From Aliarcobacter thereius LMG 24486 (lineage in GTDB: Bacteria; Campylobacterota; Campylobacteria; Campylobacterales; Arcobacteraceae): a stretch of 64,000 nt of DNA. A program made the position numbers and the translations under genes. Shown one piece after another: positions 1-64,000 of the stretch. Within the stretch, counting starts at the first letter, position 1. The number at the start of each line of letters is the position of its first letter. The notes under the pieces were generated by a model. It searched no databases, was not told the origin of the DNA, and worked only from the letters and a program-made list of their open reading frames with translations. Location of the stretch: positions 310,001 to 374,000 of the forward strand of contig NZ_CP035926.1 in NCBI RefSeq assembly GCF_004214815.1, in the 5' to 3' direction.

Positions 1-2
1 AA

Positions 3-953
3 GCTGGAAAAGGATTTGCAGTTGTAGCCCAAGAAGTAAGAAACCTTGCAAATAGAAGTGCAGAGGCTGCTAAAGAGATTAAAAATATTGTTGAGATTGC
101 AACTTCTAAAGCAAATGAAGGAAAAAATATTGCAAGTAGTATGAAGCTTGGATATTCAGAACTTAATAAAAGGATAGATGAAACAATAGTATTAATAGAA
201 GATGTTTCAAGAGGAACTAAAGAAGAAGAGATAGGAATTCTTCAAATTAATGACACTATAAATGTACTAGATAGAGTTACTCAAGTAAATGCTGGTTCTG
301 CAAGAACAATAAGTACTTTAGCAAGAGAAGCTTCAAGTTTATCTGATAATTTACTAAAAATTGCAGATAGAGCAAAGTTCAAACAAGTTGACCCAAAAAG
401 TATAGATGATATTGATTTAGTTTTTAAGATCTCTAAATTAAAGAATGATCATATTAAATTTAAGTTAGAAAATTTTGATAAAGTAGGTCAAACAAAAGTA
501 GCTTGGCAAGTTGAAAATGATTTAGAGTGTGATTTAGGTAAATGGATTGCAGAACAAGAACAAAAATCTATGAATTTTGTTAAAAAAGATTATTGGAAAG
601 AGCTAAAAAAACATCATGAATTAGTTCATAAAAATGTTCAAGAGTATATAAATGAAGATTGTAAACAAGAACCAGATAGCCAAAAATTAAAATCATATTC
701 TATTGAATTAGATAATTCAACTGTTGAAGTTTTTAAAGCTTTGGATAGAGTTAAAGTTGATAATATAGGAAAAGATGAAGTTTTAAATACAAAACAGGCT
801 CAAAAACAGATAGAAAAGCCTGAAATAAATAAAGAAAAACAAGATTTAGAAACTATAAAAATAGATGTAAAAGATGTAAAGATTCTTGAGAAAACTGAAA
901 AAAAACAAGAGTTTAAATCAAATTCAAATGATGATGAATGGGAGAGCTTTTAA
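3..953 (+). CDS. Methyl-accepting chemotaxis protein, 3' part, with CZB domain
   Basis: The reading frame is open from base 3, so the 5' end of the gene lies outside the window. The first residues (AGKGFAVVAQEVRNLANRSA) are the conserved signalling hairpin tip of chemoreceptors, which docks CheA and CheW in the cytoplasm. It is followed by a CZB (chemoreceptor zinc-binding) domain at about bases 440-640: DHIKFKLENF, ECDLGKWI and KKHHELVH supply the His/Cys/His/His zinc ligands. A Lys/Glu-rich, probably disordered linker of about 90 residues follows, and the protein ends EWESF, which fits the xWxxF pentapeptide that tethers CheR/CheB in some receptors. CZB receptors are known to sense zinc or hypochlorite; the ligand here is unknown. 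The ATG at 141 is internal, not the start. Confidence 0.93.
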   Translation, partial: AGKGFAVVAQEVRNLANRSAEAAKEIKNIVEIATSKANEGKNIASSMKLGYSELNKRIDETIVLIEDVSRGTKEEEIGILQINDTINVLDRVTQVNAGSARTISTLAREASSLSDNLLKIADRAKFKQVDPKSIDDIDLVFKISKLKNDHIKFKLENFDKVGQTKVAWQVENDLECDLGKWIAEQEQKSMNFVKKDYWKELKKHHELVHKNVQEYINEDCKQEPDSQKLKSYSIELDNSTVEVFKALDRVKVDNIGKDEVLNTKQAQKQIEKPEINKEKQDLETIKIDVKDVKILEKTEKKQEFKSNSNDDEWESF

Positions 954-961
954 AAGCTCTC
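942..961 (+). terminator. Perfect 20-base palindrome over the chemoreceptor stop codon
   Basis: GAGAGCTTTT is followed directly by its exact reverse complement. The TAA stop (951-953) sits in the centre. There is no clear T-run after it, so it is a weak terminator candidate or a transcript-end stabiliser. Confidence 0.35.
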
Positions 962-1005
962 TTGACTTAAAAAACTTACAAACTTAATCTTTATCAAAAA
1001 CAAGA

Positions 1006-1011
1006 TACAAT
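1006..1011 (+). promoter_or_regulatory. Putative -10 box for the U32 gene
   Basis: TACAAT in the context GATACAATAT, 52 bases before the ATG at 1063. The same GATACAAT string precedes purE. A second box, TGCTATAAA (-10 at 1037-1042), lies closer to the gene and cannot be excluded. Confidence 0.4.
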
Positions 1012-1062
1012 ATCCCCTTAAAATAAATTAATATGCTATAAAAATAATCAAAGGAATCTTAT

Positions 1063-2352
1063 ATGAATAAGCAAAAAGTAGAGTTGCTTAGCCCAGCTGG
1101 GAATTTAGAAAAATTAAAAATTGCTATAAATTATGGTGCAGATGCTGTTTATGGTGGAGTTAGCCACTTTAGTTTAAGAATTAGAGCAGGAAAAGAGTTT
1201 ACATTTGAAACATTTAAAGAAGGTATTGAATATGCACATGCAAGAGGTAAAAAAGTATATGCAACAATAAATGGCTTCCCTTTTAATTCTCAAATAGAAC
1301 TTTTAAAAAAACATATTATAAATATGGCAGAAGTAAAACCAGATGCATTTATAGTTGCAGCACCTGGAGTTATTAAACTTTGTAGAGAATTAGCTCCACA
1401 AATACCAATTCATGTATCAACTCAAGCAAATGTTTTAAACTATCTTGATGCACAAGTTTATTGGGATATGGGAGTAAAAAGAATAATTGCAGCTAGAGAA
1501 ATATCATTAAAAGATATAAAAGAGATAAAAAAGCATTTACCTGAAATGGAGATTGAAATTTTTGTTCATGGTTCTATGTGTTTTGCATATAGTGGAAGAT
1601 GTTTAATAAGTGCTGTTCAAATGGGAAGAGTTCCAAATAGAGGTTCATGTGCAAATGATTGTAGATTTGAATATACACTTTATGCTGGAAATGAAGAGCA
1701 TGGAAGTCTGTTTAGACTTGAAGAGGAACCAGGAGTTGGAACATATATTTTTAATTCAAAAGATATGAATCTTGCAAGTCATATAAAAGAGATTTTAGAT
1801 ACAGGAGCTGTTGATAGTTTAAAAATAGAAGGAAGAACAAAATCACCATATTATGCAGCGGTAACTGCAAAAGCATATAGAGAAGCTATTGATGACTATT
1901 TTGCAGATAATTTTGATGCAGAAAAATATCAAAGAGAGTTACACACTACAAAAAATAGAGGATTTACAGATGCTTATTTGGTTCATAGACCATTTGAAAA
2001 AACAGATTCTCAAAACCATGCATATGCTTTAAGTAAAGGAAGTTATGAAGTAACAGGACTTGTGAGTGAAGATGAAGAGCATTTTTACTGCAAATACAAA
2101 GTTTATCCAAATGAAGATATTGAAATATTTACTCCTCATAATACAGTTTTAGATACTTGTGATAATGAAATCGGGAAAATATTTAAAAAAGATGATGGAT
2201 TGTATTATATAAATTTCAAAAAGATTTTAACTGATACAAATAAAGAGCTTGAAAGTGTTCATAGTGGAAATATAAATAAAATACAACTTCCTTGTAAATT
2301 ACCATATTTAACAATGTTTAGAATAAAAAATGAAGAAGTAAATATAGAATAA
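1063..2352 (+). CDS. Peptidase U32 family protein, TrhP/YegQ-like tRNA hydroxylation factor
   Basis: 429 residues, the usual length for the family. The N-terminus VELLSPAGNLEKLKIAINYG and the U32 signature EIFVHGSMCFAYSGRCLIS (about residues 166-184) are intact, as is the cysteine-containing GSCANDCRFEY that follows. E. coli TrhP (YegQ) is required with prephenate-derived chemistry for 5-hydroxyuridine at tRNA position 34; the Helicobacter homologue was earlier named PrtC, a collagenase, which is probably a misassignment. I infer a tRNA-modification role rather than secreted proteolysis, since there is no signal peptide. It has its own upstream gap of 109 bases with promoter-like boxes and is followed after 2 bases by the next gene, so the two are co-transcribed. 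Confidence 0.88.
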   Translation: MNKQKVELLSPAGNLEKLKIAINYGADAVYGGVSHFSLRIRAGKEFTFETFKEGIEYAHARGKKVYATINGFPFNSQIELLKKHIINMAEVKPDAFIVAAPGVIKLCRELAPQIPIHVSTQANVLNYLDAQVYWDMGVKRIIAAREISLKDIKEIKKHLPEMEIEIFVHGSMCFAYSGRCLISAVQMGRVPNRGSCANDCRFEYTLYAGNEEHGSLFRLEEEPGVGTYIFNSKDMNLASHIKEILDTGAVDSLKIEGRTKSPYYAAVTAKAYREAIDDYFADNFDAEKYQRELHTTKNRGFTDAYLVHRPFEKTDSQNHAYALSKGSYEVTGLVSEDEEHFYCKYKVYPNEDIEIFTPHNTVLDTCDNEIGKIFKKDDGLYYINFKKILTDTNKELESVHSGNINKIQLPCKLPYLTMFRIKNEEVNIE

Positions 2353-2354
2353 AA

Positions 2355-3608
2355 ATGATTTTTTTTAGAGTTACAAATAGTATAAATATAAAAATAACAG
2401 ATGGTTCTATTTTAAAATATGATAGATTTAAAGCACCTGTAAATATTGAAAATGAAACAGTATATATTACAACTTATGATGATTTCCAAGATTTAAAAGA
2501 GATTTTTGCAAAAGTAGATAAAAATAGATATAGTGCAAAAGTTGTAAATGAGGATAGTGTAAGAGATATTCAAAGCTTTCCTATTGAATTAGGAGTTAGT
2601 TTTAAAGGTGAACAAAAATTAAGATATGAAATAGGAGATATTAGTTTTTTAGAATTAAAAGAGCAAGAACTATTAAATAATCTTAAAAGTTTTCATAAAT
2701 CTAGTATAAAAGTTGCAGTAATAGGAAGTTTGGGAGATACTATTAGTAAAATGATATCTTCAATGGCAGCACTTAGAATTTTTTATGAAAAGCTAAAAGA
2801 GATTTATAAAAATGTTGATTTAGATATTTTTATAAAAGCTTCAAATAATAGCTATTTTAATAGAGATAAAAGTATTTACCAAACACAAAAATATATAAAT
2901 AATATCTATCCACTTTCAACAAATACAAAAGCTTTTTGTCAATATGATTATTTTGTGGATAATAGTATTGATATAAGTAAAAATTTAGATATAAATATTG
3001 TTGATGCATGGCTTTATAAGTTTGGAATAGATTATAAAAAAGTTAATAATCTAAATAAATATTCTGAGATAAATATTGATAATTTTGAATTAACAAAAGA
3101 TTTGAAGAATCAAATAGAGAAAGCAAAGAAAAGAGGTAAACTACTATTATTTCATCCATATAGTGCAAGTATAAATAAATCAATACCACAAAACTTTGCT
3201 ATTGAGATATTAAAAGCATTAATTGATAAACTAGATGATTATATAATTGTTTCAACACTATTGATTGATCCAAAAATAAAATCAGATAATTTTGTAGATT
3301 TATCATCTTATTCAAAAACAATTGAGGATTTTATATATATTGTATCATCAATGGATAAAGTTTTAACAGCAGAAACTTCAGCACTTCATATTGCAGATTC
3401 ATTTATGATTCCAACTCTTTGTATATCAACAAATGATGATGAAAATATTATGAAGTATTATAAAAATACAAAGAGTATATTTGTAAAAGATAGTTCAAAA
3501 AATTTATCTAAATTTATTTATGAAAATGATCTTTTAACTATCAATAAATTTGAAGAGTGGAAAAAGCTTAAGATAGAAGATATTATAAAAATATTAGAAA
3601 GTTTTTGA
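2355..3608 (+). CDS. Putative GT-B glycosyltransferase (family 9/heptosyltransferase-like)
   Basis: 417 residues, starting at ATG two bases after the U32 stop. The C-terminal half looks like a heptosyltransferase (GT9) donor domain: LLLFHPYSAS at about residue 261 followed by NKSIPQNFAIEILKAL, and AETSALHIADSFMIPTLCIS at about residue 337, which corresponds to the conserved 'D-T/S-G/A-x-x-H-x-A-x-A-x-x-x-P' stretch that binds the sugar nucleotide. The N-terminal half is poorly conserved and I do not recognise it. There are no membrane segments, so a cytoplasmic or peripheral enzyme is likely. The acceptor and sugar are unknown; its location next to tRNA and purine genes does not help. It could also be a non-catalytic homologue. 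Confidence 0.55.
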   Translation: MIFFRVTNSINIKITDGSILKYDRFKAPVNIENETVYITTYDDFQDLKEIFAKVDKNRYSAKVVNEDSVRDIQSFPIELGVSFKGEQKLRYEIGDISFLELKEQELLNNLKSFHKSSIKVAVIGSLGDTISKMISSMAALRIFYEKLKEIYKNVDLDIFIKASNNSYFNRDKSIYQTQKYINNIYPLSTNTKAFCQYDYFVDNSIDISKNLDINIVDAWLYKFGIDYKKVNNLNKYSEINIDNFELTKDLKNQIEKAKKRGKLLLFHPYSASINKSIPQNFAIEILKALIDKLDDYIIVSTLLIDPKIKSDNFVDLSSYSKTIEDFIYIVSSMDKVLTAETSALHIADSFMIPTLCISTNDDENIMKYYKNTKSIFVKDSSKNLSKFIYENDLLTINKFEEWKKLKIEDIIKILESF

Positions 3609-3614
3609 TACAAT
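3609..3614 (+). promoter_or_regulatory. Putative -10 box for purE
   Basis: TACAAT in GATACAATAAAAC, directly after the preceding stop codon and 33 bases before the purE ATG. The Shine-Dalgarno-like AGGA lies at about 3637-3640. Confidence 0.4.
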
Positions 3615-3646
3615 AAAACTTTAAATTTTAATAAATAGGAAAAAAA

Positions 3647-4141
3647 ATGAAATTTGTATCAATAATAATGGGTAGCAAATCAGATTATGATATTATGAAA
3701 AATTGTGCTGATACTTTTGAACAATTTAATGTAAAATATGAATTAATTATCTCTTCAGCTCACAGAAGTCCTGAAAGAACAAAAGAGTATGTAAAAGAAG
3801 CTGAAGAAAAAGGTGCTATTGCATTTATTGCTGCTGCTGGAATGGCTGCACACTTAGCTGGAGCTTTAGCTGCTACTACAACAAAACCGATTATTGGAGT
3901 ACCTATGAAAGGTGGAGCTATGGATGGTATGGATGCTATGCTTTCTACTGTTCAAATGCCAGCTGGAATGCCTGTTGCTACTGTTGCTTTAGGAAAAGCA
4001 GGTGCTATAAATGCAGCTTATTTAGCAATGCAAATTTTAGCTATAAACGATAAAGATTTAGCAGCAAAACTAAAAGAAGATAGAGTTGTAAAAGCAAAAA
4101 TTGTTGAAAGTGACTCAAAAGATATAGAGGTAATTCTATAA
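3647..4141 (+). CDS. purE: 5-(carboxyamino)imidazole ribonucleotide mutase PurE
   Basis: 164 residues, the normal class I PurE length. The N-terminus carries the signature IIMGSKSDYDIMK and SSAHRSPERT with the catalytic His, followed by the glycine/alanine-rich loop AAGMAAHLAG and the conserved GVPM. The enzyme moves the carboxyl group of N5-CAIR to C4 of the imidazole in de novo purine synthesis, in the cytoplasm. It lies 38 bases after the glycosyltransferase-like gene, with a promoter-like box in the gap, and its stop abuts the TTG start of the next gene. Whether purK is elsewhere cannot be seen here. Confidence 0.97.
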   Translation: MKFVSIIMGSKSDYDIMKNCADTFEQFNVKYELIISSAHRSPERTKEYVKEAEEKGAIAFIAAAGMAAHLAGALAATTTKPIIGVPMKGGAMDGMDAMLSTVQMPAGMPVATVALGKAGAINAAYLAMQILAINDKDLAAKLKEDRVVKAKIVESDSKDIEVIL

Positions 4142-4372
4142 TTGAAACCAGTTGCACTTTTTACACTTCCAAATTGTAAATTGTGCAATGAGGCTATTAA
4201 CTACTTAAAAAGTAAAAAAATAAAATACAATCAAATAGATTTAATAAAAGATAAAAATGCTTTAAAAGATTGTCAAAAAAGATGCAAGGGTGCTCCAGTT
4301 ATTTTGATTGGAAACTCTTGGATTTGTGGTTTTGACAAAAAAAGAATAAATAAAGAACTAGGAATAAAATAA
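4142..4372 (+). CDS. Glutaredoxin-like thioredoxin-fold protein
   Basis: 76 residues from a TTG start that directly follows the purE stop (no spacer). The fold is that of a glutaredoxin: a beta strand [10 protein letters not shown], an active-site CKLC (residues 12-15) instead of the classic CPYC, helix [11 protein letters not shown], then [15 protein letters not shown], where APV provides the cis-proline of thioredoxin folds and WICGF resembles the glutathione-binding end. It probably reduces disulfides or handles metals in the cytoplasm; substrate unknown. A small gene in the same slot between purE and glyQ is present, as I recall, in Campylobacter. The GlyQ ATG follows after one base, so translation is coupled. 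Confidence 0.72.
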
Positions 4373-4373
4373 G

Positions 4374-5255
4374 ATGCTTACTTTTTCACAAATGTTATTA
4401 AAACTTCAAGAATATTGGGCAAATGAGGGTTGTAATATTGTTCAACCATATGATATTCCAGCAGGTGCAGGAACTTTTCATCCAGCAACACTACTTAGAA
4501 GTTTAGATAGCACTCCTTGGAGTGTAGCTTATGTTGCACCAAGTAGAAGACCAACTGATGGAAGATATGGAGAAAATCCAAATAGATTAGGAAGTTATTA
4601 TCAGTTTCAAGTTTTAATAAAACCAAGTCCTGAAAATATTCAAGATCTATATTTAAAATCTTTAGAATATTTAGGTTTAGATTTATCAAAACATGATATT
4701 AGATTTGTTGAAGACAATTGGGAATCACCAACTTTGGGTGCTTGGGGATTAGGATGGGAAGTTTGGCTTGATGGTATGGAAGTTACTCAGTTTACATATT
4801 TTCAACAAGTTGGGGGAATTTCTTGTGAGCCTGTTGCTGTTGAGATAACTTATGGAACAGAAAGACTTGCTATGTATCTTCAAGGAGTTGATTCTATTTT
4901 TGATATCATTTGGAATGAAAATAAATTTGGGAAAACAACTTATGCAGATGTTCATAAAGAGAGTGAATATCAATTCTCAAAATATAATTTTGAAGTAGCA
5001 AACACTGAAATTTTATTTAAACATTTTGAAGAGTATTTTCTTGAGTGTAAAGCTTGTTTAAATGCGCAATTACCACTTCCTGCATATGATTATTGTATGT
5101 TAGCAAGTCATACTTTTAATACTTTAGATGCTAGAAAAGCAATAAGTGTTACTCAAAGACAAAATTATATTTTAAAAGTAAGAGAGTTATCTCAAGCTTG
5201 TGCTGTTATGTACAAAGAGCAAGAAGAAGAAAGAATAAAAAGAGTAAAATCTTAA
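4374..5255 (+). CDS. glyQ: Glycyl-tRNA synthetase alpha subunit
   Basis: 293 residues, typical for the alpha chain of the heterotetrameric bacterial enzyme that charges tRNA-Gly. Visible signatures are [32 protein letters not shown] and [19 protein letters not shown], and [20 protein letters not shown], which form the class II catalytic core binding glycine and ATP. The beta subunit gene glyS is not adjacent, which is common in Campylobacterota. The stop codon overlaps the next ATG by one base (TAATG). Confidence 0.98.
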
Positions 5256-6007
5256 TGAAAGTTAAAGATATTTATGAGTATTTAAATATTCTAAGTCCTT
5301 TTGAATTACAAGAAAAATGGGATAACTCAGGACTTATTGTTGGAAATATGGAAGATAGTTTTGAAAACTTATATTTAAGTATGGATTTGGATTTAGAGTT
5401 AGTTGAAACTTTAAAACCAAACTCTTTAGTAATTACTCATCATCCACTTATTTTTTCTGGATTAAAAAGAGTAAATTATAATACTTACTCTACAAAAATA
5501 GTAAGAGAACTTATAAAAAAAGATATTAGTCTAATATCGATGCACACAAATATTGATAAAACACATCTAAATAGATTTGTAATAGAACGAATTCTAGAGT
5601 TTAAAGTAGATAATCAAAATGAATTTATAGCAAATTGTAGTGTTGATTTTAGTTTTGATGATCTTTTAAAGCATTTAAATAAAAAATTAAATCTAAAAAA
5701 TATTAAATATGTAAAAACAAAAGAAAAAATTAGGAAAGTTGCTATTTGTACAGGATCAGCAATGAGTTTAATAGATGAAGTTGATGCTGATTGTTTTTTG
5801 ACAGGCGATATTAAATATCACGATGCAATGGAAGCAAAAGCAAGAGGAATATCTCTAATAGATATAAGGCATTATGAGAGCGAAAATGCTTTTAGTCTTC
5901 TTTTAGAAGAGTTACTAAAAGATTATTTGAAAAAAAATCAATTTAAAGCTATAATATTAGCTTCAAAAAATCCATTTGAGTTTTTTAAAGGAGAAACCGT
6001 TGAATAA
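5255..6007 (+). CDS. Nif3-like dinuclear metal centre protein
   Basis: 250 residues from the ATG that overlaps the glyQ stop. A longer open frame reaches back to 5198, but those 19 residues are basic and lie inside glyQ, so they are rejected. Family motifs: LQEKWDNSGLIVG near the N-terminus, VITHHPLIFSGLKRV with the metal-binding His pair, SMHTNIDKTHLNRF, and near the C-terminus TGDIKYHDAMEA and DIRHYESEN with further metal ligands. Nif3/YqfO/YbgI proteins form hexameric rings with a two-metal site; proposed roles include GTP cyclohydrolase I-like chemistry, but the physiological substrate is unsettled. The zinc-ribbon gene begins inside the end of this gene. Confidence 0.9.
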   Translation: MKVKDIYEYLNILSPFELQEKWDNSGLIVGNMEDSFENLYLSMDLDLELVETLKPNSLVITHHPLIFSGLKRVNYNTYSTKIVRELIKKDISLISMHTNIDKTHLNRFVIERILEFKVDNQNEFIANCSVDFSFDDLLKHLNKKLNLKNIKYVKTKEKIRKVAICTGSAMSLIDEVDADCFLTGDIKYHDAMEAKARGISLIDIRHYESENAFSLLLEELLKDYLKKNQFKAIILASKNPFEFFKGETVE

Positions 6008-6728
6008 ATATTTACAGGACTTAATTACTTTATCAAAATATGATAGAAGTATTAGTCAATTTGACCCAGAAATAGAGAAACAAAAAGCAAAATTAGCAGT
6101 TTTTGTTGAAACAGCAGAAGTATTAAAAGCTTCAATAGATAGTACATATAGAGATATTGATGAATTAAAATCAAAAAGAACAAAAAATAATATACATCTA
6201 AGTGATTTAAAATCTAAACTAGATAATATAGCTAAGAAGAATAAAGATGTATCAAATGAAAAAGAGCTGAAAGCTTTACAACTTGAAGAAGAGATAGCAA
6301 AAGAGCAAGTTTCATTTGCAAATGAAGAGATTGAAAGATTAGATAAGCTTACAGTTGCAAAAGAAGAAAATTTAAAAGAATTAAAAGAAAAACTAGCAAC
6401 AGAAGAAGAAGATATTAAAGAGGTAAAAGTAGTAGTTGATAATGAAATAAATTCAATTAACGAAAATAGAAATGTTGTTTATGCACAAAGAAATGAACTT
6501 TTAGGAAATTTTGATAAAAAGATTTTAACTTTCTATGAAAAAATTAAAAGATGGGCAAAAGATACAGCGGTTGTTCCAGTTAAACAACAGGCTTGTTTTG
6601 GATGTTTTATGAAAATAAATGACAAAACTTATGCTGAAGTTATAAAAGGTGAAGAGATAGTAAATTGTCTTCATTGTGGAAGAATATTATATAAAGGTGA
6701 AGAAGAAGCCCAAGCACTTGAGGACTAA
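6000..6728 (+). CDS. Coiled-coil zinc-ribbon protein (HP0958/FlgZ type)
   Basis: 242 residues if translation starts at TTG 6000, which has AAAGGAG six bases upstream (5987-5993); an ATG at 5976 gives 8 more residues but has no better ribosome site. The first about 170 residues are a long two-helix coiled coil (many heptads of Glu/Lys/Leu). The end is a C4 zinc ribbon, CFGC at about residue 197 and CLHCGR at about residue 222. This is the architecture of Helicobacter HP0958 (FlgZ), reported to stabilise RpoN and bind flaA mRNA, and of Chlamydia CT398. No RpoN is visible here, so the function may be different. It overlaps the Nif3 gene by 8 bases, so translation is coupled. Confidence 0.85.
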   Translation: MNKYLQDLITLSKYDRSISQFDPEIEKQKAKLAVFVETAEVLKASIDSTYRDIDELKSKRTKNNIHLSDLKSKLDNIAKKNKDVSNEKELKALQLEEEIAKEQVSFANEEIERLDKLTVAKEENLKELKEKLATEEEDIKEVKVVVDNEINSINENRNVVYAQRNELLGNFDKKILTFYEKIKRWAKDTAVVPVKQQACFGCFMKINDKTYAEVIKGEEIVNCLHCGRILYKGEEEAQALED

Positions 6729-6730
6729 TC

Positions 6731-7879
6731 TTGAACATATTTAGTATATTTTACAACATATTATTACTTTTTGTATATATACTAATTTTGCCTTTTTTAC
6801 TTTTAAAGCTTAGAAATAAAAAGTATAAAGAGGCAATTCCTGCAAAATTCTTTTTGAAAAATAATCCAAAGTTTGATTTTACTGGTGTTTGGTTTCACTC
6901 TTGCTCAATGGGAGAGGTAAAAGCAATAAAGCCTTTGATTGATGAGTTCCAAGATAAAGCAAATATAAGTGTTATAACTAATACGGGTTATGAGGAAGCA
7001 AAGCTATATACAAAAAATGTAAGATTTTTACCATATGAAATCTTTTTACCATTTTGGGTAAATAGACAAAAAGTTCTAGTAGTTATGGAAGCTGAACTTT
7101 GGTATATGCTTTTTTTTATGGCAAAAAGAAAAGGAACAAAAACAATACTTATAAATGCAAGAATTTCAGATAGATCATATAAATCTTATTTAAATTTTAG
7201 ATTTTTATATATAAAAATATTTGAAAATATTGATAAAGTTTTTGCTCAAAGTGAAATTGATAAAAAAAGGCTTATTGAACTTGGAGCTAAAAATGTTGAG
7301 GTAATTGGAAATATAAAACTAGCTCAACTTCCAAAAAAGAATATTGATTTTATAAAACCAGATATTCAAACAATAGTTGCAGCGAGTACACATGAAGGTG
7401 AAGAAAAACTTATATTAAATGCATATAAAAAAAAGTATGGAAAACTAATAGTTGTTCCAAGGCATCCTGAAAGGTTTCCAAAAGTTGATATTATGATAAG
7501 TGAATTTATTAAAAATAAAGATTTAACTTATCACAAGTTTAGTCAAAAAGATGATTTTTCAAGTGATATTATTCTTGTAGATAAAATGGGAATATTAAAT
7601 GATATTTATGCAATTAGTGATATTACAATATTAGGTGGAGCATTTGCAAAAGTAGGTGGACATAATCCAATAGAACCAGCTTTCTTTGGAAGTAAGATTA
7701 TAAGTGGAAAGAATATTTTTAATCAAAAATCACTATTTTCTTGTATAAAAAACTACTATTTAATTGAGGAAGAAGAGTTAGAAGATTATTTAAAAAAATC
7801 AGATACTCTTTTAAAACCAGAGCTTACAGAAGCTGGAAGCTTTGATGAGATTTTTAAGGAGATAAAAAAATGGCTATAG
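6731..7879 (+). CDS. waaA: 3-deoxy-D-manno-octulosonic acid (Kdo) transferase
   Basis: 382 residues from a TTG start two bases after the zinc-ribbon stop. An N-terminal membrane anchor (IFSIFYNILLLFVYILILPF) is followed by WFHSCSMGEVKAIKPLIDEF, which contains the catalytic Glu region of glycosyltransferase family 30, and VVMEAELWYML. The C-terminal donor domain shows VAASTHEGEEKLIL, VPRHPERF and GGAFAKVGGHNPIEPAFFG, all WaaA signatures. The enzyme transfers Kdo from CMP-Kdo to lipid A at the inner face of the cytoplasmic membrane. It overlaps the next gene by 10 bases. Confidence 0.95.
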   Translation: MNIFSIFYNILLLFVYILILPFLLLKLRNKKYKEAIPAKFFLKNNPKFDFTGVWFHSCSMGEVKAIKPLIDEFQDKANISVITNTGYEEAKLYTKNVRFLPYEIFLPFWVNRQKVLVVMEAELWYMLFFMAKRKGTKTILINARISDRSYKSYLNFRFLYIKIFENIDKVFAQSEIDKKRLIELGAKNVEVIGNIKLAQLPKKNIDFIKPDIQTIVAASTHEGEEKLILNAYKKKYGKLIVVPRHPERFPKVDIMISEFIKNKDLTYHKFSQKDDFSSDIILVDKMGILNDIYAISDITILGGAFAKVGGHNPIEPAFFGSKIISGKNIFNQKSLFSCIKNYYLIEEEELEDYLKKSDTLLKPELTEAGSFDEIFKEIKKWL

Positions 7880-8622
7880 ATTATGATAAAGCCTATAAAC
7901 TTCTAGCAGCACAAGAAAGAGTTTCTAATTCTAAGGCAAAAGAGCTTATAGATAAGGGTTTAGTAAGTGTTGGAGGTAAGAAACTTCTAATTGCTAGAGG
8001 TGAAATAAGAGTTGATACTAAATTTAGTGTAAAAGATATTGCAAAAATTAGAGTAATTTTTGAAGATGATGATATTTTAGTTGTTGATAAACCAGCATTT
8101 TTAACAGCAGATGAAGTTTCAAGAAAATTCCCAAATGCAATTTTATTAAATAGACTTGACAAAGAGACAAGTGGTGTTATGATGTTTGCAAAGAATGAAG
8201 AGTTCCAAAAAAGAGCTATTAAAGAGTTTGCACAAAATAATGTATATAAAGAGTATGTTGCTATTGTTGAAGGAAAAGTTATTGATGAACTTGTAATTGA
8301 TAAACCAATTTTAACTACAAAAGATAGAGGAACAGCAAAATCTAAAATAGATAAGCATGGTAAAAGTGCTAAAACAACTCTTTATCCAATGTTAGTTGAA
8401 GGAAATAAGTCAAAGGTTAAACTTGTTATTGAAAGTGGAAGAACTCATCAAATTAGAGTTCATTTAAGCTCTGTTGGGTTTCCAATAATTGGAGATAGTT
8501 TATATGGAAGAGTTGCTTCAAATGTAAATAGAGTTTTACTTCATTCAAAAATTACAAGAATATTTGATTATGAGTTTATTTCAAATGAACCAAAAGAATT
8601 TAAAGTGTATGATTTTAGCTAA
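7870..8622 (+). CDS. RluA-family RNA pseudouridine synthase
   Basis: 250 residues. An N-terminal S4-like RNA-binding domain (QERVSNSKAKELIDKGLVSV, residues 16-35) precedes the catalytic domain. The catalytic aspartate lies in LLNRLDKETSGVMMFAKN (about residues 94-111); other family motifs are EYVAIVEG, ESGRTHQIRVHL and PIIGDSLYG. The enzyme converts uridine to pseudouridine in rRNA or tRNA; the target site cannot be read from sequence. It starts inside the end of waaA, so the two are co-translated, and is followed by a 146-base gap that ends the transcription unit or restarts it before ffh. Confidence 0.92.
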   Translation: MAIDYDKAYKLLAAQERVSNSKAKELIDKGLVSVGGKKLLIARGEIRVDTKFSVKDIAKIRVIFEDDDILVVDKPAFLTADEVSRKFPNAILLNRLDKETSGVMMFAKNEEFQKRAIKEFAQNNVYKEYVAIVEGKVIDELVIDKPILTTKDRGTAKSKIDKHGKSAKTTLYPMLVEGNKSKVKLVIESGRTHQIRVHLSSVGFPIIGDSLYGRVASNVNRVLLHSKITRIFDYEFISNEPKEFKVYDFS

Positions 8623-8634
8623 ATTTAAGTTTGT

Positions 8635-8640
8635 TAAAAT
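8635..8640 (+). promoter_or_regulatory. Weak putative -10 box ahead of ffh
   Basis: TAAAAT in GTTAAAATACAC, 128 bases before the ffh start. A small inverted repeat, AAGCC/GGCTT (8645-8663), follows. The rest of the 146-base gap is A/T-rich and holds nothing else I can recognise; I looked for a 4.5S RNA and did not see its conserved tetraloop region. Confidence 0.25.
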
Positions 8641-8768
8641 ACACAAGCCCTTAACAAAGGCTTTATGTGAAATATGAAACTAAATATATACTTAAATTAT
8701 TCATAAAGTTTAAACTATATTAAAGCAAAAAAAAAGTAATATTACAAAATTAAAAATAAGGAAGTATT

Positions 8769-10121
8769 TTGTTTGATTCAATTACAGGTTCGTTAAAAAG
8801 TGTAATAAATAAAATTAGACATCATGATGATGCTGCATCATTATCTAGAGCAATAGGTGAATTAAAAAAAGCTTTTCTAAAAGCAGATGTTCACCATAAA
8901 ACTACAAAAGATCTTTTGAGTTCAATAGAGTTTGGTGTAAAAAATATTGGAATTGGACAAGATAACTTCATAAAAGTATTAAAAGAAGAGTTAGAAAAAG
9001 TTTTAACTGCAAATGGTAATCAAGGTTTTGTTTTTGCAAATACACCTCCTACTATTATTTTAATGACAGGACTTCAAGGAAGTGGTAAAACAACGACAAC
9101 TGGAAAACTTGCAAATTATTTAAAGCTTAGAAATAAAAAAGTTTTAGTTGCAGCTTGTGACTTACAAAGACTTGCAGCTGTTGAGCAATTAAAACAAATT
9201 GCAAAACAAATTGATGTTGAGATATATTTTGATGATATAGAAAAAAATCCTGTAAAAATTGCAAAAGCAGCAGTTGAAAAAGCTAAAAAAGAGCATTATG
9301 ATGTTGTTTTAATAGATACAGCAGGAAGATTAGCTATTGATGAAGAGCTTATGGATGAGCTTAAAGATGTAAAAAGTGCTATAAATCCAAGTGAAATTTT
9401 CTATGTTGCAGACTCTTTAACTGGGCATGATGCTACAAAAACGGCTAGTACATTTAAAGAAAAAATAGGAATAGATGGAGTTATATTATCAAAATATGAT
9501 GGAGATACAAAAGGTGGAGTTGCTTTAAGTATTGCAAATCAAGTAGGTGTTCCACTTAGATTCATAGGTACTGGTGAAAAAATGCCAGATCTTGAAGTAT
9601 TTATACCTGATAGAATTGTTTCAAGACTTTTAGGACTTGGAGACATTGCTGGATTAGCTGAGAAAACTGCAACTATTATTGATGAGAAAAAAGCAAAAGA
9701 AGTAAGCAGAAAGATTAAAAAAGGTGAATTTAATTTTAATGACTTTTTAGAACAACTTCAAATGCTAAGCAAATTAGGTTCATTAAAGTCTATTATGGGA
9801 ATGATTCCAGGCTTATCAAATATGATGCCAGGACTAAAAGATATGGACTTTGATAATTCAAAAGAGATTGTAAGAATAAAAGCTTTAATAGCTTCAATGA
9901 CGCCAAAAGAGAGAGAAAACCCAGATTTATTAAATCCAAGTAGAAGAAAAAGAATTTCAAGTGGAGCAGGGCTTAGTGAAGTTCAAGTAAATAAAATTTT
10001 GAAACAGTTTAAAAGTGCATCAAAGATGGCTAAACAGCTATCGAGTAAAGGTGGAATGAAAGGTTTTTCTAATTTGCTTTCTCAAATGCAAGCAAATGGA
10101 ATGCCTAAAATTCCTAGATAA
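8769..10121 (+). CDS. ffh: Signal recognition particle GTPase Ffh
   Basis: 450 residues from a TTG start with AAGGAA about 6 bases upstream. N and G domains: GLQGSGKTTTTGKLANYL is the P-loop (about residue 103), DLQRLAAVEQLKQIA and DTAGRLAIDEELMDEL are G2/G3, and SKYDGDTKGG carries the guanine-specificity/closing motif. The M domain follows from about residue 320 and is rich in Met (SIMGMIPGLSNMMPGLKDMD); it binds 4.5S RNA and signal sequences. The protein delivers nascent membrane proteins to FtsY and SecYEG. The long-range paralogue FlhF is also in this window at 30064-31218. Confidence 0.98.
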   Translation: MFDSITGSLKSVINKIRHHDDAASLSRAIGELKKAFLKADVHHKTTKDLLSSIEFGVKNIGIGQDNFIKVLKEELEKVLTANGNQGFVFANTPPTIILMTGLQGSGKTTTTGKLANYLKLRNKKVLVAACDLQRLAAVEQLKQIAKQIDVEIYFDDIEKNPVKIAKAAVEKAKKEHYDVVLIDTAGRLAIDEELMDELKDVKSAINPSEIFYVADSLTGHDATKTASTFKEKIGIDGVILSKYDGDTKGGVALSIANQVGVPLRFIGTGEKMPDLEVFIPDRIVSRLLGLGDIAGLAEKTATIIDEKKAKEVSRKIKKGEFNFNDFLEQLQMLSKLGSLKSIMGMIPGLSNMMPGLKDMDFDNSKEIVRIKALIASMTPKERENPDLLNPSRRKRISSGAGLSEVQVNKILKQFKSASKMAKQLSSKGGMKGFSNLLSQMQANGMPKIPR

Positions 10122-10133
10122 TTAAAATTCAAA

Positions 10134-10177
10134 TAGTATTGAGTTGTGAACTTAATAGAGTTTAGAGTTCAATACTA
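10134..10177 (+). promoter_or_regulatory. Leader hairpin before rpsP
   Basis: TAGTATTGA (10134-10142) pairs perfectly with TCAATACTA (10169-10177), a 9-base stem around a 26-base loop, 22 bases before the rpsP ATG. It may be a transcript leader structure, an attenuator or the end of the ffh transcript; there is an A-run, not a T-run, after it. Confidence 0.4.
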
Positions 10178-10199
10178 TAAATAAAAAAAGGACAAAACA

Positions 10200-10427
10200 A
10201 TGACAGTAATTAGATTAACAAGAATGGGAAGAAATAAAAAACCATTTTATAGAATAGTTGTAACAGATTCAAGAAAAAGAAGAGATTCAGGATGGATTGA
10301 ATCAATTGGATATTATAACCCAGTTGTTGAACCAAATGTTTTCAAAATTGATGAAGAAAGATATAACTATTGGATTAGTGTTGGTGCTAAACCATCTGAA
10401 AAAGTTAAAAAATTAACTACAAAATAG
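10200..10427 (+). CDS. rpsP: 30S ribosomal protein S16
   Basis: 75 residues, full length for a short bacterial S16. [20 protein letters not shown] and [18 protein letters not shown] are the conserved N-terminal half of the protein, which binds 16S rRNA early in small-subunit assembly. AAAAAGGAC precedes the ATG. It heads the rpsP-khpA-rimM run, with 4-base gaps between genes. In most relatives trmD and rplS follow rimM; here they do not. Confidence 0.98.
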
Positions 10428-10431
10428 TAAA

Positions 10432-10671
10432 ATGATAATAAGCTTTATAGAAAACTATGCCAAATTAATTGTTTCTATTCCTGAAGATGTAGAAGCTTTT
10501 GAAGAAAAGATTGAAGATAATTTTACTTTAATTACTTTAAAAGTAAATAATCTTGATATAGGAAAATTAATAGGTAAAAATGGAAATATGATAAATGCTC
10601 TTAAAACTATTGCAAATGGTTGTAAAGCAAAAGATGGTGTTTCTTACAAAATTCAGATTGTATCAAAGTAG
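10432..10671 (+). CDS. khpA: KH-domain RNA-binding protein KhpA
   Basis: 79 residues with a single type II KH domain. The GXXG loop is in IGKLIGKNGNMINALKTIAN (about residues 42-61; loop G-K-N-G). KhpA (YlqC) proteins bind structured RNA in the cytoplasm, often as a dimer or with KhpB/Jag. The position between rpsP and rimM is the standard one and is the best support for the name. Confidence 0.9.
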   Translation: MIISFIENYAKLIVSIPEDVEAFEEKIEDNFTLITLKVNNLDIGKLIGKNGNMINALKTIANGCKAKDGVSYKIQIVSK

Positions 10672-10674
10672 TTT

Positions 10675-11205
10675 ATGAATAATAAAGTTTATGTTGCTAA
10701 ATTAGGAAAAACAGTTGGACTTCAAGGTTATTTAAGACTTTTTATAGATTCTGATTTTCCTAATCAGTTTAAGAAAGATAAAGTTTTCTTCACAAATAAA
10801 AAAATCACACTTAAAGTATTAGAGTATAATTTAAATAAAGAACTAATAAGATTTGAAGGTTTTGAAGATATAGATTCTGCAAAGAAACTTACGAATATAG
10901 AACTTTTTTCAACAATTGAAGATAGCAAAGAGTCTTGTATATTAGAAGAAAATGAACACTTTTGGTTTGATTTAATGAATTGTGAAGTTTATGAAGATGA
11001 TTTACTTTTAGGAAAAGTTAGTGATATTCATAGATTTCCTTTAAATGACTATTTGCAAGTGGAAACAAGTAAGGAACTTGTTGAAAAAGAACTTCCTAAA
11101 ACTTTTCTAATTCCACATATCTTTGATAACTTTATATTAAAAGTAGATATAGAAAGTAAAAGAATCTTTGTTAAAGATGCTTATGATATTTTAGAAAACT
11201 CATAA
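10675..11205 (+). CDS. rimM: 16S rRNA processing protein RimM
   Basis: 176 residues. The N-terminal beta-barrel starts VYVAKLGKTVGLQGYLRLFI, and the C-terminal PRC-barrel shows FWFDLMNCEVYEDDLLLGKV and PLNDYLQVE, ending in FLIPHIFDNFILKVDI. RimM binds S19 and helps 30S head maturation. The gene starts 3 bases after khpA. It is the last gene of the operon here: a convergent gene ends only 13 bases after the RimM stop, so trmD and rplS have no room. I see no strong terminator in the gap. Confidence 0.95.
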   Translation: MNNKVYVAKLGKTVGLQGYLRLFIDSDFPNQFKKDKVFFTNKKITLKVLEYNLNKELIRFEGFEDIDSAKKLTNIELFSTIEDSKESCILEENEHFWFDLMNCEVYEDDLLLGKVSDIHRFPLNDYLQVETSKELVEKELPKTFLIPHIFDNFILKVDIESKRIFVKDAYDILENS

Positions 11206-11218
11206 GAATCTTTATATT

Positions 11219-12199
11219 TTAATATTTACATCTTTTATTAAATTCTTCTTCACTCATTTCAAGAGAATATGACTCTGTAAAACCAGCATTTAAAAGTTTA
11301 GAAAGTAACTCTTTTTGTAGTTCATTGTTTGTAAAAGGACCAAAATAAATCTCTATATTATCTTGATTGTCTCTACATAAAAGCAAAGAACTATCTATAT
11401 TGTTGATTTTGTCGTAATATTTCTTTTGAAGTTTACCTTTTATTTTTGCAACATTTATTAAACTTAGCAAGTCTATATTATCTACTTTTTCTTCTTTAGC
11501 TTCAGAATTATCCGTTGTTTCAGGTGCTTTATTAATATTCTCTTCATTTTTATTAAGTATTAAGATAAGACCATTGTTTACAGTTATCGTAGGGGTTTTA
11601 TTCTCTTTATTAATTACTTTATTTTCATTCTTAGATAGGTTTAGATTATTTTCATCATTTTCATTTTCATTGTTTTGTTCCAAGTTAATATTTTGATTTT
11701 CTTGGAGATTATTATCATTAAGAATATTTTCTTGATTTTCTTCAAAATTATTTAATTTATCATTATCTAAAAATATACCAGATGCATCAGCCCTTTTCTT
11801 ATCAGAATTTTCAATATTTTGATTCTCTTGCATCGCCTCTAGTTCTAATCCTTTATTTGTTAAAAGTTCTAGTTGCTCATTTAGTTTTTCAGGATCTAAT
11901 TTTTTAAAATCAAATTTAAAATCCAATTCTTCTTCAACTATTATCTCTTTATTTTGTTCTTCTATTTGAACTGGAACATCATTATTAGGAATAGTTTCAT
12001 CAGTTTGAGTTCTATTTGAGAGTAAAATTATTATTAAAATTAGGAAAATAGTAAGTAGTGCAATAGCAACAATTAAAATCTTTTTGACTAAAGTTTGTTT
12101 ATCAGAAATTTTATGAGTAGTTTTATCATTTGCATCAGCATCATTTAAAATCTCTGAACTTCCAGTGTTATTTTCAGTTTTTGTTTTATCTTCAGCCAT
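11219..12199 (-). CDS. Single-pass membrane protein with SPOR-like C-terminus
   Basis: 326 residues, not a family I can name. A hydrophilic N-terminal tail of about 40 residues is followed by one membrane segment, ILIVAIALLTIFLILIIILL (about residues 42-61), so the bulk is likely periplasmic. The middle is an Asn/Glu/Lys-rich low-complexity stretch. The last about 75 residues look structured: LLCRDNQDNIEIYFGPFTNN and ELLSKLLNAGFTESYSLEMS resemble a SPOR domain (strand - 'GPF' turn - helix - Gly-Phe - strand), a peptidoglycan-binding fold. It is the third gene of the flgG operon, with no gap from the preceding gene. A role in anchoring the motor or at the division site would be inference. Confidence 0.55.
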   Translation of the reverse strand: MAEDKTKTENNTGSSEILNDADANDKTTHKISDKQTLVKKILIVAIALLTIFLILIIILLSNRTQTDETIPNNDVPVQIEEQNKEIIVEEELDFKFDFKKLDPEKLNEQLELLTNKGLELEAMQENQNIENSDKKRADASGIFLDNDKLNNFEENQENILNDNNLQENQNINLEQNNENENDENNLNLSKNENKVINKENKTPTITVNNGLILILNKNEENINKAPETTDNSEAKEEKVDNIDLLSLINVAKIKGKLQKKYYDKINNIDSSLLLCRDNQDNIEIYFGPFTNNELQKELLSKLLNAGFTESYSLEMSEEEFNKRCKY

Positions 12200-12571
12200 T
12201 TATTCCTCTTTTTCTTTAGATTCTTTCATCTTTTCATAATATTTTCGTCTATATTCTTTTAACTCTTCTTTTTTTCTTTCTCTATATTCTTTATCATAAT
12301 CAAGTCTTTTTTCTTTATTCTTTTCATAATAATTCTTTTTCTTCTCTTGATATTCTAATATTTTATTTTTTATAATATCTTGTCGATTATCTATATGCTC
12401 TTTTTGACTTTTAACGATAGACTTTATTTTTTCTAAAAAAATTTCATCTTTTAATTCATCATCATAGTCTATCTCTTTATTGAGTTTGCTTTTTAAATAG
12501 TAAGCTCTTTTTTTTAATTTATGCTTACTTAAATTTCTTTCTCTTCTTTTTTTTAACTCTTCAAAATCCAT
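12200..12571 (-). CDS. Highly charged Lys/Glu-rich helical protein, unknown function
   Basis: 123 residues, almost entirely Lys, Glu, Arg, Asp and Tyr, predicted as continuous charged helix (for example KEYRERKKEELKEYRRKYYE). There is no signal peptide or membrane segment. It lies between flgG (15 bases upstream) and the SPOR-like protein (immediately downstream), so it is translated as part of that minus-strand operon. Biased composition makes database similarity uninformative; it could be a cytoplasmic partner of the membrane protein that follows. Function unknown. Confidence 0.5.
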   Translation of the reverse strand: MDFEELKKRRERNLSKHKLKKRAYYLKSKLNKEIDYDDELKDEIFLEKIKSIVKSQKEHIDNRQDIIKNKILEYQEKKKNYYEKNKEKRLDYDKEYRERKKEELKEYRRKYYEKMKESKEKEE

Positions 12572-12586
12572 AACTAATAATTACTA

Positions 12587-13375
12587 TTAATTCTTTAGTC
12601 TATTTACAGTATCTAGCATACTATCAGCAGTTGTAATTGCTTTTGAGTTTGCTTCATAAGCTCTTTGAGCAGTAATCAAATCAACCATTTCATTTACTAG
12701 TTTAACGTTAGAAGTTTCAAGCATAGCTTGACTAAGCCCACCAAATTGATCAGTTGTTGGATTACCTTCTTGCACATCACCACTAGCATCTGTTTGTAAA
12801 AATAAAGAGTCACCAAGTGGAGATAAACCAGCAGGATTTATAAAATCGGCTAAGATAATTTGACCAAGTTCTATAGTATCATTAGTTTGTGGATCTCTTG
12901 CAGTTACATATCCATCCTTTGCTATTGATATATCTTTTGCATTTTCTGGAACAACTATTTGTGGTTCAAGTGCATATCCATTTCCATTTACTATTGTTCC
13001 ATCAGCATCAAGTTTGAAATTACCGTTTCTTGAGTATGCAATTTCTCCATTTGGCATAGTTATTTGAAAGAATCCTCTTCCTGTTATTGCTACATCAAGA
13101 GGATTTCCTGTTGGTTTTATATCACCTTCTGTAAAATTTTTCTGAATATTTCCAAGTCTAACTCCAAGTCCTACATCAATTCCCGTTGGATTTAAAGTGT
13201 CTTGACTTGTTTGTCCAGCTGTATAATTTAGATTTTCATAAATTAAATCTTGAAATTCTGCTCTATCTTGTTTAAAACCAGTTGTATTTACGTTTGCAAT
13301 ATTATTAGACGTAACATCAATTTGATGTTGCATAGCATTCATTCCTGTTGCTGCTGTGTATAGTCCTCTAATCAT
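12587..13375 (-). CDS. flgG: Flagellar distal rod protein FlgG
   Basis: 262 residues, the normal FlgG length. The N-terminal rod signature is MIRGLYTAATGMNAMQHQID followed by TSNNIANVNTTGFKQDRAEF; the C-terminus SNVKLVNEMVDLITAQRAYE and KAITTADSMLDTVNRL is the matching helical half. FlgG forms the distal rod, linking the proximal rod to the hook. It is the first gene of a minus-strand operon that diverges from cheY. Its product has closely related fold partners FlgF, FlgB, FlgC and two FlgE in this window; the full-length size and the TAQRAYEANSK end identify it as FlgG. Confidence 0.96.
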   Translation of the reverse strand: MIRGLYTAATGMNAMQHQIDVTSNNIANVNTTGFKQDRAEFQDLIYENLNYTAGQTSQDTLNPTGIDVGLGVRLGNIQKNFTEGDIKPTGNPLDVAITGRGFFQITMPNGEIAYSRNGNFKLDADGTIVNGNGYALEPQIVVPENAKDISIAKDGYVTARDPQTNDTIELGQIILADFINPAGLSPLGDSLFLQTDASGDVQEGNPTTDQFGGLSQAMLETSNVKLVNEMVDLITAQRAYEANSKAITTADSMLDTVNRLKN

Positions 13376-13404
13376 AGCTTCTCCATATTTTTGAATTAAA
13401 AATT

Positions 13405-13410
13405 ATTATA
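13405..13410 (-). promoter_or_regulatory. Putative -10 box for the flgG operon
   Basis: The minus strand reads TATAAT within ACATATAATAATTT, 30 bases before the flgG ATG. It sits back to back with the cheY promoter in a 151-base divergent gap. Confidence 0.5.
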
Positions 13411-13478
13411 TGTAAAAATGTATTAATTTTAGATAAAGATAATAGAATATTTTAAGTAAAAATTTAAATCATTTCTAT

Positions 13479-13484
13479 TATAAT
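13479..13484 (+). promoter_or_regulatory. Putative -10 box for cheY
   Basis: TATAAT in CTATTATAATGCAATAA, 43 bases before the cheY ATG and facing away from the flgG box. The start has AAAGAGGGC as ribosome site. This looks like a housekeeping sigma-70-type promoter for a flagellar/chemotaxis operon. Confidence 0.5.
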
Positions 13485-13526
13485 GCAATAATTATTGAAA
13501 TATTTTAATTTAAAGAGGGCATAAAT

Positions 13527-13898
13527 ATGAGAATTCTAATAGTTGATGATAGTTCAACAATGAGAAGAATTATTGGAAATGTTGTAATGCAACTAGGATT
13601 TAGCAAAGAGAGTTTTGACGAGGCTGAAGATGGTCTGAAAGCTTGGAAACTTCTTACAGAAGGGAATTATGACATTATTCTAACAGATTGGAACATGCCA
13701 AATATGAATGGTTTAGAACTTGTTAAGAAAATACGAAGTGAGGGAACTCATCAAAAAACACCAATTATTATGATTACAACTGAAGGTGGTAAAAGTGAAG
13801 TTATTACAGCTTTAAAAGCAGGAGTTAATAACTATATTGTTAAACCATTTAATGCAGAGGTTTTAAAAGAGAAATTAGACGGTGTTCTTAAAAAATAA
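13527..13898 (+). CDS. cheY: Chemotaxis response regulator CheY
   Basis: 123 residues, a stand-alone receiver domain. The acidic pocket is D7-D8, the phosphorylation site D54 in IILTDWNMPNMNG, the switch T84/T85 in IMITTEGG and the conserved lysine K106 in YIVKPFNAEVLKEKL. Phosphorylated CheY binds the flagellar switch to change rotation; CheZ removes the phosphate. The next gene, 18 bases downstream, encodes that CheZ, which supports the assignment over other single-domain regulators. Confidence 0.95.
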   Translation: MRILIVDDSSTMRRIIGNVVMQLGFSKESFDEAEDGLKAWKLLTEGNYDIILTDWNMPNMNGLELVKKIRSEGTHQKTPIIMITTEGGKSEVITALKAGVNNYIVKPFNAEVLKEKLDGVLKK

Positions 13899-13916
13899 TA
13901 TAAAAGGGTTTTTATT

Positions 13917-14741
13917 ATGGGAATGAGTCAAGAAGATATTGAAGCCTTGATGGGAGGAATTGAACTTCCTCAGGATGAATCAAAGCAAGAAATAGAAGAT
14001 ATAAATAAGCAAGTTGATACAGATGATATCGAAGCTTTATTAAATAGTGCTCTAGATGAAGAGAAAAATATTATGCCATCTTCAAAAGATAGTAAAATTG
14101 AAGAAATAGGAACATTACTAGAAGAGATTGAAAATAGTGATAAAACTCAAAAAGTATCTATTGATAAGGATGAAATTGGTAAAGAATGGTCTTCATCAAA
14201 AATAAATGAAGGTATTTTCCCTTTTCCAGCTGAGAATGATACAAAGGTTGTGAGTCAACTAAGTCAAGTTGCAAATGATTCTGAAGAAAAAGTATCACAA
14301 ATATTTGATGTTTTAAGTTTGGCACTTGATAATAATGGAGAAATAAGAAATAGAATTAAAGCATATGATGATTATGTTGTTTCTCAAAAAGCTTTATTAA
14401 ATCAGCTTTGTGACAAATTTCCAAATATAGTTCAATTTAAAGAACAACTTGAGAAATCAAATGAGTTTGAAAACTCTTTAAAAGATTTAAAAATAGTTTT
14501 AGATAACGAAGATGTACATATTTTCCAAGGTATGGAGCTTATGCAATTTAATGATATAAATAGACAAAAAATTGAAAGAGTTATGTCTGTTATTAGAAAA
14601 TTATCAAAATATTTAAATAATCTTTTTGAAGATGATTCTTCAAATGATATTCCTATGGCAAAACATATTCATGGAGATAAGGATACAGAAGATTTAGTTG
14701 GAGATGATTTGGACAAATTAATTGCAGAGTTTAATAACTAG
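13917..14741 (+). CDS. cheZ: CheZ-like CheY-P phosphatase with FliM-type N-terminal motifs
   Basis: 274 residues. The catalytic helix reads FNDINRQKIERVM, aligning with E. coli FQDLTGQVIKRMM; D213 and Q217 correspond to the phosphatase pair D143/Q147. The tail DDLDKLIAEFNN (to residue 274) resembles the CheZ C-terminal peptide that binds CheY. This is the divergent epsilon-type CheZ. Unusually, the N-terminus has two copies of a FliM-like CheY-binding motif, SQEDIEALM (4-12) and DTDDIEALL (34-42). E. coli CheZ lacks these. The gene is co-transcribed with cheY. Confidence is high for CheZ and moderate for the meaning of the N-terminal motifs. Confidence 0.88.
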   Translation: MGMSQEDIEALMGGIELPQDESKQEIEDINKQVDTDDIEALLNSALDEEKNIMPSSKDSKIEEIGTLLEEIENSDKTQKVSIDKDEIGKEWSSSKINEGIFPFPAENDTKVVSQLSQVANDSEEKVSQIFDVLSLALDNNGEIRNRIKAYDDYVVSQKALLNQLCDKFPNIVQFKEQLEKSNEFENSLKDLKIVLDNEDVHIFQGMELMQFNDINRQKIERVMSVIRKLSKYLNNLFEDDSSNDIPMAKHIHGDKDTEDLVGDDLDKLIAEFNN

Positions 14742-14756
14742 AAGAAGGGAATTAAT

Positions 14757-15473
14757 ATGAATCAAGGTGTATATCCATTAGCTGCTTCTATGGTTAATCA
14801 AATTAATAGATTGGATCAAATAAGTAATAATCTTGCAAATGCTGATACAATAGGATTTAAACAAGAGGGAACAGCTGAAACTACTTTTAATTGGTACTTA
14901 CAAAAAATGGAAAATAGTCCTAAAAAGAAATTTGTAGAATCAATTACAATAAATAATATACCAAAGATTGATACAAGATATACAGATCCACATATGGGAG
15001 CTATTAGAACAACTGGAAATGATTTAGATTTTGCATTAAATGCTTATGATACATTTTTTAAGATACAAGATGAAAACGGTGATATTTTATATACAAGAAA
15101 TGGTGCATTTAAAAATCAAGATGGTTTTTTAGTAGATGGAAATGGGAATAATGTATTAAATCAAGATAATGAAGCAATAATTATTGAAGATAATTTTCAA
15201 TTAGAAATTGGTATTGCTCAAACTGGTTTTAAAAACTTAGAAAAAGTTGGAGATAATAATTACAGGGCATTAAACCTTGATTTAGTTGAAAATCTTGAAA
15301 ACAATGATAATCAAATTATTCTTGGAGCAGTTGAACAATCTAATGTAAATAGAGTAACAACAATGGTTGAGCTAATTGATGCACATAGAAGATTTGATCA
15401 ATCACAAAAAGCAATTAAAACAATAGATGAGTTAAATGCTGGTCTTATAGAAAAAATAGGAAATACTAGATAA
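14757..15473 (+). CDS. flgF: Flagellar proximal rod protein, FlgF-like
   Basis: 238 residues. It has the FlgF/FlgG-type ends: NQGVYPLAASMVNQINRLDQ with ISNNLANADTIGFKQEGTAE at the N-terminus and VNRVTTMVELIDAHRRFDQS with KAIKTIDELN at the C-terminus. It is shorter than the FlgG at 12587-13375 and begins with the MNQGVYPLA form typical of FlgF, so proximal rod is the best call. The start has GAAGGGA upstream. Its stop overlaps the flgB ATG by one base. Confidence 0.85.
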   Translation: MNQGVYPLAASMVNQINRLDQISNNLANADTIGFKQEGTAETTFNWYLQKMENSPKKKFVESITINNIPKIDTRYTDPHMGAIRTTGNDLDFALNAYDTFFKIQDENGDILYTRNGAFKNQDGFLVDGNGNNVLNQDNEAIIIEDNFQLEIGIAQTGFKNLEKVGDNNYRALNLDLVENLENNDNQIILGAVEQSNVNRVTTMVELIDAHRRFDQSQKAIKTIDELNAGLIEKIGNTR

Positions 15474-15868
15474 TGAATGCAAGCAAAGTTTCACAAACAC
15501 TTTTTGAACAATTGAATTTTAGAGGTGAAAGACAAAAAGTAATATCGAGCAATATTGCAAATATAAATACTCCTAAATACAAAACAAAAGATTTGGTTTT
15601 TGAACAAGAGTTAAAGCAAGAACAAATTTTACAAATGACGAGAACAACATCATCACATATGCATAATATTGATTACAGATCAAGTAATAATCCAAAATTA
15701 ATTAAAGTTCCAAATCTTATAGAACAAAATGATGGGAATAATGTTAATTTAGATAGTCAAATGAGTGAACAAGCAAAAAATAAAGTTATATTTGATGCTA
15801 TTCAAACATCTATTAAAAGAGATTCAAAACTATTCAGATCAGTTATTGATGCATCTGGTAAAAATTAA
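15473..15868 (+). CDS. flgB: Flagellar basal-body rod protein FlgB
   Basis: 131 residues. KVSQTLFEQLNFRGERQKVI and SSNIANINTPKYKTKDLVFE are FlgB features, with the rod-type 'NIANINTP' motif; the second half has NNVNLDSQMSEQ, the FlgB 'GNNV-L-E' block. FlgB is a proximal rod subunit exported without cleavage. Its usual partners flgC and fliE are not adjacent but lie 17 kb downstream at 32465-33277, so the common flgB-flgC-fliE operon is split here. Confidence 0.93.
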   Translation: MNASKVSQTLFEQLNFRGERQKVISSNIANINTPKYKTKDLVFEQELKQEQILQMTRTTSSHMHNIDYRSSNNPKLIKVPNLIEQNDGNNVNLDSQMSEQAKNKVIFDAIQTSIKRDSKLFRSVIDASGKN

Positions 15869-15880
15869 TTAGGATAAATA

Positions 15881-17599
15881 TTGCTAGAACAGATAACAAA
15901 ATTCATAAATAATTTAAATAAAGTTCAGAAAATTGCAGTTTTTGGTGGAATAGGATTACTAGCAGCAATTATAATAGGTTTTTTACTTTTTACAACTTTA
16001 AAAAGTGAAGATAAGAAGTTGAATTTTATAATAGCTTCAAATCTTACACAAGCTGATGTTATGAGAGCTAGTGAAGAATTAGAAGCTGCTGGAATAGAAT
16101 TTATTATTACAGGAAGTGGAAGCAATCTTACACTTAAAACTTCGCAAGAGTTTGTTAATATTGCAAAAATAAAACTTGTAACTAGTGAAGCATCTACAAA
16201 CAAACATGTTGGTTGGGAGATTTTTGAGAAATCTACTATTGGAACAACAAATTTCGAAAACAAAGTTAAATATTTAAGAGCATTAGAAGGAGAACTTAGT
16301 AAAAGTTTGGAGGCACTTTCTAGTGTTTTAAAAGCGAATGTTAAAATTGCTATTCCAAAAGAGACTATTTTTACAGAAAAAAAAGCTGATACTACTGCAT
16401 CTGCTGTTATTACATTAAGACAAGGTTTATACTTAACACAAAAACAAATTGATGGTATTAAAAATTTTATAGCATCAGCTGTTTCTGAATTAAAAGTTGA
16501 AAATATTCAACTAATAGATAGTGATGGTAACTTATTAGAATTAAATGCAGATGATATAAATAATCAAAGATCAACAATTCAAACAAAATATAAAGAAAAA
16601 TTTGAAGAGGATTATGAAAAAAAGATTATAACTCTACTTGAACCTGTTGTTGGTTATGGAAGAGTTGTTGCAAAAGTAAATGTAAATTTAGACTTTGTAA
16701 GAAAAGATATAGAAGAAGAGATTTTTGCACCTCAAGGAACAGTAAGATCTCAGCAAGTTATTGAAAGTTCAAATAGTGCAACAGGTATGCCAGATGAAAT
16801 AGAAGTTGTAGGCGTTGATAATAATATTCAACCACCTCAAGTTGCAAATGAAGGAAATAAAGTATCTTCAGAAGGTGAAAGTTCTAATACAGTTACAAAC
16901 TATGAGATATCAAGAAAATTAATATCTCAAAAAGATGCAAACTTTACTAATATAAGAAGAGTTACAGCATCTGTTTCATTTGATTCTATGGTCTTAAAAG
17001 ATCACCCAAATAAAGAAGAGTTTTTGTCAAGTCTTGAATCATTGGTCGAAGATGCAATAGGTTATGATAAAAATAGAGGAGATAAAGTTTCTGTAAAAGA
17101 TTTTAAATTTGTTGGATTAAAATCATATAATGAAAATGGTGAACTAGTTGATGAATTTGGAAATGTTATTACTGATGCTTCAAAAACATATTTAAGTGCA
17201 TCAAATATTAAAGAAGTTTTAGATGAATATAAAGATTATATACAATATTTGATTGTTGGATTAATATTGTTTATATTTTATAGACGATTTGTTTCTAATA
17301 GTGAATTAGTAATTTTAGGAGAGGGTAAAAAAGAGGAATTAACAGTTGATGATGATGATTTAGTTAAAGATATGTTAGCAGGACTTGAAAATGAATTGGA
17401 TCAAAATACTGCTCAAGGGAGATTAAAAACTAAAGTAAAAAGTCAAATTCTAAATAATATTGATGGATTAGATGAAGAATCAGCAGCAAAATATGAAGTA
17501 TTCATTGAAGAGCTAGATAGAGAAATAAATAACAACCCAGCCGATATAGCAAGAATGATTGAGCTATTATTGAGTGAGGGAAATGTTAATTTTAAATAA
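15881..17599 (+). CDS. fliF: Flagellar MS-ring protein FliF
   Basis: 572 residues from TTG with TAGGATAA upstream. The N-terminal membrane segment is AVFGGIGLLAAIIIGFLLFT (about 19-38); ring-building motif domains follow, including the YscJ-like region (DVMRASEELEAAGIEF) and KYLRALEGELSKSLEAL. The C-terminal membrane segment is YIQYLIVGLILFIFY (about 453-467), and the cytoplasmic tail with DIARMIELLLSEG binds FliG. FliF forms the inner-membrane platform around the export gate. It heads the fliF-fliG-fliH block, the conserved order. Confidence 0.97.
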   Translation: MLEQITKFINNLNKVQKIAVFGGIGLLAAIIIGFLLFTTLKSEDKKLNFIIASNLTQADVMRASEELEAAGIEFIITGSGSNLTLKTSQEFVNIAKIKLVTSEASTNKHVGWEIFEKSTIGTTNFENKVKYLRALEGELSKSLEALSSVLKANVKIAIPKETIFTEKKADTTASAVITLRQGLYLTQKQIDGIKNFIASAVSELKVENIQLIDSDGNLLELNADDINNQRSTIQTKYKEKFEEDYEKKIITLLEPVVGYGRVVAKVNVNLDFVRKDIEEEIFAPQGTVRSQQVIESSNSATGMPDEIEVVGVDNNIQPPQVANEGNKVSSEGESSNTVTNYEISRKLISQKDANFTNIRRVTASVSFDSMVLKDHPNKEEFLSSLESLVEDAIGYDKNRGDKVSVKDFKFVGLKSYNENGELVDEFGNVITDASKTYLSASNIKEVLDEYKDYIQYLIVGLILFIFYRRFVSNSELVILGEGKKEELTVDDDDLVKDMLAGLENELDQNTAQGRLKTKVKSQILNNIDGLDEESAAKYEVFIEELDREINNNPADIARMIELLLSEGNVNFK

Positions 17600-17608
17600 G
17601 GATAAGGT

Positions 17609-18619
17609 ATGGCAATAAATGCATATAATGATATTGATATATTAAAAGGTATGTCAATGATAGAAAAAGTTGCTAGATTCTTTGTCCTTATTGGAGAAGA
17701 GTCAACAGTAAAAATTTTCCAATATTTAGAACAAGATTATGTTGAACAAATTTCAACAGCTATCACACAAATACAATCAATAAATAAAGAGGTTTCTTTA
17801 GCAATTTTAGAAGAGTTTCACTTATATACAAGAACAAAAGGATTTATTAGTTCAGGTGGGTATGATTTTGCTAAAGAGATTTTATATAAATCTATTGGTC
17901 AAGAAGCTGCTGATGAAGTTCTAGAAAAACTTTCAAGAATGAAACTTGCAAATCAAGCATTTTCTTATCTTGATGGTGTAAATCCAAAGCAGTTAAGTGA
18001 CTTTATCAAAGATGAATCACCACATACAATAGCAGTTATTTTATCTCATATGGATCCTTCAAAATCAGCAGATGTTTTAATGGAATTAGATGAAGAAACT
18101 AGAGTAAAAGTAAGTATTCAAATTGCTACAATAAAAGATGTTTCTCCTGATGTTGTAAGAACTATATCAGCAGTTTTAGAAAGAAAGTTAGAATCGTTAT
18201 TATCATCTATTGTTGATGTTGGTGGAGTTAAAGTTGTTGCTGATATGCTTAATAAAATGGGACCAAAAGCTATTGATATTCTGAAAAACATTAATGGTAT
18301 AGATACTTCACTTGCTAATAGAATAAAAGATAATATGTTTGTATTTGAAGATTTATTAGAATTAGATACAGAGTATATTATGAAGATTATTCAAGGTGTT
18401 GAATCAGCTGATATTGTTGTTGCTTTAAAAAATTCAACTGAAGAACAAATTGATAAGGTTACGAGTGCTATGTCTCAAAGGGTTAGAGATAGATTTAATG
18501 AAGAGTCTGAAATGCTTACTAAAGTTAAAATTAAAGATATTGAAGCTGCTCAAAGAAGAATGTTGGCTGTTGCTCAGAAATTAATAGATGATGGTGTTAT
18601 TGAAAGGGAGAATGGTTAA
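17609..18619 (+). CDS. fliG: Flagellar motor switch protein FliG
   Basis: 336 residues, normal length. SPHTIAVILSHMDPSKSADV (about 143-162) is the FliG middle-domain signature containing the 'EHPQ/ESPH' contact for FliM, and the C-terminal torque domain contains DIVVALKNSTEEQIDKV and RVRDRFNEESEM with the charged residues that face the stator. FliG sits on the MS ring and converts stator motion to rotation. It overlaps fliH by one base (TAATG). Confidence 0.97.
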   Translation: MAINAYNDIDILKGMSMIEKVARFFVLIGEESTVKIFQYLEQDYVEQISTAITQIQSINKEVSLAILEEFHLYTRTKGFISSGGYDFAKEILYKSIGQEAADEVLEKLSRMKLANQAFSYLDGVNPKQLSDFIKDESPHTIAVILSHMDPSKSADVLMELDEETRVKVSIQIATIKDVSPDVVRTISAVLERKLESLLSSIVDVGGVKVVADMLNKMGPKAIDILKNINGIDTSLANRIKDNMFVFEDLLELDTEYIMKIIQGVESADIVVALKNSTEEQIDKVTSAMSQRVRDRFNEESEMLTKVKIKDIEAAQRRMLAVAQKLIDDGVIERENG

Positions 18620-19353
18620 TGGCAGAAAGTATTTTTGCTAGTGCTAGAATTTTAAGTAATAGTGATAATGTTTCAAAATATGAACTTAGTGATTTCTCTA
18701 AGAAACTTAAGCAAGAAGATAAAAAACTTGAAGATAATATTGACGATTTCGAAGAGATAAAAGAACTAAAAGAAGATATAAAAACTAAAGAGATAGTTGT
18801 TCCACCAACTCCAATAATAGATAATAGTGAAGTTCTAAATAAAATTGAGCCAATATTCTCAGAATTTTCAAGTTTAGCTATAAAAATGGAACAAATTTCT
18901 CAAAAAATATTATCAATAGAGGGTGATATTGTTTCAAAAAATAAAGAGCTAGATTCTCAGGTTGTAAAAGCAATAAAAGATTTACAACAAAGTGCAGAGT
19001 TTTTTGAAAAAACGGTGAATCAAGTAGAGAACAAAATGCTAAAAACAGCAATAGGAATAGCAAAAAAGATTATTGCTATTGAGCTTGGAGAAAACTCTAC
19101 AAAAATTGCTAAACAGACTATAAAACAGCTTTTAGAAAAAGTTAAAAATGCAACAAAAGTAAAAATTCATTTAAATCCAAAAGATTATGTAATTTTAAAA
19201 AAAGAGCTAGAATTAGAAAATCACATTGAACTAATTGAAGATATAAATGTTGTTGCTGGTGGTGTTGTAATTGCAAGTAATATTGGAAATTATGATGGTA
19301 ATATTGAGGCAAAAATATCAACAATGCTTGAATCTTTGGATTTAATTATATAA
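18619..19353 (+). CDS. fliH: Flagellar assembly protein FliH
   Basis: 244 residues. The Glu/Lys-rich N-terminal half and coiled coil (residues about 20-120) lead into the conserved C-terminal FliH/HrpE domain: AIGIAKKIIAIELGEN, VKIHLNPKDYVILKKELELE and the ending VVAGGVVIASNIGNYDGNIE. FliH binds the FliI ATPase (gene at 38961-40268) and ties it to the C ring. Position after fliG is the usual one. No terminator follows, but a promoter-like box starts the next unit. Confidence 0.9.
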   Translation: MAESIFASARILSNSDNVSKYELSDFSKKLKQEDKKLEDNIDDFEEIKELKEDIKTKEIVVPPTPIIDNSEVLNKIEPIFSEFSSLAIKMEQISQKILSIEGDIVSKNKELDSQVVKAIKDLQQSAEFFEKTVNQVENKMLKTAIGIAKKIIAIELGENSTKIAKQTIKQLLEKVKNATKVKIHLNPKDYVILKKELELENHIELIEDINVVAGGVVIASNIGNYDGNIEAKISTMLESLDLII

Positions 19354-19367
19354 AAAAGTTTTTGTGA

Positions 19368-19373
19368 TATAAT
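19368..19373 (+). promoter_or_regulatory. Putative -10 box for fliN
   Basis: TATAAT in TTTGTGATATAATAATTTG, 29 bases before the fliN ATG, inside a 49-base gap. It would let the fliN-flgD-flgE genes be expressed apart from fliF-fliG-fliH. Confidence 0.5.
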
Positions 19374-19402
19374 AATTTGAAATTTTTTAACAAAGAATAA
19401 AA

Positions 19403-19690
19403 ATGGAAATTAGTGAAAGAGTTTATGATTTATTAGTAGATACAGAGATTGTTGTTGATGTAATGCTAGGATATACCAATATCTCAATTGGTGAGTTTTT
19501 AAAACTAAACGAAGGAGATATTATATCACTTCACAAACCAGCAGGTAGTGGTGGAGAAATTTATGTAAACTCTAGGATCATTGGAACAGGAGATATTATT
19601 GTTATTGATGAAAAACTAGCAGTTAGAGTTCAAGATGCTATGGATTCAGATAATGTTGTAAGATACTTTTTCGATGAACATATGATTTAA
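19403..19690 (+). CDS. fliN: Flagellar motor switch protein FliN
   Basis: 95 residues, essentially one SpoA (surface presentation of antigens) domain: TEIVVDVMLGYTNISIGEFL, LNEGDIISLHKPAGSGGEIY and the closing GDIIVIDEKLAVRV. FliN lines the bottom of the C ring with FliM and FliY and docks FliH. It is shorter than the E. coli protein because the N-terminal tail is missing, as in Helicobacter and Campylobacter. A second SpoA protein, FliY, is encoded at 28126-28986. Confidence 0.93.
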   Translation: MEISERVYDLLVDTEIVVDVMLGYTNISIGEFLKLNEGDIISLHKPAGSGGEIYVNSRIIGTGDIIVIDEKLAVRVQDAMDSDNVVRYFFDEHMI

Positions 19691-19699
19691 GGAGCAAAA

Positions 19700-20377
19700 A
19701 TGGCTGACGGATTATCAATAAATACAGGAACAGATAAATATGGAAACCAATATACGCAAAGTATAAGTAATGATCAACTAACAACAAATGACTTTTTAAA
19801 ACTAATGATTGAAGAGTTAAAACTTCAGGATCCAACAAAACCTATGGATTCTGCAAAAATGCTTTCAACTCAAATGCAAATGAGTACATTAAATGCAAAT
19901 ATGGAGATGATAAAATCTTTACAAGCTATTCAAACCGCATTTACACAATCTTCTCTTTCAACTGCTGTGGGAATTATTGGAAAAGATGTTGAAAATGGTT
20001 CTACAAATGCTGAAGGTGCACTAAAAGCATTTACAATAGAATCTATTGAAATGGTAGATGGTGAAATTATGGCTATTGGTAGAGAATGGCAATATTTATA
20101 CCAAGGAATTGCTCTTGAAGATGGGGAAGGTGGCTATAAATCAGCACAATATGATGAAGCTGGAAATCTTTATGATGAAAAAGGTGAAAAAACTGGACAA
20201 ACAATTGTTTTAGATGGTTTAGGAACACCAGCTGTTAAAGATGGAAAATTAGTTATAAAAGATGCTGATGGAAATGAAGTTGTAAACCATAACTATGTGC
20301 CAAGTGGTAAAAATACAATTATACTTTCACAAGAGAAAGTATCTATGCCATTCTCTTCAATTACGAGAATTTTCTAA
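19700..20377 (+). CDS. flgD: Flagellar hook-capping scaffold FlgD
   Basis: 225 residues. The N-terminal FlgD signature is NDFLKLMIEELKLQDPTKPM and DSAKMLSTQMQMSTL (about 28-62), the export and cap-assembly region; AVGIIGKDVE follows, then a less conserved beta-rich part that would be the cap domain. FlgD forms the cap at the tip of the growing hook and is removed when the hook is complete. It lies 9 bases after fliN and 15 bases before the first hook gene, the standard position. Confidence 0.93.
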   Translation: MADGLSINTGTDKYGNQYTQSISNDQLTTNDFLKLMIEELKLQDPTKPMDSAKMLSTQMQMSTLNANMEMIKSLQAIQTAFTQSSLSTAVGIIGKDVENGSTNAEGALKAFTIESIEMVDGEIMAIGREWQYLYQGIALEDGEGGYKSAQYDEAGNLYDEKGEKTGQTIVLDGLGTPAVKDGKLVIKDADGNEVVNHNYVPSGKNTIILSQEKVSMPFSSITRIF

Positions 20378-20392
20378 TTAAAAAGGATTAAT

Positions 20393-22468
20393 ATGATAGG
20401 AGCTTTATGGAATGGAGTATCTGGAATTTATCAACAAGATAAAGGAATCTCAACAGAAGCTAATAATATAAGTAATTCAAGTACTGTAGGACACAAAAAA
20501 GATGAAATACATTTTTCAGATTTGATGTATTCACAAGCAGGTATTGGAAAAGGGGTTCAAACTCAAAGTGTATCTAAAGTTTTTACTCAAGGACAAATTG
20601 TAGGAACTGGTTCAGGGATTGATGTAGCACTTGAAGGTAAAGGATTTTTTATAGTAAGAAATAGGGAAGATGACTCTATTGCTTATACAAGAGCTGGAAA
20701 TTTAGTTCAAGCAAAAGATGGATTTTTGGTAACTCAAGATAATTTTAAAATTCAAGGATTAGTTCCACAAAATATTGTTATAGATTCTTCAGATCCAACA
20801 AAACAAATTTTTACAGATGATTTCTCTAAAAATATGTTATCTACTTCTATTATAATTGATGGAGTTGTTCATAATATTAATACAAAAACTACTGATTATA
20901 GATATAGTTCAAAAACAGATAGTGATGATAAAAAAGGTGATAACTATAAAACTTCTGTTTCAAAGGGAAATGATGTAGATAAACTACAAAATAATTATCA
21001 AAATATAGTACAAGATTATATCAATAATAAAGACAAACCATCTCAAAAAAGACAAATTTCTGAAATAGATTTAAGTACAAACTTAAATAATCTAAATCCA
21101 ATAGGAAATGAAATAAGTATAAATCTTGATGGTAGAAATTACACTGTTACTTTTGATGAAGCAGATAAAGAAGATGCATTAAAAGAACTTAGTTATAAAA
21201 TTTCTCAGGCAAGTGGTTTTTCATCAACTTATAAAGATGGAATATTAACAATTGAACAAAGTGAAGCTTTAGGAAATGAATTTAAAGTAGAAGAGATTAA
21301 ACTAAATAATTCAAATCTTGAATTTACTTCAAATGATTATGAAATAATAAATAGTGATAATCCAGTTCCAACATCACAAAATAGTAAGATAGATTTTTCT
21401 AAAAAATTTGACAATATAAATAGTGAAGGAAATAAATTAACTATTACAATAGATGGAAAAACTTTTAGTGTAGAGTTTGATGCTAAAACAGGAATTAGTG
21501 AAGATGATATGAATAAACTTTATGAGTTTTTATCTGAAGAAGGAAGAGCTAAATATGGTTTAGCTCTTCCTTCTACAATTGCTACACAAGATGAGTTAGA
21601 TAATATCTTAGCAAATATTCCATCTCAAGCTACAATTGATGCTATGCCAACAACAACTGCTGCTGAAATTGCAGCAAAAAATCAAGCTCAAGCAGATAAA
21701 GATTCAAAAGAGTTGGCATATAATGAAGCAAGAAATAGAAAAGAAGAACAAACTTTAAATTATTTAAAAGCAGATACTATAGTTTCAGCATTAAAAGACT
21801 TAAGCGATAAAGTATCAAATTCTGCTGGATTTACAGCAAGTGTTAAAGATGGTGTTTTGGATGTATCAAGTTTAATTCCTGGAAAAGAGTTTAGTGTTTC
21901 TGAAGTTAGTGTAAATAAAGAGCAAGTTTTTAATATAGATACTATAAGTGCAAATAAAGGTTGGGGAATAGATACAGTTTATGCTGCAAGAGATGCTTTA
22001 AAAAGTGCAGTTGAAGCAGCAGAAGCTGAGTTCTTAGAGATTACAAATATCTTAGATTATAGTGATTTAGGAACTTATGGAGAGAGTGATATAAATATAA
22101 GATTAGATGTTTTAGGAATAGCTGATAAAAGTTTAGCAGATGTTACTATTAGTGATGATGGTTTTGTATATGTTACAAGTGGTACGAATAAATTTTTAGT
22201 TGGAAGATTAAGCACAGTTGGTTTTAGGAATGAACAAGGGCTTGAAGCAATCGGTGGAAATCTTTATAAAAAAACAGAGTATAGCGGAGAAGCTTTTAAT
22301 GCAGATAGTATGAATACAATAAGAGGTGGTTCTCTTGAAAGAGCAAATATCGATTATGGTACAGCTTTAACTCAACTTATGGTTTATCAAAAAGCTTTTG
22401 AGGCTAGTTCAAAATCTATTACAACATCAGATGAGTTTTTACAAACAGCAATTGAGATGAAAAGATAG
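20393..22468 (+). CDS. flgE: Flagellar hook protein FlgE, first copy
   Basis: 691 residues. N-terminal hook signature MIGALWNGVSGIYQQDKGIS with ANNISNSSTVGHKKDEIHFS; C-terminal SLERANIDYGTALTQLMVYQ and KSITTSDEFLQTAIEMK. The middle is a variable surface domain. It shares blocks with the next gene (IDAMPTTTAAEIAAKN versus IEIMPTSTEAERSLKD; LIPGKEFSVSEV versus LVPGKEFKITQV), so the two are ancient tandem duplicates. Its N-terminal core departs from the canonical NNIANVNTIGYK (here NNISNSSTVGHK), so this copy may be a hook-junction or specialised hook subunit. Which copy forms the main hook is not shown by sequence. Confidence 0.85.
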   Translation: MIGALWNGVSGIYQQDKGISTEANNISNSSTVGHKKDEIHFSDLMYSQAGIGKGVQTQSVSKVFTQGQIVGTGSGIDVALEGKGFFIVRNREDDSIAYTRAGNLVQAKDGFLVTQDNFKIQGLVPQNIVIDSSDPTKQIFTDDFSKNMLSTSIIIDGVVHNINTKTTDYRYSSKTDSDDKKGDNYKTSVSKGNDVDKLQNNYQNIVQDYINNKDKPSQKRQISEIDLSTNLNNLNPIGNEISINLDGRNYTVTFDEADKEDALKELSYKISQASGFSSTYKDGILTIEQSEALGNEFKVEEIKLNNSNLEFTSNDYEIINSDNPVPTSQNSKIDFSKKFDNINSEGNKLTITIDGKTFSVEFDAKTGISEDDMNKLYEFLSEEGRAKYGLALPSTIATQDELDNILANIPSQATIDAMPTTTAAEIAAKNQAQADKDSKELAYNEARNRKEEQTLNYLKADTIVSALKDLSDKVSNSAGFTASVKDGVLDVSSLIPGKEFSVSEVSVNKEQVFNIDTISANKGWGIDTVYAARDALKSAVEAAEAEFLEITNILDYSDLGTYGESDINIRLDVLGIADKSLADVTISDDGFVYVTSGTNKFLVGRLSTVGFRNEQGLEAIGGNLYKKTEYSGEAFNADSMNTIRGGSLERANIDYGTALTQLMVYQKAFEASSKSITTSDEFLQTAIEMKR

Positions 22469-22494
22469 AGTATAAACAAATTGTTTATACTTTT
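22469..22494 (+). terminator. Hairpin plus T-run after the first hook gene
   Basis: AGTATAAAC (22469-22477) pairs with GTTTATACT (22483-22491) around AAATT, followed by TTT. It begins right after the stop codon, so it may terminate or attenuate transcription before the second hook gene. Confidence 0.55.
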
Positions 22495-22516
22495 GTACAA
22501 AAAATTGTATAGAAGT

Positions 22517-22534
22517 ATGAACATTTATGTTCAT
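22517..22534 (+). repeat. Second inverted repeat between the hook genes
   Basis: ATGAACAT, spacer TT, ATGTTCAT: a perfect 8-base stem 24 bases before the second hook start. It could be a transcript structure or a protein-binding palindrome. Confidence 0.45.
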
Positions 22535-22558
22535 TTACCTTAAAACAAAGGATAGGAT

Positions 22559-25500
22559 ATGATAGGTGCATTATGGACTGGAATATCAGGATTATCAGCA
22601 CATCAAACTGCTTTAGACAATGAGTCAAATAATATTGCAAACGTAAATACGATTGGATATAAAGCTAGTAGAATCTCATTTGCAGATCAAATTTACCAAG
22701 GAAAGATTGGTAAAGGATCATATGTTCAAGATGCAGAGAAAGTATTTGTAACTGGTGGTTCAAAAATCACAGGTGTAGAATATGATGTGGCACTTCAAGG
22801 TGATGGATTTTTTACTGTTATTAATAAAAACACTCTAGGAACAGCTGAAACTTTTTATACAAGAGCTGGAAATCTTAGAATGGGACAAAGTGGAACATTA
22901 CAAAATGCAGATGGTTATGAAGTTCAAGGTTGGGCAATGAGTTCAATTGATCAAAAAAATGATGTAAAAACAACAAACCAAAATGCAAGTAGATTTACAG
23001 ATGTATATGTTAAAAATCTTGGTAATGGAATTATAAGACATAAAGATTATATTGAAACAATTGCAGCAAAAGCTACAAATTATAATGAAACTGCAAAATC
23101 AGATCCAGTTAGTGTATTTAGTGGAGCTGGTGGAAAAACAAAAGCAGCGAAATTAAAAGATATTGATTTAGCTTTATCAAACTATAATGAGTGGTTACAA
23201 AAATATAAAGATGATCCAAGTCTTCCATCAAAAGGATCAACTTCTCAAGTTTCACAAGCAAACTTTAAAACAGGAGTTCCACCAACTTCAATTATTGGAA
23301 AAGAGGGTGACTCTATTGAAATGGTTGTAAATGGAAACAGCTATACTCAAAAGTTTGTTGTTACAAAAACAACTCCTGCATGGAGAGATGAACTTTGGGA
23401 TGCACTACCAATGACACCTGTTGATGAAAGAGCTTTATATAATTTAAAAGATCCAGCATTAATAGAGATTATGCCAACTTCAACTGAAGCAGAAAGATCT
23501 CTTAAAGATCAAGAAATAGCAAAATATGATAAATTAGCAGGAAAGATAAATACATATAAAGCATTAGCAGATACTATTTCTAATAAGGAAGCAGGAGTTG
23601 TTGCATATATGGCAAAGGATAGAACAAATCCTACAAGTGATGTATTAAATCCAAATGGAATGTATGAACAAACAACAAATCTTGCTGATATGTTAAGAGG
23701 TGTTATTCAAATTAAATCATTAGTTCCAGGAAAAGAGTTTAAAATTACTCAAGTTGCTGAATATTCAGGAGAAAATGAAAAATTCTCTGTAAAAGGAACA
23801 TTCCAATCAACAGCAGTAGCAAGTTTAGGATCTGGAAAACAAGCTCTTGAAGAAGCAAGAGATGCATTATCAAGATTAGTAAATGGTAACCAAAGAAGTG
23901 TTTATACAACTCAAGATCTATATGGTGCAGCAAATAATAAAACTTTCTCATTTAGTATAAATGTATTTGATAAAGATTTAGGATATGTGATTCCTGTTCC
24001 AAATGATGGTGCAGTTCCTCCAAAAGCAGTACCAATTGAAATTGGAAATGTAAATACAGGAGATATTAATACAATAGTTGATGCTATTAACAATACAAGA
24101 ACTTCTTCAGGACCACAACTTGGAGATTATATTGTTGCAAAAAATATAAATGGAAATCTGGTTCTTGAAACAAATGAAGCAAATTATGATATAGAGTTTG
24201 ATGCAAAACTTGAAACAGATCCAACAGTAGATTTAAATGAGTTAGTAAATAATGCAGGATATACATATGATATAAAAGTAGGGAGTAACACTATTTCTAC
24301 TACATTTGCAACAACAACTCCAGTTGATAAAAATGCAATATATACAGCAATATCTACAAATGTTTCAGCATATAATGCGGCAAATCCAGGAAGAGAATTA
24401 GTTGTAAGTCCAATAAATAATGGAGTATTCACAATTAACTCAGCAGATGGTGAGAGAATCGAAGGAGATTTAAGAATAAATGTTGCTCCAACTCAGCCAA
24501 ATTTAGCAAATAATGCAAATAATGCTGTAACAAGTACAGTTATGGAACAAGGTGTTTATACTATTACTGCACCAGTTACAGATAATACAACTTATGGTGT
24601 TACTATAAATGGAACAACTTATTCATTTACAACAGGTACTGGATATACAGGAACAGAATCTGATGTTAGAAATAATATTTTAGCTCAAATCAAAAATGAT
24701 CCAGCTTTAAAAGATATAGTAAATGCAACTGCAAATGGAACAGGTGGAATTAGTATAAATCAAACAAGAGTGGTTGATAGTAGTAATACAGCAAAATCTT
24801 TAAATATAACACAAACAGGTGGAGCATATAATCAAACTCAAGCATATAATGAAGGTAATCCAGAAGTTCAAGTGTTTACAGTTGATTTTACAGGTGCTTC
24901 TAGATCTGAAATAATTTTAACTCTTGCAGGTTCAAATATTTCAATAAAAACAGAAGAGAATGAGACTCCAGCAACAGCTGCTACAAAACTTCAAGATGAA
25001 ATAAACAAAAATCCAAATCTAAGAAATAGATATGAGGTAGTTGTAAATGGTGCAGATATTGAAGTTAGAGAAAAAGCAGGAGTTACAGGATATACAGGAT
25101 TTGGTGGAAATGTTCCAAGTATTACATTTAAGGACCTTGAAGTTCCAGTTTGGGATTTAAAAGAAGGTTTTGTAGAAGTAAATAGTGAATATTCTGGAAG
25201 AAGAGGAGCAGGTGGTGAATTTATGGAAATTACAACTAGAGTTGATCAATCTTCTACTCAGGCTAGTCTACAATTAAGATTAGATGTTTTAAATATTTCA
25301 GATAGTAAATTTGGAGGATTTAAAGTTGATGATACTGGACTTGTAACAATCACTGAAGGTGGAGTTGAATATGCAGTAGGACAAGTTTCAATTGCAAGAT
25401 TTACAAACAATAGAGGACTTGAAGCTGTTGGAAATAATAACTTTAGAGCAACTCAAGATTCTGGAAATGTTATTTATAGTACAAATAATAACAATACAAA

Positions 25501-25654
25501 TGGAGTAAAAGGACAAGCTCTTGAGCTTAGTAAAGCAGATTTAAGTGAAAGCTTAGTAAATCTAATGGTATTTCAAAGAGCGTTTGAAGCAAATGCAAAG
25601 TCAATTACAACTTCTGATGAGCTTTTAAGTACATTAATTAATTTAAAAAGATAG
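22559..25654 (+). CDS. flgE: Flagellar hook protein FlgE, second, large copy
   Basis: 1031 residues, about twice a typical hook protein. The N-terminus MIGALWTGISGLSAHQTALD, NNIANVNTIGYKASRISFAD and the C-terminus ESLVNLMVFQRAFEANAKSI are canonical FlgE, so this is probably the main hook subunit. The extended centre (about residues 200-870) is Thr/Asn/Ala-rich and beta-like, with repeated patterns such as DNTTYGVTINGTTYSFTTGT and SRSEIILTLAGSNISIKTEE; it would form large outer domains, possibly antigenically variable or stabilising. Large hook proteins are known in Campylobacter. A strong hairpin follows the gene, consistent with the high transcript abundance a structural subunit needs. Confidence 0.92.
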   Translation: MIGALWTGISGLSAHQTALDNESNNIANVNTIGYKASRISFADQIYQGKIGKGSYVQDAEKVFVTGGSKITGVEYDVALQGDGFFTVINKNTLGTAETFYTRAGNLRMGQSGTLQNADGYEVQGWAMSSIDQKNDVKTTNQNASRFTDVYVKNLGNGIIRHKDYIETIAAKATNYNETAKSDPVSVFSGAGGKTKAAKLKDIDLALSNYNEWLQKYKDDPSLPSKGSTSQVSQANFKTGVPPTSIIGKEGDSIEMVVNGNSYTQKFVVTKTTPAWRDELWDALPMTPVDERALYNLKDPALIEIMPTSTEAERSLKDQEIAKYDKLAGKINTYKALADTISNKEAGVVAYMAKDRTNPTSDVLNPNGMYEQTTNLADMLRGVIQIKSLVPGKEFKITQVAEYSGENEKFSVKGTFQSTAVASLGSGKQALEEARDALSRLVNGNQRSVYTTQDLYGAANNKTFSFSINVFDKDLGYVIPVPNDGAVPPKAVPIEIGNVNTGDINTIVDAINNTRTSSGPQLGDYIVAKNINGNLVLETNEANYDIEFDAKLETDPTVDLNELVNNAGYTYDIKVGSNTISTTFATTTPVDKNAIYTAISTNVSAYNAANPGRELVVSPINNGVFTINSADGERIEGDLRINVAPTQPNLANNANNAVTSTVMEQGVYTITAPVTDNTTYGVTINGTTYSFTTGTGYTGTESDVRNNILAQIKNDPALKDIVNATANGTGGISINQTRVVDSSNTAKSLNITQTGGAYNQTQAYNEGNPEVQVFTVDFTGASRSEIILTLAGSNISIKTEENETPATAATKLQDEINKNPNLRNRYEVVVNGADIEVREKAGVTGYTGFGGNVPSITFKDLEVPVWDLKEGFVEVNSEYSGRRGAGGEFMEITTRVDQSSTQASLQLRLDVLNISDSKFGGFKVDDTGLVTITEGGVEYAVGQVSIARFTNNRGLEAVGNNNFRATQDSGNVIYSTNNNNTNGVKGQALELSKADLSESLVNLMVFQRAFEANAKSITTSDELLSTLINLKR

Positions 25655-25661
25655 ATAAATA

Positions 25662-25690
25662 TTTAAGCTAAGAGTAACTCTTAGCTTAAA
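25662..25690 (+). terminator. Perfect 13-base stem hairpin after the large hook gene
   Basis: TTTAAGCTAAGAG and CTCTTAGCTTAAA surround a TAA loop. It is followed by A/T-rich sequence rather than a long T-run. It could terminate, or stabilise the 3' end of the hook message while allowing read-through into the next genes. Confidence 0.6.
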
Positions 25691-25710
25691 ATTATAAATA
25701 GGAAGAAATT

Positions 25711-26037
25711 GTGAGTTTAATTATAATTGCTGTTTTAATAATTGTTTTGTTATATTTTTTAACTACTTCTCACACATATAAAGTTATGTACTTCAAAATT
25801 AAAGAAGAGAAAACTTTAAGTGAAGATGAAATTTTGAAATTGGAAGCATTAATTAAGAGATATGAAAAACAGGTAAAGATTGGTACTAAAAGTTTACAAA
25901 ATAATCAAGGTAACCTTCAAATTGCAAGAGATGATTTACAACAATTAAGAATGGAAAATATTACATTAAAAAATAGAATAAATGACCTTCAAAGAAGAAA
26001 TGAAGAGTTATATGCTCAAGTAAATGCTATTATATAA
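25711..26037 (+). CDS. Membrane-anchored coiled-coil protein, unknown
   Basis: 108 residues from GTG, preceded by AGGAAG. A single N-terminal membrane segment (SLIIIAVLIIVLLYFLTT, residues 2-19) is followed by a cytoplasmic or periplasmic coiled coil from about residue 35 to 108 (QLRMENITLKNRINDLQRRN). I do not recognise a family. It sits between the large hook gene and a TPR protein and the next gene starts 9 bases after its stop, so it belongs to the flagellar run. A motor accessory or a hook-length/assembly helper would be guesswork. Confidence 0.6.
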   Translation: MSLIIIAVLIIVLLYFLTTSHTYKVMYFKIKEEKTLSEDEILKLEALIKRYEKQVKIGTKSLQNNQGNLQIARDDLQQLRMENITLKNRINDLQRRNEELYAQVNAII

Positions 26038-26046
26038 AGGTTTGAG

Positions 26047-28062
26047 TTGAAGTTTATATATAAAATAGTATCGATTTTTTTATTAATTAACACTATTTCA
26101 TATGCAAATGATATACTAAAATCACAACCTCAAATTATTTTTGAATTAGACAAGTTTGATGAGTTAGAGATATCAAATGAGTTTAATAAAGCAGTATTAT
26201 TATTTAATAAAGAGAGATATTTAGAAGCTTATAAAATATTTAATAAAACAAAAATAGCTTATGAAGCTCCATCTTTATTGAATATGGCAATTATATTATT
26301 AAATGAAAATCAAAAAGAGAAGGCTATTGAGTTATTTTCAAAAATATATTCAAAGAAATCAAATTTATTAAATGAACCATATGCTTTTATTGCCTCATGT
26401 TATTATCTATTTTCACTTACTTCAGATGATAAATATATGATAGATTTAGTAACTATTTTCCAAAATAGTGATAAATTAAAAAATCAAAGTGAAATAATAA
26501 AAAATATCAAAGATATTATATTAAAAGAGTTATCAAACAGATATCTAATAATAAAAGATTATGATAATGCTTTAGGTGCTTTAAATGCTATGAGCTATTC
26601 ACTTGATTTGAAAAAAGCAATGATATATATAAAACAAAATAATTTTTTAAGAGCAGATAAAGTTTTAAACAAATTAATAAAAGAAGATTTTGAAGAAGAT
26701 ATTTTAGATGATATTTATTGGATATCACTTTTTGTTGATTTAAAGTTAAATAAGTTAGATGATGCAAAAGAGACTTTAGAACTAATTTCAAAAAGAAAAG
26801 AGAATTACAAAACTCATTTAAAACTTCCTTTTGAAATATATTTTAAAAAAGATTTATATTCTGAAAGTGATTATTTGAAATCAGTTTTAAAGTTTGATGA
26901 TAATAGAAAAATAGACTATCTTTACTATTTTGTACCTTTTATTTTTTCTGATACAAAAGAGCTAATGTATGATACAGTAAAAGGAATGGTCACAAAAGAT
27001 AGAAGCAGTCTTGAAAATTTAGAAGCAATGTTTAATTACAATATAAAGTTTATAAAAGCTATAAGATTAGATCCTATTTTAAGAATTAAAGAGTTAAAAA
27101 AAGAGATAAATGAAAATTCAAAGGCATATACTTTTTATAATTTAGCTTTAGCTTATGGACAAGTTCAAGATTTTACAAATGCATATAAGAATTTTGAAAA
27201 AGCATATAAGTTAAGTCCAGGAAATAAGCTATATGCTATTATGTATCTTATTACTTCTAATAAAATAAAACAAGGTATCGATAATAAACAAAAAGAATTA
27301 ATCAAAAATAGAATAAAAAATGAAAAAGGTATGTATAGTTATTTTGCAAAAGAGTTATACTCTTTATATGTTGATATCTCTTTCGAAAATGATGAAGAAT
27401 CATATTTAGAAGATACAATCTTTTTTAAAGCAATAGATTTTTTAAAGAACTTAGAGAACAATGAATATATGGCAAATCATATTTTATTAAAAGAGTGGGA
27501 TAAAGACCCTTTTGTATATTTGTTAAAATTAGTTCAGCAAAAAAAGAGTGAAAGTGATTATGAATATTTCTCAAGAATGCAAGATACAATACCAACAAAT
27601 ACAAATAATAATTTTTTAAATAGCTCAATTTTAACTTCTATGTATTATATAGATATCTTAAAGTCTCTAGGTATTTTTAATAAGATAAATTACCAGATAT
27701 ACGGGGATGAATCTCCTATTTATCTTCTTACAAAAGCATATGCAAATTTATATTTAGGAAAAACAGAAGAGTCAATAAAAATACTAAATATATTAAAGAA
27801 TAATTATAAATTTGAAAATAGATTTACTATGTATCTTTTTGTATCATCATATTTGGAATCAGGAAGAAGAGAAGAAGCATCTATTCAAATTTCATTAATT
27901 AAAGCTTTCTATAAAGATACAGATACAGATTTCTTAACAGCAATTCAATTGATTCAACAATTAAATATTAATGCAGCAAAACAGTTTTTAGATAGAGCTT
28001 ATGATAATCCATATATTAGCTTTGATATCATAGATTTTGATGAATTTATGCTCTCTTTATAG
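26047..28062 (+). CDS. Exported TPR-rich protein in the flagellar cluster
   Basis: 671 residues from TTG. A signal peptide (FIYKIVSIFLLINTISYAND, cleavage probably after Ala around residue 20) implies the periplasm. The rest is helical solenoid with TPR-like pairs, clearest at FNLALAYGQVQDFTNAYKNF-type repeats near residues 362-390 (AYTFYNLALAYGQVQDFTNA, then EKAYKLSPGN). I do not have a firm name. Periplasmic TPR/Sel1-like proteins PflA and PflB build the motor disc that holds extra stators in Campylobacter and Helicobacter, and this protein and the one at 36967-38964 are candidates by architecture and location only. Confidence 0.65.
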   Translation: MKFIYKIVSIFLLINTISYANDILKSQPQIIFELDKFDELEISNEFNKAVLLFNKERYLEAYKIFNKTKIAYEAPSLLNMAIILLNENQKEKAIELFSKIYSKKSNLLNEPYAFIASCYYLFSLTSDDKYMIDLVTIFQNSDKLKNQSEIIKNIKDIILKELSNRYLIIKDYDNALGALNAMSYSLDLKKAMIYIKQNNFLRADKVLNKLIKEDFEEDILDDIYWISLFVDLKLNKLDDAKETLELISKRKENYKTHLKLPFEIYFKKDLYSESDYLKSVLKFDDNRKIDYLYYFVPFIFSDTKELMYDTVKGMVTKDRSSLENLEAMFNYNIKFIKAIRLDPILRIKELKKEINENSKAYTFYNLALAYGQVQDFTNAYKNFEKAYKLSPGNKLYAIMYLITSNKIKQGIDNKQKELIKNRIKNEKGMYSYFAKELYSLYVDISFENDEESYLEDTIFFKAIDFLKNLENNEYMANHILLKEWDKDPFVYLLKLVQQKKSESDYEYFSRMQDTIPTNTNNNFLNSSILTSMYYIDILKSLGIFNKINYQIYGDESPIYLLTKAYANLYLGKTEESIKILNILKNNYKFENRFTMYLFVSSYLESGRREEASIQISLIKAFYKDTDTDFLTAIQLIQQLNINAAKQFLDRAYDNPYISFDIIDFDEFMLSL

Positions 28063-28082
28063 TACTATTCAACTTTTTTTGT

Positions 28083-28088
28083 TATAAT
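28083..28088 (+). promoter_or_regulatory. Putative -10 box for fliY
   Basis: TATAAT in TTTGTTATAATATTTAC, preceded by a T-run, 37 bases before the fliY start and inside the 63-base gap after the TPR gene. Confidence 0.5.
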
Positions 28089-28125
28089 ATTTACAGTTTT
28101 ATATAATAAATTAAAAGGCATAAAA

Positions 28126-28986
28126 TTGGTATCAGATTTATCACAACTATTTAAAAATGAGCTTGCAAATACATTAGAACAACTATTAGGGAAAAAGTCA
28201 CAAGTAAAAGATGTAAAGAAACTAGAAAATGCTTTTGAATCAGAAAAATTCATAGAGTGTGATGTAAAAATTGAGTTCAAAAATATAAAAAGTAATTTTA
28301 TATTTTTAATACCAACAAAAAGTGCTGTAAACTTTGAATATCTAATGCTTGGTGGAATGGGTGATATTAAAGAAGATATAGATGATGAAACAACTGATGC
28401 AATAAATGAGATTGTTTCAAATATATGTGGAGCTTTTTCTACATCAGTAAATGCTCAAGGATTAGCAGATGTTAATGGAGTTAAAACAGAAGTTAAGAGT
28501 GTAAATATAATTGAAAAAGCCAAGATAAAAACTGGAGATATGTTTAAATTTGATCTACTACTAGATAGTGAAGAAAATCCAGTCGTTTTATATTTTGGTA
28601 AAGCAATAGAACCTTTTTTCTCTTCAATTACTGGATATAAAGAAGTAACAAAACAAGTAGCAACAGAGAATAATTTACCAGCACAAAGTTCTAATAAAAG
28701 TATACAAGGAGTTGCTAATCCTTCAAAAAACCTTGAACTTTTATATCATGTGAAATTAAAATTAAGTGTTAGATTAGGTTCTAAAATTGTTTTATTAAAA
28801 GATATTTTAAGATGGGATGTTGGTGAAATAATAGAACTTGAACAGATGGTAAACGAACCATTAGAGATTTTAATAAATGGTGTTAAAATTGGAGAAGGTG
28901 AAGCTGTTATTGTTGAAGGTAAATTTGGAATAAAAATTAGAAGAATTATAAATGAAGATTTACAATTAGATAAAATAGGATTATAA
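28126..28986 (+). CDS. fliY: Flagellar motor switch phosphatase/switch protein FliY
   Basis: 286 residues from TTG with AAAAGGCA upstream. The N-terminal two thirds resemble a CheC/FliY domain (DDETTDAINEIVSNICGAFS, about residues 86-105, matches the CheC 'E-I-N-I' helix). The last about 80 residues are a SpoA domain: LYHVKLKLSVRLGSKIVLLK, IIELEQMVNEPLEILINGVK and GEAVIVEGKFGIKI. It joins FliN and FliM in the C ring. Its N-terminus lacks the EIDALL CheY-binding motif often found on FliM/FliY, whereas the CheZ in this window carries two. It may keep some CheY-P phosphatase activity, but I cannot confirm the active residues. Confidence 0.85.
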   Translation: MVSDLSQLFKNELANTLEQLLGKKSQVKDVKKLENAFESEKFIECDVKIEFKNIKSNFIFLIPTKSAVNFEYLMLGGMGDIKEDIDDETTDAINEIVSNICGAFSTSVNAQGLADVNGVKTEVKSVNIIEKAKIKTGDMFKFDLLLDSEENPVVLYFGKAIEPFFSSITGYKEVTKQVATENNLPAQSSNKSIQGVANPSKNLELLYHVKLKLSVRLGSKIVLLKDILRWDVGEIIELEQMVNEPLEILINGVKIGEGEAVIVEGKFGIKIRRIINEDLQLDKIGL

Positions 28987-28987
28987 G

Positions 28988-29302
28988 ATGGAAATTAATA
29001 GTTCAAGTCTTTATAATAAAGATATATTACAAACAGATAAATTTGATAAGATTGATGCTAATAATCTATCAAAACTAGAAGATAAAAAGTTAAGAGAAGT
29101 TAGTAATGATTTTGAATCATTTTTTATTAATCAGATATTATCAACTTCTTTGGAATCAAATAGCACTGTCGCTGGAACAGGAGCTGGAAGTGATATTATT
29201 AAATCAATGTATTTAGAATCAATAGCAAATCACAGTAGTGGAACATTTGGAATAAGTGATATGCTTTATAATTTTTTATCACAAAATAATAAAAAAGAGT
29301 AG
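28988..29302 (+). CDS. flgJ: Rod-binding protein, FlgJ N-domain-like
   Basis: 104 residues. LREVSNDFESFFINQILSTS (about 36-55) and GAGSDIIKSMYLESIANHSS with GTFGISDMLYNFL fit the FlgJ rod-binding domain (Pfam Rod-binding). The muramidase domain of E. coli FlgJ is missing, which is the rule in this phylum; a separate hydrolase would be needed to let the rod cross the wall and is not visible here. It starts one base after the fliY stop and is translationally coupled. Confidence 0.82.
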   Translation: MEINSSSLYNKDILQTDKFDKIDANNLSKLEDKKLREVSNDFESFFINQILSTSLESNSTVAGTGAGSDIIKSMYLESIANHSSGTFGISDMLYNFLSQNNKKE

Positions 29303-29310
29303 GTAATGAT

Positions 29311-29688
29311 ATGATAGATAATATTTTAAATAGCATGAACACTGAAATAGAGACTTTAAAAGAAGCAATAAACTTAGATATCCTAGATATAAAAGCTGGT
29401 AGAAATGAAGAACTTTTTCAAAGAAATGATATGAAATATGAGAATATAAACTCTATCATGGAAAAGAAAACTCAATTAAACAATGAATTAGCAAAGCTTT
29501 TAAAAAATAATATAGATGTAAATGTATATAGAGAAAAAGTTGATTATTTAGAACAAAATTTAAAAGAATTATATGAACTAAATAAGAAATTAGCGAATAT
29601 TGTTTTACCAATTAAGCAGATGTATAAAGAACTTGTTGACGAAGTTAGTGAAAAAGTTGGAGGACATGTTTTTGATATTAAGGCTTAG
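29311..29688 (+). CDS. FlgN-like flagellar chaperone
   Basis: 125 residues, all helical with heptad pattern (EKVDYLEQNLKELYELNKKL). The size, charge and position (between a rod-binding protein and flhF) fit FlgN, the export chaperone for the hook-filament junction proteins FlgK and FlgL. FlgL is encoded at 40265-41410; FlgK is not in the window. Helical chaperones diverge fast, so the name is an inference from size and context. The following exported gene starts 22 bases inside its 3' end. Confidence 0.6.
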   Translation: MIDNILNSMNTEIETLKEAINLDILDIKAGRNEELFQRNDMKYENINSIMEKKTQLNNELAKLLKNNIDVNVYREKVDYLEQNLKELYELNKKLANIVLPIKQMYKELVDEVSEKVGGHVFDIKA

Positions 29689-30067
29689 TTTTATAAGTTT
29701 TATACTATTTTCTCCACTATTTTCTATAACTGTTTTAGTAACAAAAGAAGCAATAAAACTTGAAGAAAAGATAAGTATATCAAAACTTGAAGAACAAGAT
29801 GCAAATAGTGTTGCTAGAAATTGTAAGCCACTTAAAAAAGATGATATTTTAAATAATGAATATATAGCGAATCATCACATAAATAGAGGAACTATCCTTT
29901 GTGAGAAAAGTGTTAAGCTTTTTGATGATCATACAATAGTATTTAATTTTGGTGGATTAAAAGTTGTTAAAAAAGGCAAAATAATCTATGAAAATGATGA
30001 GTTTATAAGATTTAAGAATTTAGATGGAGATGTTGAAAAGATTTATAAAGATGGAAGAATAAGATGA
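29666..30067 (+). CDS. Small exported protein, possibly FlgA-related
   Basis: 133 residues from ATG 29666, which has GTTGGAGGA directly upstream; an open frame reaching back to 29600 lies inside the previous gene and is rejected. The N-terminus (FLILRLSFISFILFSPLFSI) is a signal peptide, so the product is periplasmic. The remainder contains CKPLKKDDILNNEYIANHHI and NRGTILCEKSVKL, which loosely resembles the SAF-type 'R-x-L-x-x-G-x-x-L ... R-G' pattern of FlgA, the P-ring chaperone, but it is much shorter. The two cysteines could form a disulfide. It overlaps flhF by 4 bases. The name is tentative. Confidence 0.5.
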   Translation: MFLILRLSFISFILFSPLFSITVLVTKEAIKLEEKISISKLEEQDANSVARNCKPLKKDDILNNEYIANHHINRGTILCEKSVKLFDDHTIVFNFGGLKVVKKGKIIYENDEFIRFKNLDGDVEKIYKDGRIR

Positions 30068-31218
30068 AAAAATACTCATTTTTAGGAGAAACTCCTGCAG
30101 AAGCATTAAGAGAAGCTCAAAAACAGTGTGGAGAAGATGCTATTGTAATTTCTACAAAAAAAGTTGCTGGAAAAACTGCTTATGATAAAGGAATGTATGA
30201 AGTTGTTGTAATGGTTGAAGATGATGAACTTGCTAAAAATAAAGAGTTTACAAAAGTAGCAATAACAAAAGCAAGTAGTGAAGATAAAAGCCCAATTGTA
30301 GCACAAGTATATGACTATAAAGAAGAGATTTTAAAAATGCAATCTTTATTAGAACAAGTACAAAAAACTCTTTGGAATCCAAAAAGTCAATTGTTTGACC
30401 TAACAATACCACCTGAATTTATCGATATTTATACAATTTTTGAGAAAAATGAATTTGATAGTGAAATGACATATTCAATTATGAAAAAAACTATTAAAGA
30501 GTTACCAGTTTCATTAAAAGTAAATTATAAAAAAGTAAATGATTTTTTTAGGCTTATTTTAAGAAAAGTAATTCCTATAAAAATGGAAGTTCCTTTAAGA
30601 AAAGAGCAAAGAAAAATAATTATGATGGTTGGTCCAACAGGAGTTGGGAAAACTACAACAATTTCTAAATTAGCAGCTAGATTTGCTTATAAAATGGAGC
30701 AAAACTATAAAGTAGGAATTATAACTTTAGATACATTTAGAGTTGGAGCAATAGAGCAATTACAAGCTTATACAAATATTATGAGAATACCATTTGAAGT
30801 TGTAAAAAGACCAGAAGATTTGAGTGAGGCTTTGTTTAGACTAAAAAATTGTAGCTATATTTTTATAGATACAGCAGGTTCAAGCCAATATGATATAGAT
30901 AAAATAGAACTTGTAAATGAGTATAGAAAGCAAGTAAATGATCTACCTATTGAAAAAACTCTTGTTCTTCCTTCAAATGTAAAAAGTAGTGATTTATTAG
31001 AAATTTATAAAAACTACTCTATCTTAGATATTGATAATCTAATATTTACAAAATTAGATGAAACGAGAAGTTTTGGAAATATTATAACTTTTGCACACAA
31101 AACAAAGAAGCCTATAACATATTTTTCAATAGGGCAAAATGTTCCAGATGATTTGATGGCTGCGGATTCATCGTTTTTAATAGATTGTTTTATGAATCAA
31201 TCTATTAATAGGAGTTAA
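30064..31218 (+). CDS. flhF: Flagellar SRP-like GTPase FlhF
   Basis: 384 residues. The N-terminal motif KYSFLGETPAEALREAQKQC with EDAIVISTKK is the FlhF-specific B domain; the GTPase core has MVGPTGVGKTTTISKLAAR (P-loop, about residue 190), DTFRVGAIEQLQAY and DTAGSSQYD. FlhF marks the pole where the flagellum is built and acts with FlhG. It is the paralogue of Ffh (8769-10121). Overlap of ATGA with the preceding gene indicates coupled translation. flhG follows after 2 bases. Confidence 0.97.
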   Translation: MKKYSFLGETPAEALREAQKQCGEDAIVISTKKVAGKTAYDKGMYEVVVMVEDDELAKNKEFTKVAITKASSEDKSPIVAQVYDYKEEILKMQSLLEQVQKTLWNPKSQLFDLTIPPEFIDIYTIFEKNEFDSEMTYSIMKKTIKELPVSLKVNYKKVNDFFRLILRKVIPIKMEVPLRKEQRKIIMMVGPTGVGKTTTISKLAARFAYKMEQNYKVGIITLDTFRVGAIEQLQAYTNIMRIPFEVVKRPEDLSEALFRLKNCSYIFIDTAGSSQYDIDKIELVNEYRKQVNDLPIEKTLVLPSNVKSSDLLEIYKNYSILDIDNLIFTKLDETRSFGNIITFAHKTKKPITYFSIGQNVPDDLMAADSSFLIDCFMNQSINRS

Positions 31219-31220
31219 AA

Positions 31221-32039
31221 ATGCTAGATGAAAAAATTTCACAAGCAAGAGATCTTATTAACCTTACAAGAAATATTGATGATGAAATAATTACAAAAAC
31301 AAAACTTTTGACAATAACTTCTGGAAAAGGTGGAGTAGGAAAAAGTACTTTTAGTGCAAATTTAGCTTATTTTTATGCAATGAATGGATATAAAACTATT
31401 GTATTGGATGCTGATATTGGACTTGCAAATATGCAGGTTTTACTTGATATAAGACCTAGTTATACACTTTTTGATTATATAAATGGTAAAAAGAATCTTG
31501 ATGAAATAATTTTAGATACAGCATATCCTAATCTTTATTTAATAGCTGGTAAAAGTGGTTACCAATATAGTAAAACAGGTAGTTTTTTATTTTCAAGATT
31601 AGTAAATGAAATTCTTTTAAAAGATGAATTTGATATCCTAATAATTGATACAGGAGCTGGGCTAAATGATTATGTAAAAGAGTTTCTAACTATTTCACCA
31701 AATATTGTAGCAATAACATCAACGGATCCAAGTGCTCTTACTGATGTTTATTCATTACTTAAGCTTCTTTCGCTTGAAAAAAATGAACTAATGTTATGTT
31801 TTAACCATACAAGAACAAATCTTATAGGAGAAAAAGTAACTGATTCGCTAACAAAACTTGCTAAGAAAAATAGACTAAAAGAGAATTTTATGATAAAATA
31901 TATAGGAAGTATTCCAAATAGTATTAGAGTTTCATCAGTTGCAAGAGCTAGAAAACTATTTTTAAGAGAGTTTCCAAATGATGAAGTTAGTCAAAGGTTC
32001 ATAGAAGTTGGAAAAAATATATTAAGAAATTTAAAATAA
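31221..32039 (+). CDS. flhG: Flagellar number regulator FlhG (MinD/ParA-like ATPase)
   Basis: 272 residues. The deviant Walker A is TSGKGGVGKSTFSANLAYFY (about residues 33-52), switch motifs are VLDADIGLANMQVLLDIRP and IIDTGAGLNDYV, and a C-terminal helix that may be amphipathic ends the protein (FIEVGKNILRNLK). FlhG is an ATP-dependent dimer that limits flagellar number and works against FlhF. In Campylobacter and Helicobacter fliA follows shortly after; here a small membrane protein then fliE follow. Confidence 0.95.
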   Translation: MLDEKISQARDLINLTRNIDDEIITKTKLLTITSGKGGVGKSTFSANLAYFYAMNGYKTIVLDADIGLANMQVLLDIRPSYTLFDYINGKKNLDEIILDTAYPNLYLIAGKSGYQYSKTGSFLFSRLVNEILLKDEFDILIIDTGAGLNDYVKEFLTISPNIVAITSTDPSALTDVYSLLKLLSLEKNELMLCFNHTRTNLIGEKVTDSLTKLAKKNRLKENFMIKYIGSIPNSIRVSSVARARKLFLREFPNDEVSQRFIEVGKNILRNLK

Positions 32040-32049
32040 GGAGACTGTT

Positions 32050-32454
32050 TTGATAGTTGAAAAATTTTCACAAAATTTAATAAATAGTGGTATTTTTAAA
32101 CTTTATGTTGCTATTGGATTTTGTGCTACTTTAATTTTCTTTGTTTTAAATAGCGATATTTTTTCACCTCTTGAGATGGTTTTTGGAGCAGTATTTGTTA
32201 CAATGATTTTAAAAGGTACAAGTAATGTTGTTTTTTCATTTATCATGAAACATTTTAGTTTGGATAAAAGAGTAGATGAATTTAATCATAAATATAATGA
32301 GGAAAAAGTTAGTTTTCTTTTAAATCAATTTAAAAGTGAAGATTATATTGATGAGGAAGAAGAAGTAGAAAAAAACTTAGGTGAAGATATTTCACAAGAA
32401 GAGTTAGCTGTAAATAAAGAAATAGAAGTTTCTCAAGAAGAGAAAACGGCATAA
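32050..32454 (+). CDS. Small membrane protein downstream of flhG
   Basis: 134 residues from TTG with AAGGAGAC upstream. Two membrane segments (KLYVAIGFCATLIFFVLNS, about 18-36, and MVFGAVFVTMILKGTSNVVF, about 43-62) are followed by an acidic tail (EEEEVEKNLGED and similar). No family I can name. A small membrane protein in the same place after flhG is found, as I recall, in Campylobacter (where fliA then follows), so it is probably the same gene. It is likely an inner membrane protein linked to flagellar placement, but this is inference from neighbours. Confidence 0.6.
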   Translation: MIVEKFSQNLINSGIFKLYVAIGFCATLIFFVLNSDIFSPLEMVFGAVFVTMILKGTSNVVFSFIMKHFSLDKRVDEFNHKYNEEKVSFLLNQFKSEDYIDEEEEVEKNLGEDISQEELAVNKEIEVSQEEKTA

Positions 32455-32464
32455 AGGATAAGAG

Positions 32465-32785
32465 ATGCAAATTGGTTCTATAAACTTTTTAGACTCTTTA
32501 GAGCAAATAAAAGGTGATAAAGTACAAAATAGTACACAAAAAATTGATGAGAGTAATTATGCAAATAAATCGTTTAAAGATATGTTAAATAGTGCTGTAA
32601 ATGATGTAAATGATGCTCAAATTACTGGATATAACTCTATGAAAGATATTGCAACTGGAAAAGTAGAGAATCTTCAAGAAGCTGTTCAGAGAATTGAAGA
32701 AGCTGAACTTAGTTTAAAACTAGGATTAGAAGTTAAAAATAAAGCAATAAATGCATATAGAGAAATCATGAGAATGCAAATTTAG
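32465..32785 (+). CDS. fliE: Flagellar hook-basal body protein FliE
   Basis: 106 residues. SFKDMLNSAVNDVNDAQITG and QEAVQRIEEAELSLKLGLEV with KAINAYREIMRMQI are the FliE core. FliE is the first rod-junction subunit between the MS ring and the proximal rod. It precedes flgC by 21 bases; flgB is separated (15473-15868). Confidence 0.94.
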   Translation: MQIGSINFLDSLEQIKGDKVQNSTQKIDESNYANKSFKDMLNSAVNDVNDAQITGYNSMKDIATGKVENLQEAVQRIEEAELSLKLGLEVKNKAINAYREIMRMQI

Positions 32786-32806
32786 TGTAAGGTTTAGGAG
32801 TTTATT

Positions 32807-33277
32807 ATGGGATTTTTTGATGGATATAATGTAGCAACTTCAGGGATGAGTGCTCAAAGAACTAGAATAAATGTAACAAGTGCAAATATTGCAAATGCAA
32901 AAACTACTCACACAGCAGAAGGTGGACCGTATAAGAAGCAAGTTGTACTCTTTGAAGATGTTTTGTTAGCAAACAATAAGAAAAAAACAAATGCAAGTGA
33001 TATTGAACAAGCAAATCCAAATAGTTCATCAGATTTATCATTAAGAGCAGTTGGAGTTAAAAAAATTATAAAATCTGATGCACCACCAGTTTTAAGATAT
33101 GATCCAACTCATCCAGATGCAAATGAAAAAGGTTATGTAGCTTATCCAGATATTAATCCTGTTATTGAAATGGTTGATTTAATTGAAGCTATGAGATCAT
33201 ATGAGGCAAATGTTACTTCTTTTAATACTCATAAAGGAATAGATAACAAAACATTGGATATTTTATCAGGAAACTAA
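32807..33277 (+). CDS. flgC: Flagellar basal-body rod protein FlgC
   Basis: 156 residues. FFDGYNVATSGMSAQRTRIN with SANIANAKTTHTAEGGPYKK at the N-terminus and GYVAYPDINPVIEMVDLIEA with MRSYEANVTSFNTHKGI at the C-terminus are FlgC signatures. It is a proximal rod subunit. TTTAGGAG precedes the ATG. It is followed after 5 bases by the FliK-like gene. Confidence 0.96.
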   Translation: MGFFDGYNVATSGMSAQRTRINVTSANIANAKTTHTAEGGPYKKQVVLFEDVLLANNKKKTNASDIEQANPNSSSDLSLRAVGVKKIIKSDAPPVLRYDPTHPDANEKGYVAYPDINPVIEMVDLIEAMRSYEANVTSFNTHKGIDNKTLDILSGN

Positions 33278-33282
33278 TCTAA

Positions 33283-35157
33283 ATGGAAACTTTACTGGAT
33301 ATATCAGCACAAACACAAGACAAAGCTAGTAAAACAAAAACTATACTTTCTAGTGGAACTGAAAAAATATTCCCTAGTTTATTTGATTCTATTTTACAAT
33401 CAGTTAGTAATAGTGAAGTAGAAAATAATATAGATACAAAATTTGATTCACAAGATATAAAACAAGATAGTTATAAAAACCAATCAGATCAAACAAAAGT
33501 TGAATTAAACTTAGATGAGAGTAAACAAAAACTAGATAATCTTGATTTAGAGAGTAATATAGATTTAAAAACTGAAAAAGGAAATATGAATCTAGATGAA
33601 GAAAGTTTGTTAAAAATTGAAAATGAAGAAGATACTAGTTTAAAATATAAAAAAACTGAAATAAATAATGAAAAAGAGCTAAATAAAGATAGTACTTATA
33701 AAAATAAAGGAAATTTCTTAGATAAAATAATTTTTGAAATTAAAAATAACTCTCTTAAAGAAAAGAGTATTGAAAATAATTTAGAGATAAAAGATAGTGA
33801 TAAAATAGAAATAAGTTCTAATAATAGTGAAGAATTAATAAAAAATATTATAAAAACAGAAGATAATGATAACAAAGATTTAAAGAAAATTATAAATGAT
33901 ACTATTTATGATAGTAATAATATAAAAATAGAAAATAAAGATAATAATTTAGAGAATATAGAAATATCTGTTGATAAAAATGAATTTATAAATAGTTTAG
34001 AAGAAAATAGTGAAGAAATTAAATTTGATAAAAAGATAAATGATAATAGTAAATTAGATAAAGAAGTATCTCTTATGGATAGATTAATCCAGAAAAATAG
34101 TAATAAAAATGAAAATATAATAAATAAAGAAATTGTAAAAGAAGAGTTTGTACAAAATAAAACTGATATTTTTACTTCAAAACAAGATGAGAGTTTGATT
34201 AATAATTTACAAAAAGTAGATTCAAGTAATGAAGCAAAAAAACAAAGTTTGATGGATAGTTTGATTTCTCAAAGCTTAAATAATAGTGAAGAGATTGAAG
34301 ATATTGAAGAAAATAAAGTTGATGAAAATAGTTCTAAGCTTAAAACAAGTTCATTCCTAAATGAGCAAGAATCAAGAGTAAATAAACAGCTATTATTTAA
34401 TAAAAATGAGGCTATGAGTATTTTAGAAAATGCAAAAAGTATTGAAGATATTAAGCATAGTGCAACAATTTTGGATTTAGATGCAAATGAGATTAATATT
34501 TCAAAAGAGATAGAAAAAAATAGTCTTAAAACACTTATATTAGAAAAAGAGAATTTGGATAGAAAATCTATTCTAGAGACTTTTTTAAATGAAAGAAACA
34601 TTAGAAGTATAGATGTAAGAAATTTAATTACGAATTCTATTGAAGCATCAAAAGCACTTATAGAAGGAAGCTTAAATTTTAAAGATGATACAACAATAGA
34701 TTTTACTCATAATATTACAAACCATTTTGCAACAAAAATTGTTGCAGCAAAACAGCAAGTGAATTCTATGATGTCAGATATTGCAAGACAGATGTATGAA
34801 AACTATAAACCTCCAGTGACAGCATTTAGGATGAATATAAATCCTGAAAATTTAGGAAGTATTTCTGTATTAATGAAGAGTGATAGGTCAAGTGGACTTA
34901 CTATTAGTCTTAGTGTATCAAGTTTAGCAACTTTAGAATTATTAATGGAAAATCAAAATATTTTAAGAAATTCTTTGTCAAAGACTTTCAATGATTCTTC
35001 ATCTTTTAATTTAGATTTTAAACAAGGTGGAGATAGTAATTCACAGAATAGTCACTCATCAAAAGAGCAGAATAAAAGAGCTTATAAAAGTAGTGAAGAT
35101 ATCTTAAAAATACAAGAGACAAATAGAGAATTAGAAGATAAAAACGACTATATGTAA
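33283..35157 (+). CDS. fliK: Flagellar hook-length control protein, FliK-like
   Basis: 624 residues. The first about 450 are Asn/Asp/Glu/Lys-rich low complexity, almost without hydrophobic core, as expected for the molecular ruler part. The C-terminal FliK domain is at about residues 500-575: TAFRMNINPENLGSISVLMK, LTISLSVSSLATLELLMENQ and NILRNSLSKTFND. This domain makes FlhB switch from rod/hook to filament substrates. The long ruler is consistent with measuring the two hook proteins. The stop overlaps the fliR ATG (TAATGG). Confidence 0.85.
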   Translation: METLLDISAQTQDKASKTKTILSSGTEKIFPSLFDSILQSVSNSEVENNIDTKFDSQDIKQDSYKNQSDQTKVELNLDESKQKLDNLDLESNIDLKTEKGNMNLDEESLLKIENEEDTSLKYKKTEINNEKELNKDSTYKNKGNFLDKIIFEIKNNSLKEKSIENNLEIKDSDKIEISSNNSEELIKNIIKTEDNDNKDLKKIINDTIYDSNNIKIENKDNNLENIEISVDKNEFINSLEENSEEIKFDKKINDNSKLDKEVSLMDRLIQKNSNKNENIINKEIVKEEFVQNKTDIFTSKQDESLINNLQKVDSSNEAKKQSLMDSLISQSLNNSEEIEDIEENKVDENSSKLKTSSFLNEQESRVNKQLLFNKNEAMSILENAKSIEDIKHSATILDLDANEINISKEIEKNSLKTLILEKENLDRKSILETFLNERNIRSIDVRNLITNSIEASKALIEGSLNFKDDTTIDFTHNITNHFATKIVAAKQQVNSMMSDIARQMYENYKPPVTAFRMNINPENLGSISVLMKSDRSSGLTISLSVSSLATLELLMENQNILRNSLSKTFNDSSSFNLDFKQGGDSNSQNSHSSKEQNKRAYKSSEDILKIQETNRELEDKNDYM

Positions 35158-35906
35158 TGGAAGCATTTTTATCTCTTTTAAATTCAGATGTAGTTCTGAA
35201 GTTCTCTTTACTTTTTGCTAGAGTTGCGTCTTTTGTAGCTTTTATGCCAGTTTTTGGGCATGCAGGAATAAGTGCTACAATCAGAGTTGCTTTTGCATTT
35301 TATTTAGTTATTTTTCTTTTCCCTTTTGTTGAAGATGTAGAATATGTAAGCGATGTTCATTTCTTAAAATCAATTTTAGCTGAGCTAAGTTTAGGACTTA
35401 TTGCTGCAATGCTTTTTAATGTAATTTTATCAAGCGTTAGAGTTATTGGAGAGTTAATAGAGTATTCAACAGCTTTGTCAATGGCAATGATGTTTGATCC
35501 TGCAACTGGTTCTCAACAAGGTTTGATATCAAAACTTTTATATTGGATAGCAATAGTTCTATTTTTTCAATCAGGATTATATGAAACAACATTAGTAATG
35601 CTTGCAAAAAGTTTTTCAATGGTTCATTTAGGAGCTTTTGATCTATTTAGTTTTGATGGAATAAGAATGGCAATAGGTGAAGTAAATCGAATGTTTGCAT
35701 TTGCATTTACATTTGCTTTACCGCTATTCTTTATAGGATTTATAATGGATGTTTATTATGGATATGGTACAAAATCAATGCCAGCATTTTCACCATTTAT
35801 AATCACTTTTCAATTAAAGATTATATTGATTTTTGTATTCTTAATTTTTGGTTTAGAAGTTTTAAATGAAGCTCTTGTTAATTATTTTATAAATAGTTTT
35901 ATGTAA
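35157..35906 (+). CDS. fliR: Flagellar export gate protein FliR
   Basis: 249 residues with about six hydrophobic segments. The start VVLKFSLLFARVASFVAFMP, then ELIEYSTALSMAMMFDPATG (about 99-118) with the FliR 'D-P' motif, and a C-terminal segment are typical. FliR joins FliP and FliQ in the export gate; these two are not in this window. It is coupled to fliK by overlap and lies 10 bases before flhB, as is common. Confidence 0.95.
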   Translation: MEAFLSLLNSDVVLKFSLLFARVASFVAFMPVFGHAGISATIRVAFAFYLVIFLFPFVEDVEYVSDVHFLKSILAELSLGLIAAMLFNVILSSVRVIGELIEYSTALSMAMMFDPATGSQQGLISKLLYWIAIVLFFQSGLYETTLVMLAKSFSMVHLGAFDLFSFDGIRMAIGEVNRMFAFAFTFALPLFFIGFIMDVYYGYGTKSMPAFSPFIITFQLKIILIFVFLIFGLEVLNEALVNYFINSFM

Positions 35907-35916
35907 GGAAATAAAT

Positions 35917-36963
35917 ATGGCTGATGATGAAAAAACAGAAGAACCTACATCCAAGAAACTAGAAGATGCCAAAAATGAAGGTAATGTTGGTAAAAGTGTA
36001 GAAGTAGTTGGAGCTGCTGTTTTAACTTTTGGGTCAATTTATATACTCTTTTTTTCTGGTTTTACTCTTATGGAGATAAAGAAATCTATACTATTTATAT
36101 ATGGATTTATTGGGCATGAGCTAAATGGTGCAGCATATTATTCAATAAGTTATACAGTTTCAATGACTTTAATTACAGCATTGTTACCACTTTTCATTTT
36201 GGTATTTGTGATGGCACTTGCAACAAATTGGTTGCAGTTTGGTTTTGTATCCGTACCTTTAAAAATTGATTTACAGAAAATAGATCCTATAAAAGGTTTT
36301 AAAAATATTTTTAGCATAAAGAAAGCTATTGAAGCATTGAAATTAACGGCAAAGCTTACGGTTATTGTTATTGTTATGTTTGTTATATTCTCTCTTACTT
36401 TTAATGATTATTTGGAAATGATGGATAAGGAGCTTCCTGCAACACTTTATACAATGTATGAATTAGTAGTTATATTTATTTTTACAATACTTTTTATAAT
36501 TATAGTTTTTGCTATTTTTGATTTCTATTTTTCAAAACACTATTATATTAAATCTTTAAGAATGAGTAAACAAGATATAAAAGATGAGTATAAAAATATG
36601 GAAGGAGATCCTTTAGTAAAAGGAAGAATTAGAAGAATTCAGATGCAAATGGCACAAAAAAGAATGATGAGTAGTGTTCCTGAAGCAGATGTTGTAATAA
36701 CAAATCCAACACACTATGCAGTAGCTTTAAAATATGATAGTTCAGTAAATCAAGCTCCAATTGTAATTGCAAAAGGAATAGATTTTCTTGCTACAAGAAT
36801 TAAAGAAGTAGCAAAGGAAAATAATATTACAATAGTTGAAAATCCAGCTTTAGCAAGAGCTTTATATGAACAAATAGAGTTAGATAAAGAAGTTCCATCA
36901 GAGTTTTATAAAGCTATTGCAGAGATATTTACATATATTTATGAACTTAAGAAAAAAAGGTAA
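35917..36963 (+). CDS. flhB: Flagellar export switch protein FlhB
   Basis: 348 residues. The N-terminus ADDEKTEEPTSKKLEDAKNE with EGNVGKS is diagnostic; four membrane segments follow. The autocleavage motif NPTH is at about residue 263 (VVITNPTHYAVALKYD), followed by the cytoplasmic substrate-specificity domain with GIDFLATRIKEVAKENNITI and PALARALYEQIE. Cleavage at N/P is needed for the change to late substrates, directed by FliK. All key residues are present. Confidence 0.97.
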   Translation: MADDEKTEEPTSKKLEDAKNEGNVGKSVEVVGAAVLTFGSIYILFFSGFTLMEIKKSILFIYGFIGHELNGAAYYSISYTVSMTLITALLPLFILVFVMALATNWLQFGFVSVPLKIDLQKIDPIKGFKNIFSIKKAIEALKLTAKLTVIVIVMFVIFSLTFNDYLEMMDKELPATLYTMYELVVIFIFTILFIIIVFAIFDFYFSKHYYIKSLRMSKQDIKDEYKNMEGDPLVKGRIRRIQMQMAQKRMMSSVPEADVVITNPTHYAVALKYDSSVNQAPIVIAKGIDFLATRIKEVAKENNITIVENPALARALYEQIELDKEVPSEFYKAIAEIFTYIYELKKKR

Positions 36964-36966
36964 GCT

Positions 36967-38964
36967 TTGAGAACTATTTTTATTTGTTTAATATTAATCT
37001 CTTTTCTAAATGCACAAACAAAAGAGTTTTATTATAGTTTTATGGGTTCTGAGGGGAAACAGATACCTGAAAAAACTCAAAAGCAGATAATTGAAACTTT
37101 ACAAGATATTGATAGTGTAAGAGAGCTTTACTATGAGGGTTATCCAAAAGAAGCATTTGAAAAGATAGAAGAGATTAAAAATAATAATAAATTATCTATA
37201 TTAAAATCAGAGATATTACTTTTATATGCAGAATTAACTCTTAAATTTCATACAAAGAAATTATTATTTGATGTAACAAATGAGCTTGAACAAGCTGTAA
37301 ATGAAGGTTTTATAAATCAAGAGGATTTATTACAAGCATATTTACTTTTGGTTGAATTAAAATTATCAATAAATAAAATTGATGAAGCAAAGTACTATTC
37401 TGAAACTTTAATTAATATTTTTGAAGGAGAGAAAGCAAAGATTAGAGGTAAAATATCTTTATCAAAAATATATAGATATCAAAAGAACTATAGTGCTTCT
37501 ATCAAAGTATTATATGAAGCACTAGCTTTAACAAATGATAGGAATGAAGCATCAAATATTGCAAATGAACTTTTTGATGTATATTTATTAGAAGGTAGAA
37601 AAGAAGAAGCAAAAGATGTTATGACTCAGATTCTTTTTCTTACACCATCATTTTATTCAAATGATTTTTTATTAGCAAATAAAAAAGTTGATACTCTTTT
37701 AAAATTAAATATAAATAATTTAGCAATAAGTATATTAAAAGATTTGATTCTTCAATCAAAGAAAGCTGATTTATCTTCAAAAAGTAAGTTTAAACTAGCA
37801 AATATATATATGAATCTTTATAAAGGTGAAAAAGAGTATTTAATGAATGCTAAAATTCTTTATAAAAATATAATGGATAATTATCCAAATAGTGAACTTT
37901 TTAATGATTCTAAAATGTATTATGATGAGATTAGAATGAGACAAAAAGAGATTACACCTTCTAAAGTTTCTGAAGATTATATAGAAGATGAAGATATGCA
38001 AAATAAGGCGGTTTTGCAAGAACTTTTAAATAACTATACAGATTTAAAATACGAAGATATAGTAAAATTAAGAAAAATATATGAGAAAATACCAAGAAAA
38101 ACATTAAATAGATTTAATATAGAAAATACAGAATTTTATATAGATAACTCTTTTTATGAACTTATAAAATACTATATAAAAGAGAATGACTGTCTAAAAT
38201 TAAGAGCTTTATTAAAAGATGTAAAACAAAAAATCTTAGAAAATATACTTGAAGAAGAGATACTAAAAGATGGATTGATATCTTGTATTAAAGAAGAACC
38301 AAGTAAAGATAATTATGAACAATTAAGAGAGATTTTAAAAGATACTAAAGATGAAAACATATATTTAGTTTTGGAAAATATTGCTTTTGGAATAGATAAT
38401 ATTGATGATGCTGTTTATTACTCTTCAAAAATTACAGGAAGTAAAAATAAAAAACTATTAGAAGAAGAATTTTTACTTAAATATCAAGTATTAAAACAGA
38501 AAAATGATAGTGTACTTTTTGATAGATTCTTAAAAAATAGTTTTACAGATAAAGATATTATTTTAAATAATAGTAATCATCCAATGATTATAGATTTTTA
38601 TTATGATTTATATATGTATTTTGTAAAAAATGAAGATGAACCAAATGCTAAACAAACTATGAAAGATTTAGATATGTTTCAAAATAATTTTAAAGTATTT
38701 ATATATTCTCCTTTAGTTGAATTTGAATTATCAAAAATCAACAAAGAAGCAAAAGAGTACAATAAGGCTATAGAAAATTTATTAAATGCTATAAAAAACA
38801 CAAGAAATATAAAGAGCTCAGATGAGGTTAAAATCTATTATGAACTTGTGAATTTATATATACAAACAGATAATAAAGATAAAAAATCTGAATATTTACA
38901 AAAGTGTAAGGAAGTTAAAATTGAAGATAATTTATATAAGACAATGTGCGAGAGTATTAAGTGA
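36967..38964 (+). CDS. Exported TPR-like helical protein, second copy of the type
   Basis: 665 residues from TTG three bases after the flhB stop. A short signal peptide (RTIFICLILISFLNAQTKEF, cleavage near Ala16-Gln17) points to the periplasm; the rest is helical repeat, with TPR-like pairs such as AKYYSETLINIFEGEKAKIR, YRYQKNYSASIKVLYEALAL and YNKAIENLLNAIKN. The location between flhB and fliI, the size and the repeat structure resemble PflA-class motor disc proteins, and it is my better PflA candidate of the two TPR proteins here, but I cannot confirm this by alignment. It overlaps fliI by 4 bases (GTGA). Confidence 0.62.
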   Translation: MRTIFICLILISFLNAQTKEFYYSFMGSEGKQIPEKTQKQIIETLQDIDSVRELYYEGYPKEAFEKIEEIKNNNKLSILKSEILLLYAELTLKFHTKKLLFDVTNELEQAVNEGFINQEDLLQAYLLLVELKLSINKIDEAKYYSETLINIFEGEKAKIRGKISLSKIYRYQKNYSASIKVLYEALALTNDRNEASNIANELFDVYLLEGRKEEAKDVMTQILFLTPSFYSNDFLLANKKVDTLLKLNINNLAISILKDLILQSKKADLSSKSKFKLANIYMNLYKGEKEYLMNAKILYKNIMDNYPNSELFNDSKMYYDEIRMRQKEITPSKVSEDYIEDEDMQNKAVLQELLNNYTDLKYEDIVKLRKIYEKIPRKTLNRFNIENTEFYIDNSFYELIKYYIKENDCLKLRALLKDVKQKILENILEEEILKDGLISCIKEEPSKDNYEQLREILKDTKDENIYLVLENIAFGIDNIDDAVYYSSKITGSKNKKLLEEEFLLKYQVLKQKNDSVLFDRFLKNSFTDKDIILNNSNHPMIIDFYYDLYMYFVKNEDEPNAKQTMKDLDMFQNNFKVFIYSPLVEFELSKINKEAKEYNKAIENLLNAIKNTRNIKSSDEVKIYYELVNLYIQTDNKDKKSEYLQKCKEVKIEDNLYKTMCESIK

Positions 38965-40268
38965 TAGATTTAGATGAAGTTTTAAATACTCTTGACTCTT
39001 CAAATTTAAATGTAGCTTTTGGAAGAATAAAAAACATATCAGCAATTACTTTAAGTGCAACGGGGCTTGATGTAGCTGTTGGGGATATAGTAAGAATTGA
39101 ATCAGAACAGAAATTATATAGTGTTTTAGGAATGGTTACAGTTTTAAATAATGACTCTTTTATAATAGTTCCATTTTCCTTTATTGAAGGCTTTAAAATT
39201 AATGATAAAGTATATTTACAAAGAGATGGATTAACTATAAAGTGTGGAGATGGGCTTCTTGGAAGAGTTGTCAATGCTTTAGGAGAACCAATTGATGATA
39301 AAGGAAAAATAAGAGATATTGATGCAAATTGCACAATCAATAAAGAGTCTATTTCTCCACTTGAAAGAGGGATTATAGACCAAAGATTTTCAACAGGGGT
39401 AAAAGCAATTGATTCAATGCTAACTTCTGGGAAAGGTCAAAAAGTTGGTATTTTTGCTGGAAGTGGAGTTGGAAAATCTACACTTATGGGAATGATTGTA
39501 AAAGGTTGTCAAGCTACAATAAAGGTAATTGCACTTATTGGAGAAAGAGGTAGAGAGATACCTGAATTTATTCATTATAATTTAGATAATGATTTAGAAA
39601 ATACTGTTATTGTAACTGCAACTTCAGATGAATCAGCTTTGATGAGAAAATATGGTGCATTTACAGCTATGGCTATTGCTGAATATTTTAGAGATAAAGG
39701 GCATGATGTACTTCTTATGATGGATAGTGTAACAAGATTTGCAATGGCACAAAGAGAGATAGGATTAAGTACAGGAGAACCACCAGTTAGCCGTGGTTAT
39801 CCACCATCAGTTTTCTCACTATTACCACAGCTAATGGAAAGAGCTGGAAATAGTAAAAAGGGTTCAATTACAGCTTTTTTTACAGTTTTGGTCGATGGAG
39901 ATGATATGAATGACCCAATTGCAGATCAAAGTAGATCTATTCTTGATGGACATATTGTATTAACAAGGGATTTAACAGAACAAGGTTTTTATCCTCCAAT
40001 AAATGTATTGAAATCAGCTTCAAGGGTAATAGATAAGGTAGTTACAAAAGAACATTATAATGATTTTTTAAAGTTAAAAAGGATATTATCACTAATAAAA
40101 GAGAATGAAGTTTTAATAAGAGTTGGTGCATATAAAAAAGGTGCAGATTTAGAACTTGACAATGCTATATCAAAAAGAGAGAAAGCAAGAGCATTTCTTA
40201 CTCAAGGAACTTTAGAAAAGTATAATTTTGATGAGATTGTCGCAAATTTAAAAAAGGTGTTACAATGA
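38961..40268 (+). CDS. fliI: Flagellum-specific ATPase FliI
   Basis: 435 residues from a GTG that overlaps the previous stop. The P-loop is GIFAGSGVGKSTLMG (about 165-179), Walker B is VLLMMDSVTRFAMAQREIG with the family's arginine, and PPVSRGYPPSVFSLLPQLME is the F-type/FliI signature. FliI hexamers with FliH bring chaperone-bound substrates to the FlhA/FlhB gate. fliH lies 19 kb away (18619-19353), so the usual fliH-fliI pair is split in this organism. It overlaps flgL by 4 bases. Confidence 0.97.
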   Translation: MIDLDEVLNTLDSSNLNVAFGRIKNISAITLSATGLDVAVGDIVRIESEQKLYSVLGMVTVLNNDSFIIVPFSFIEGFKINDKVYLQRDGLTIKCGDGLLGRVVNALGEPIDDKGKIRDIDANCTINKESISPLERGIIDQRFSTGVKAIDSMLTSGKGQKVGIFAGSGVGKSTLMGMIVKGCQATIKVIALIGERGREIPEFIHYNLDNDLENTVIVTATSDESALMRKYGAFTAMAIAEYFRDKGHDVLLMMDSVTRFAMAQREIGLSTGEPPVSRGYPPSVFSLLPQLMERAGNSKKGSITAFFTVLVDGDDMNDPIADQSRSILDGHIVLTRDLTEQGFYPPINVLKSASRVIDKVVTKEHYNDFLKLKRILSLIKENEVLIRVGAYKKGADLELDNAISKREKARAFLTQGTLEKYNFDEIVANLKKVLQ

Positions 40269-41410
40269 TATCTCTAGATAGTACAATGTATAGATTAGGA
40301 AACTTAAATAATTATCAAGCAAAGTTAAGCTTTCAAATGGGTGGAAGTAAATTGCAGTATGGAAGTGATGATTCAGTTACATTTGGAAGAATAGTTCATA
40401 CAGAAGATCAAATGAGATTAAACCAAGGTATAGTTTCTCAAATTGATAGAGCAAATGTGTTAAATAAATCATCTGATGCTGCTATTAATGAGATGAAAAA
40501 AATAATGGATACAATTACTCAACAACTTATCCAAGCAAATACTTCAACAACAGGAGTAGAAGGTTTAGTTGCTATTGCTCAGCAACTTGAAGGATTAAAA
40601 CAAAATCTTTTTGATTTAGGAAATACACAAACAGAAGGACAATTTGTTTTTGCAGGAAGTGATGCTTCTGTAAAACCATTTTCTATGGATTCAGATGGAA
40701 AAGTTACATATAATGGAGATTCAAGTTTAAGAAAGATTGCAGTTGATGATGGTTCTTATAGAGAAAGAGGAGTAAATGGAATTGATGTTTTAACATTTGT
40801 TGCTGAATCAGCATATAAAGGTGGAACATTGAATTTTCAAGTTGGAGATAAAATTACAGACCAAGATGGAAATGAGTGGGTTTTAAATACAGCAACAAAT
40901 GAATTAGAAAAAACAAATTGGGATGGTTCAAAAGATATTATTGCTGTTGTTCCTCCAATTGCTCCTGATAATAATTATACAGCAGCATTACCAAATACAG
41001 ATGGAATAAAATTTGAAGCAAGAAGAAATACTTTTGATATGCTAGATGATGCAATTAGAAGTTTAAGAGGGCTTGATGAGTTTGGAAATCCAGCTTTTCC
41101 AGGAGATGATGCTGCAAACTATAATTTTAGAAGAGAAGGAATATCTCAAGCAGTTGATGATATTAAGAAAGTTTATGATGCAGCTGTTATTGCTCATGCA
41201 GATCTTGGTGGAAGAAATAAAACATTTGAAGTAACTTATGAAAGATTAAATGCGAAAGTTACTCAATTAGATATTTTAGATAGAGAATTAGCTTCAGCTG
41301 ATCCTACGCAAGTTACTACGAATTTAAAAGCATTAGAGATCTCTTTTGCTGCAATATCTTTTACTATTAATAAAACTTTTGAATTATCATTAGTTAATTT
41401 TATGAGATAA
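40265..41410 (+). CDS. flgL: Hook-filament junction protein FlgL
   Basis: 381 residues. LDSTMYRLGNLNNYQAKLSF at the start, GSDDSVTFGRIVHTEDQMRL, and ATEGQ-like QTEGQFVFAGSDASVKPFS in the middle fit FlgL; the C-terminal flagellin-like helix is LDRELASADPTQVTTNLKAL and ISFAAISFTINKTFELSLVN. FlgL caps the hook and joins the filament. FlgK is not adjacent, so the usual flgK-flgL pair is separated. It overlaps fliI and lies 20 bases before flhA. Confidence 0.9.
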   Translation: MISLDSTMYRLGNLNNYQAKLSFQMGGSKLQYGSDDSVTFGRIVHTEDQMRLNQGIVSQIDRANVLNKSSDAAINEMKKIMDTITQQLIQANTSTTGVEGLVAIAQQLEGLKQNLFDLGNTQTEGQFVFAGSDASVKPFSMDSDGKVTYNGDSSLRKIAVDDGSYRERGVNGIDVLTFVAESAYKGGTLNFQVGDKITDQDGNEWVLNTATNELEKTNWDGSKDIIAVVPPIAPDNNYTAALPNTDGIKFEARRNTFDMLDDAIRSLRGLDEFGNPAFPGDDAANYNFRREGISQAVDDIKKVYDAAVIAHADLGGRNKTFEVTYERLNAKVTQLDILDRELASADPTQVTTNLKALEISFAAISFTINKTFELSLVNFMR

Positions 41411-41430
41411 TTTAATTTATTTAGAAATAT

Positions 41431-43542
41431 ATGAAATTTAGTTTTAAAGATATTTTTTCAAGGGATTTAATAGCAGTAGCTTTATTTTTAGCTATGTTAG
41501 CTATTATTATAATCCCTTTAAATCAAACTGCAATAGATTTTTTTATATCAATATCTTTAGCACTCTCTTTTTTAATACTGTTAATTTCATTATATATACA
41601 AAAACCAGCTGATTTAACAACATTTCCAACATTGCTTTTGATTTTAGTAATATTTAGACTTGCTTTAAGTATCGCAACAACAAGATCAATTCTAAGTGAA
41701 GGACATAATGGACCAGATGCTGTAAGTACAATCATAACTTCTTTTGGAGAGTTTGTTGTTGGTGGGAATATGGTTATTGGAGTTGTTATTTTCATAATTT
41801 TAGTTTTAATTAACTTTATGGTTGTAACTAAAGGTGCGACAAGAGTTGCTGAAGTAACTGCAAGATTTACACTTGATTCAATGCCTGGAAAACAGATGGC
41901 TATTGATGCTGATCTAAATGCTGGATTTATAGATGATAAAGAAGCACAAGAAAGAAGAAAAGCACTTATAACTGAAGCAAACTTCTATGGAGCAATGGAT
42001 GGATCATCAAAGTTTGTAAAAGGTGATGCTATTGCCGGAATTATAATTACAGTTGTAAATATAATTGGTGGACTTTTAGTTGGTATTTTCCAACATGGTT
42101 TAAGTGCAGGAGAAGCTGCAAATATCTATACAATTTTAACAATTGGTGATGGACTTGTTACACAAATTCCAGCACTTTTAACATCAACTGCAACAGCAAT
42201 TATAATAACTCGTTCAAATACAGATGAAGAGAGATTTGCAACAAGAGCTGTAAATCAATTAATAAAAGATAGTAAATCACTTATTTTAGTTGGAATAGGG
42301 CTTGTTTTATTTGCATTTGTTCCAGGTTTTCCTACTGGAATATTATCTTCTATGGGTATTTTACTTATTGGATTAGGTTATACTATTGTTATGATTGAAA
42401 GAGGTGATGATAACTTTGTAACAAGAATGTTTAAGCCACCAGTTGTTAAAAAAATAGAAAAACCAAGTGAATTAAAAGAACAAAAAAGAAAAGAAGCTGC
42501 AGTTGATGAAAATCAAAGTATAGAAACAGTAATGAAACTCGAAGTTCTTGAGTTAAAACTTGGAATTAGACTTTTACAGCTAGTTCAAGGAAATTCAGAA
42601 CTACTTGATAAAATTAAAGCTATTAGAAAGAATATAGCAGCAGAGTTAGGATTTATAATTCCACAAATTAGAATTTCAGATGATACTAGTTTAGCTCCAA
42701 ATGAGTATCAATTTTATTTAAAAAGAATTCCACTTGTAAAAGGAAGAATCGAAGTAGATAAATATCTTGCTATGGGTGGATTATCTAGTGAAAAATTAGT
42801 TGGGTTAAAAGTTAAAGAACCAGTTTTTAATCTTGATGCAATTTGGATAACAAAAGAGTTAAGAGAAGAAGCATTAATGAAAGGTTTTACAGTTGTTGAT
42901 GCACCAACAATTATATCAACACATATTTCAGAAATTATAAGAAGACATGCTGAAGATATTATAACTAGACAAGACATTGTTGATATTATTGATAGATTGA
43001 AAAAAGATTTCCCTATTGTTGTAGAAGAAGCTATGAAAGTTGCTTCTTATGGAAGTTTATTAAAAGTATGTAAAGATTTATTACATGAAAAAATTCCAAT
43101 TATTGATATGCTAACAATAATTGAAGCAATTGCTGATATTGCTGAGTTTACAAAAGCACCTGAGATATTACTTGAACATGTAAGAGCTAAACTTTATAGA
43201 CTTATAACTCAAAAATATAAAGATAGTGATGGTATTTTACATATTGTTACAATTAAACCAGAATTAGAACAACATTTTATTAGTAAACTTCAAGATAATC
43301 ATGGAGCTAGTCAATTAATGCTAAGTATTGCAGAAATTAATAATCTTGTAACAAAAACAAAACAACTAATTGATACAGTTGAGAAAAAAGGATTTTCAAA
43401 AATAGCTATGGTTGTTGATCCTGTTTTAAGAAAAAGGATATCGGAAATTTATGAAAAATTTGGTATGATTATTCCTGTTTTATCTCACGCAGAACTAGAT
43501 TCAAAAGCAAACTTTGCTATTGAAGGTACTTTAGAGTTTTAA
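41431..43542 (+). CDS. flhA: Flagellar export gate protein FlhA
   Basis: 703 residues, typical length. An N-terminal half with about eight membrane segments contains the FHIPEP-family signature, RVAEVTARFTLDSMPGKQMA followed by IDADLNAGFID (about residues 140-170). The soluble C-terminal domain begins near residue 340 and shows IPQIRISDDTSLAPNEYQFY and the late motif VDPVLRKRISEIYEKF. FlhA binds substrate-chaperone complexes and energises export. It ends the flagellar run: 49 bases later another function begins. Confidence 0.98.
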   Translation: MKFSFKDIFSRDLIAVALFLAMLAIIIIPLNQTAIDFFISISLALSFLILLISLYIQKPADLTTFPTLLLILVIFRLALSIATTRSILSEGHNGPDAVSTIITSFGEFVVGGNMVIGVVIFIILVLINFMVVTKGATRVAEVTARFTLDSMPGKQMAIDADLNAGFIDDKEAQERRKALITEANFYGAMDGSSKFVKGDAIAGIIITVVNIIGGLLVGIFQHGLSAGEAANIYTILTIGDGLVTQIPALLTSTATAIIITRSNTDEERFATRAVNQLIKDSKSLILVGIGLVLFAFVPGFPTGILSSMGILLIGLGYTIVMIERGDDNFVTRMFKPPVVKKIEKPSELKEQKRKEAAVDENQSIETVMKLEVLELKLGIRLLQLVQGNSELLDKIKAIRKNIAAELGFIIPQIRISDDTSLAPNEYQFYLKRIPLVKGRIEVDKYLAMGGLSSEKLVGLKVKEPVFNLDAIWITKELREEALMKGFTVVDAPTIISTHISEIIRRHAEDIITRQDIVDIIDRLKKDFPIVVEEAMKVASYGSLLKVCKDLLHEKIPIIDMLTIIEAIADIAEFTKAPEILLEHVRAKLYRLITQKYKDSDGILHIVTIKPELEQHFISKLQDNHGASQLMLSIAEINNLVTKTKQLIDTVEKKGFSKIAMVVDPVLRKRISEIYEKFGMIIPVLSHAELDSKANFAIEGTLEF

Positions 43543-43591
43543 TTTTTAAATTATTTAACACTTTATTTTTATACATTTTTTAAGGATTTTT

Positions 43592-44776
43592 TTGAAATAT
43601 TATTATAATTTTCTAAAAGGAAATCCAACTATTAGAGTATTGTCTCTAGTAAATCTTATTGCATCTTTTGGTGCATGGTTTTCTACTGTTGCTATTTATA
43701 CTATGGTTGTTGATTTCGGTTCAAATGAATTAGTTATTGCATTGGTTACAGCAATGCACTTTATACCAGCTATTATTATTGCTCCATTTAGTGGTAGTTT
43801 GATTGATAGAACTAAAATAAAAACACTTATGGTTTCAGTTCTTTTTATTGAACTTTTAATGACAGCTTGTTTCTTACTTATATCATCATCTTCTGATATG
43901 TGGTTACTATTAATACTTATATTTATAAGAATGAGTGCAGCTTCAATATTCTTTTCAAGTGAAATGTCACTTTTAGCTAAGCTTTTAAGTGGAAAAGATC
44001 TTCAAACTGCAAATGAAATTCAATCAATTATATGGTCATTTTCATATGCAGTTGGAATGGCAACAAGTGGAATTATTGTAAATATTTATGATCCAAAGAC
44101 TGCAATTATGATTGATGTTGTTATTTTTATTGTAGCATTTATAATATTTTCTAGAATACAAATTAATATTGAATATAAAAAAGTTGAAGAAAAAATATTT
44201 GAGCTTATGATAGATGGATTAAGATATATAAAAAATAATAAGATTATTATACATCTTATAATACTTCATGCTAGTGTTGGACTTACATCTTATGATGCAC
44301 TTATTACAATTTTGGCTAAGAATGAATATAAGGAGCTTATTGCTGTTCCATTAGCTATTGGATTATCAAATGCAGTTCGAGCTCTTGCACTTATGATTGG
44401 TCCAATATTTTTAAATAAAATTATTAAAAAGAGTAATTTACATTATCTATTATTTTTCCAAGGACTTACAATAATCTTCTGGGCATTTACACAATTTAAT
44501 TTTTATTTATCACTAGTAGCACTATTTTTTGTAGGATTTAGTACAGCATTTTTATGGTCATATACTTACTCTTTATTACAAGAAAGATGTGATAATAAAT
44601 ATATAGGAAGAGTTATTTCATATAATGATATGGTTTTTATGATGGCAAATGTTTTAACAACTTTCTTTATTGGTTCTATGGCACATATTACTACAACAAC
44701 AATAATTACAATTTGTTTAGGAATAGCATTTATATTTTATGCCATTTATTATATACGAATATATAAAGATATATAA
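43592..44776 (+). CDS. Major facilitator superfamily transporter
   Basis: 394 residues from TTG with TAAGGA upstream; about 12 membrane segments. ALVTAMHFIPAIIIAPFSGS and LIDRTKIKTLMVS match the MFS loop 2-3 motif of drug/siderophore exporters (EntS-like, DHA3 group). The second half contains FFVGFSTAFLWSYTYSLLQE and RCDNKYIGRVISYNDM. Substrate unknown. It is downstream of flhA but unrelated in function, and no co-transcribed partner is evident. Confidence 0.85.
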   Translation: MKYYYNFLKGNPTIRVLSLVNLIASFGAWFSTVAIYTMVVDFGSNELVIALVTAMHFIPAIIIAPFSGSLIDRTKIKTLMVSVLFIELLMTACFLLISSSSDMWLLLILIFIRMSAASIFFSSEMSLLAKLLSGKDLQTANEIQSIIWSFSYAVGMATSGIIVNIYDPKTAIMIDVVIFIVAFIIFSRIQINIEYKKVEEKIFELMIDGLRYIKNNKIIIHLIILHASVGLTSYDALITILAKNEYKELIAVPLAIGLSNAVRALALMIGPIFLNKIIKKSNLHYLLFFQGLTIIFWAFTQFNFYLSLVALFFVGFSTAFLWSYTYSLLQERCDNKYIGRVISYNDMVFMMANVLTTFFIGSMAHITTTTIITICLGIAFIFYAIYYIRIYKDI

Positions 44777-44790
44777 AAAAAGCTTTATGG

Positions 44791-44796
44791 TACAAT
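44791..44796 (+). promoter_or_regulatory. Putative -10 box before the flavin-binding protein
   Basis: TACAAT in ATGGTACAATCAAG, 26 bases before the ATG; AAAGGAGAG at 44811-44819 is a strong ribosome site. AAAAGCTT/AAGCTTTT flank the box and may also end the MFS transcript. Confidence 0.4.
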
Positions 44797-44821
44797 CAAG
44801 CTTTTAAATAAAAGGAGAGAG

Positions 44822-45385
44822 ATGATTTTAAATTATGAAGAGGTAAATGATTTAAACAGATATAAAATTATGTCAGGAACTATTGTTCCAAGACCAATTG
44901 CATGGATTGTAACAGAAGATGATGGAGTTTTAAATGCAGCACCATTTTCTTATTTTATACCAATTTCTACTAATCCAGCACTTGTAATTGTAGCAATTGG
45001 AAAAAAAGATGATGGAACACCTAAAGATAGTTTAGCAAATATTTTAAAAAATAAAAAAGCAACTATTTGTTTTCCAAATAAAGAAAATTATGAAGAAGTT
45101 CAAAAATGTGCTACACAACTTTGTAAAAATGAGAGTGAAATAGAAAAATATGAGATTGAAGTTAGAAAAGAGCTAGATGATTATCCAGCAATGATATCTT
45201 CAACACAAACAGCACTTTTTTGTGAATATTTTGATACATATAAAATTGATGGAGATACAACTCCTGTTGTTTTAAAAATAAATTATCAATATATTGAAGA
45301 TGATAGAATAAATGAAAGAAATCACACAAAAATTGAGAGTTTAGGAAGAGTTGGAATTACTTTTAAAGCCATGGTAGATTTATAG
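44822..45385 (+). CDS. Flavin reductase-like split-barrel protein
   Basis: 187 residues. YKIMSGTIVPRPIAWIVTED with LNAAPFSYFIPISTNPALVI is the FMN-binding split-barrel N-terminus (flavin_reduct family), and DSLANILKNKKATICFPNKE follows. Members are FMN reductases or FMN-binding proteins of unknown partner. It stands alone between an MFS gene and a convergent operon, so context does not point to a partner oxygenase. A strong shared terminator follows. Confidence 0.82.
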   Translation: MILNYEEVNDLNRYKIMSGTIVPRPIAWIVTEDDGVLNAAPFSYFIPISTNPALVIVAIGKKDDGTPKDSLANILKNKKATICFPNKENYEEVQKCATQLCKNESEIEKYEIEVRKELDDYPAMISSTQTALFCEYFDTYKIDGDTTPVVLKINYQYIEDDRINERNHTKIESLGRVGITFKAMVDL

Positions 45386-45390
45386 TTTTA

Positions 45391-45424
45391 AGATAAAAAT
45401 CTGCTAAAAAGTAGATTTTTATCT
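45391..45424. terminator. Bidirectional terminator hairpin
   Basis: AGATAAAAATCTGCT and AGTAGATTTTTATCT pair as a 15-base stem (one G-T pair) around AAAA, with A/T tracts inside both arms, between the convergent flavin-binding gene and mnmA. It overlaps the mnmA stop by two bases. Confidence 0.75.
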
Positions 45425-46457
45425 AGTATGTACTTTTTATAAAAGCACTTCCTAATACTTTATTATTATCATAAAATACAGCTAGTTGACCACTTGCAAC
45501 TCCAAATGCTGGTTCTTTTAGATTAATGATTGCTTGATTATCAATAATTTCAACATCACAAGGAGTAGAATTACTTCTATATCTTAATTTCACAGCACAT
45601 GAAAATTTTGTCTCATCAATATACATATTCAAACTTTCACATAAAACTTTATTTACCTCTAAAGCAGGTCTTTTACCAACAACGATAGTATTGTTATTTG
45701 GATTTAATTTTGTTACAAAATGTGGCTCTTGAGCACCTTTTACAGTGAAGCCTTTTCTTTTTCCTATTGTATAGTGAGCATAACCTTTATGTTTTCCTAC
45801 AACATTTCCAGCTTCATCTAAAACATCACCTTCAATATCTATTTTTGCGTGTTTTTTTATAATATCTGTATAAACTGTTTCTACAAAACATATCTCTTGA
45901 GATTCATTTTTTTCTGTTATTCTTTTATAAGCAAGATCAATTTGTGCACCCATTTTTACAATATCTTCTTTCTTATATGAATTTAAAGGAAATAACATAA
46001 AAGGAAGAGCTTCTTTTGGAATTTGTGATAAAAAATAGCTTTGATCTTTTGATAAATCATCAGCAAGATAGAAAAAGTTACCATCTGTTTTTGCATAGTG
46101 ACCAGTTGCTAAAAATGAAGCTCCTTGTTCTTTCGCAAAATCAAGCATTGCACCAAATTTTATATTTCTATTACACTTAACACATGGGTTTGGAGTATTC
46201 CCTTCTAAATAAGAGTTTATAAAATAGTTATAAACTTCTTCATTAAATTGTTTTGATAGATCTAATATATGATATTTTATACCAAGGAATTTTGCTACAT
46301 CATCAATATCTTTTAGATTTGATTCATGGTAACCATCTGTTCTATTATGTAGTTTTAAATAAATTCCTTCTACTTCATAACCCTCTTTTTGTAATATATA
46401 TGCGGTAACAGAAGAGTCAATTCCACCACTCATTCCAAGCATAATTTTTTTTGACAT
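45423..46457 (-). CDS. mnmA: tRNA 2-thiouridine synthase MnmA, campylobacterial type
   Basis: 344 residues. PP-loop GMSGGIDSSVTAYILQ; first catalytic Cys in TPNPCVKCNRNIKFG; second, the persulfide Cys, in ESQEICFVE; C-terminal YTIGKRKGFTVKGAQEPHFV and LKEPAFGVASGQLAVFY. This form, with NPCxxCN and the ICFVE motif, matches my memory of Campylobacter MnmA closely. It activates U34 of Lys/Glu/Gln tRNAs with ATP and inserts sulfur. A second MnmA of a different type (46472-47575) lies directly upstream, so one is probably redundant or specialised. The start has AAAGGAAT upstream. Confidence 0.93.
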   Translation of the reverse strand: MSKKIMLGMSGGIDSSVTAYILQKEGYEVEGIYLKLHNRTDGYHESNLKDIDDVAKFLGIKYHILDLSKQFNEEVYNYFINSYLEGNTPNPCVKCNRNIKFGAMLDFAKEQGASFLATGHYAKTDGNFFYLADDLSKDQSYFLSQIPKEALPFMLFPLNSYKKEDIVKMGAQIDLAYKRITEKNESQEICFVETVYTDIIKKHAKIDIEGDVLDEAGNVVGKHKGYAHYTIGKRKGFTVKGAQEPHFVTKLNPNNNTIVVGKRPALEVNKVLCESLNMYIDETKFSCAVKLRYRSNSTPCDVEIIDNQAIINLKEPAFGVASGQLAVFYDNNKVLGSAFIKSTY

Positions 46458-46471
46458 TATCTATTCCTTTT

Positions 46472-47575
46472 TTATTTGTAAAAACTTATAAAACCACCAC
46501 CAAGACAATAGTTACCAGAATATAAAACAAGACTTTGACCTAGTGTTACAGCTCTTTGTGGATTATCAAATTCCACAACTACTTTTTCATTATTTAAGTC
46601 AATTACTGTACAAGTTTGTTTTTGTTGTCTATATCTAACTTGTGCTATTAATTTATCACCAATTTTCGGTAATTCTTCTAATACCCAGTGCATATCTTTT
46701 GCCTCTACAATTTTACTCATAAGTAAAGGATGATTTGTATCTTGAACAATTGTTAAAGTATTATTTACTACATCTTTTGCTGCAACATACCAAGGTTTAT
46801 GTGTATTGTTTTCACTTTCATTATCCTTAATCCCACCTAGACCAATCCCTTTTCTTTGTCCTAATGTATAACAAACTAAACCTTTGTGTTTTCCTAAAAC
46901 TATTCCATTTTCATCAATAATATCTCCTGGAATAGCTTTTAAATGTTGTGTAATGAATTCATCAAATTTTTGATTACCAATAAAGCAAATCCCTGTACTA
47001 TCTTTTTTATCACTAACAGGTAGATTATGAAGTCTAGCAATTTCTCTAACCTCTTTCTTTGTTAAATCTCCAAGAGGAAACATAGCTTGTGATAATTGTT
47101 CACTTGATAATGCATGTAAAAAATAACTTTGATCTTTTGAATTATCTTTTGGAGTATCAAGTACAAAATGTTCTTTGTACTTAGCAATTTTTGCATAATG
47201 ACCAGTTGCAATCATATCTGCACCCATATTCTTTGCTTCATTTAAAAATACATTAAATTTTATCTCTTTGTTGCACAAGATATCTGGATTTGGTGTTAGA
47301 CCTTGATTTAAACCTTCTAAAAATATATCAAAAACTCTATCTTTATACTCTTTAACAAAATCTTTTCCAATTACTTCAATACCTATTAATTCACCAACTC
47401 TTTTGGCATCTTCAAATTCTATACGATTAGGACATTGACTACCTTTTATTCCATACTCCCAATTTCGCATGAATAGTCCAACAACATCATAACCTTGCTG
47501 TTTTAGCAATAAAGCAGTCACAGATGAATCAACTCCACCTGACATTCCTACTACAATTTTTTTATTTTTATTCAT
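46472..47575 (-). CDS. mnmA: tRNA 2-thiouridine synthase MnmA, E. coli type
   Basis: 367 residues, like the E. coli protein (368). PP-loop VGMSGGVDSSVTALLLKQQG, TPNPDILCNKEIKFNVFL with the catalytic Asp and Cys, DSTGICFIGNQKF with the persulfide Cys, YTLGQRKGIGLGGIKDN and the ending LGQSLVLYSGNYCLGGGFI are all canonical. It is complete and apparently active. It is the upstream partner of the other mnmA, 14 bases apart, and follows folK by 32 bases. One of the two is likely acquired by transfer or retained from an ancient duplication; base composition looks the same in both. Confidence 0.94.
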   Translation of the reverse strand: MNKNKKIVVGMSGGVDSSVTALLLKQQGYDVVGLFMRNWEYGIKGSQCPNRIEFEDAKRVGELIGIEVIGKDFVKEYKDRVFDIFLEGLNQGLTPNPDILCNKEIKFNVFLNEAKNMGADMIATGHYAKIAKYKEHFVLDTPKDNSKDQSYFLHALSSEQLSQAMFPLGDLTKKEVREIARLHNLPVSDKKDSTGICFIGNQKFDEFITQHLKAIPGDIIDENGIVLGKHKGLVCYTLGQRKGIGLGGIKDNESENNTHKPWYVAAKDVVNNTLTIVQDTNHPLLMSKIVEAKDMHWVLEELPKIGDKLIAQVRYRQQKQTCTVIDLNNEKVVVEFDNPQRAVTLGQSLVLYSGNYCLGGGFISFYK

Positions 47576-47607
47576 TTCTTACCTTTAAAAAGTTCATTTT
47601 CAGAACT

Positions 47608-48090
47608 TTATTTTTTCATATATTTTAAAGGAATAATCACGGATTCTCTATTTGCCCAATTTTTGTGAGGAATAATAAGATTTTTTGTATTTATTTTCTT
47701 ATCATCAAAAAATATAATATCTATATCTAAGGTTCTAGGCGCATCTTGAAAGGATCGCTTTCTTCCAAATTTATTTTCATATCTTTGCATCGCTTTTAGA
47801 AAGTCATTAGGGCAAAGATTAGTTTTGAGTAAAATTATACCATTTAAAAAATCACTTTGTTGTAAAAAACCAAATGGAGGGTTTTTTAAAATGGGTGATG
47901 TCATAAGTAAAGTAAATCTTGTATCCTTTTTCAGACATAAGATTAATTTATCAAAAATAAGTTTTGTATTTCCAATATTTCCCCCAATTCCAATAGTTAC
48001 AAGATGTTTCATCAAAGAACTATTATTGAATTTTTTTGGAAAATTAGAATTATAAAAAAGTGTTAATTCAGGACTCAAAGTTTTTTTCAA
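47608..48090 (-). CDS. folK: 2-amino-4-hydroxy-6-hydroxymethyldihydropteridine pyrophosphokinase
   Basis: 160 residues from TTG. HPPK motifs: LVTIGIGGNIGNTKLIFDKL, NPPFGFLQQSDFLNGIIL and DAPRTLDIDIIFFDDKKINT. The enzyme makes the activated pterin for folate synthesis using ATP. A start at an ATG at residue 27 would give a conventional HPPK, but the 26-residue N-terminal extension seems conserved in relatives as I recall, and AGAGAGAAA lies before the TTG. In Campylobacter and Helicobacter folK is next to flhF; here the two are 17 kb apart. Confidence 0.92.
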   Translation of the reverse strand: MKKTLSPELTLFYNSNFPKKFNNSSLMKHLVTIGIGGNIGNTKLIFDKLILCLKKDTRFTLLMTSPILKNPPFGFLQQSDFLNGIILLKTNLCPNDFLKAMQRYENKFGRKRSFQDAPRTLDIDIIFFDDKKINTKNLIIPHKNWANRESVIIPLKYMKK

Positions 48091-48175
48091 ATTTCTCTCT
48101 TTTTTCGCAAAAAAACTAAAATCTAGTAAAATAGTATGGAATTATTTTTTTGCAAATTTTAAATATCCTCATATT

Positions 48176-49198
48176 TTATAATATTTTTGCTTTACCATTT
48201 TGTATGCAAACTGTATCTTCTATTCTAACTCCAAATTCATTTGGCAAATAAATACCAGGTTCTATCGTAAATACCATATTCTCTTCTATTATTTGTTCAT
48301 TTCTACTATTTATATTTGGGAATTCATGAATATCAAGACCAACACCATGACCTGTGCTATGAACAAAATATTTACCATAACCAGCTTGACTAATATAATC
48401 TCTAGCAATTTTATCAACTTCAAAAGCTTTCATTCCAGATTTTGTCTCTTTTATAGCTTTCTCTTGAGCAGAAAGTACAATATCGTATATTTTCTGATAT
48501 TTACTATTTTTAAACTTTTGTTCTCTTTTAAAAGAGAAATTTGATGAATTCATATTACTTGTACAAGTTCTATCAGTACAATATCTTCTAAATTTTATTC
48601 CAGCATCAACTAATAAAATATCATTCTTTTTTAAACTCTTTTTTGTAGGAAGTGCATGAGGTTTTGCTGCGTTTTCATTTATTGCAACAATTGCATCAAA
48701 AGAAGTATCATATTTTGCTTTTTTACTCATTGCTTTATAGCACTCAAAGCTAAGTGCTTGTTCACTTTTATTTATGCCATTCTTAGCTATATATTTTGCA
48801 AATGAGTTGAATCCATCTCTTCCTAATTGAGAAGCTTTTTTTAAAAGTTTTAATTCATAATCAGTTTTTATTACTCTTTTTTCTTTAGAGAAATTTATCT
48901 TTTCTTCAATATTTATATCAAGATTTTCTAAAAGTTTTCTATACTCTAAAATTGTAAAATCAATTGGATCTAAAATAAGACTTTTTATATTATTCTTTTT
49001 TAAAATACTACTAGCACAACTTATTAAATCATTACTTTCAATAACTTCACAATTTTTACTATACTCTTTTGCTTCAATTGTATATCTTGCATCTGTAATA
49101 AAAAATTTTTCACTTCCAAGATTTAAAAAAATTGCATTATCACAAGAAAATTTTGCTTCATAATATATTGCATTTTCATTTTTTAAAATATAATTCAT
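48176..49198 (-). CDS. M24-family aminopeptidase (Xaa-Pro peptidase-like)
   Basis: 340 residues. An N-terminal creatinase-like domain (to about residue 120) is followed by the M24 catalytic domain with the five metal ligands: VDAGIKFRRYCTDRTCT (Asp pair), HSTGHGVGLDIHEFP (His), TIEPGIYLPNE (Glu) and GVRIEDTVCIQNG (Glu). Two metal ions, usually Mn or Co, are expected. Specificity for Xaa-Pro is by family. It is the first gene of a minus-strand operon diverging from aroQ; folK follows after 85 bases. Confidence 0.9.
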   Translation of the reverse strand: MNYILKNENAIYYEAKFSCDNAIFLNLGSEKFFITDARYTIEAKEYSKNCEVIESNDLISCASSILKKNNIKSLILDPIDFTILEYRKLLENLDINIEEKINFSKEKRVIKTDYELKLLKKASQLGRDGFNSFAKYIAKNGINKSEQALSFECYKAMSKKAKYDTSFDAIVAINENAAKPHALPTKKSLKKNDILLVDAGIKFRRYCTDRTCTSNMNSSNFSFKREQKFKNSKYQKIYDIVLSAQEKAIKETKSGMKAFEVDKIARDYISQAGYGKYFVHSTGHGVGLDIHEFPNINSRNEQIIEENMVFTIEPGIYLPNEFGVRIEDTVCIQNGKAKIL

Positions 49199-49236
49199 AG
49201 AACTTCCCTTTATAGTAGCTTTAACAAAAATTTAAA

Positions 49237-49242
49237 TATAAT
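49237..49242 (+). promoter_or_regulatory. Putative -10 box for aroQ
   Basis: TATAAT in TTTAAATATAATCTTACC, 30 bases before the aroQ ATG, in the 74-base divergent gap with the M24 peptidase gene. AAAAGGAAA serves as ribosome site. Confidence 0.5.
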
Positions 49243-49272
49243 CTTACCTAAAATTAATAAAAGGAAAATAAT

Positions 49273-49749
49273 ATGAAAATAGCAGTTATACAAGGACCAA
49301 ACTTAAATATGTTGGGTGTTAGAGAACAACATATTTATGGTGCTATGACTTTAGAACAAGTTCATAATAATTTAGATACAGCAGCAAAACAAAATGGTGT
49401 AGAATTGGAGTTTTTTCAATCTAATCTAGAAGGTGAAATAGTTGATAGAATTCAAGAATGTTTAGGAACTGTTGATGCTATTATGATAAATCCAGCTGCA
49501 TATTCTCATACTTCAATAGCAATAAAAGATGCTTTAAGTGCTGTAAATATGCCTGTTGTAGAAGTACATATTTCAAATATTTATAGAAGAGAAGAGTTTA
49601 GACAAAAAAGTATTACAGCAAGTTCAAGTGCAGGAATTATTTCAGGATTTGGAACATTTGGTTACCACTTAGGATTAATCTCTTTAATTCAAATTGTAAA
49701 TGAAGTTAAAGCTATAAATGAAGCAAGAGCAAAAGAAGAGAATAAATAG
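49273..49749 (+). CDS. aroQ: Type II 3-dehydroquinate dehydratase
   Basis: 158 residues. [20 protein letters not shown] carries the catalytic tyrosine (the Y of YG), [20 protein letters not shown] the substrate loop, and [17 protein letters not shown] the catalytic His/Arg region. The enzyme makes 3-dehydroshikimate in the shikimate pathway. The product of the next gene works in menaquinone synthesis, which also draws on chorismate, so aroQ and mqnF are linked metabolically as well as by position. Confidence 0.97.
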
Positions 49750-49754
49750 TTTTT

Positions 49755-50993
49755 ATGAAAATTATAAGAGTAAAATATCTTTTAACTTTTGATAATGATT
49801 TTAGAATAATAAAAGATGGAGCAGTTGTTTTTGATGATAAGATTATTGAAGTAGCAACTTATAATTTTATTAGAAGAAAATATCCACATTTGGAAGCTAT
49901 TTCTCTTGAAAAAAATTCAGTATTAATGCCAGGCTTAATAAATTCACATATTCACCTGGAGTTTTCTGCAAATAAAACTACATTAAAATATGGTAATTTT
50001 TATTCTTGGTTAAACTCAGTTATAAAGTTTAGAGAAAATCTAATAAACAAGGCTAAAACACCTTTAATTAAAAAAGAGATAGATAATCTTATAAAAACAG
50101 GAACAACAACAATTGGTGCAATATCTTCTTACTCTTTTGATTTAGAAGCTTTAGTAAAAAGTCCTATAAATAAACTATTCTTTTGTGAAGTTATTGGCTC
50201 AAAACCTGATATGATTGATACTTTGTTTGCTGACTTTAAATCAAGATTAGAAGAAGCAAAAAAGCATAATAGTAAAAACTTTGAAGCTGGAATTGCTATT
50301 CATTCACCATATTCAGTGCATCCATTTTTAACAAGAGAAGTTTTAAATATTGCAAAAAGAGATAATCTTGTTGTAAGTTCACATTTTCTTGAATCAAAAG
50401 AGGAGAAAAAATGGCTTAGAAAAGACAAAGGAAGTTTTCTTGATTTTTTTAAAAATTTCTTAAATCAAACAAAAGCAATAAATAGACCTTTAGAGTTTTT
50501 AGAACTTTTTAAAGGAGTACAAAAAGTATCTTTTACACATTGTGTTGAAACAAAAAAAGATGAACTAGAAAAAATAAAAGAGCTAAATGCGACAATAAAT
50601 CATTGTTCAGTTTCTAATAGGTTTTTAAATAACAGTAGATTAGAAATTGATAAAATTGAAGATATTAATTTTTCTATTGGAACAGATGGGCTTAGCTCAA
50701 ATAGTTCATTGTCTATGTTTGATGAATTAAGAGCTGCTTTAAATATACATTTTGAAAAAGATATTGTAAAATTCTCAAGAACTTTGTTAAATGCTGCAAC
50801 AAATGGAGGAGCTAAAGCTCTTGGATATGAAGGTAAAAAAGGGAAGATTGAGATTGATTATGATGCTGATATGATCGCTTTTTCTTTGCCAAATGATATT
50901 GTAGAAATAGAAGATATATATATGCATATAATTTTACATACAAAGAATGTAAATAAAACTATTATAAAAGGAAAAATAATTGACATTTCTTAA
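49755..50993 (+). CDS. mqnF: Aminofutalosine deaminase-type amidohydrolase
   Basis: 412 residues. Amidohydrolase superfamily (COG0402) signatures: GLINSHIHLEFS (metal HxH), AIHSPYSVHP (His), SSHFLESKEE (His-x-x-Glu) and GTDGLSSNSSLSMFDELRAA (metal Asp). The family in this phylum deaminates 6-amino-6-deoxyfutalosine in the futalosine route to menaquinone; assignment rests on the campylobacterial context (between aroQ and sppA) and memory of that family. It could be another chlorohydrolase-like deaminase. It overlaps sppA by 14 bases. The symbol is used with caution. Confidence 0.78.
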   Translation: MKIIRVKYLLTFDNDFRIIKDGAVVFDDKIIEVATYNFIRRKYPHLEAISLEKNSVLMPGLINSHIHLEFSANKTTLKYGNFYSWLNSVIKFRENLINKAKTPLIKKEIDNLIKTGTTTIGAISSYSFDLEALVKSPINKLFFCEVIGSKPDMIDTLFADFKSRLEEAKKHNSKNFEAGIAIHSPYSVHPFLTREVLNIAKRDNLVVSSHFLESKEEKKWLRKDKGSFLDFFKNFLNQTKAINRPLEFLELFKGVQKVSFTHCVETKKDELEKIKELNATINHCSVSNRFLNNSRLEIDKIEDINFSIGTDGLSSNSSLSMFDELRAALNIHFEKDIVKFSRTLLNAATNGGAKALGYEGKKGKIEIDYDADMIAFSLPNDIVEIEDIYMHIILHTKNVNKTIIKGKIIDIS

Positions 50994-51861
50994 AAAACTT
51001 TTTTCACCAATTATTATGGTGTTAGATTTCATTACAAAATATTTCAAAACTATTGTTTTTTTAACAATTCTATTTATATTATTTTCAAGTTCTAGTAAAG
51101 ATGAATATTCAAATAATGCTTTTGCTAATTTACAAAAAATAGATTTAGTAGGACAAATTATTGATCCATCAAAAGTTCTTGAAAATATAGAAAAAGCAAA
51201 AAAAGACAATAATATAAAAGGAGTTCTTCTTTTTGTAGATAGTCCAGGTGGTTCAGTTGCACCTTCAGTTGAGATTGCTTATGCTATAAAAGAGTTAAAT
51301 AATATAAAACCTGTTGTTGTATATGCAAGTGGAACAATAGCAAGTGGAAGTTATTATGCTTCAATTTGGGCAGAAAGAATATTTGCAAATCCAGGAAGTA
51401 TTGTTGGTTCTATTGGAGTTATAATGCAAGGTTTTGAAGCAAGTAAACTTTTAGATAATATTGGAGTTTCTACACAAACTATAAAAGCTGGTAAATATAA
51501 AGAATCTGGAACATTTGCTAGAAAATGGACTAAAGATGAAGAAGAAGAGTTACAAAAAGTCATAAATAGTACATATAATATGTTTGTAAGTGATGTTTCA
51601 AATGCAAGAAATTTAAATCCACAAAATCATGATATCTTTGCAGATGCAAAAATATTTACAGCATTTATGGCAAAAGAAGTTGGTTTAGTAGATGAAGTTA
51701 CAAATATAACTTATGCAAAAAAATATTTACAAGATATTTCAAAAGTTGAAAAAGCTGTTTGGAAAAAAGAGGATAAGTTTGATAAATTTATGGATAAAGT
51801 TTTAAGTGAAACTGTATCAAAAATATTAATGAATTTTTCTTCTACTTTAAAAGCATATTAA
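50980..51861 (+). CDS. sppA: Signal peptide peptidase SppA (short form)
   Basis: 293 residues from TTG with AAAAGGAA upstream. One N-terminal membrane segment (TIVFLTILFILFSSSSK, about residues 24-40) anchors it in the inner membrane with the active domain outside. Catalytic residues: Ser in GTIASGSYYASIWAERI (about 120) and Lys in TIKAGKYKESG (about 170); LFVDSPGGSV is the S49 signature. It degrades cleaved signal peptides. The short single-domain form is the rule in the group. It ends the plus-strand run; a terminator hairpin overlaps its stop. Confidence 0.93.
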   Translation: MTFLKKLFSPIIMVLDFITKYFKTIVFLTILFILFSSSSKDEYSNNAFANLQKIDLVGQIIDPSKVLENIEKAKKDNNIKGVLLFVDSPGGSVAPSVEIAYAIKELNNIKPVVVYASGTIASGSYYASIWAERIFANPGSIVGSIGVIMQGFEASKLLDNIGVSTQTIKAGKYKESGTFARKWTKDEEEELQKVINSTYNMFVSDVSNARNLNPQNHDIFADAKIFTAFMAKEVGLVDEVTNITYAKKYLQDISKVEKAVWKKEDKFDKFMDKVLSETVSKILMNFSSTLKAY

Positions 51862-51889
51862 TAAAGAGGTAAAATCCTCTTTATTAATA
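51856..51889. terminator. Bidirectional terminator between sppA and ackA
   Basis: TATTAATAAAGAGG pairs with CCTCTTTATTAATA as a 14-base stem around TAAAAT. It serves both convergent genes and overlaps the sppA stop codon. Confidence 0.8.
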
Positions 51890-51890
51890 A

Positions 51891-53099
51891 CTATTTTCTT
51901 CTAGAACCACCAGAAACTATATTAAATGTATCATTTGCAATTACATACTCTTCTTGAGTTGGAATTACAAATATTCTTGCAGGAGATGCATTTGTGGAAA
52001 TATCTCTAGCTTCACTTGATCTTACATTATTTTTAGTTGGATCCATAACAAGACCCATAGCATCAAGACCAGCACAAACTTTTTCTCTAATCAAAGAAGC
52101 ATTTTCTCCAATTCCACCTGTAAAACATAAAGCATCTATACCATTTAATGCAGCAACATATGAACCAACATAAGATTTTATTTTATAAGCAACCATATCA
52201 ACAGCAAGTCTACATCTATCATCGCCTTGATTCATACCATCTAAAACTTCTCTTAAATCAGATGATTTTCCAGAAATACCTAAAATCCCAGACTTTTTAT
52301 TCATAATATCAAGAGCATCATCAATAGTAATATCTTCTTGTTTCATCATAAACTGAATTGCACCAGCACCTATATCTCCAACTCTTGTTCCCATCATTAA
52401 ACCTTGAACAGGAGTTAATCCCATTGAAGTATCTATACATTTCCCATCAAAAACAGCTGATACAGAAGAACCATTTCCTAAATGACAAACAATAATTCTA
52501 GTATTGTGTTTTTTCTCAAGCATTGCTCTTGCTTCATTTGAAACAAAATAGTGACTTGTTCCGTGGAAACCATATTTTCTAATTCCATGTTTTACATATT
52601 GATCATAAGGAAGAGCATACATATAGGCATAATCAGGCATTGTTTGATGGAAAGCTGTATCAAATACACCAACATTTGGTTTACCTGGCATCAGTTTTTG
52701 ACAAATTTCAATACCTGTAATATTTGCAGGATTATGTAAAGGAGCTAGAGGAGATAATCTTTTCATAGCATCAATTACTTCAGGTGTAATAAGAACTGAA
52801 CTTGCAAACTCTTCTCCACCATGAACTGTTCTATGTCCAATAGCTTCAATATCATTTATAGAATCAATAACTTTTCCTTCACCACTTGTAAGAGTAGTAA
52901 GAATTGCTTCAATCGCTTCTTTATGAGATGGCATAGGAATATTCATTACAAGTTTTTTTCCATCACCATATTCATGTTTTAATATACCATCAATACCAAT
53001 TCTTTCACAAAGACCAGAAGCAAAAACTTTTTTGATTACTGGATTCATCAACTGATATTTAACTGAAGAACTTCCAGCATTTAATACAAAAACTAACAT
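51891..53099 (-). CDS. ackA: Acetate kinase, downstream copy
   Basis: 402 residues. FVLNAGSSSVKYQLMNP, HRTVHGGEEF, DTAFHQTMPDYAYMYALPYD, VCHLGNGSSVSAV, MGLTPVQGLMMGTRVGDIGA and FTGGIGENASLIRE show all catalytic and binding residues of the ASKHA kinase. It interconverts acetate + ATP and acetyl phosphate + ADP in the cytoplasm. It follows pta by 15 bases in one operon. A second, complete acetate kinase (54234-55427) lies on the other side of pta. Confidence 0.97.
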   Translation of the reverse strand: MLVFVLNAGSSSVKYQLMNPVIKKVFASGLCERIGIDGILKHEYGDGKKLVMNIPMPSHKEAIEAILTTLTSGEGKVIDSINDIEAIGHRTVHGGEEFASSVLITPEVIDAMKRLSPLAPLHNPANITGIEICQKLMPGKPNVGVFDTAFHQTMPDYAYMYALPYDQYVKHGIRKYGFHGTSHYFVSNEARAMLEKKHNTRIIVCHLGNGSSVSAVFDGKCIDTSMGLTPVQGLMMGTRVGDIGAGAIQFMMKQEDITIDDALDIMNKKSGILGISGKSSDLREVLDGMNQGDDRCRLAVDMVAYKIKSYVGSYVAALNGIDALCFTGGIGENASLIREKVCAGLDAMGLVMDPTKNNVRSSEARDISTNASPARIFVIPTQEEYVIANDTFNIVSGGSRRK

Positions 53100-53114
53100 T
53101 TTTAACTCCTATAA

Positions 53115-54110
53115 TTATTTAACTTGTGTTGCAGTTATAGCAACTAAGTTTGATATGTCTTCTACAGAACAACCTCTTGATAAATCATTTACAGGTTTTG
53201 CTAAACCTTGAATAATCGGACCATGTGCTTCAGCATTAGCAAATCTTTGAACAAGTTTATATCCTATATTTCCAGATTGTAAATCAGGGAAAACTAAAAC
53301 ATTTGCAGTACCAGCTACTTTTGAATTAGGAGCTTTTTTTATACCAACAGATTCAACTATTGCAGCATCAGCTTGAAGTTCTCCATCAAATGCAAAATTT
53401 ACTTTTCTCTCTTCTAAAATTTTACAAGCATTTGTTACTTTGTCAACCATTTGATGATTTGCACTTCCTTTTGTAGAAAACGATAACATAGCAACTCTTG
53501 GAGTTAAGCCTACAACATTTTCAGCAGTTGCTGCTGTTGCACTTGCAATATCTGCTAATTGCTCACTTGTTGGATCTGGAATAACTGCACAATCTGCAAA
53601 TAAAATTAAACCATTGTCTCCAAACTTTCCATCAGCCGTTTCCATAACAAATGAAGATGAAACAGTATTTATACCAGGAGCTGTTTTGATTACTTGAATA
53701 GCAGCTTTTAATACATCAGCTGTTGTTGAATTTGAACCAGCAACTAAACCGTCTGCATCTCCAAGTCTTACCATCATACAACCAAAAAATCTAGATTCAT
53801 TTAGCATTAGATTTGTAGCATCTTCTTTTGAAAGATTTTTACTTTTTCTAAGCTCAACTAACTCATCAATATATGATTCTAATTTGTCAAAATTTTTTGG
53901 ATTTACAATTTTTGCACCAGAAATATCTACTCCGTATTTTTTAGCATCTGCATTTATATTATTTTCATCTCCAATTAAAATAATATTTGCAGTTTTTGCT
54001 TCTAAAACTTGAGCAGTAGCTCTTAAAACTCTTTCGTCTTCTGTTTCAGGAAGAACAATTGTTCTTAACTTTTGTTTAGCCTTATTTTTTATTTGGTCTA
54101 TTAATCCCAT
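53115..54110 (-). CDS. pta: Phosphate acetyltransferase
   Basis: 331 residues, the short single-domain form. KLRTIVLPETEDERVLRAT, GLVAGSNSTTADVLKAAIQV, VVGLTPRVAMLSFSTKGSA and ANVLVFPDLQSGNIGYKLVQ are family signatures. It converts acetyl phosphate and CoA to acetyl-CoA, and with AckA forms the low-affinity acetate route. It is the only acetate gene here without a second copy. It has its own promoter-like box after a strong hairpin that separates it from the upstream ackA. Confidence 0.97.
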   Translation of the reverse strand: MGLIDQIKNKAKQKLRTIVLPETEDERVLRATAQVLEAKTANIILIGDENNINADAKKYGVDISGAKIVNPKNFDKLESYIDELVELRKSKNLSKEDATNLMLNESRFFGCMMVRLGDADGLVAGSNSTTADVLKAAIQVIKTAPGINTVSSSFVMETADGKFGDNGLILFADCAVIPDPTSEQLADIASATAATAENVVGLTPRVAMLSFSTKGSANHQMVDKVTNACKILEERKVNFAFDGELQADAAIVESVGIKKAPNSKVAGTANVLVFPDLQSGNIGYKLVQRFANAEAHGPIIQGLAKPVNDLSRGCSVEDISNLVAITATQVK

Positions 54111-54141
54111 ATCTATCCTTTTGAAATGAACTTTAAGGAAG

Positions 54142-54147
54142 ATTATA
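54142..54147 (-). promoter_or_regulatory. Putative -10 box for pta-ackA
   Basis: The minus strand reads TATAAT in TTTGAATTATAATCTTCC, 32 bases before the pta ATG and downstream of the hairpin at 54174-54207. It would allow separate expression of pta-ackA. Confidence 0.55.
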
Positions 54148-54173
54148 ATTCAAAAATATAGCAAGAGAGTAGC

Positions 54174-54207
54174 AAATTATCATATTCTAAAAAGAATATG
54201 ATAATTT
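54174..54207 (-). terminator. 15-base perfect stem hairpin after the upstream ackA
   Basis: AAATTATCATATTCT and AGAATATGATAATTT surround a 4-base loop. On the minus strand it lies 27 bases after the ackA (54234) stop and before the pta promoter. There is no long T-run, but stem length is exceptional. Confidence 0.7.
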
Positions 54208-54233
54208 ATAAAAAGCTAGTTTTTGTAGTAGTT

Positions 54234-55427
54234 TTATTTATTCTTTACAAGATTATATGTATCATTTGCAATGACTAATTCCTCATTTGTAGGAATTATA
54301 TAAATTTTAGTTTTAGAGTTTTTAGTATTGATTTCTCTATTACCTTTTTCTCTTTTAGAGTTTTTTTCTTTATCAATTTCAATACCCATAAATTCTAAGC
54401 CTTCACAAACTTTTTCTCTAATTAAATCAGAGTTTTCTCCAATTCCAGCTGTAAAGCAAATAGCATCAACTCCATGCATTAAACCAGCATAAGAGCATAG
54501 ATATTTTTTAATTCTTTCACAAAGCATTGTTATGGCTATTTTAGATCTTTTATCTCCATCATTAGAAGCTTTTATAACTTCTCTTAAATCAGAACTAACT
54601 CCTGAAACTCCTAGAATACCTGATTTTTTATTTAAGTAATCAACTATTTGGTCAGGAGTTAAGTTCTTTCTTTTCATTAAATATGGAATAACACCAGCAT
54701 CAATATCTCCACTTCTTGTACCCATTACTAAACCTTCAAGAGGAGTTAATCCCATAGAAGTACTAATTGATTTTCCATCCTTAACTGCACAAACAGAAGA
54801 ACCATTTCCAAGATGACAAACAATAATTTTGCTATCTTTTTTCTTTAAAATATTAACTGCTTCATTTGAAACATAATAGTGACTTGTTCCATGAAATCCA
54901 TATTTTCTTAAATGGTGTTCTGAATAATCAGCATAAGGAACTGCATATAAGAAGTTTTCCATTGGCATTGTTTGGTGAAATGCTGTATCAAATGTTACAA
55001 CATTTGGAACTTTTGGCATTAATTCTTTACAAATTTTTACTCCCATAATATTTGCAGGATTATGTAAAGGAGCTAGAGGAATTAGCTCTTCAATTTTCTT
55101 AATAACTTCTTCATCAACAATAACAGACTCTTTGAAGTATTCTCCACCATGCACAACTCTATGACCAATTGCTTTTATTTCATCTATTGAGTTTATAACT
55201 TTTGTTTCATCATTTGTAAGAATTCTAAGAACTAGTTCGATAGCTTCTTTATGAGTTGGAATAGGAAGTTCAAAAGTTATTTTTTTATCTTCTCCAATTT
55301 CATGTTTCAAAATACCATCAATTCCTATTCTTTCAACTAAACCACTTGCTTTTAACTCTTTAGATTTAGTATCAATTAATTGATACTTTAAAGATGAAGA
55401 GCCTGCATTTAATACAAAAACCAACAT
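54234..55427 (-). CDS. ackA: Acetate kinase, upstream copy
   Basis: 397 residues with the same complete set of motifs as the other copy: FVLNAGSSSLKYQLIDT, HRVVHGGEYF, DTAFHQTMPMENFLYAVPYA, VCHLGNGSSVCAV, MGLTPLEGLVMGTRSGDIDA, FTAGIGENSDLIRE. The two proteins are clearly related throughout but differ at many positions, most strongly near the C-terminus (the residues before IYIIPTNEE are Lys/Asn-rich here), so this is an old duplication. Specificity for acetate versus propionate cannot be read. It has a separate transcript end (hairpin 54174-54207) and lies 75 bases downstream of the exonuclease gene. Confidence 0.96.
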   Translation of the reverse strand: MLVFVLNAGSSSLKYQLIDTKSKELKASGLVERIGIDGILKHEIGEDKKITFELPIPTHKEAIELVLRILTNDETKVINSIDEIKAIGHRVVHGGEYFKESVIVDEEVIKKIEELIPLAPLHNPANIMGVKICKELMPKVPNVVTFDTAFHQTMPMENFLYAVPYADYSEHHLRKYGFHGTSHYYVSNEAVNILKKKDSKIIVCHLGNGSSVCAVKDGKSISTSMGLTPLEGLVMGTRSGDIDAGVIPYLMKRKNLTPDQIVDYLNKKSGILGVSGVSSDLREVIKASNDGDKRSKIAITMLCERIKKYLCSYAGLMHGVDAICFTAGIGENSDLIREKVCEGLEFMGIEIDKEKNSKREKGNREINTKNSKTKIYIIPTNEELVIANDTYNLVKNK

Positions 55428-55502
55428 TTAAATCCTTTATCTTAATTTAATATTAAAAATTTTAATTAGTTTTAAAATAATAGCTAATTATTACTTAAGA
55501 GA

Positions 55503-56126
55503 TTAATTAATTTTTACACTAGCAGAATTCTTTAATTTTATGAAAATTAAAGCAGTCATTAATGCATCATTGTATGAATCATGAGTTCCAAAATTTGGTA
55601 GATTAAGTTCATTTAATATTGATTTAAATCTTAAATCAACAAAACTTTGTGGAATTAAATCAATTTTAAAATCGTGATAAATTTCTGAAACTTCATATTT
55701 TTTATTTGGTAAATTTATACCAATAATAGGTTTTAAATATTTATTTATCATTTTTAAATCAAAATCCAAAAAGTATCCTACAATTTTTCTATTTCCAATA
55801 AAATATAAGAATTCTAGAATAACATCATCAATATTACAAGCATTTTCTAAATCACATTTTCTTAAGTGATGGATTTTTATAGAGTTTTCTTTTAATTGAT
55901 TTGATTTTGGTTTTACATATCTTATGAACTTCTTACTTGCAATAATAGTATTATTCTTTATGATTACTGCACCAATTGAAATAATATCATCAATTAAAGG
56001 ATCCAATCCTGTTGTTTCGCAATCAAAACAAATATATTCATCATTTGATGGTTTATCAAATAAAAAATTAAATCTTTTATCTTTTAATCTCTTTTTGTAA
56101 AAATGATTTTTGATTGAATTAAACAT
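55503..56126 (-). CDS. DnaQ-like 3'-5' exonuclease, intact copy
   Basis: 207 residues. The DEDD exonuclease motifs are present: YICFDCETTGLDPLIDDIIS (DxE, Exo I), VGYFLDFDLKMINKYL (Exo II) and FGTHDSYNDALMTALIFIKL (Exo III, HxxxxD, DEDDh type). It has an N-terminal lead of about 30 residues, MFNSIKNHFYKKRLKDKRFN and so on, before the first motif. A partner exonuclease is known near acetate permease and DUF294 genes in other proteobacteria; its role is unknown. It overlaps the DUF294 gene by 8 bases. A second, frameshifted copy is at 62336-62940. Confidence 0.9.
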   Translation of the reverse strand: MFNSIKNHFYKKRLKDKRFNFLFDKPSNDEYICFDCETTGLDPLIDDIISIGAVIIKNNTIIASKKFIRYVKPKSNQLKENSIKIHHLRKCDLENACNIDDVILEFLYFIGNRKIVGYFLDFDLKMINKYLKPIIGINLPNKKYEVSEIYHDFKIDLIPQSFVDLRFKSILNELNLPNFGTHDSYNDALMTALIFIKLKNSASVKIN

Positions 56127-57954
56127 AGTTTAGCTTAAAATGATGTTCTAATCTCTTTTTTAGTTTATTAACTATTTTAAAAGAGTCTTTTAATAAGTCT
56201 TTTTCCATATTGCTTAAAGAGTTTGGATTTACAAAATTATCAATTTTCTCATTTTTATCAAGTTTCTCTAAACTAATTTTTAATCTTAGGTTATTTAAAA
56301 AATTAAAAGCAGTTATAAGTTCTTTTGCATTTTCATCATCAAATATATTTAATTTTTTAAGAGCCTGAATTCTTTTTATAGTATTTGTATTTAGAACTTT
56401 ATTTTGAATACTTAAAGATCTTACTCCTTGAACTAAAATAAAAATTCCACCTCTTTTTATATCAATCTCATTTTTATGTTTTTCATCTTTGCTATTGAAT
56501 ACAAATCCATCGAAAAAACCAAGTGGAACATCGAAGCTAGATATGATTTTTGCGAAATTTGTATAAAAACTTTGAGAATGAGAAGATATTTTAAACATAT
56601 ATTCTTTTAAGTCTTTTATAATATTTATATCACCAGATACACAAAGAGCATCATAAAATATTGCAATATTCATAAAATTATCACCACTTGGTTCATTTAT
56701 CCAAGTAAATATTAAATCTCTAAAATCATCAGTTCTTCTACACCAATAAGGATTTGAAACCATAATATTTCCTTCACATCTTGGAAAACCAAAATCAACC
56801 AATGTTTCTGTAAACTTATTTGTGAAAGTTCTTAACTCTTCTTCACTAATATCACAATCATTTGATACAATTAAGGCATTATCTTGATCTGTTCTTAAAA
56901 TCTGTTCAGCTCTTCCTTCACTTCCCATTACAAGTAAACAAGATTTTCCAATAAGTTCTTTAGGAGCTAAAAGTTTATATAATTTATCCAGAAGTTTTTT
57001 ATTTAATTGATTTATAAGTTTTGAGATAAACTCTATTTTAACGCCTTTTGCATTTAAAGATTTTATTATTTTTATAAAATTGTGAGATGCCTCTTTTAGC
57101 TCTTCAATAGTATTTGCATTTATTATTTGATTTGATACAGCAAAAGTATTTGTAGCAAAAAATGATGATAATGAAATTTGATCTAAAATTCCAACAATCT
57201 CTTTTTTATCATTTTCTACTACAACTCTTTTTAAACCATATTTTGCCATTTGAAGTTGTGCATCAAATAAAAAATCATCTTCATTTATATATATTAAGCC
57301 TTTACTTGCAATTTTCACAACTAAATCATCATAATCCATTCTATTTAAAATAACTTTTTGTCTAAAATCAGAATCTGTTACAATAAATAGTTCACCTTCT
57401 TCATCTTTTAATAAAAGAGTAGGAATTTTTTCATCTTTTATAATTGTTGCAGCTTCAAAAATAGTTTTATTTGTATCAGTGATTACAGCTTTATGGATTT
57501 TCGCATCTTTAACTTTTGCAATCATAATATTTGCCATATCTTTATTTTTTTCATGTAAAATATTGTTGTTTAATTTTTCTGATATGCTTTGAAAAAAATA
57601 GTTTTCTAACTCTGCATTTAGACTTAAAGTTTGCATAAAAATCTCTTTTTTTAATACATAACATATTGTCTCTTCAACAGCTACAAAACTATTTTTACTA
57701 AAATTCTTTATAAGAGAAATAGAATCAAATATTTCACCTTTTGTATAAATACTTATTACTTCATCTTCATTTTTTTCTTGAACTAAGCCTTTTACAATAA
57801 AGTACAAAAAATTTGGATTTGAATCAGTTTCTTGGATTATACTGTTTGCTTTAAAATAAATAATATCTAAAGAGTCAACTAAATCATCAAGTTCATATGA
57901 AGTAAGATTTCCAAAAGGATGAATTGATGATATGAATTTTTTTTGTTCTTGCAT
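56119..57954 (-). CDS. cNMP-binding/CBS/DUF294 nucleotidyltransferase-like protein
   Basis: 611 residues in four parts: a cyclic-nucleotide-binding-like fold (about 10-110), two CBS domains (about 150-265, IVTDSDFRQKVILNR and EIVGILDQISLS), a DUF294 nucleotidyltransferase domain with MGSEGRAEQILRTDQDNAL (about 342-360; the G-S...D-x-D acceptor site) and a DUF294_C helical domain (about 470-600). It looks like a cytoplasmic signalling protein that could sense adenine or cyclic nucleotides. It lies directly downstream of actP and its product's gene overlaps the exonuclease gene. A second copy (62942-64000) is cut by the window edge. Ribosome site AGGGGAA precedes the ATG. Confidence 0.9.
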   Translation of the reverse strand: MQEQKKFISSIHPFGNLTSYELDDLVDSLDIIYFKANSIIQETDSNPNFLYFIVKGLVQEKNEDEVISIYTKGEIFDSISLIKNFSKNSFVAVEETICYVLKKEIFMQTLSLNAELENYFFQSISEKLNNNILHEKNKDMANIMIAKVKDAKIHKAVITDTNKTIFEAATIIKDEKIPTLLLKDEEGELFIVTDSDFRQKVILNRMDYDDLVVKIASKGLIYINEDDFLFDAQLQMAKYGLKRVVVENDKKEIVGILDQISLSSFFATNTFAVSNQIINANTIEELKEASHNFIKIIKSLNAKGVKIEFISKLINQLNKKLLDKLYKLLAPKELIGKSCLLVMGSEGRAEQILRTDQDNALIVSNDCDISEEELRTFTNKFTETLVDFGFPRCEGNIMVSNPYWCRRTDDFRDLIFTWINEPSGDNFMNIAIFYDALCVSGDINIIKDLKEYMFKISSHSQSFYTNFAKIISSFDVPLGFFDGFVFNSKDEKHKNEIDIKRGGIFILVQGVRSLSIQNKVLNTNTIKRIQALKKLNIFDDENAKELITAFNFLNNLRLKISLEKLDKNEKIDNFVNPNSLSNMEKDLLKDSFKIVNKLKKRLEHHFKLNYV

Positions 57955-57975
57955 AATTATTCCCCTAAAAATTAT

Positions 57976-58003
57976 AGATAAAGAGAGAAAACTCTCTTTA
58001 TCT
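57976..58003 (-). terminator. Hairpin after the first actP copy
   Basis: AGATAAAGAGAG and CTCTCTTTATCT around AAAA, a 12-base perfect stem touching the actP stop. On the minus strand it is followed by ATAATTTTT. It may terminate, or attenuate transcription into the DUF294 gene. Confidence 0.65.
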
Positions 58004-59670
58004 TAGTGTGAAACTGCTCCTGATGAACCAATTCCAGTATTCGCTCTAATATTTTGAGCTTTAAATTTAGATCTATCTTCTTTTGCTCTTTTTGAATTAT
58101 CAATAATAGAGAAGAACCAGATTCCAATAAATGCAACACTCACAGAGAATAGTGCAGGGTGAGCGTAAGGGAAAATTGCTTTTTCATTTCCTAGAATTTG
58201 AACCCAAACATTAGGTCCTAAAATTACTAAAGCAACTGCTGTAATTAATCCCATAAAACCACCAATAAATGCACCTCTTGTTGTAAGTTTTGACCAATAA
58301 ATTGATAAAAATAGTATTGGAAAGTTTGCACTTGCAGCTATACCAAAGGCAAGTCCAACCATATATGCTATATTTTGAGATTCAAAAGCAATTCCCAAGC
58401 TTACTCCAACAATTCCTACAATTATAACAGTTATTTTTGAAATTTTTACTACTTGTTCGTCACTTGCTTTTGGATTTATCACATTTGCATAAATATCGTG
58501 AGAAATAGCCGATGCACCTGCTAGAGTAAGCCCAGAAACAACAGCCAAAATTGTAGCAAATGCAACAGCTGAAATAAATCCTAAAAATGCATTCCCACCT
58601 AGCATATGTGAAAGATGAACTGAAGCCATATTTGAACCACCAAATAATGATCCACCATCAAGATATGCTTTTGCATCAATCATATATTGTGCACCTTCTG
58701 CTGTATTTAAAAATGCAATTGCACCTAAACCAACAATAGAAATAATAATCCAAAAATATGCTACAAATCCAGTTGCATAAACAACAGATTTTCTAGCCTC
58801 CTTTGCATTTCCAACTGTAAAAAATCTCATTAAAACATGAGGAAGTCCAGCCGTTCCAAGCATTAAAGCCATTCCTAATGAAATAGCAGAAATAGGATCT
58901 TCTAAAAATCCACCTGGTTTTAAAATATCTTCACCTTTATTGTGGTGTTCAACAGCTTGTGATGCTAAAGATTCGAAATTAAAACCAAAATGCCATAAAA
59001 CCATAAATGCCATAAAAGATACACCTGATAAAAGTAAAACAGCTTTAATAATTTGTACCCAAGTAGTTGCAAGCATACCACCAAAAGTTACATAAATTAT
59101 CATAAGTGCACCAACCATAAATACAGCATATTCATAATCCATACCAAATAAAATTTGTATAAGTTTTCCAGCACCAACCATTTGTGCAATTAAATATAAA
59201 ATAACAACAGATAAAGAACCAAATGCAGTTAAAGTTCTAATCTCTTTTTGACCTAATCTATATGCTGCAATATCAGCGAAAGTAAATTTACCTAAGTTTC
59301 TTAATTTTTCTGCCATAAAAAATAGAATTATTGGCCAACCAACCAAGAATGAAACAGCATAAATAACTCCATCATATCCATTCATATAAATAAGACCTGA
59401 AACACCAAGAAATGCTGCTGCACTCATATAGTCTCCAGCGATTGCTAAACCATTTTGGAAACCAGTAATTCCTCCACCAGCTGTATAAAAGTCATTTGCA
59501 GATCTTGTTTTTTTTGCTGCCCAATAAGTTATTCCTAATGTTCCAGCAATAAAAACTAAGAACATAGCAATTGCTGAAATATTTAAATCTCTTTTACCTT
59601 CAAAAGTAGCATCACCTGCTGCAAATAATGAGATAAATGTAAGTGAAATAAAAAATAATAATCTTAACAT
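58003..59670 (-). CDS. actP: Cation/acetate symporter ActP, first copy
   Basis: 555 residues, about 13-14 membrane segments. An N-terminal hydrophobic stretch ([20 protein letters not shown]) looks like a cleavable signal, followed by SLC5/SSS family segments: [80 protein letters not shown] and [20 protein letters not shown]. ActP imports acetate with Na+ or H+. It overlaps the DUF485 gene stop by one base (TAATG). The second copy at 60231-61868 is very similar over the core. Confidence 0.96.
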
Positions 59671-59990
59671 TATAGTAAATCCCTCACATCTTTTTTAATA
59701 TCATTTGTTAAATCTTCAAACTCTCCATTTGCTCTTTTTGCATAAATTAAAGTTGTAAAAAAACTAATTACTAAAATAGCAAATGCAATAGGAAAGCCAA
59801 TAGTTGTAACACCATCTTCCCAAACTTTTGTAGCAAATAAATCTTTATTAAAAGCAACTAGTGTAATATAAGAGTAAAACATTACAAGTATAAAAATTCC
59901 TAGTTTTAAAGAAAAACTATTTCTTTTTGAAACTAATTCTTTATATTTTGGATGGTTTTCAATTCTCTCAACTAACTTATCTTCCATCAA
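59670..59990 (-). CDS. DUF485 membrane protein, first copy
   Basis: 106 residues with two membrane segments ([18 protein letters not shown] and [20 protein letters not shown]). The N-terminus [18 protein letters not shown] is the conserved DUF485 (YjcH) start. YjcH is always found with ActP and may be a partner subunit. It is translated with actP by a stop/start overlap. Its promoter-like box is at 60048-60053. Confidence 0.93.
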
Positions 59991-60047
59991 TCTCTCCTTG
60001 ACCTTTTATTTTTAATCAAAAATATTTTAATTTTTGACAATGAGTTA

Positions 60048-60053
60048 ATTATA
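60048..60053 (-). promoter_or_regulatory. Putative extended -10 for the first DUF485-actP pair
   Basis: The minus strand reads TGTATAAT (box TATAAT) in TTCTTTGTATAATTAAC, 58 bases before the DUF485 ATG. It lies in the 240-base gap after the terminator of the other actP, so the two pairs can be expressed separately. The remainder of the gap is A/T-rich with no gene. Confidence 0.6.
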
Positions 60054-60195
60054 CAAAGAAAAGAGTTTTTTATGAATCCAGAGTAAATAAATAGGGTATA
60101 TTAAAAGATATAGATGTAAAAAAGTAACAAAAAACTTATAAATAAATTATTAAAATTAGTGTTAAAAGTTAAGTAGGATTTAATTATATTGAAAA

Positions 60196-60224
60196 AATAC
60201 TAAAGAGAAAAACTCTTTAGTATT
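60196..60224 (-). terminator. Rho-independent terminator after the second actP copy
   Basis: AATACTAAAGAG and CTCTTTAGTATT (12-base perfect stem, loop of 5), followed on the minus strand by TTTTC. It is the best-formed terminator of the acetate locus. Confidence 0.8.
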
Positions 60225-60230
60225 AGTAAA

Positions 60231-61868
60231 TTAGTGAGAAACTGCTCCTTCTGCACCAATTCCAGTTTGAGCTCTAATATTTTGAGCTTCAAATCCAGCT
60301 TTATCTTCTTCTGCTCTAGCTGATTTATCAGTTATAGAGAAGAACCATATTGCAACAAATGCTGCAGTTACAGAGAATAATGCAGGGTGAACATAAGGGA
60401 AAATTGCTTTTTCAAAATGTAAAATATCAACCCAAATAGTTTTACTTAAAACAACTAAAGTAATAGCTGTAATTAATCCTACAAAACCACCAATAAATGC
60501 ACCTCTTGTTGTTAATTTCGACCAATAGATTGATAAAATTAATATTGGGAAGTTAGCTGATGCTGCAATAGCAAATGCTAAACCAACCATAAATGCAACG
60601 TTCATATTTTCAAATGCAAATCCTAGAAGAACAGCAACGAAACCAATTACAAGAACAGTTCTTTTAGAAACTTTCATCTCTTCAGCATCAGTAATATTTC
60701 CTTTTCTAATAACAATTGCATATAAATCGTGTGCAATTGAGTTAGAAGCTGCAAGAGTAAGTCCTGAAACAACTGCTAGAATTGTAGCAAATGAAACAGC
60801 TGCAATAAATCCTAAGAATATATCTCCACCAACAGCTTGTGATAAGTGAACAGCAACCATATTTACTCCACCAATAACACCACCTTCAGCAGTAAGATAT
60901 AACTCTTTTCCAATATCACTATTTAAAAATACAATAGCTCCTAAACCAACAATACCAATTAATAAATAGAAGTAACCAATGAATCCAGTTGCATAAACAA
61001 CAGATTTTCTAGCTTCTTTAGCATTACCAACTGTAAAGAATCTCATTAGAATATGAGGTAAACCAGCAGTTCCAAGCATTAAAGCTAATCCCAAAGATAT
61101 AGCTGAAACTGGATCAGATACGAATGGACCTGGTTTTAAGATATCAATACCTGATTTATGTAAACTTGTAGCTTCTGTTACTAATGCAGTAAGTGAGAAA
61201 CCAGAATGAGCCATAACCATAAGTGCTATAAATGTAACTCCAGCTAAAATTAAACAAGCTTTAATAATTTGTACCCAAGTAGTTGCAAGCATACCACCAA
61301 AAGTTACATAAATAATCATTAATGCACCAACTAAAGCAACAGCCCAACCGTAAGGAATATGGAATAGAACTTCAATAAGTTTTCCAGCACCAACCATTTG
61401 AGCAATTAAGTAGAATGTAACAACAGTTAAAGAACCAAATGCAGCTAAAATTCTAATTTTTTGTTCATCAAGTCTATAAGCAGCAATATCTGTAAAGTTA
61501 AATTTACCTAAGTTTCTTAGTCTTTCAGCCATTAAAAATAGAATAATTGGCCAACCAACTAAAAATCCAATAGCATAGATGATACCATCATACCCTTGAA
61601 GATAAATCATACCTGAAATACCAAGGAATGAAGCAGCAGAAATATAATCTCCAGCAATTGCTAAACCATTTTGGAATCCTGTAATTCCTCCACCAGCTGT
61701 ATAAAAATCTGAAGCAGATTTTGTTTTACTAGCTGCCCACTTTGTGATACCCATAGTTCCAGCAATAAATACGAAGAACATAATAACGGCATTTATATTT
61801 ACACCGCTTCCATCTTCTGCTAATAGTGCTAAAGATGATAATCCTAATAAAGTAGCTATTTTAATCAT
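60231..61868 (-). CDS. actP: Cation/acetate symporter ActP, second copy
   Basis: 545 residues, same architecture as the copy at 58003-59670: [100 protein letters not shown] and the same tail ending in GAEGAVSH. Differences are concentrated at the N-terminus and in extramembrane loops. It overlaps its DUF485 gene (TAATG). Two acetate symporters may differ in affinity or regulation. Confidence 0.96.
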
Positions 61869-62182
61869 TATAGAATATCCTTTACATCATTTTTAATAGA
61901 CATTTCTAAGTCTTCAAACTCTCCATTTGCTCTTATAACATAAATAACAGTTGTTATAAATGCTAATACAATAATTGTAGCACCAATAGGAATAGCAATT
62001 GTAATAATACTATCACCAATAGTATTTGCAAAAACTTCTTTATTAAAAGCTATAGTTAAAATAAAACTATAATAAACTACCAGCATAAAAATAGCTAGTT
62101 TAATAGCAAAAGAACTTCTTTTAGAAATTAACTCTTGATACTTTGGATTATTTTTAATCCGTTCTACTAATTTTTGATCCAT
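61868..62182 (-). CDS. DUF485 membrane protein, second copy
   Basis: 104 residues from ATG 62182 with TTAGGAG six bases upstream; an open frame back to 62233 is not needed. [18 protein letters not shown] and two membrane segments ([38 protein letters not shown]) match the first copy. It is the YjcH-like partner of the following actP. A TAAAAT box (GCAACTAAAATACTTT on the minus strand) lies about 45 bases upstream of the start, and no strong promoter consensus is seen. Confidence 0.92.
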
Positions 62183-62280
62183 TTTTTCTCCTAAAATAAG
62201 ATTAACTGAAATCTTAAAGTATTTTAGTTGCAAAAAGATAGCATTTGAATAAAGATATAGATAAATTGTGATTATTTGTA

Positions 62281-62308
62281 CAAAAGCCCTAATTCTTAGG
62301 TGCTTTTG
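62281..62308 (-). terminator. Hairpin between the second exonuclease and DUF485-actP
   Basis: CAAAAGC CCTAA pairs with TTAGG GCTTTTG (one bulged T) around TTC. It lies 27 bases after the exonuclease stop. No T-run follows on the minus strand, so it is a likely but weak terminator. Confidence 0.5.
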
Positions 62309-62335
62309 ATAGTTTAAATTTATAAGATTTTATAT

Positions 62336-62940
62336 TTAAATATGTTTTTTTAACTTTAAAAATATCATTGCAGTCATAATTGCATCATTTAAAGCATCAT
62401 GTTTTCCAAGAGTTGGAATATTTAAATTCTTCATAATAGTGTCAAATTTGAGATCTATAAAACCATAATTATCAATAGTTTTTTTACTATCATAGTAAAT
62501 AGAAGATACTTCAAATTTTTTGTTTGGTAAGCTTATTCCAATTAGTTTTTTTGTATATCTTGAAATTATTGATATATCAAAATCTATATAATAACCAACA
62601 ATTGGTCGTGAACCTATAAAATTTAAAAGCTTATAAATAGCTTCATCAGCATCTAAAGCATTTTTTAAATCAATCTCTCTTAAATGATGAATTTTTATGG
62701 ATTCAATATTAATACTTTTTGATGGTTTAATATAAATACTAAAAGTATTTCTTGCTAATACTTTATTTCCTTTTATAATTACTGCACCAATTGATAAAAT
62801 TTCATCTTTTTTTGGATTTAAACCACTAGTTTCACAATCCAAACTTACATACTCATCTTGTGGCGACTCATCAAATAAAAAATCAAATCTTTTATCTAAT
62901 AGTTTTTTTCTTTGCCAAGTTTTTTTATATTTCTAAACAT
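62336..62940 (-). CDS. DnaQ-like 3'-5' exonuclease, second copy with 5' frameshift
   Basis: The exonuclease domain is intact: VSLDCETSGLNPKKDEILSI (Exo I), VGYYIDFDISIISRY (Exo II) and LGKHDALNDAIMTAMIFLKL (Exo III). But the frame carrying it has no ATG or GTG; a stop in that frame lies at 62935-62933. An ATG at 62940, one base after the DUF294 stop, starts MFRNIKKLGKEKNY in the other frame and meets TAG at 62898-62896. A -1 shift at either of two A-tracts joins them into MFRNIKKTWQRKKLLDKRFD or MFRNIKKLGKEKKLLDKRFD, matching the lead of the intact copy. So this is a pseudogene, a sequencing error, or a gene needing frameshifting. A TTG at 62842 would begin at the catalytic Asp and is rejected. 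Confidence 0.75.
62902..62926 (-). other. Two in-frame slippery heptamers (candidate -1 frameshift site)
   Basis: On the minus strand, A_AAA_AAA (62926-62920) and A_AAA_AAC (62908-62902) are both in X_XXY_YYZ phase with the ATG at 62940, and a -1 slip at either restores the exonuclease frame before the stop at 62898-62896. Both are fully A-based, like the dnaX site. The intact copy (55503-56126) has no comparable heptamer pair here. A homopolymer error would look the same. Confidence 0.45.
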
Positions 62941-62941
62941 A

Positions 62942-64000
62942 TTAATAGAACTTATTTAGCTTGAAGATATAGCTAATATTATTTTTAAACTCATTTACAA
63001 TTTTAAAACTCTCTTTTAGTAAATCTCTCTCTATTTTTCCTAAGTTTTGCATATCAATATTATTATTTAGCATACTATTTTGTTGTAAAAGTTCTATTTG
63101 ATGCTTTAATCTAATATTATTTGCTATCTCAAAAGCTTCAACCAACTCAGCACTTATTTGACTATCTAATATATTCTTTTGTTTTAATATTTCAATTCTT
63201 TTAACAGTAGTTGTCTCTTTTATTCCATATTTTAATGCTAAGCTTCTAATTCCATGAACTATTGGAAATATTGCAGCTTTTTTTATATTTATTAGATCGT
63301 TTTTATTCATAAAGCTTGATAATGTAGCTGGAGTTTCAAAAGATGTTATAGATTTTGCAAAGTATGCTAAAAATATATCATTATGCTGTTTATTGTATAA
63401 AATATTTTTAAGTTCTATTAACATATTTTTATCTCCTGCAACAGCAAAAGAGTCTATGAAAATTGCTAAATCTAAAAAAGTTTTCATATCAGAAGTATTT
63501 TCTAACCAAGAGTTTATATCTCTTCTAAATTGGCTAAAAGATTTACACCATGTAGGATTTGAAACCATGATATTTCCTTTACAAGGTGGATAACCTAAAA
63601 ATATTAAAGAATCTGTGATTTTTTGCATATAATTTGTATATAAGTTTATATCAATACCATCTTTTACTATTAAAGCATTATCTTGATCATTTTTTATAAT
63701 TTGTTCATTTCTTCCTTCACTTCCCATTACAAATAAACAAGCATTATCTTGTAACTCTTTTGGCAAAATTAGTGAGTAAACTTTTTGATAAACTTTTGTA
63801 TTTAATTGACCAATTAAATTTGAAATATGATGAATTTTTACACCTTTTGCTTGAAGACTAGTAATAATATCCATAAAATCTTTACTAGCATCTTTTAAAT
63901 CTTCTATATTTTTTGCTTTACTTATTTTTGATTCTATTACATAAGTATGATTTGCAAAGTGAGATAAGATATCTATTTGTTCTAAAATACCAAGCATTTC
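62942..64000 (-). CDS. cNMP/CBS/DUF294 protein, second copy, 5' end missing
   Basis: The 352 residues seen begin inside the second CBS domain (MLGILEQIDILSHF corresponds to VGILDQISLSSFF of the intact copy) and continue with the DUF294 domain (MGSEGRNEQIIKNDQDNAL) and the DUF294_C domain, ending in YIFKLNKFY. The frame is open to the window edge, so the gene starts outside; the ATG at 63997 is internal. The stop is one base from the exonuclease ATG, the same arrangement as in the other copy, where the two genes overlap by 8 bases. Confidence 0.9.
   Translation of the reverse strand, partial: EMLGILEQIDILSHFANHTYVIESKISKAKNIEDLKDASKDFMDIITSLQAKGVKIHHISNLIGQLNTKVYQKVYSLILPKELQDNACLFVMGSEGRNEQIIKNDQDNALIVKDGIDINLYTNYMQKITDSLIFLGYPPCKGNIMVSNPTWCKSFSQFRRDINSWLENTSDMKTFLDLAIFIDSFAVAGDKNMLIELKNILYNKQHNDIFLAYFAKSITSFETPATLSSFMNKNDLINIKKAAIFPIVHGIRSLALKYGIKETTTVKRIEILKQKNILDSQISAELVEAFEIANNIRLKHQIELLQQNSMLNNNIDMQNLGKIERDLLKESFKIVNEFKNNISYIFKLNKFY

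Follow-up and report, generated by a model that had tools for sequence, protein, structure and literature searches.

Adjacent D-type and C-type MnmA genes at the folK locus of Aliarcobacter thereius and other Arcobacteraceae

Two MnmA types in one locus

Why would a genome keep two neighbouring genes for the tRNA-modifying enzyme MnmA? The window, i.e., the whole stretch of 64,000 nucleotides from Aliarcobacter thereius LMG 24486 that was analysed, contains such a pair. A sequence-only reading had placed both genes in one operon, assigned them to different lineages, and considered that one of them might be specialised for a subset of tRNAs, use another sulfur donor or be a recent replacement in progress. 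Re-reading of the window gave the same coordinates, strand and motifs for the pair, and the features of the locus are as follows.

45423..46457, minus strand: mnmA_C, C-type MnmA of 344 aa with C92-x-x-C95 and C190; resident type in the reading proposed below
46458..46471, minus strand: 14-bp gap separating mnmA_D from mnmA_C, as in the loci that have no folK fragment here
46472..47575, minus strand: mnmA_D, D-type MnmA of 367 aa with C48, D98-x-x-C101 and C197; acquired type in the same reading
47608..48090, minus strand: folK (HPPK), upstream neighbour of mnmA_D
47626..47660, minus strand: island 2, the folK 3' end, which is also kept in folK fragments (coordinates set by eye)
47738..47766, minus strand: island 1, 29 bp inside folK

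The gap between folK and mnmA_D is 32 bp and that between mnmA_D and mnmA_C is 14 bp; from strand and spacing we infer that the two mnmA genes lie in one operon. Both products exceed the NCBIfam MnmA cut-off of TIGR00420 (412 bits for the D-type and 328.7 bits for the C-type, against 236.95) and the curated cut-off of NF001138, and both have the three Pfam MnmA domains PF03054, PF20259 and PF20258 over cut-off. Motif reading and alignment confirmed that the PP-loop SGGxDSS and the two catalytic cysteines are intact in both proteins, the mnmA_D product showing SGGVDSS, TPNPDILCN and KDSTGICFIG, and the mnmA_C product SGGIDSS, TPNPCVKCN and NESQEICFVE. The two proteins share 37% identity in the alignment and are the only MnmA matches over cut-off in the source genome (1.915 Mb, one contig).

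A 2024 review (PMC11784392) gives the MnmA classes of Shigi as D-type, C-DxxC-C, and C-type, CC-CxxC-C, and describes for Campylobacter and Helicobacter a C-type variant that lacks the first CC region. The window D-type has D98-I-L-C101; C48, C101 and C197 are present in all 56 aligned D-types of the family, and the NPDILC motif in 57/57. The window C-type has C92-V-K-C95, with C92, C95 and C190 present in 79/79 aligned family C-types, and no column upstream of C92 holds Cys in more than 50% of these 79 sequences. With its CxxC and the Cys further downstream, and without a conserved Cys ahead of these, this protein represents the Campylobacter/Helicobacter variant, but it occurs together with a D-type, and some relatives lack it or carry a broken copy. 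The D-type has its motif set and domains in common with the E. coli D-type MnmA (2der, phmmer 8.4e-107; also 2hma), whereas it adjoins a C-type enzyme in a family where TusE was not found. Its relatives at 90–92% identity, among the matches listed, belong to vandammei, vitoriensis and cryaerophilus (Arcobacter/Aliarcobacter) and to uncultured Aliarcobacter. The two classes are thus already known, and what is added here is their side-by-side occurrence; among the papers listed in the literature searches, which covered few subscription journals, none dealt with a pair of MnmA enzymes in Arcobacter.

The separate ancestry of the two proteins was assessed in a tree of 106 MnmA, comprising 17 D-types and 27 C-types of Arcobacteraceae picked from those available, 4 proteins from one other family of the order and 58 from loci of the wider searches (one protein is present twice, as L075 and L310). 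All D-types form one clade (51/51, FastTree support 0.999), the Arcobacteraceae C-types form a clade of their own (support 0.97), and constraining the Arcobacteraceae D-types and C-types together costs 115.8 lnL units. The D clade and the constraint cost bear out the earlier assignment of the window proteins to different lineages. A simple local duplication followed by divergence, which would explain why the genes are adjacent and would place both side by side in the tree, is contradicted by the tree and by the constraint comparison; as the Cys sets of the two types differ as well, we rule out this origin, as far as this tree allows, as extremely improbable.

Distribution, exchange and selection

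An MnmA match is present in all 397 sampled genomes of the phylum. Within the family, the D-types have at least 78% identity to the window protein, with lower values only for incomplete or damaged copies. A hand count gives such a D-type in 59/104 Arcobacteraceae genomes, in two of them only as pieces at contig ends, and in 20 of the 31 genomes of the window's genus; the pair is therefore not the old, ordinary feature of all campylobacters that the sequence-only reading had named as an alternative. Outside Arcobacteraceae, the matches listed at E < 1e-120 in the 397-genome sample number 15, all from one genus, and 14 of them were read at the locus as NPCALCN, i.e., C-type; at this threshold, lower-scoring D-types outside the family are still possible. 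Two MnmA over cut-off occur outside the family in just 1/21 genomes of a sample chosen for near D-type relatives and in 2/61 genomes of a second sample, in agreement with the earlier statement that bacteria normally have one MnmA. The Clostridiaceae MAG G464, which is common to both samples, resembles the window in having one D-type and one C-type in the same genome; its two genes lie on different contigs, unlike the adjacent window pair. A further D-type, 48% identical, was seen on a 3.5 kb contig of G313 from another genus (L161, C151), and is either a separate gain or contamination.

The state of the locus was read in 85 of the 104 family genomes, selected by us with the other 19 left out. 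Both types are present in 51 of them, only the C-type in 28, among them the nearest relative of the window (G106), and six have only the D-type or a broken C-type. In every locus with both types that was read, mnmA_D stands between folK and mnmA_C. The outer genera read are all C-only, with folK followed by the C-type gene (G313 is counted here despite its distant D-type). Among the crown C-only loci, folK and mnmA_C overlap or are at most 6 bp apart in 10/13, as judged by eye, the exceptions being G106 (~100), G376 (~93) and G424 (~33). The D-type is missing from several crown genomes that keep the C-type (G106, G290, G314 and others). The spacing from mnmA_D to mnmA_C is mostly at most 23 nt, or at least 168 nt with a folK fragment; it is intermediate in G411, G412 and G432, and the negative values for G291 and G395 are an artefact of locus orientation.

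Five genomes are D-only, namely, G444, G445, G450, G454 and G441, with assembly completeness of 96, 98, 100, 88 and 74%, respectively. Behind their D-type gene, G445 and G441 retain a C-terminal C-type remnant of 67–68 residues (43% and 51% identity). An insertion of ~2.6 kb (L294:3054-5641) interrupts the mnmA_C of G008 after codon 222; it holds two ORFs, which we take to be an IS21-type transposase and an ATPase. This genome is a natural knockout of mnmA_C beside an intact mnmA_D.

Several other arrangements were seen at the locus. In genus g4, folK and mnmA_C are apparently fused in one frame, of 545 aa in G134 (L158:2990-4627), and the open frame at the C-type measures 524 aa in G456 and 527 aa in G458. 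FolK contributes to the synthesis of folate, which MnmEG uses in modifying the same U34, so that the link of folK and mnmA_C in g4 may be functional. In G417, ~2.8 kb separate folK from mnmA_C in a different arrangement (L201, ~723-3504 after orientation) with presumably MutS2-like and MogA-like ORFs. G106 has an ORF of 409 aa, presumably an IS110-like transposase, between pepQ and aroQ, near a diverged folK segment (L145:5723-7632).

In the RpoB tree, some nodes of which are weak, the C-only genera lie outside and the D-type is patchy in the crown; the tree of D-types crosses genus lines relative to it. For example, the D-type of G272 is at a distance of 0.058 from those of G395/G434, which belong to another genus, but at 0.110 from that of G255, a member of its own genus; the C-types of G272 and G255 are 0.062 apart. 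The D-type of G373 is closest to that of G411 from another genus. Together with G397 and G404, G373 belongs to a largely C-only group of genus g1, and the D-types of all three fall outside the g1 D clade, with weak support (0.433) for the placement of G404. They are 0.12–0.13 from G369 and 0.06–0.08 from one another and from genus g3, and could represent one gain or several. Over the family, a single early gain followed by numerous losses and a few transfers would fit as well as many gains. The direction of the D-type transfer is argued from its distribution; no donor was found, the closest D-types outside Arcobacteraceae, among the matches listed, being 46–51% identical. By RpoB, G106, which has no D-type, is the nearest relative of the window genome (p-distance 0.005). 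Since these two genomes differ by 0.062 in pepQ, 0.087 in folK and 0.102 in mnmA_C, recombination has probably replaced the pepQ-folK-mnmA_C segment in one of them.

Mean p-distances relative to RpoB are 1.2x for the D-type and 2.0x for the C-type, and the C-type protein evolves at the same rate with or without a D-type (slopes versus RpoB of 1.89 and 1.93). In 10/12 pairs of genomes with both types, not all of them independent and with G395/G434 left out, dN/dS is lower for mnmA_D than for mnmA_C. For mnmA_C itself it ranges within 0.04–0.35 in these 12 pairs and within 0.04–0.13 in 7 C-only pairs, two of them with saturated dS; the medians of 0.12 and 0.07 do not differ significantly (p 0.076). 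These values indicate purifying selection on both genes where both occur and, with the unchanged C-type rate, both look like working genes. A general decay of mnmA_C in genomes with both types is supported neither by the protein rates nor by the dN/dS comparison. The suggested replacement in progress is thus supported across the family, where the C-type is absent or broken in 6/85 genomes, but not as a clear decay of the C-type where the D-type accompanies it.

Conserved islands in folK and a candidate leader

The 23-nt core of island 1 (at most 2 mismatches) was found in 72/104 genomes, never in more than two copies per genome, and is lacking in the C-only crown genomes G424, G240 and G203. 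In 19 genomes, the second copy stands behind mnmA_D within a block of the folK 3' end. Comparison in 17 of these 19 (G358 and G395 were unmatched by pattern or orientation) shows 95% identity to the folK copy over 31 nt, versus 55, 55 and 49% in the flanks. Codons for conserved FolK residues are more uniform inside the islands than elsewhere in 71 crown genomes (p 0.0002) and in the 16 C-only crown genomes (p 0.003), both p values being optimistic owing to the kinship among the genomes and to the setting of island limits after inspection of the fragments. Island 2 ends in a stretch complementary to a Shine-Dalgarno-like sequence; such a stretch with a downstream partner is present in 42/52 D-type leaders, 17/18 fragment leaders and 13/14 C-only leaders.

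We aligned 13 of the 18 fragment leaders (L053, L054, L060, L061, L062, L165, L167-L170 and L173-L175), leaving out the fresh fragments of G303, G373, G404, G446 and G447. The alignment contains both islands, preserved where the rest of the folK fragment has decayed, and a helix, P1, and a TATAAT promoter-like site is located behind mnmA_D in 12/13 leaders. For P1 combined with a long-range helix, three measures lie above the values of all 500 shuffles: 94.2% of cells are paired (90.2 in shuffled alignments), 6 cells are changed on both sides (1.7 shuffled), and the covariation score is above that of 500/500 shuffles. Covarying pairs number 3 against 1.4, a value reached by 30/500 shuffles, and the pair types are not unusual (194/500 shuffles as high). 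The long-range helix by itself has no two-sided change in this alignment, and the covariation term of RNAalifold on the fragment alignment is unfavourable (+0.65). In seven loci, a search with 4227 Rfam models found nothing up to E 5; in the window at 45000-49300 it gave one match, of E 0.92, below the gathering score and outside folK.

The islands are thus a probable candidate for a cis element of mnmA expression. We tentatively extend this to a fuller scenario, which we hold to be possible rather than likely, in which a leader RNA within the 3' coding end of folK would act in cis to control mnmA of the crown Arcobacteraceae; on arrival of the D-type, a folK fragment with this leader would have been left before mnmA_C, where it would have decayed to the two islands and gained a promoter and hairpin of its own. 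If this is true, mnmA leaders could set the dose of both enzyme types, e.g., by hiding the ribosome-binding site.

Other roles of the repeated segment were considered. The copies flanking mnmA_D suggested that island 1 could be an integrase attachment site, which was left unproven because the similarity to folK extends upstream of island 1 in several fragments (G397, G446). Judged by eye, an integrase gene would not fit into the inserts of 1.3–1.6 kb, and viral_contigs contains no exact match to the core pattern. A small peptide encoded by the folK fragment was rejected, its frames differing by eye between genomes.

Sulfur supply and the origin of the pair

TusE (DsrC family, PF04358) was found in 0/104 family genomes, with the E. 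coli control matched, so that the family D-types lack the TusE by which an E. coli-like relay would be recognised. A TusA-like match is present in 43/104 genomes and missing from 27/59 genomes with a D-type, including G187, G345 and G373 (hand count), which rules out that the D-type depends on TusA. With no TusE and TusA often missing, the D-type must take its sulfur by a shorter route, and we infer a direct persulfide transfer from cysteine desulfurase, as described for Bacillus YrvO and MnmA, which work without a Tus relay according to PMC11784392. The D-type and the C-type would then use different sulfur donors.

We propose, with a probability of about 0.78, that the window represents one stage of an in-place acquisition of a D-type MnmA beside a resident C-type. 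The older arrangement would have been that of the outer genera, folK followed by the C-type gene. A D-type gene from outside the family would have entered between the two and duplicated part of the folK 3' end, of which fragments are observed; the gene would then have been inherited and also passed between genera, as the trees suggest. Its absence from some crown lineages, and the lost or broken C-type of others, are observed. Given their intact catalytic residues, both enzymes most likely make the 2-thio group on U34 of tRNA-Lys, -Glu and -Gln. They probably differ in handling sulfur, the C-type via a three-cysteine [4Fe-4S] site and the D-type by direct persulfide transfer, and a genome with both genes may thereby maintain s2U34 when Fe-S clusters are lost. 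A foreign homologue displacing a resident gene in place is a known concept. The locus resembles it in that an incoming homologue stands beside a resident gene that decays in some lineages; in contrast, most genomes read here keep both genes, and the incoming D-type is itself missing in many.

Three further readings compete with in-place acquisition and differ in what the second enzyme would do. One is that the two enzymes act on the same tRNAs under different conditions, the C-type when Fe-S clusters are available and the D-type under oxygen or iron limitation. This agrees with the retention of both genes under selection and with the three-cysteine set of the C-type, tied to [4Fe-4S] in Thermus according to PMC11784392, the D-type having Asp at one of these places. 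Catalase is also commoner with the D-type over the family (31/59 versus 11/45 genomes, hand count), an excess that kinship alone could explain since it is not clear within genus g1 (14/20 with and 6/11 without the D-type, hand count with two of the six partial); an oxygen link via catalase was therefore set aside, and we regard such a conditional pair as possible but doubtful. Somewhat less probable, and in our view unlikely, is that drift following the arrival of the D-type leads to displacement of the C-type, genomes with both being a passing state. All stages do coexist, with the C-type absent or broken in 6/85 genomes, and the stronger constraint on the D-type in 10/12 pairs points the same way, but the supposedly passing state is the commonest one read (51/85), and several crown genomes lack the D-type rather than the C-type.

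If labour were divided lastingly between the two, each enzyme would thiolate its own part of the U34 tRNAs. Such a division would account for the purifying selection on both genes in the 51/85 genomes that keep them, and the C-type protein rate, not raised by the D-type, fits it as well. In contrast, 28/85 genomes have only the C-type, 5 only the D-type and 1 a broken C-type, some of them among close relatives. One enzyme must serve all tRNAs in these genomes, or the loss is tolerated, which makes specialisation on tRNA subsets improbable. Given the existence of both C-only and D-only genomes, together with purifying selection, either type seems able to stand alone. Under in-place acquisition, the most fitting reading of the pair is that of a second enzyme which is imported, mobile and partly redundant.

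Arcobacteraceae thus offer, within one family where TusE was not found, genomes with the C-type only, with the D-type only and with both at one locus, which allows a comparison of the two chemistries between closely related genomes. This is relevant to the open dispute, as presented in PMC11784392, over whether the D-type MnmA works without an Fe-S cluster or, in E. coli, needs a [4Fe-4S] cluster. The genomes also form a natural series that illustrates the exchange of a tRNA-modifying enzyme.
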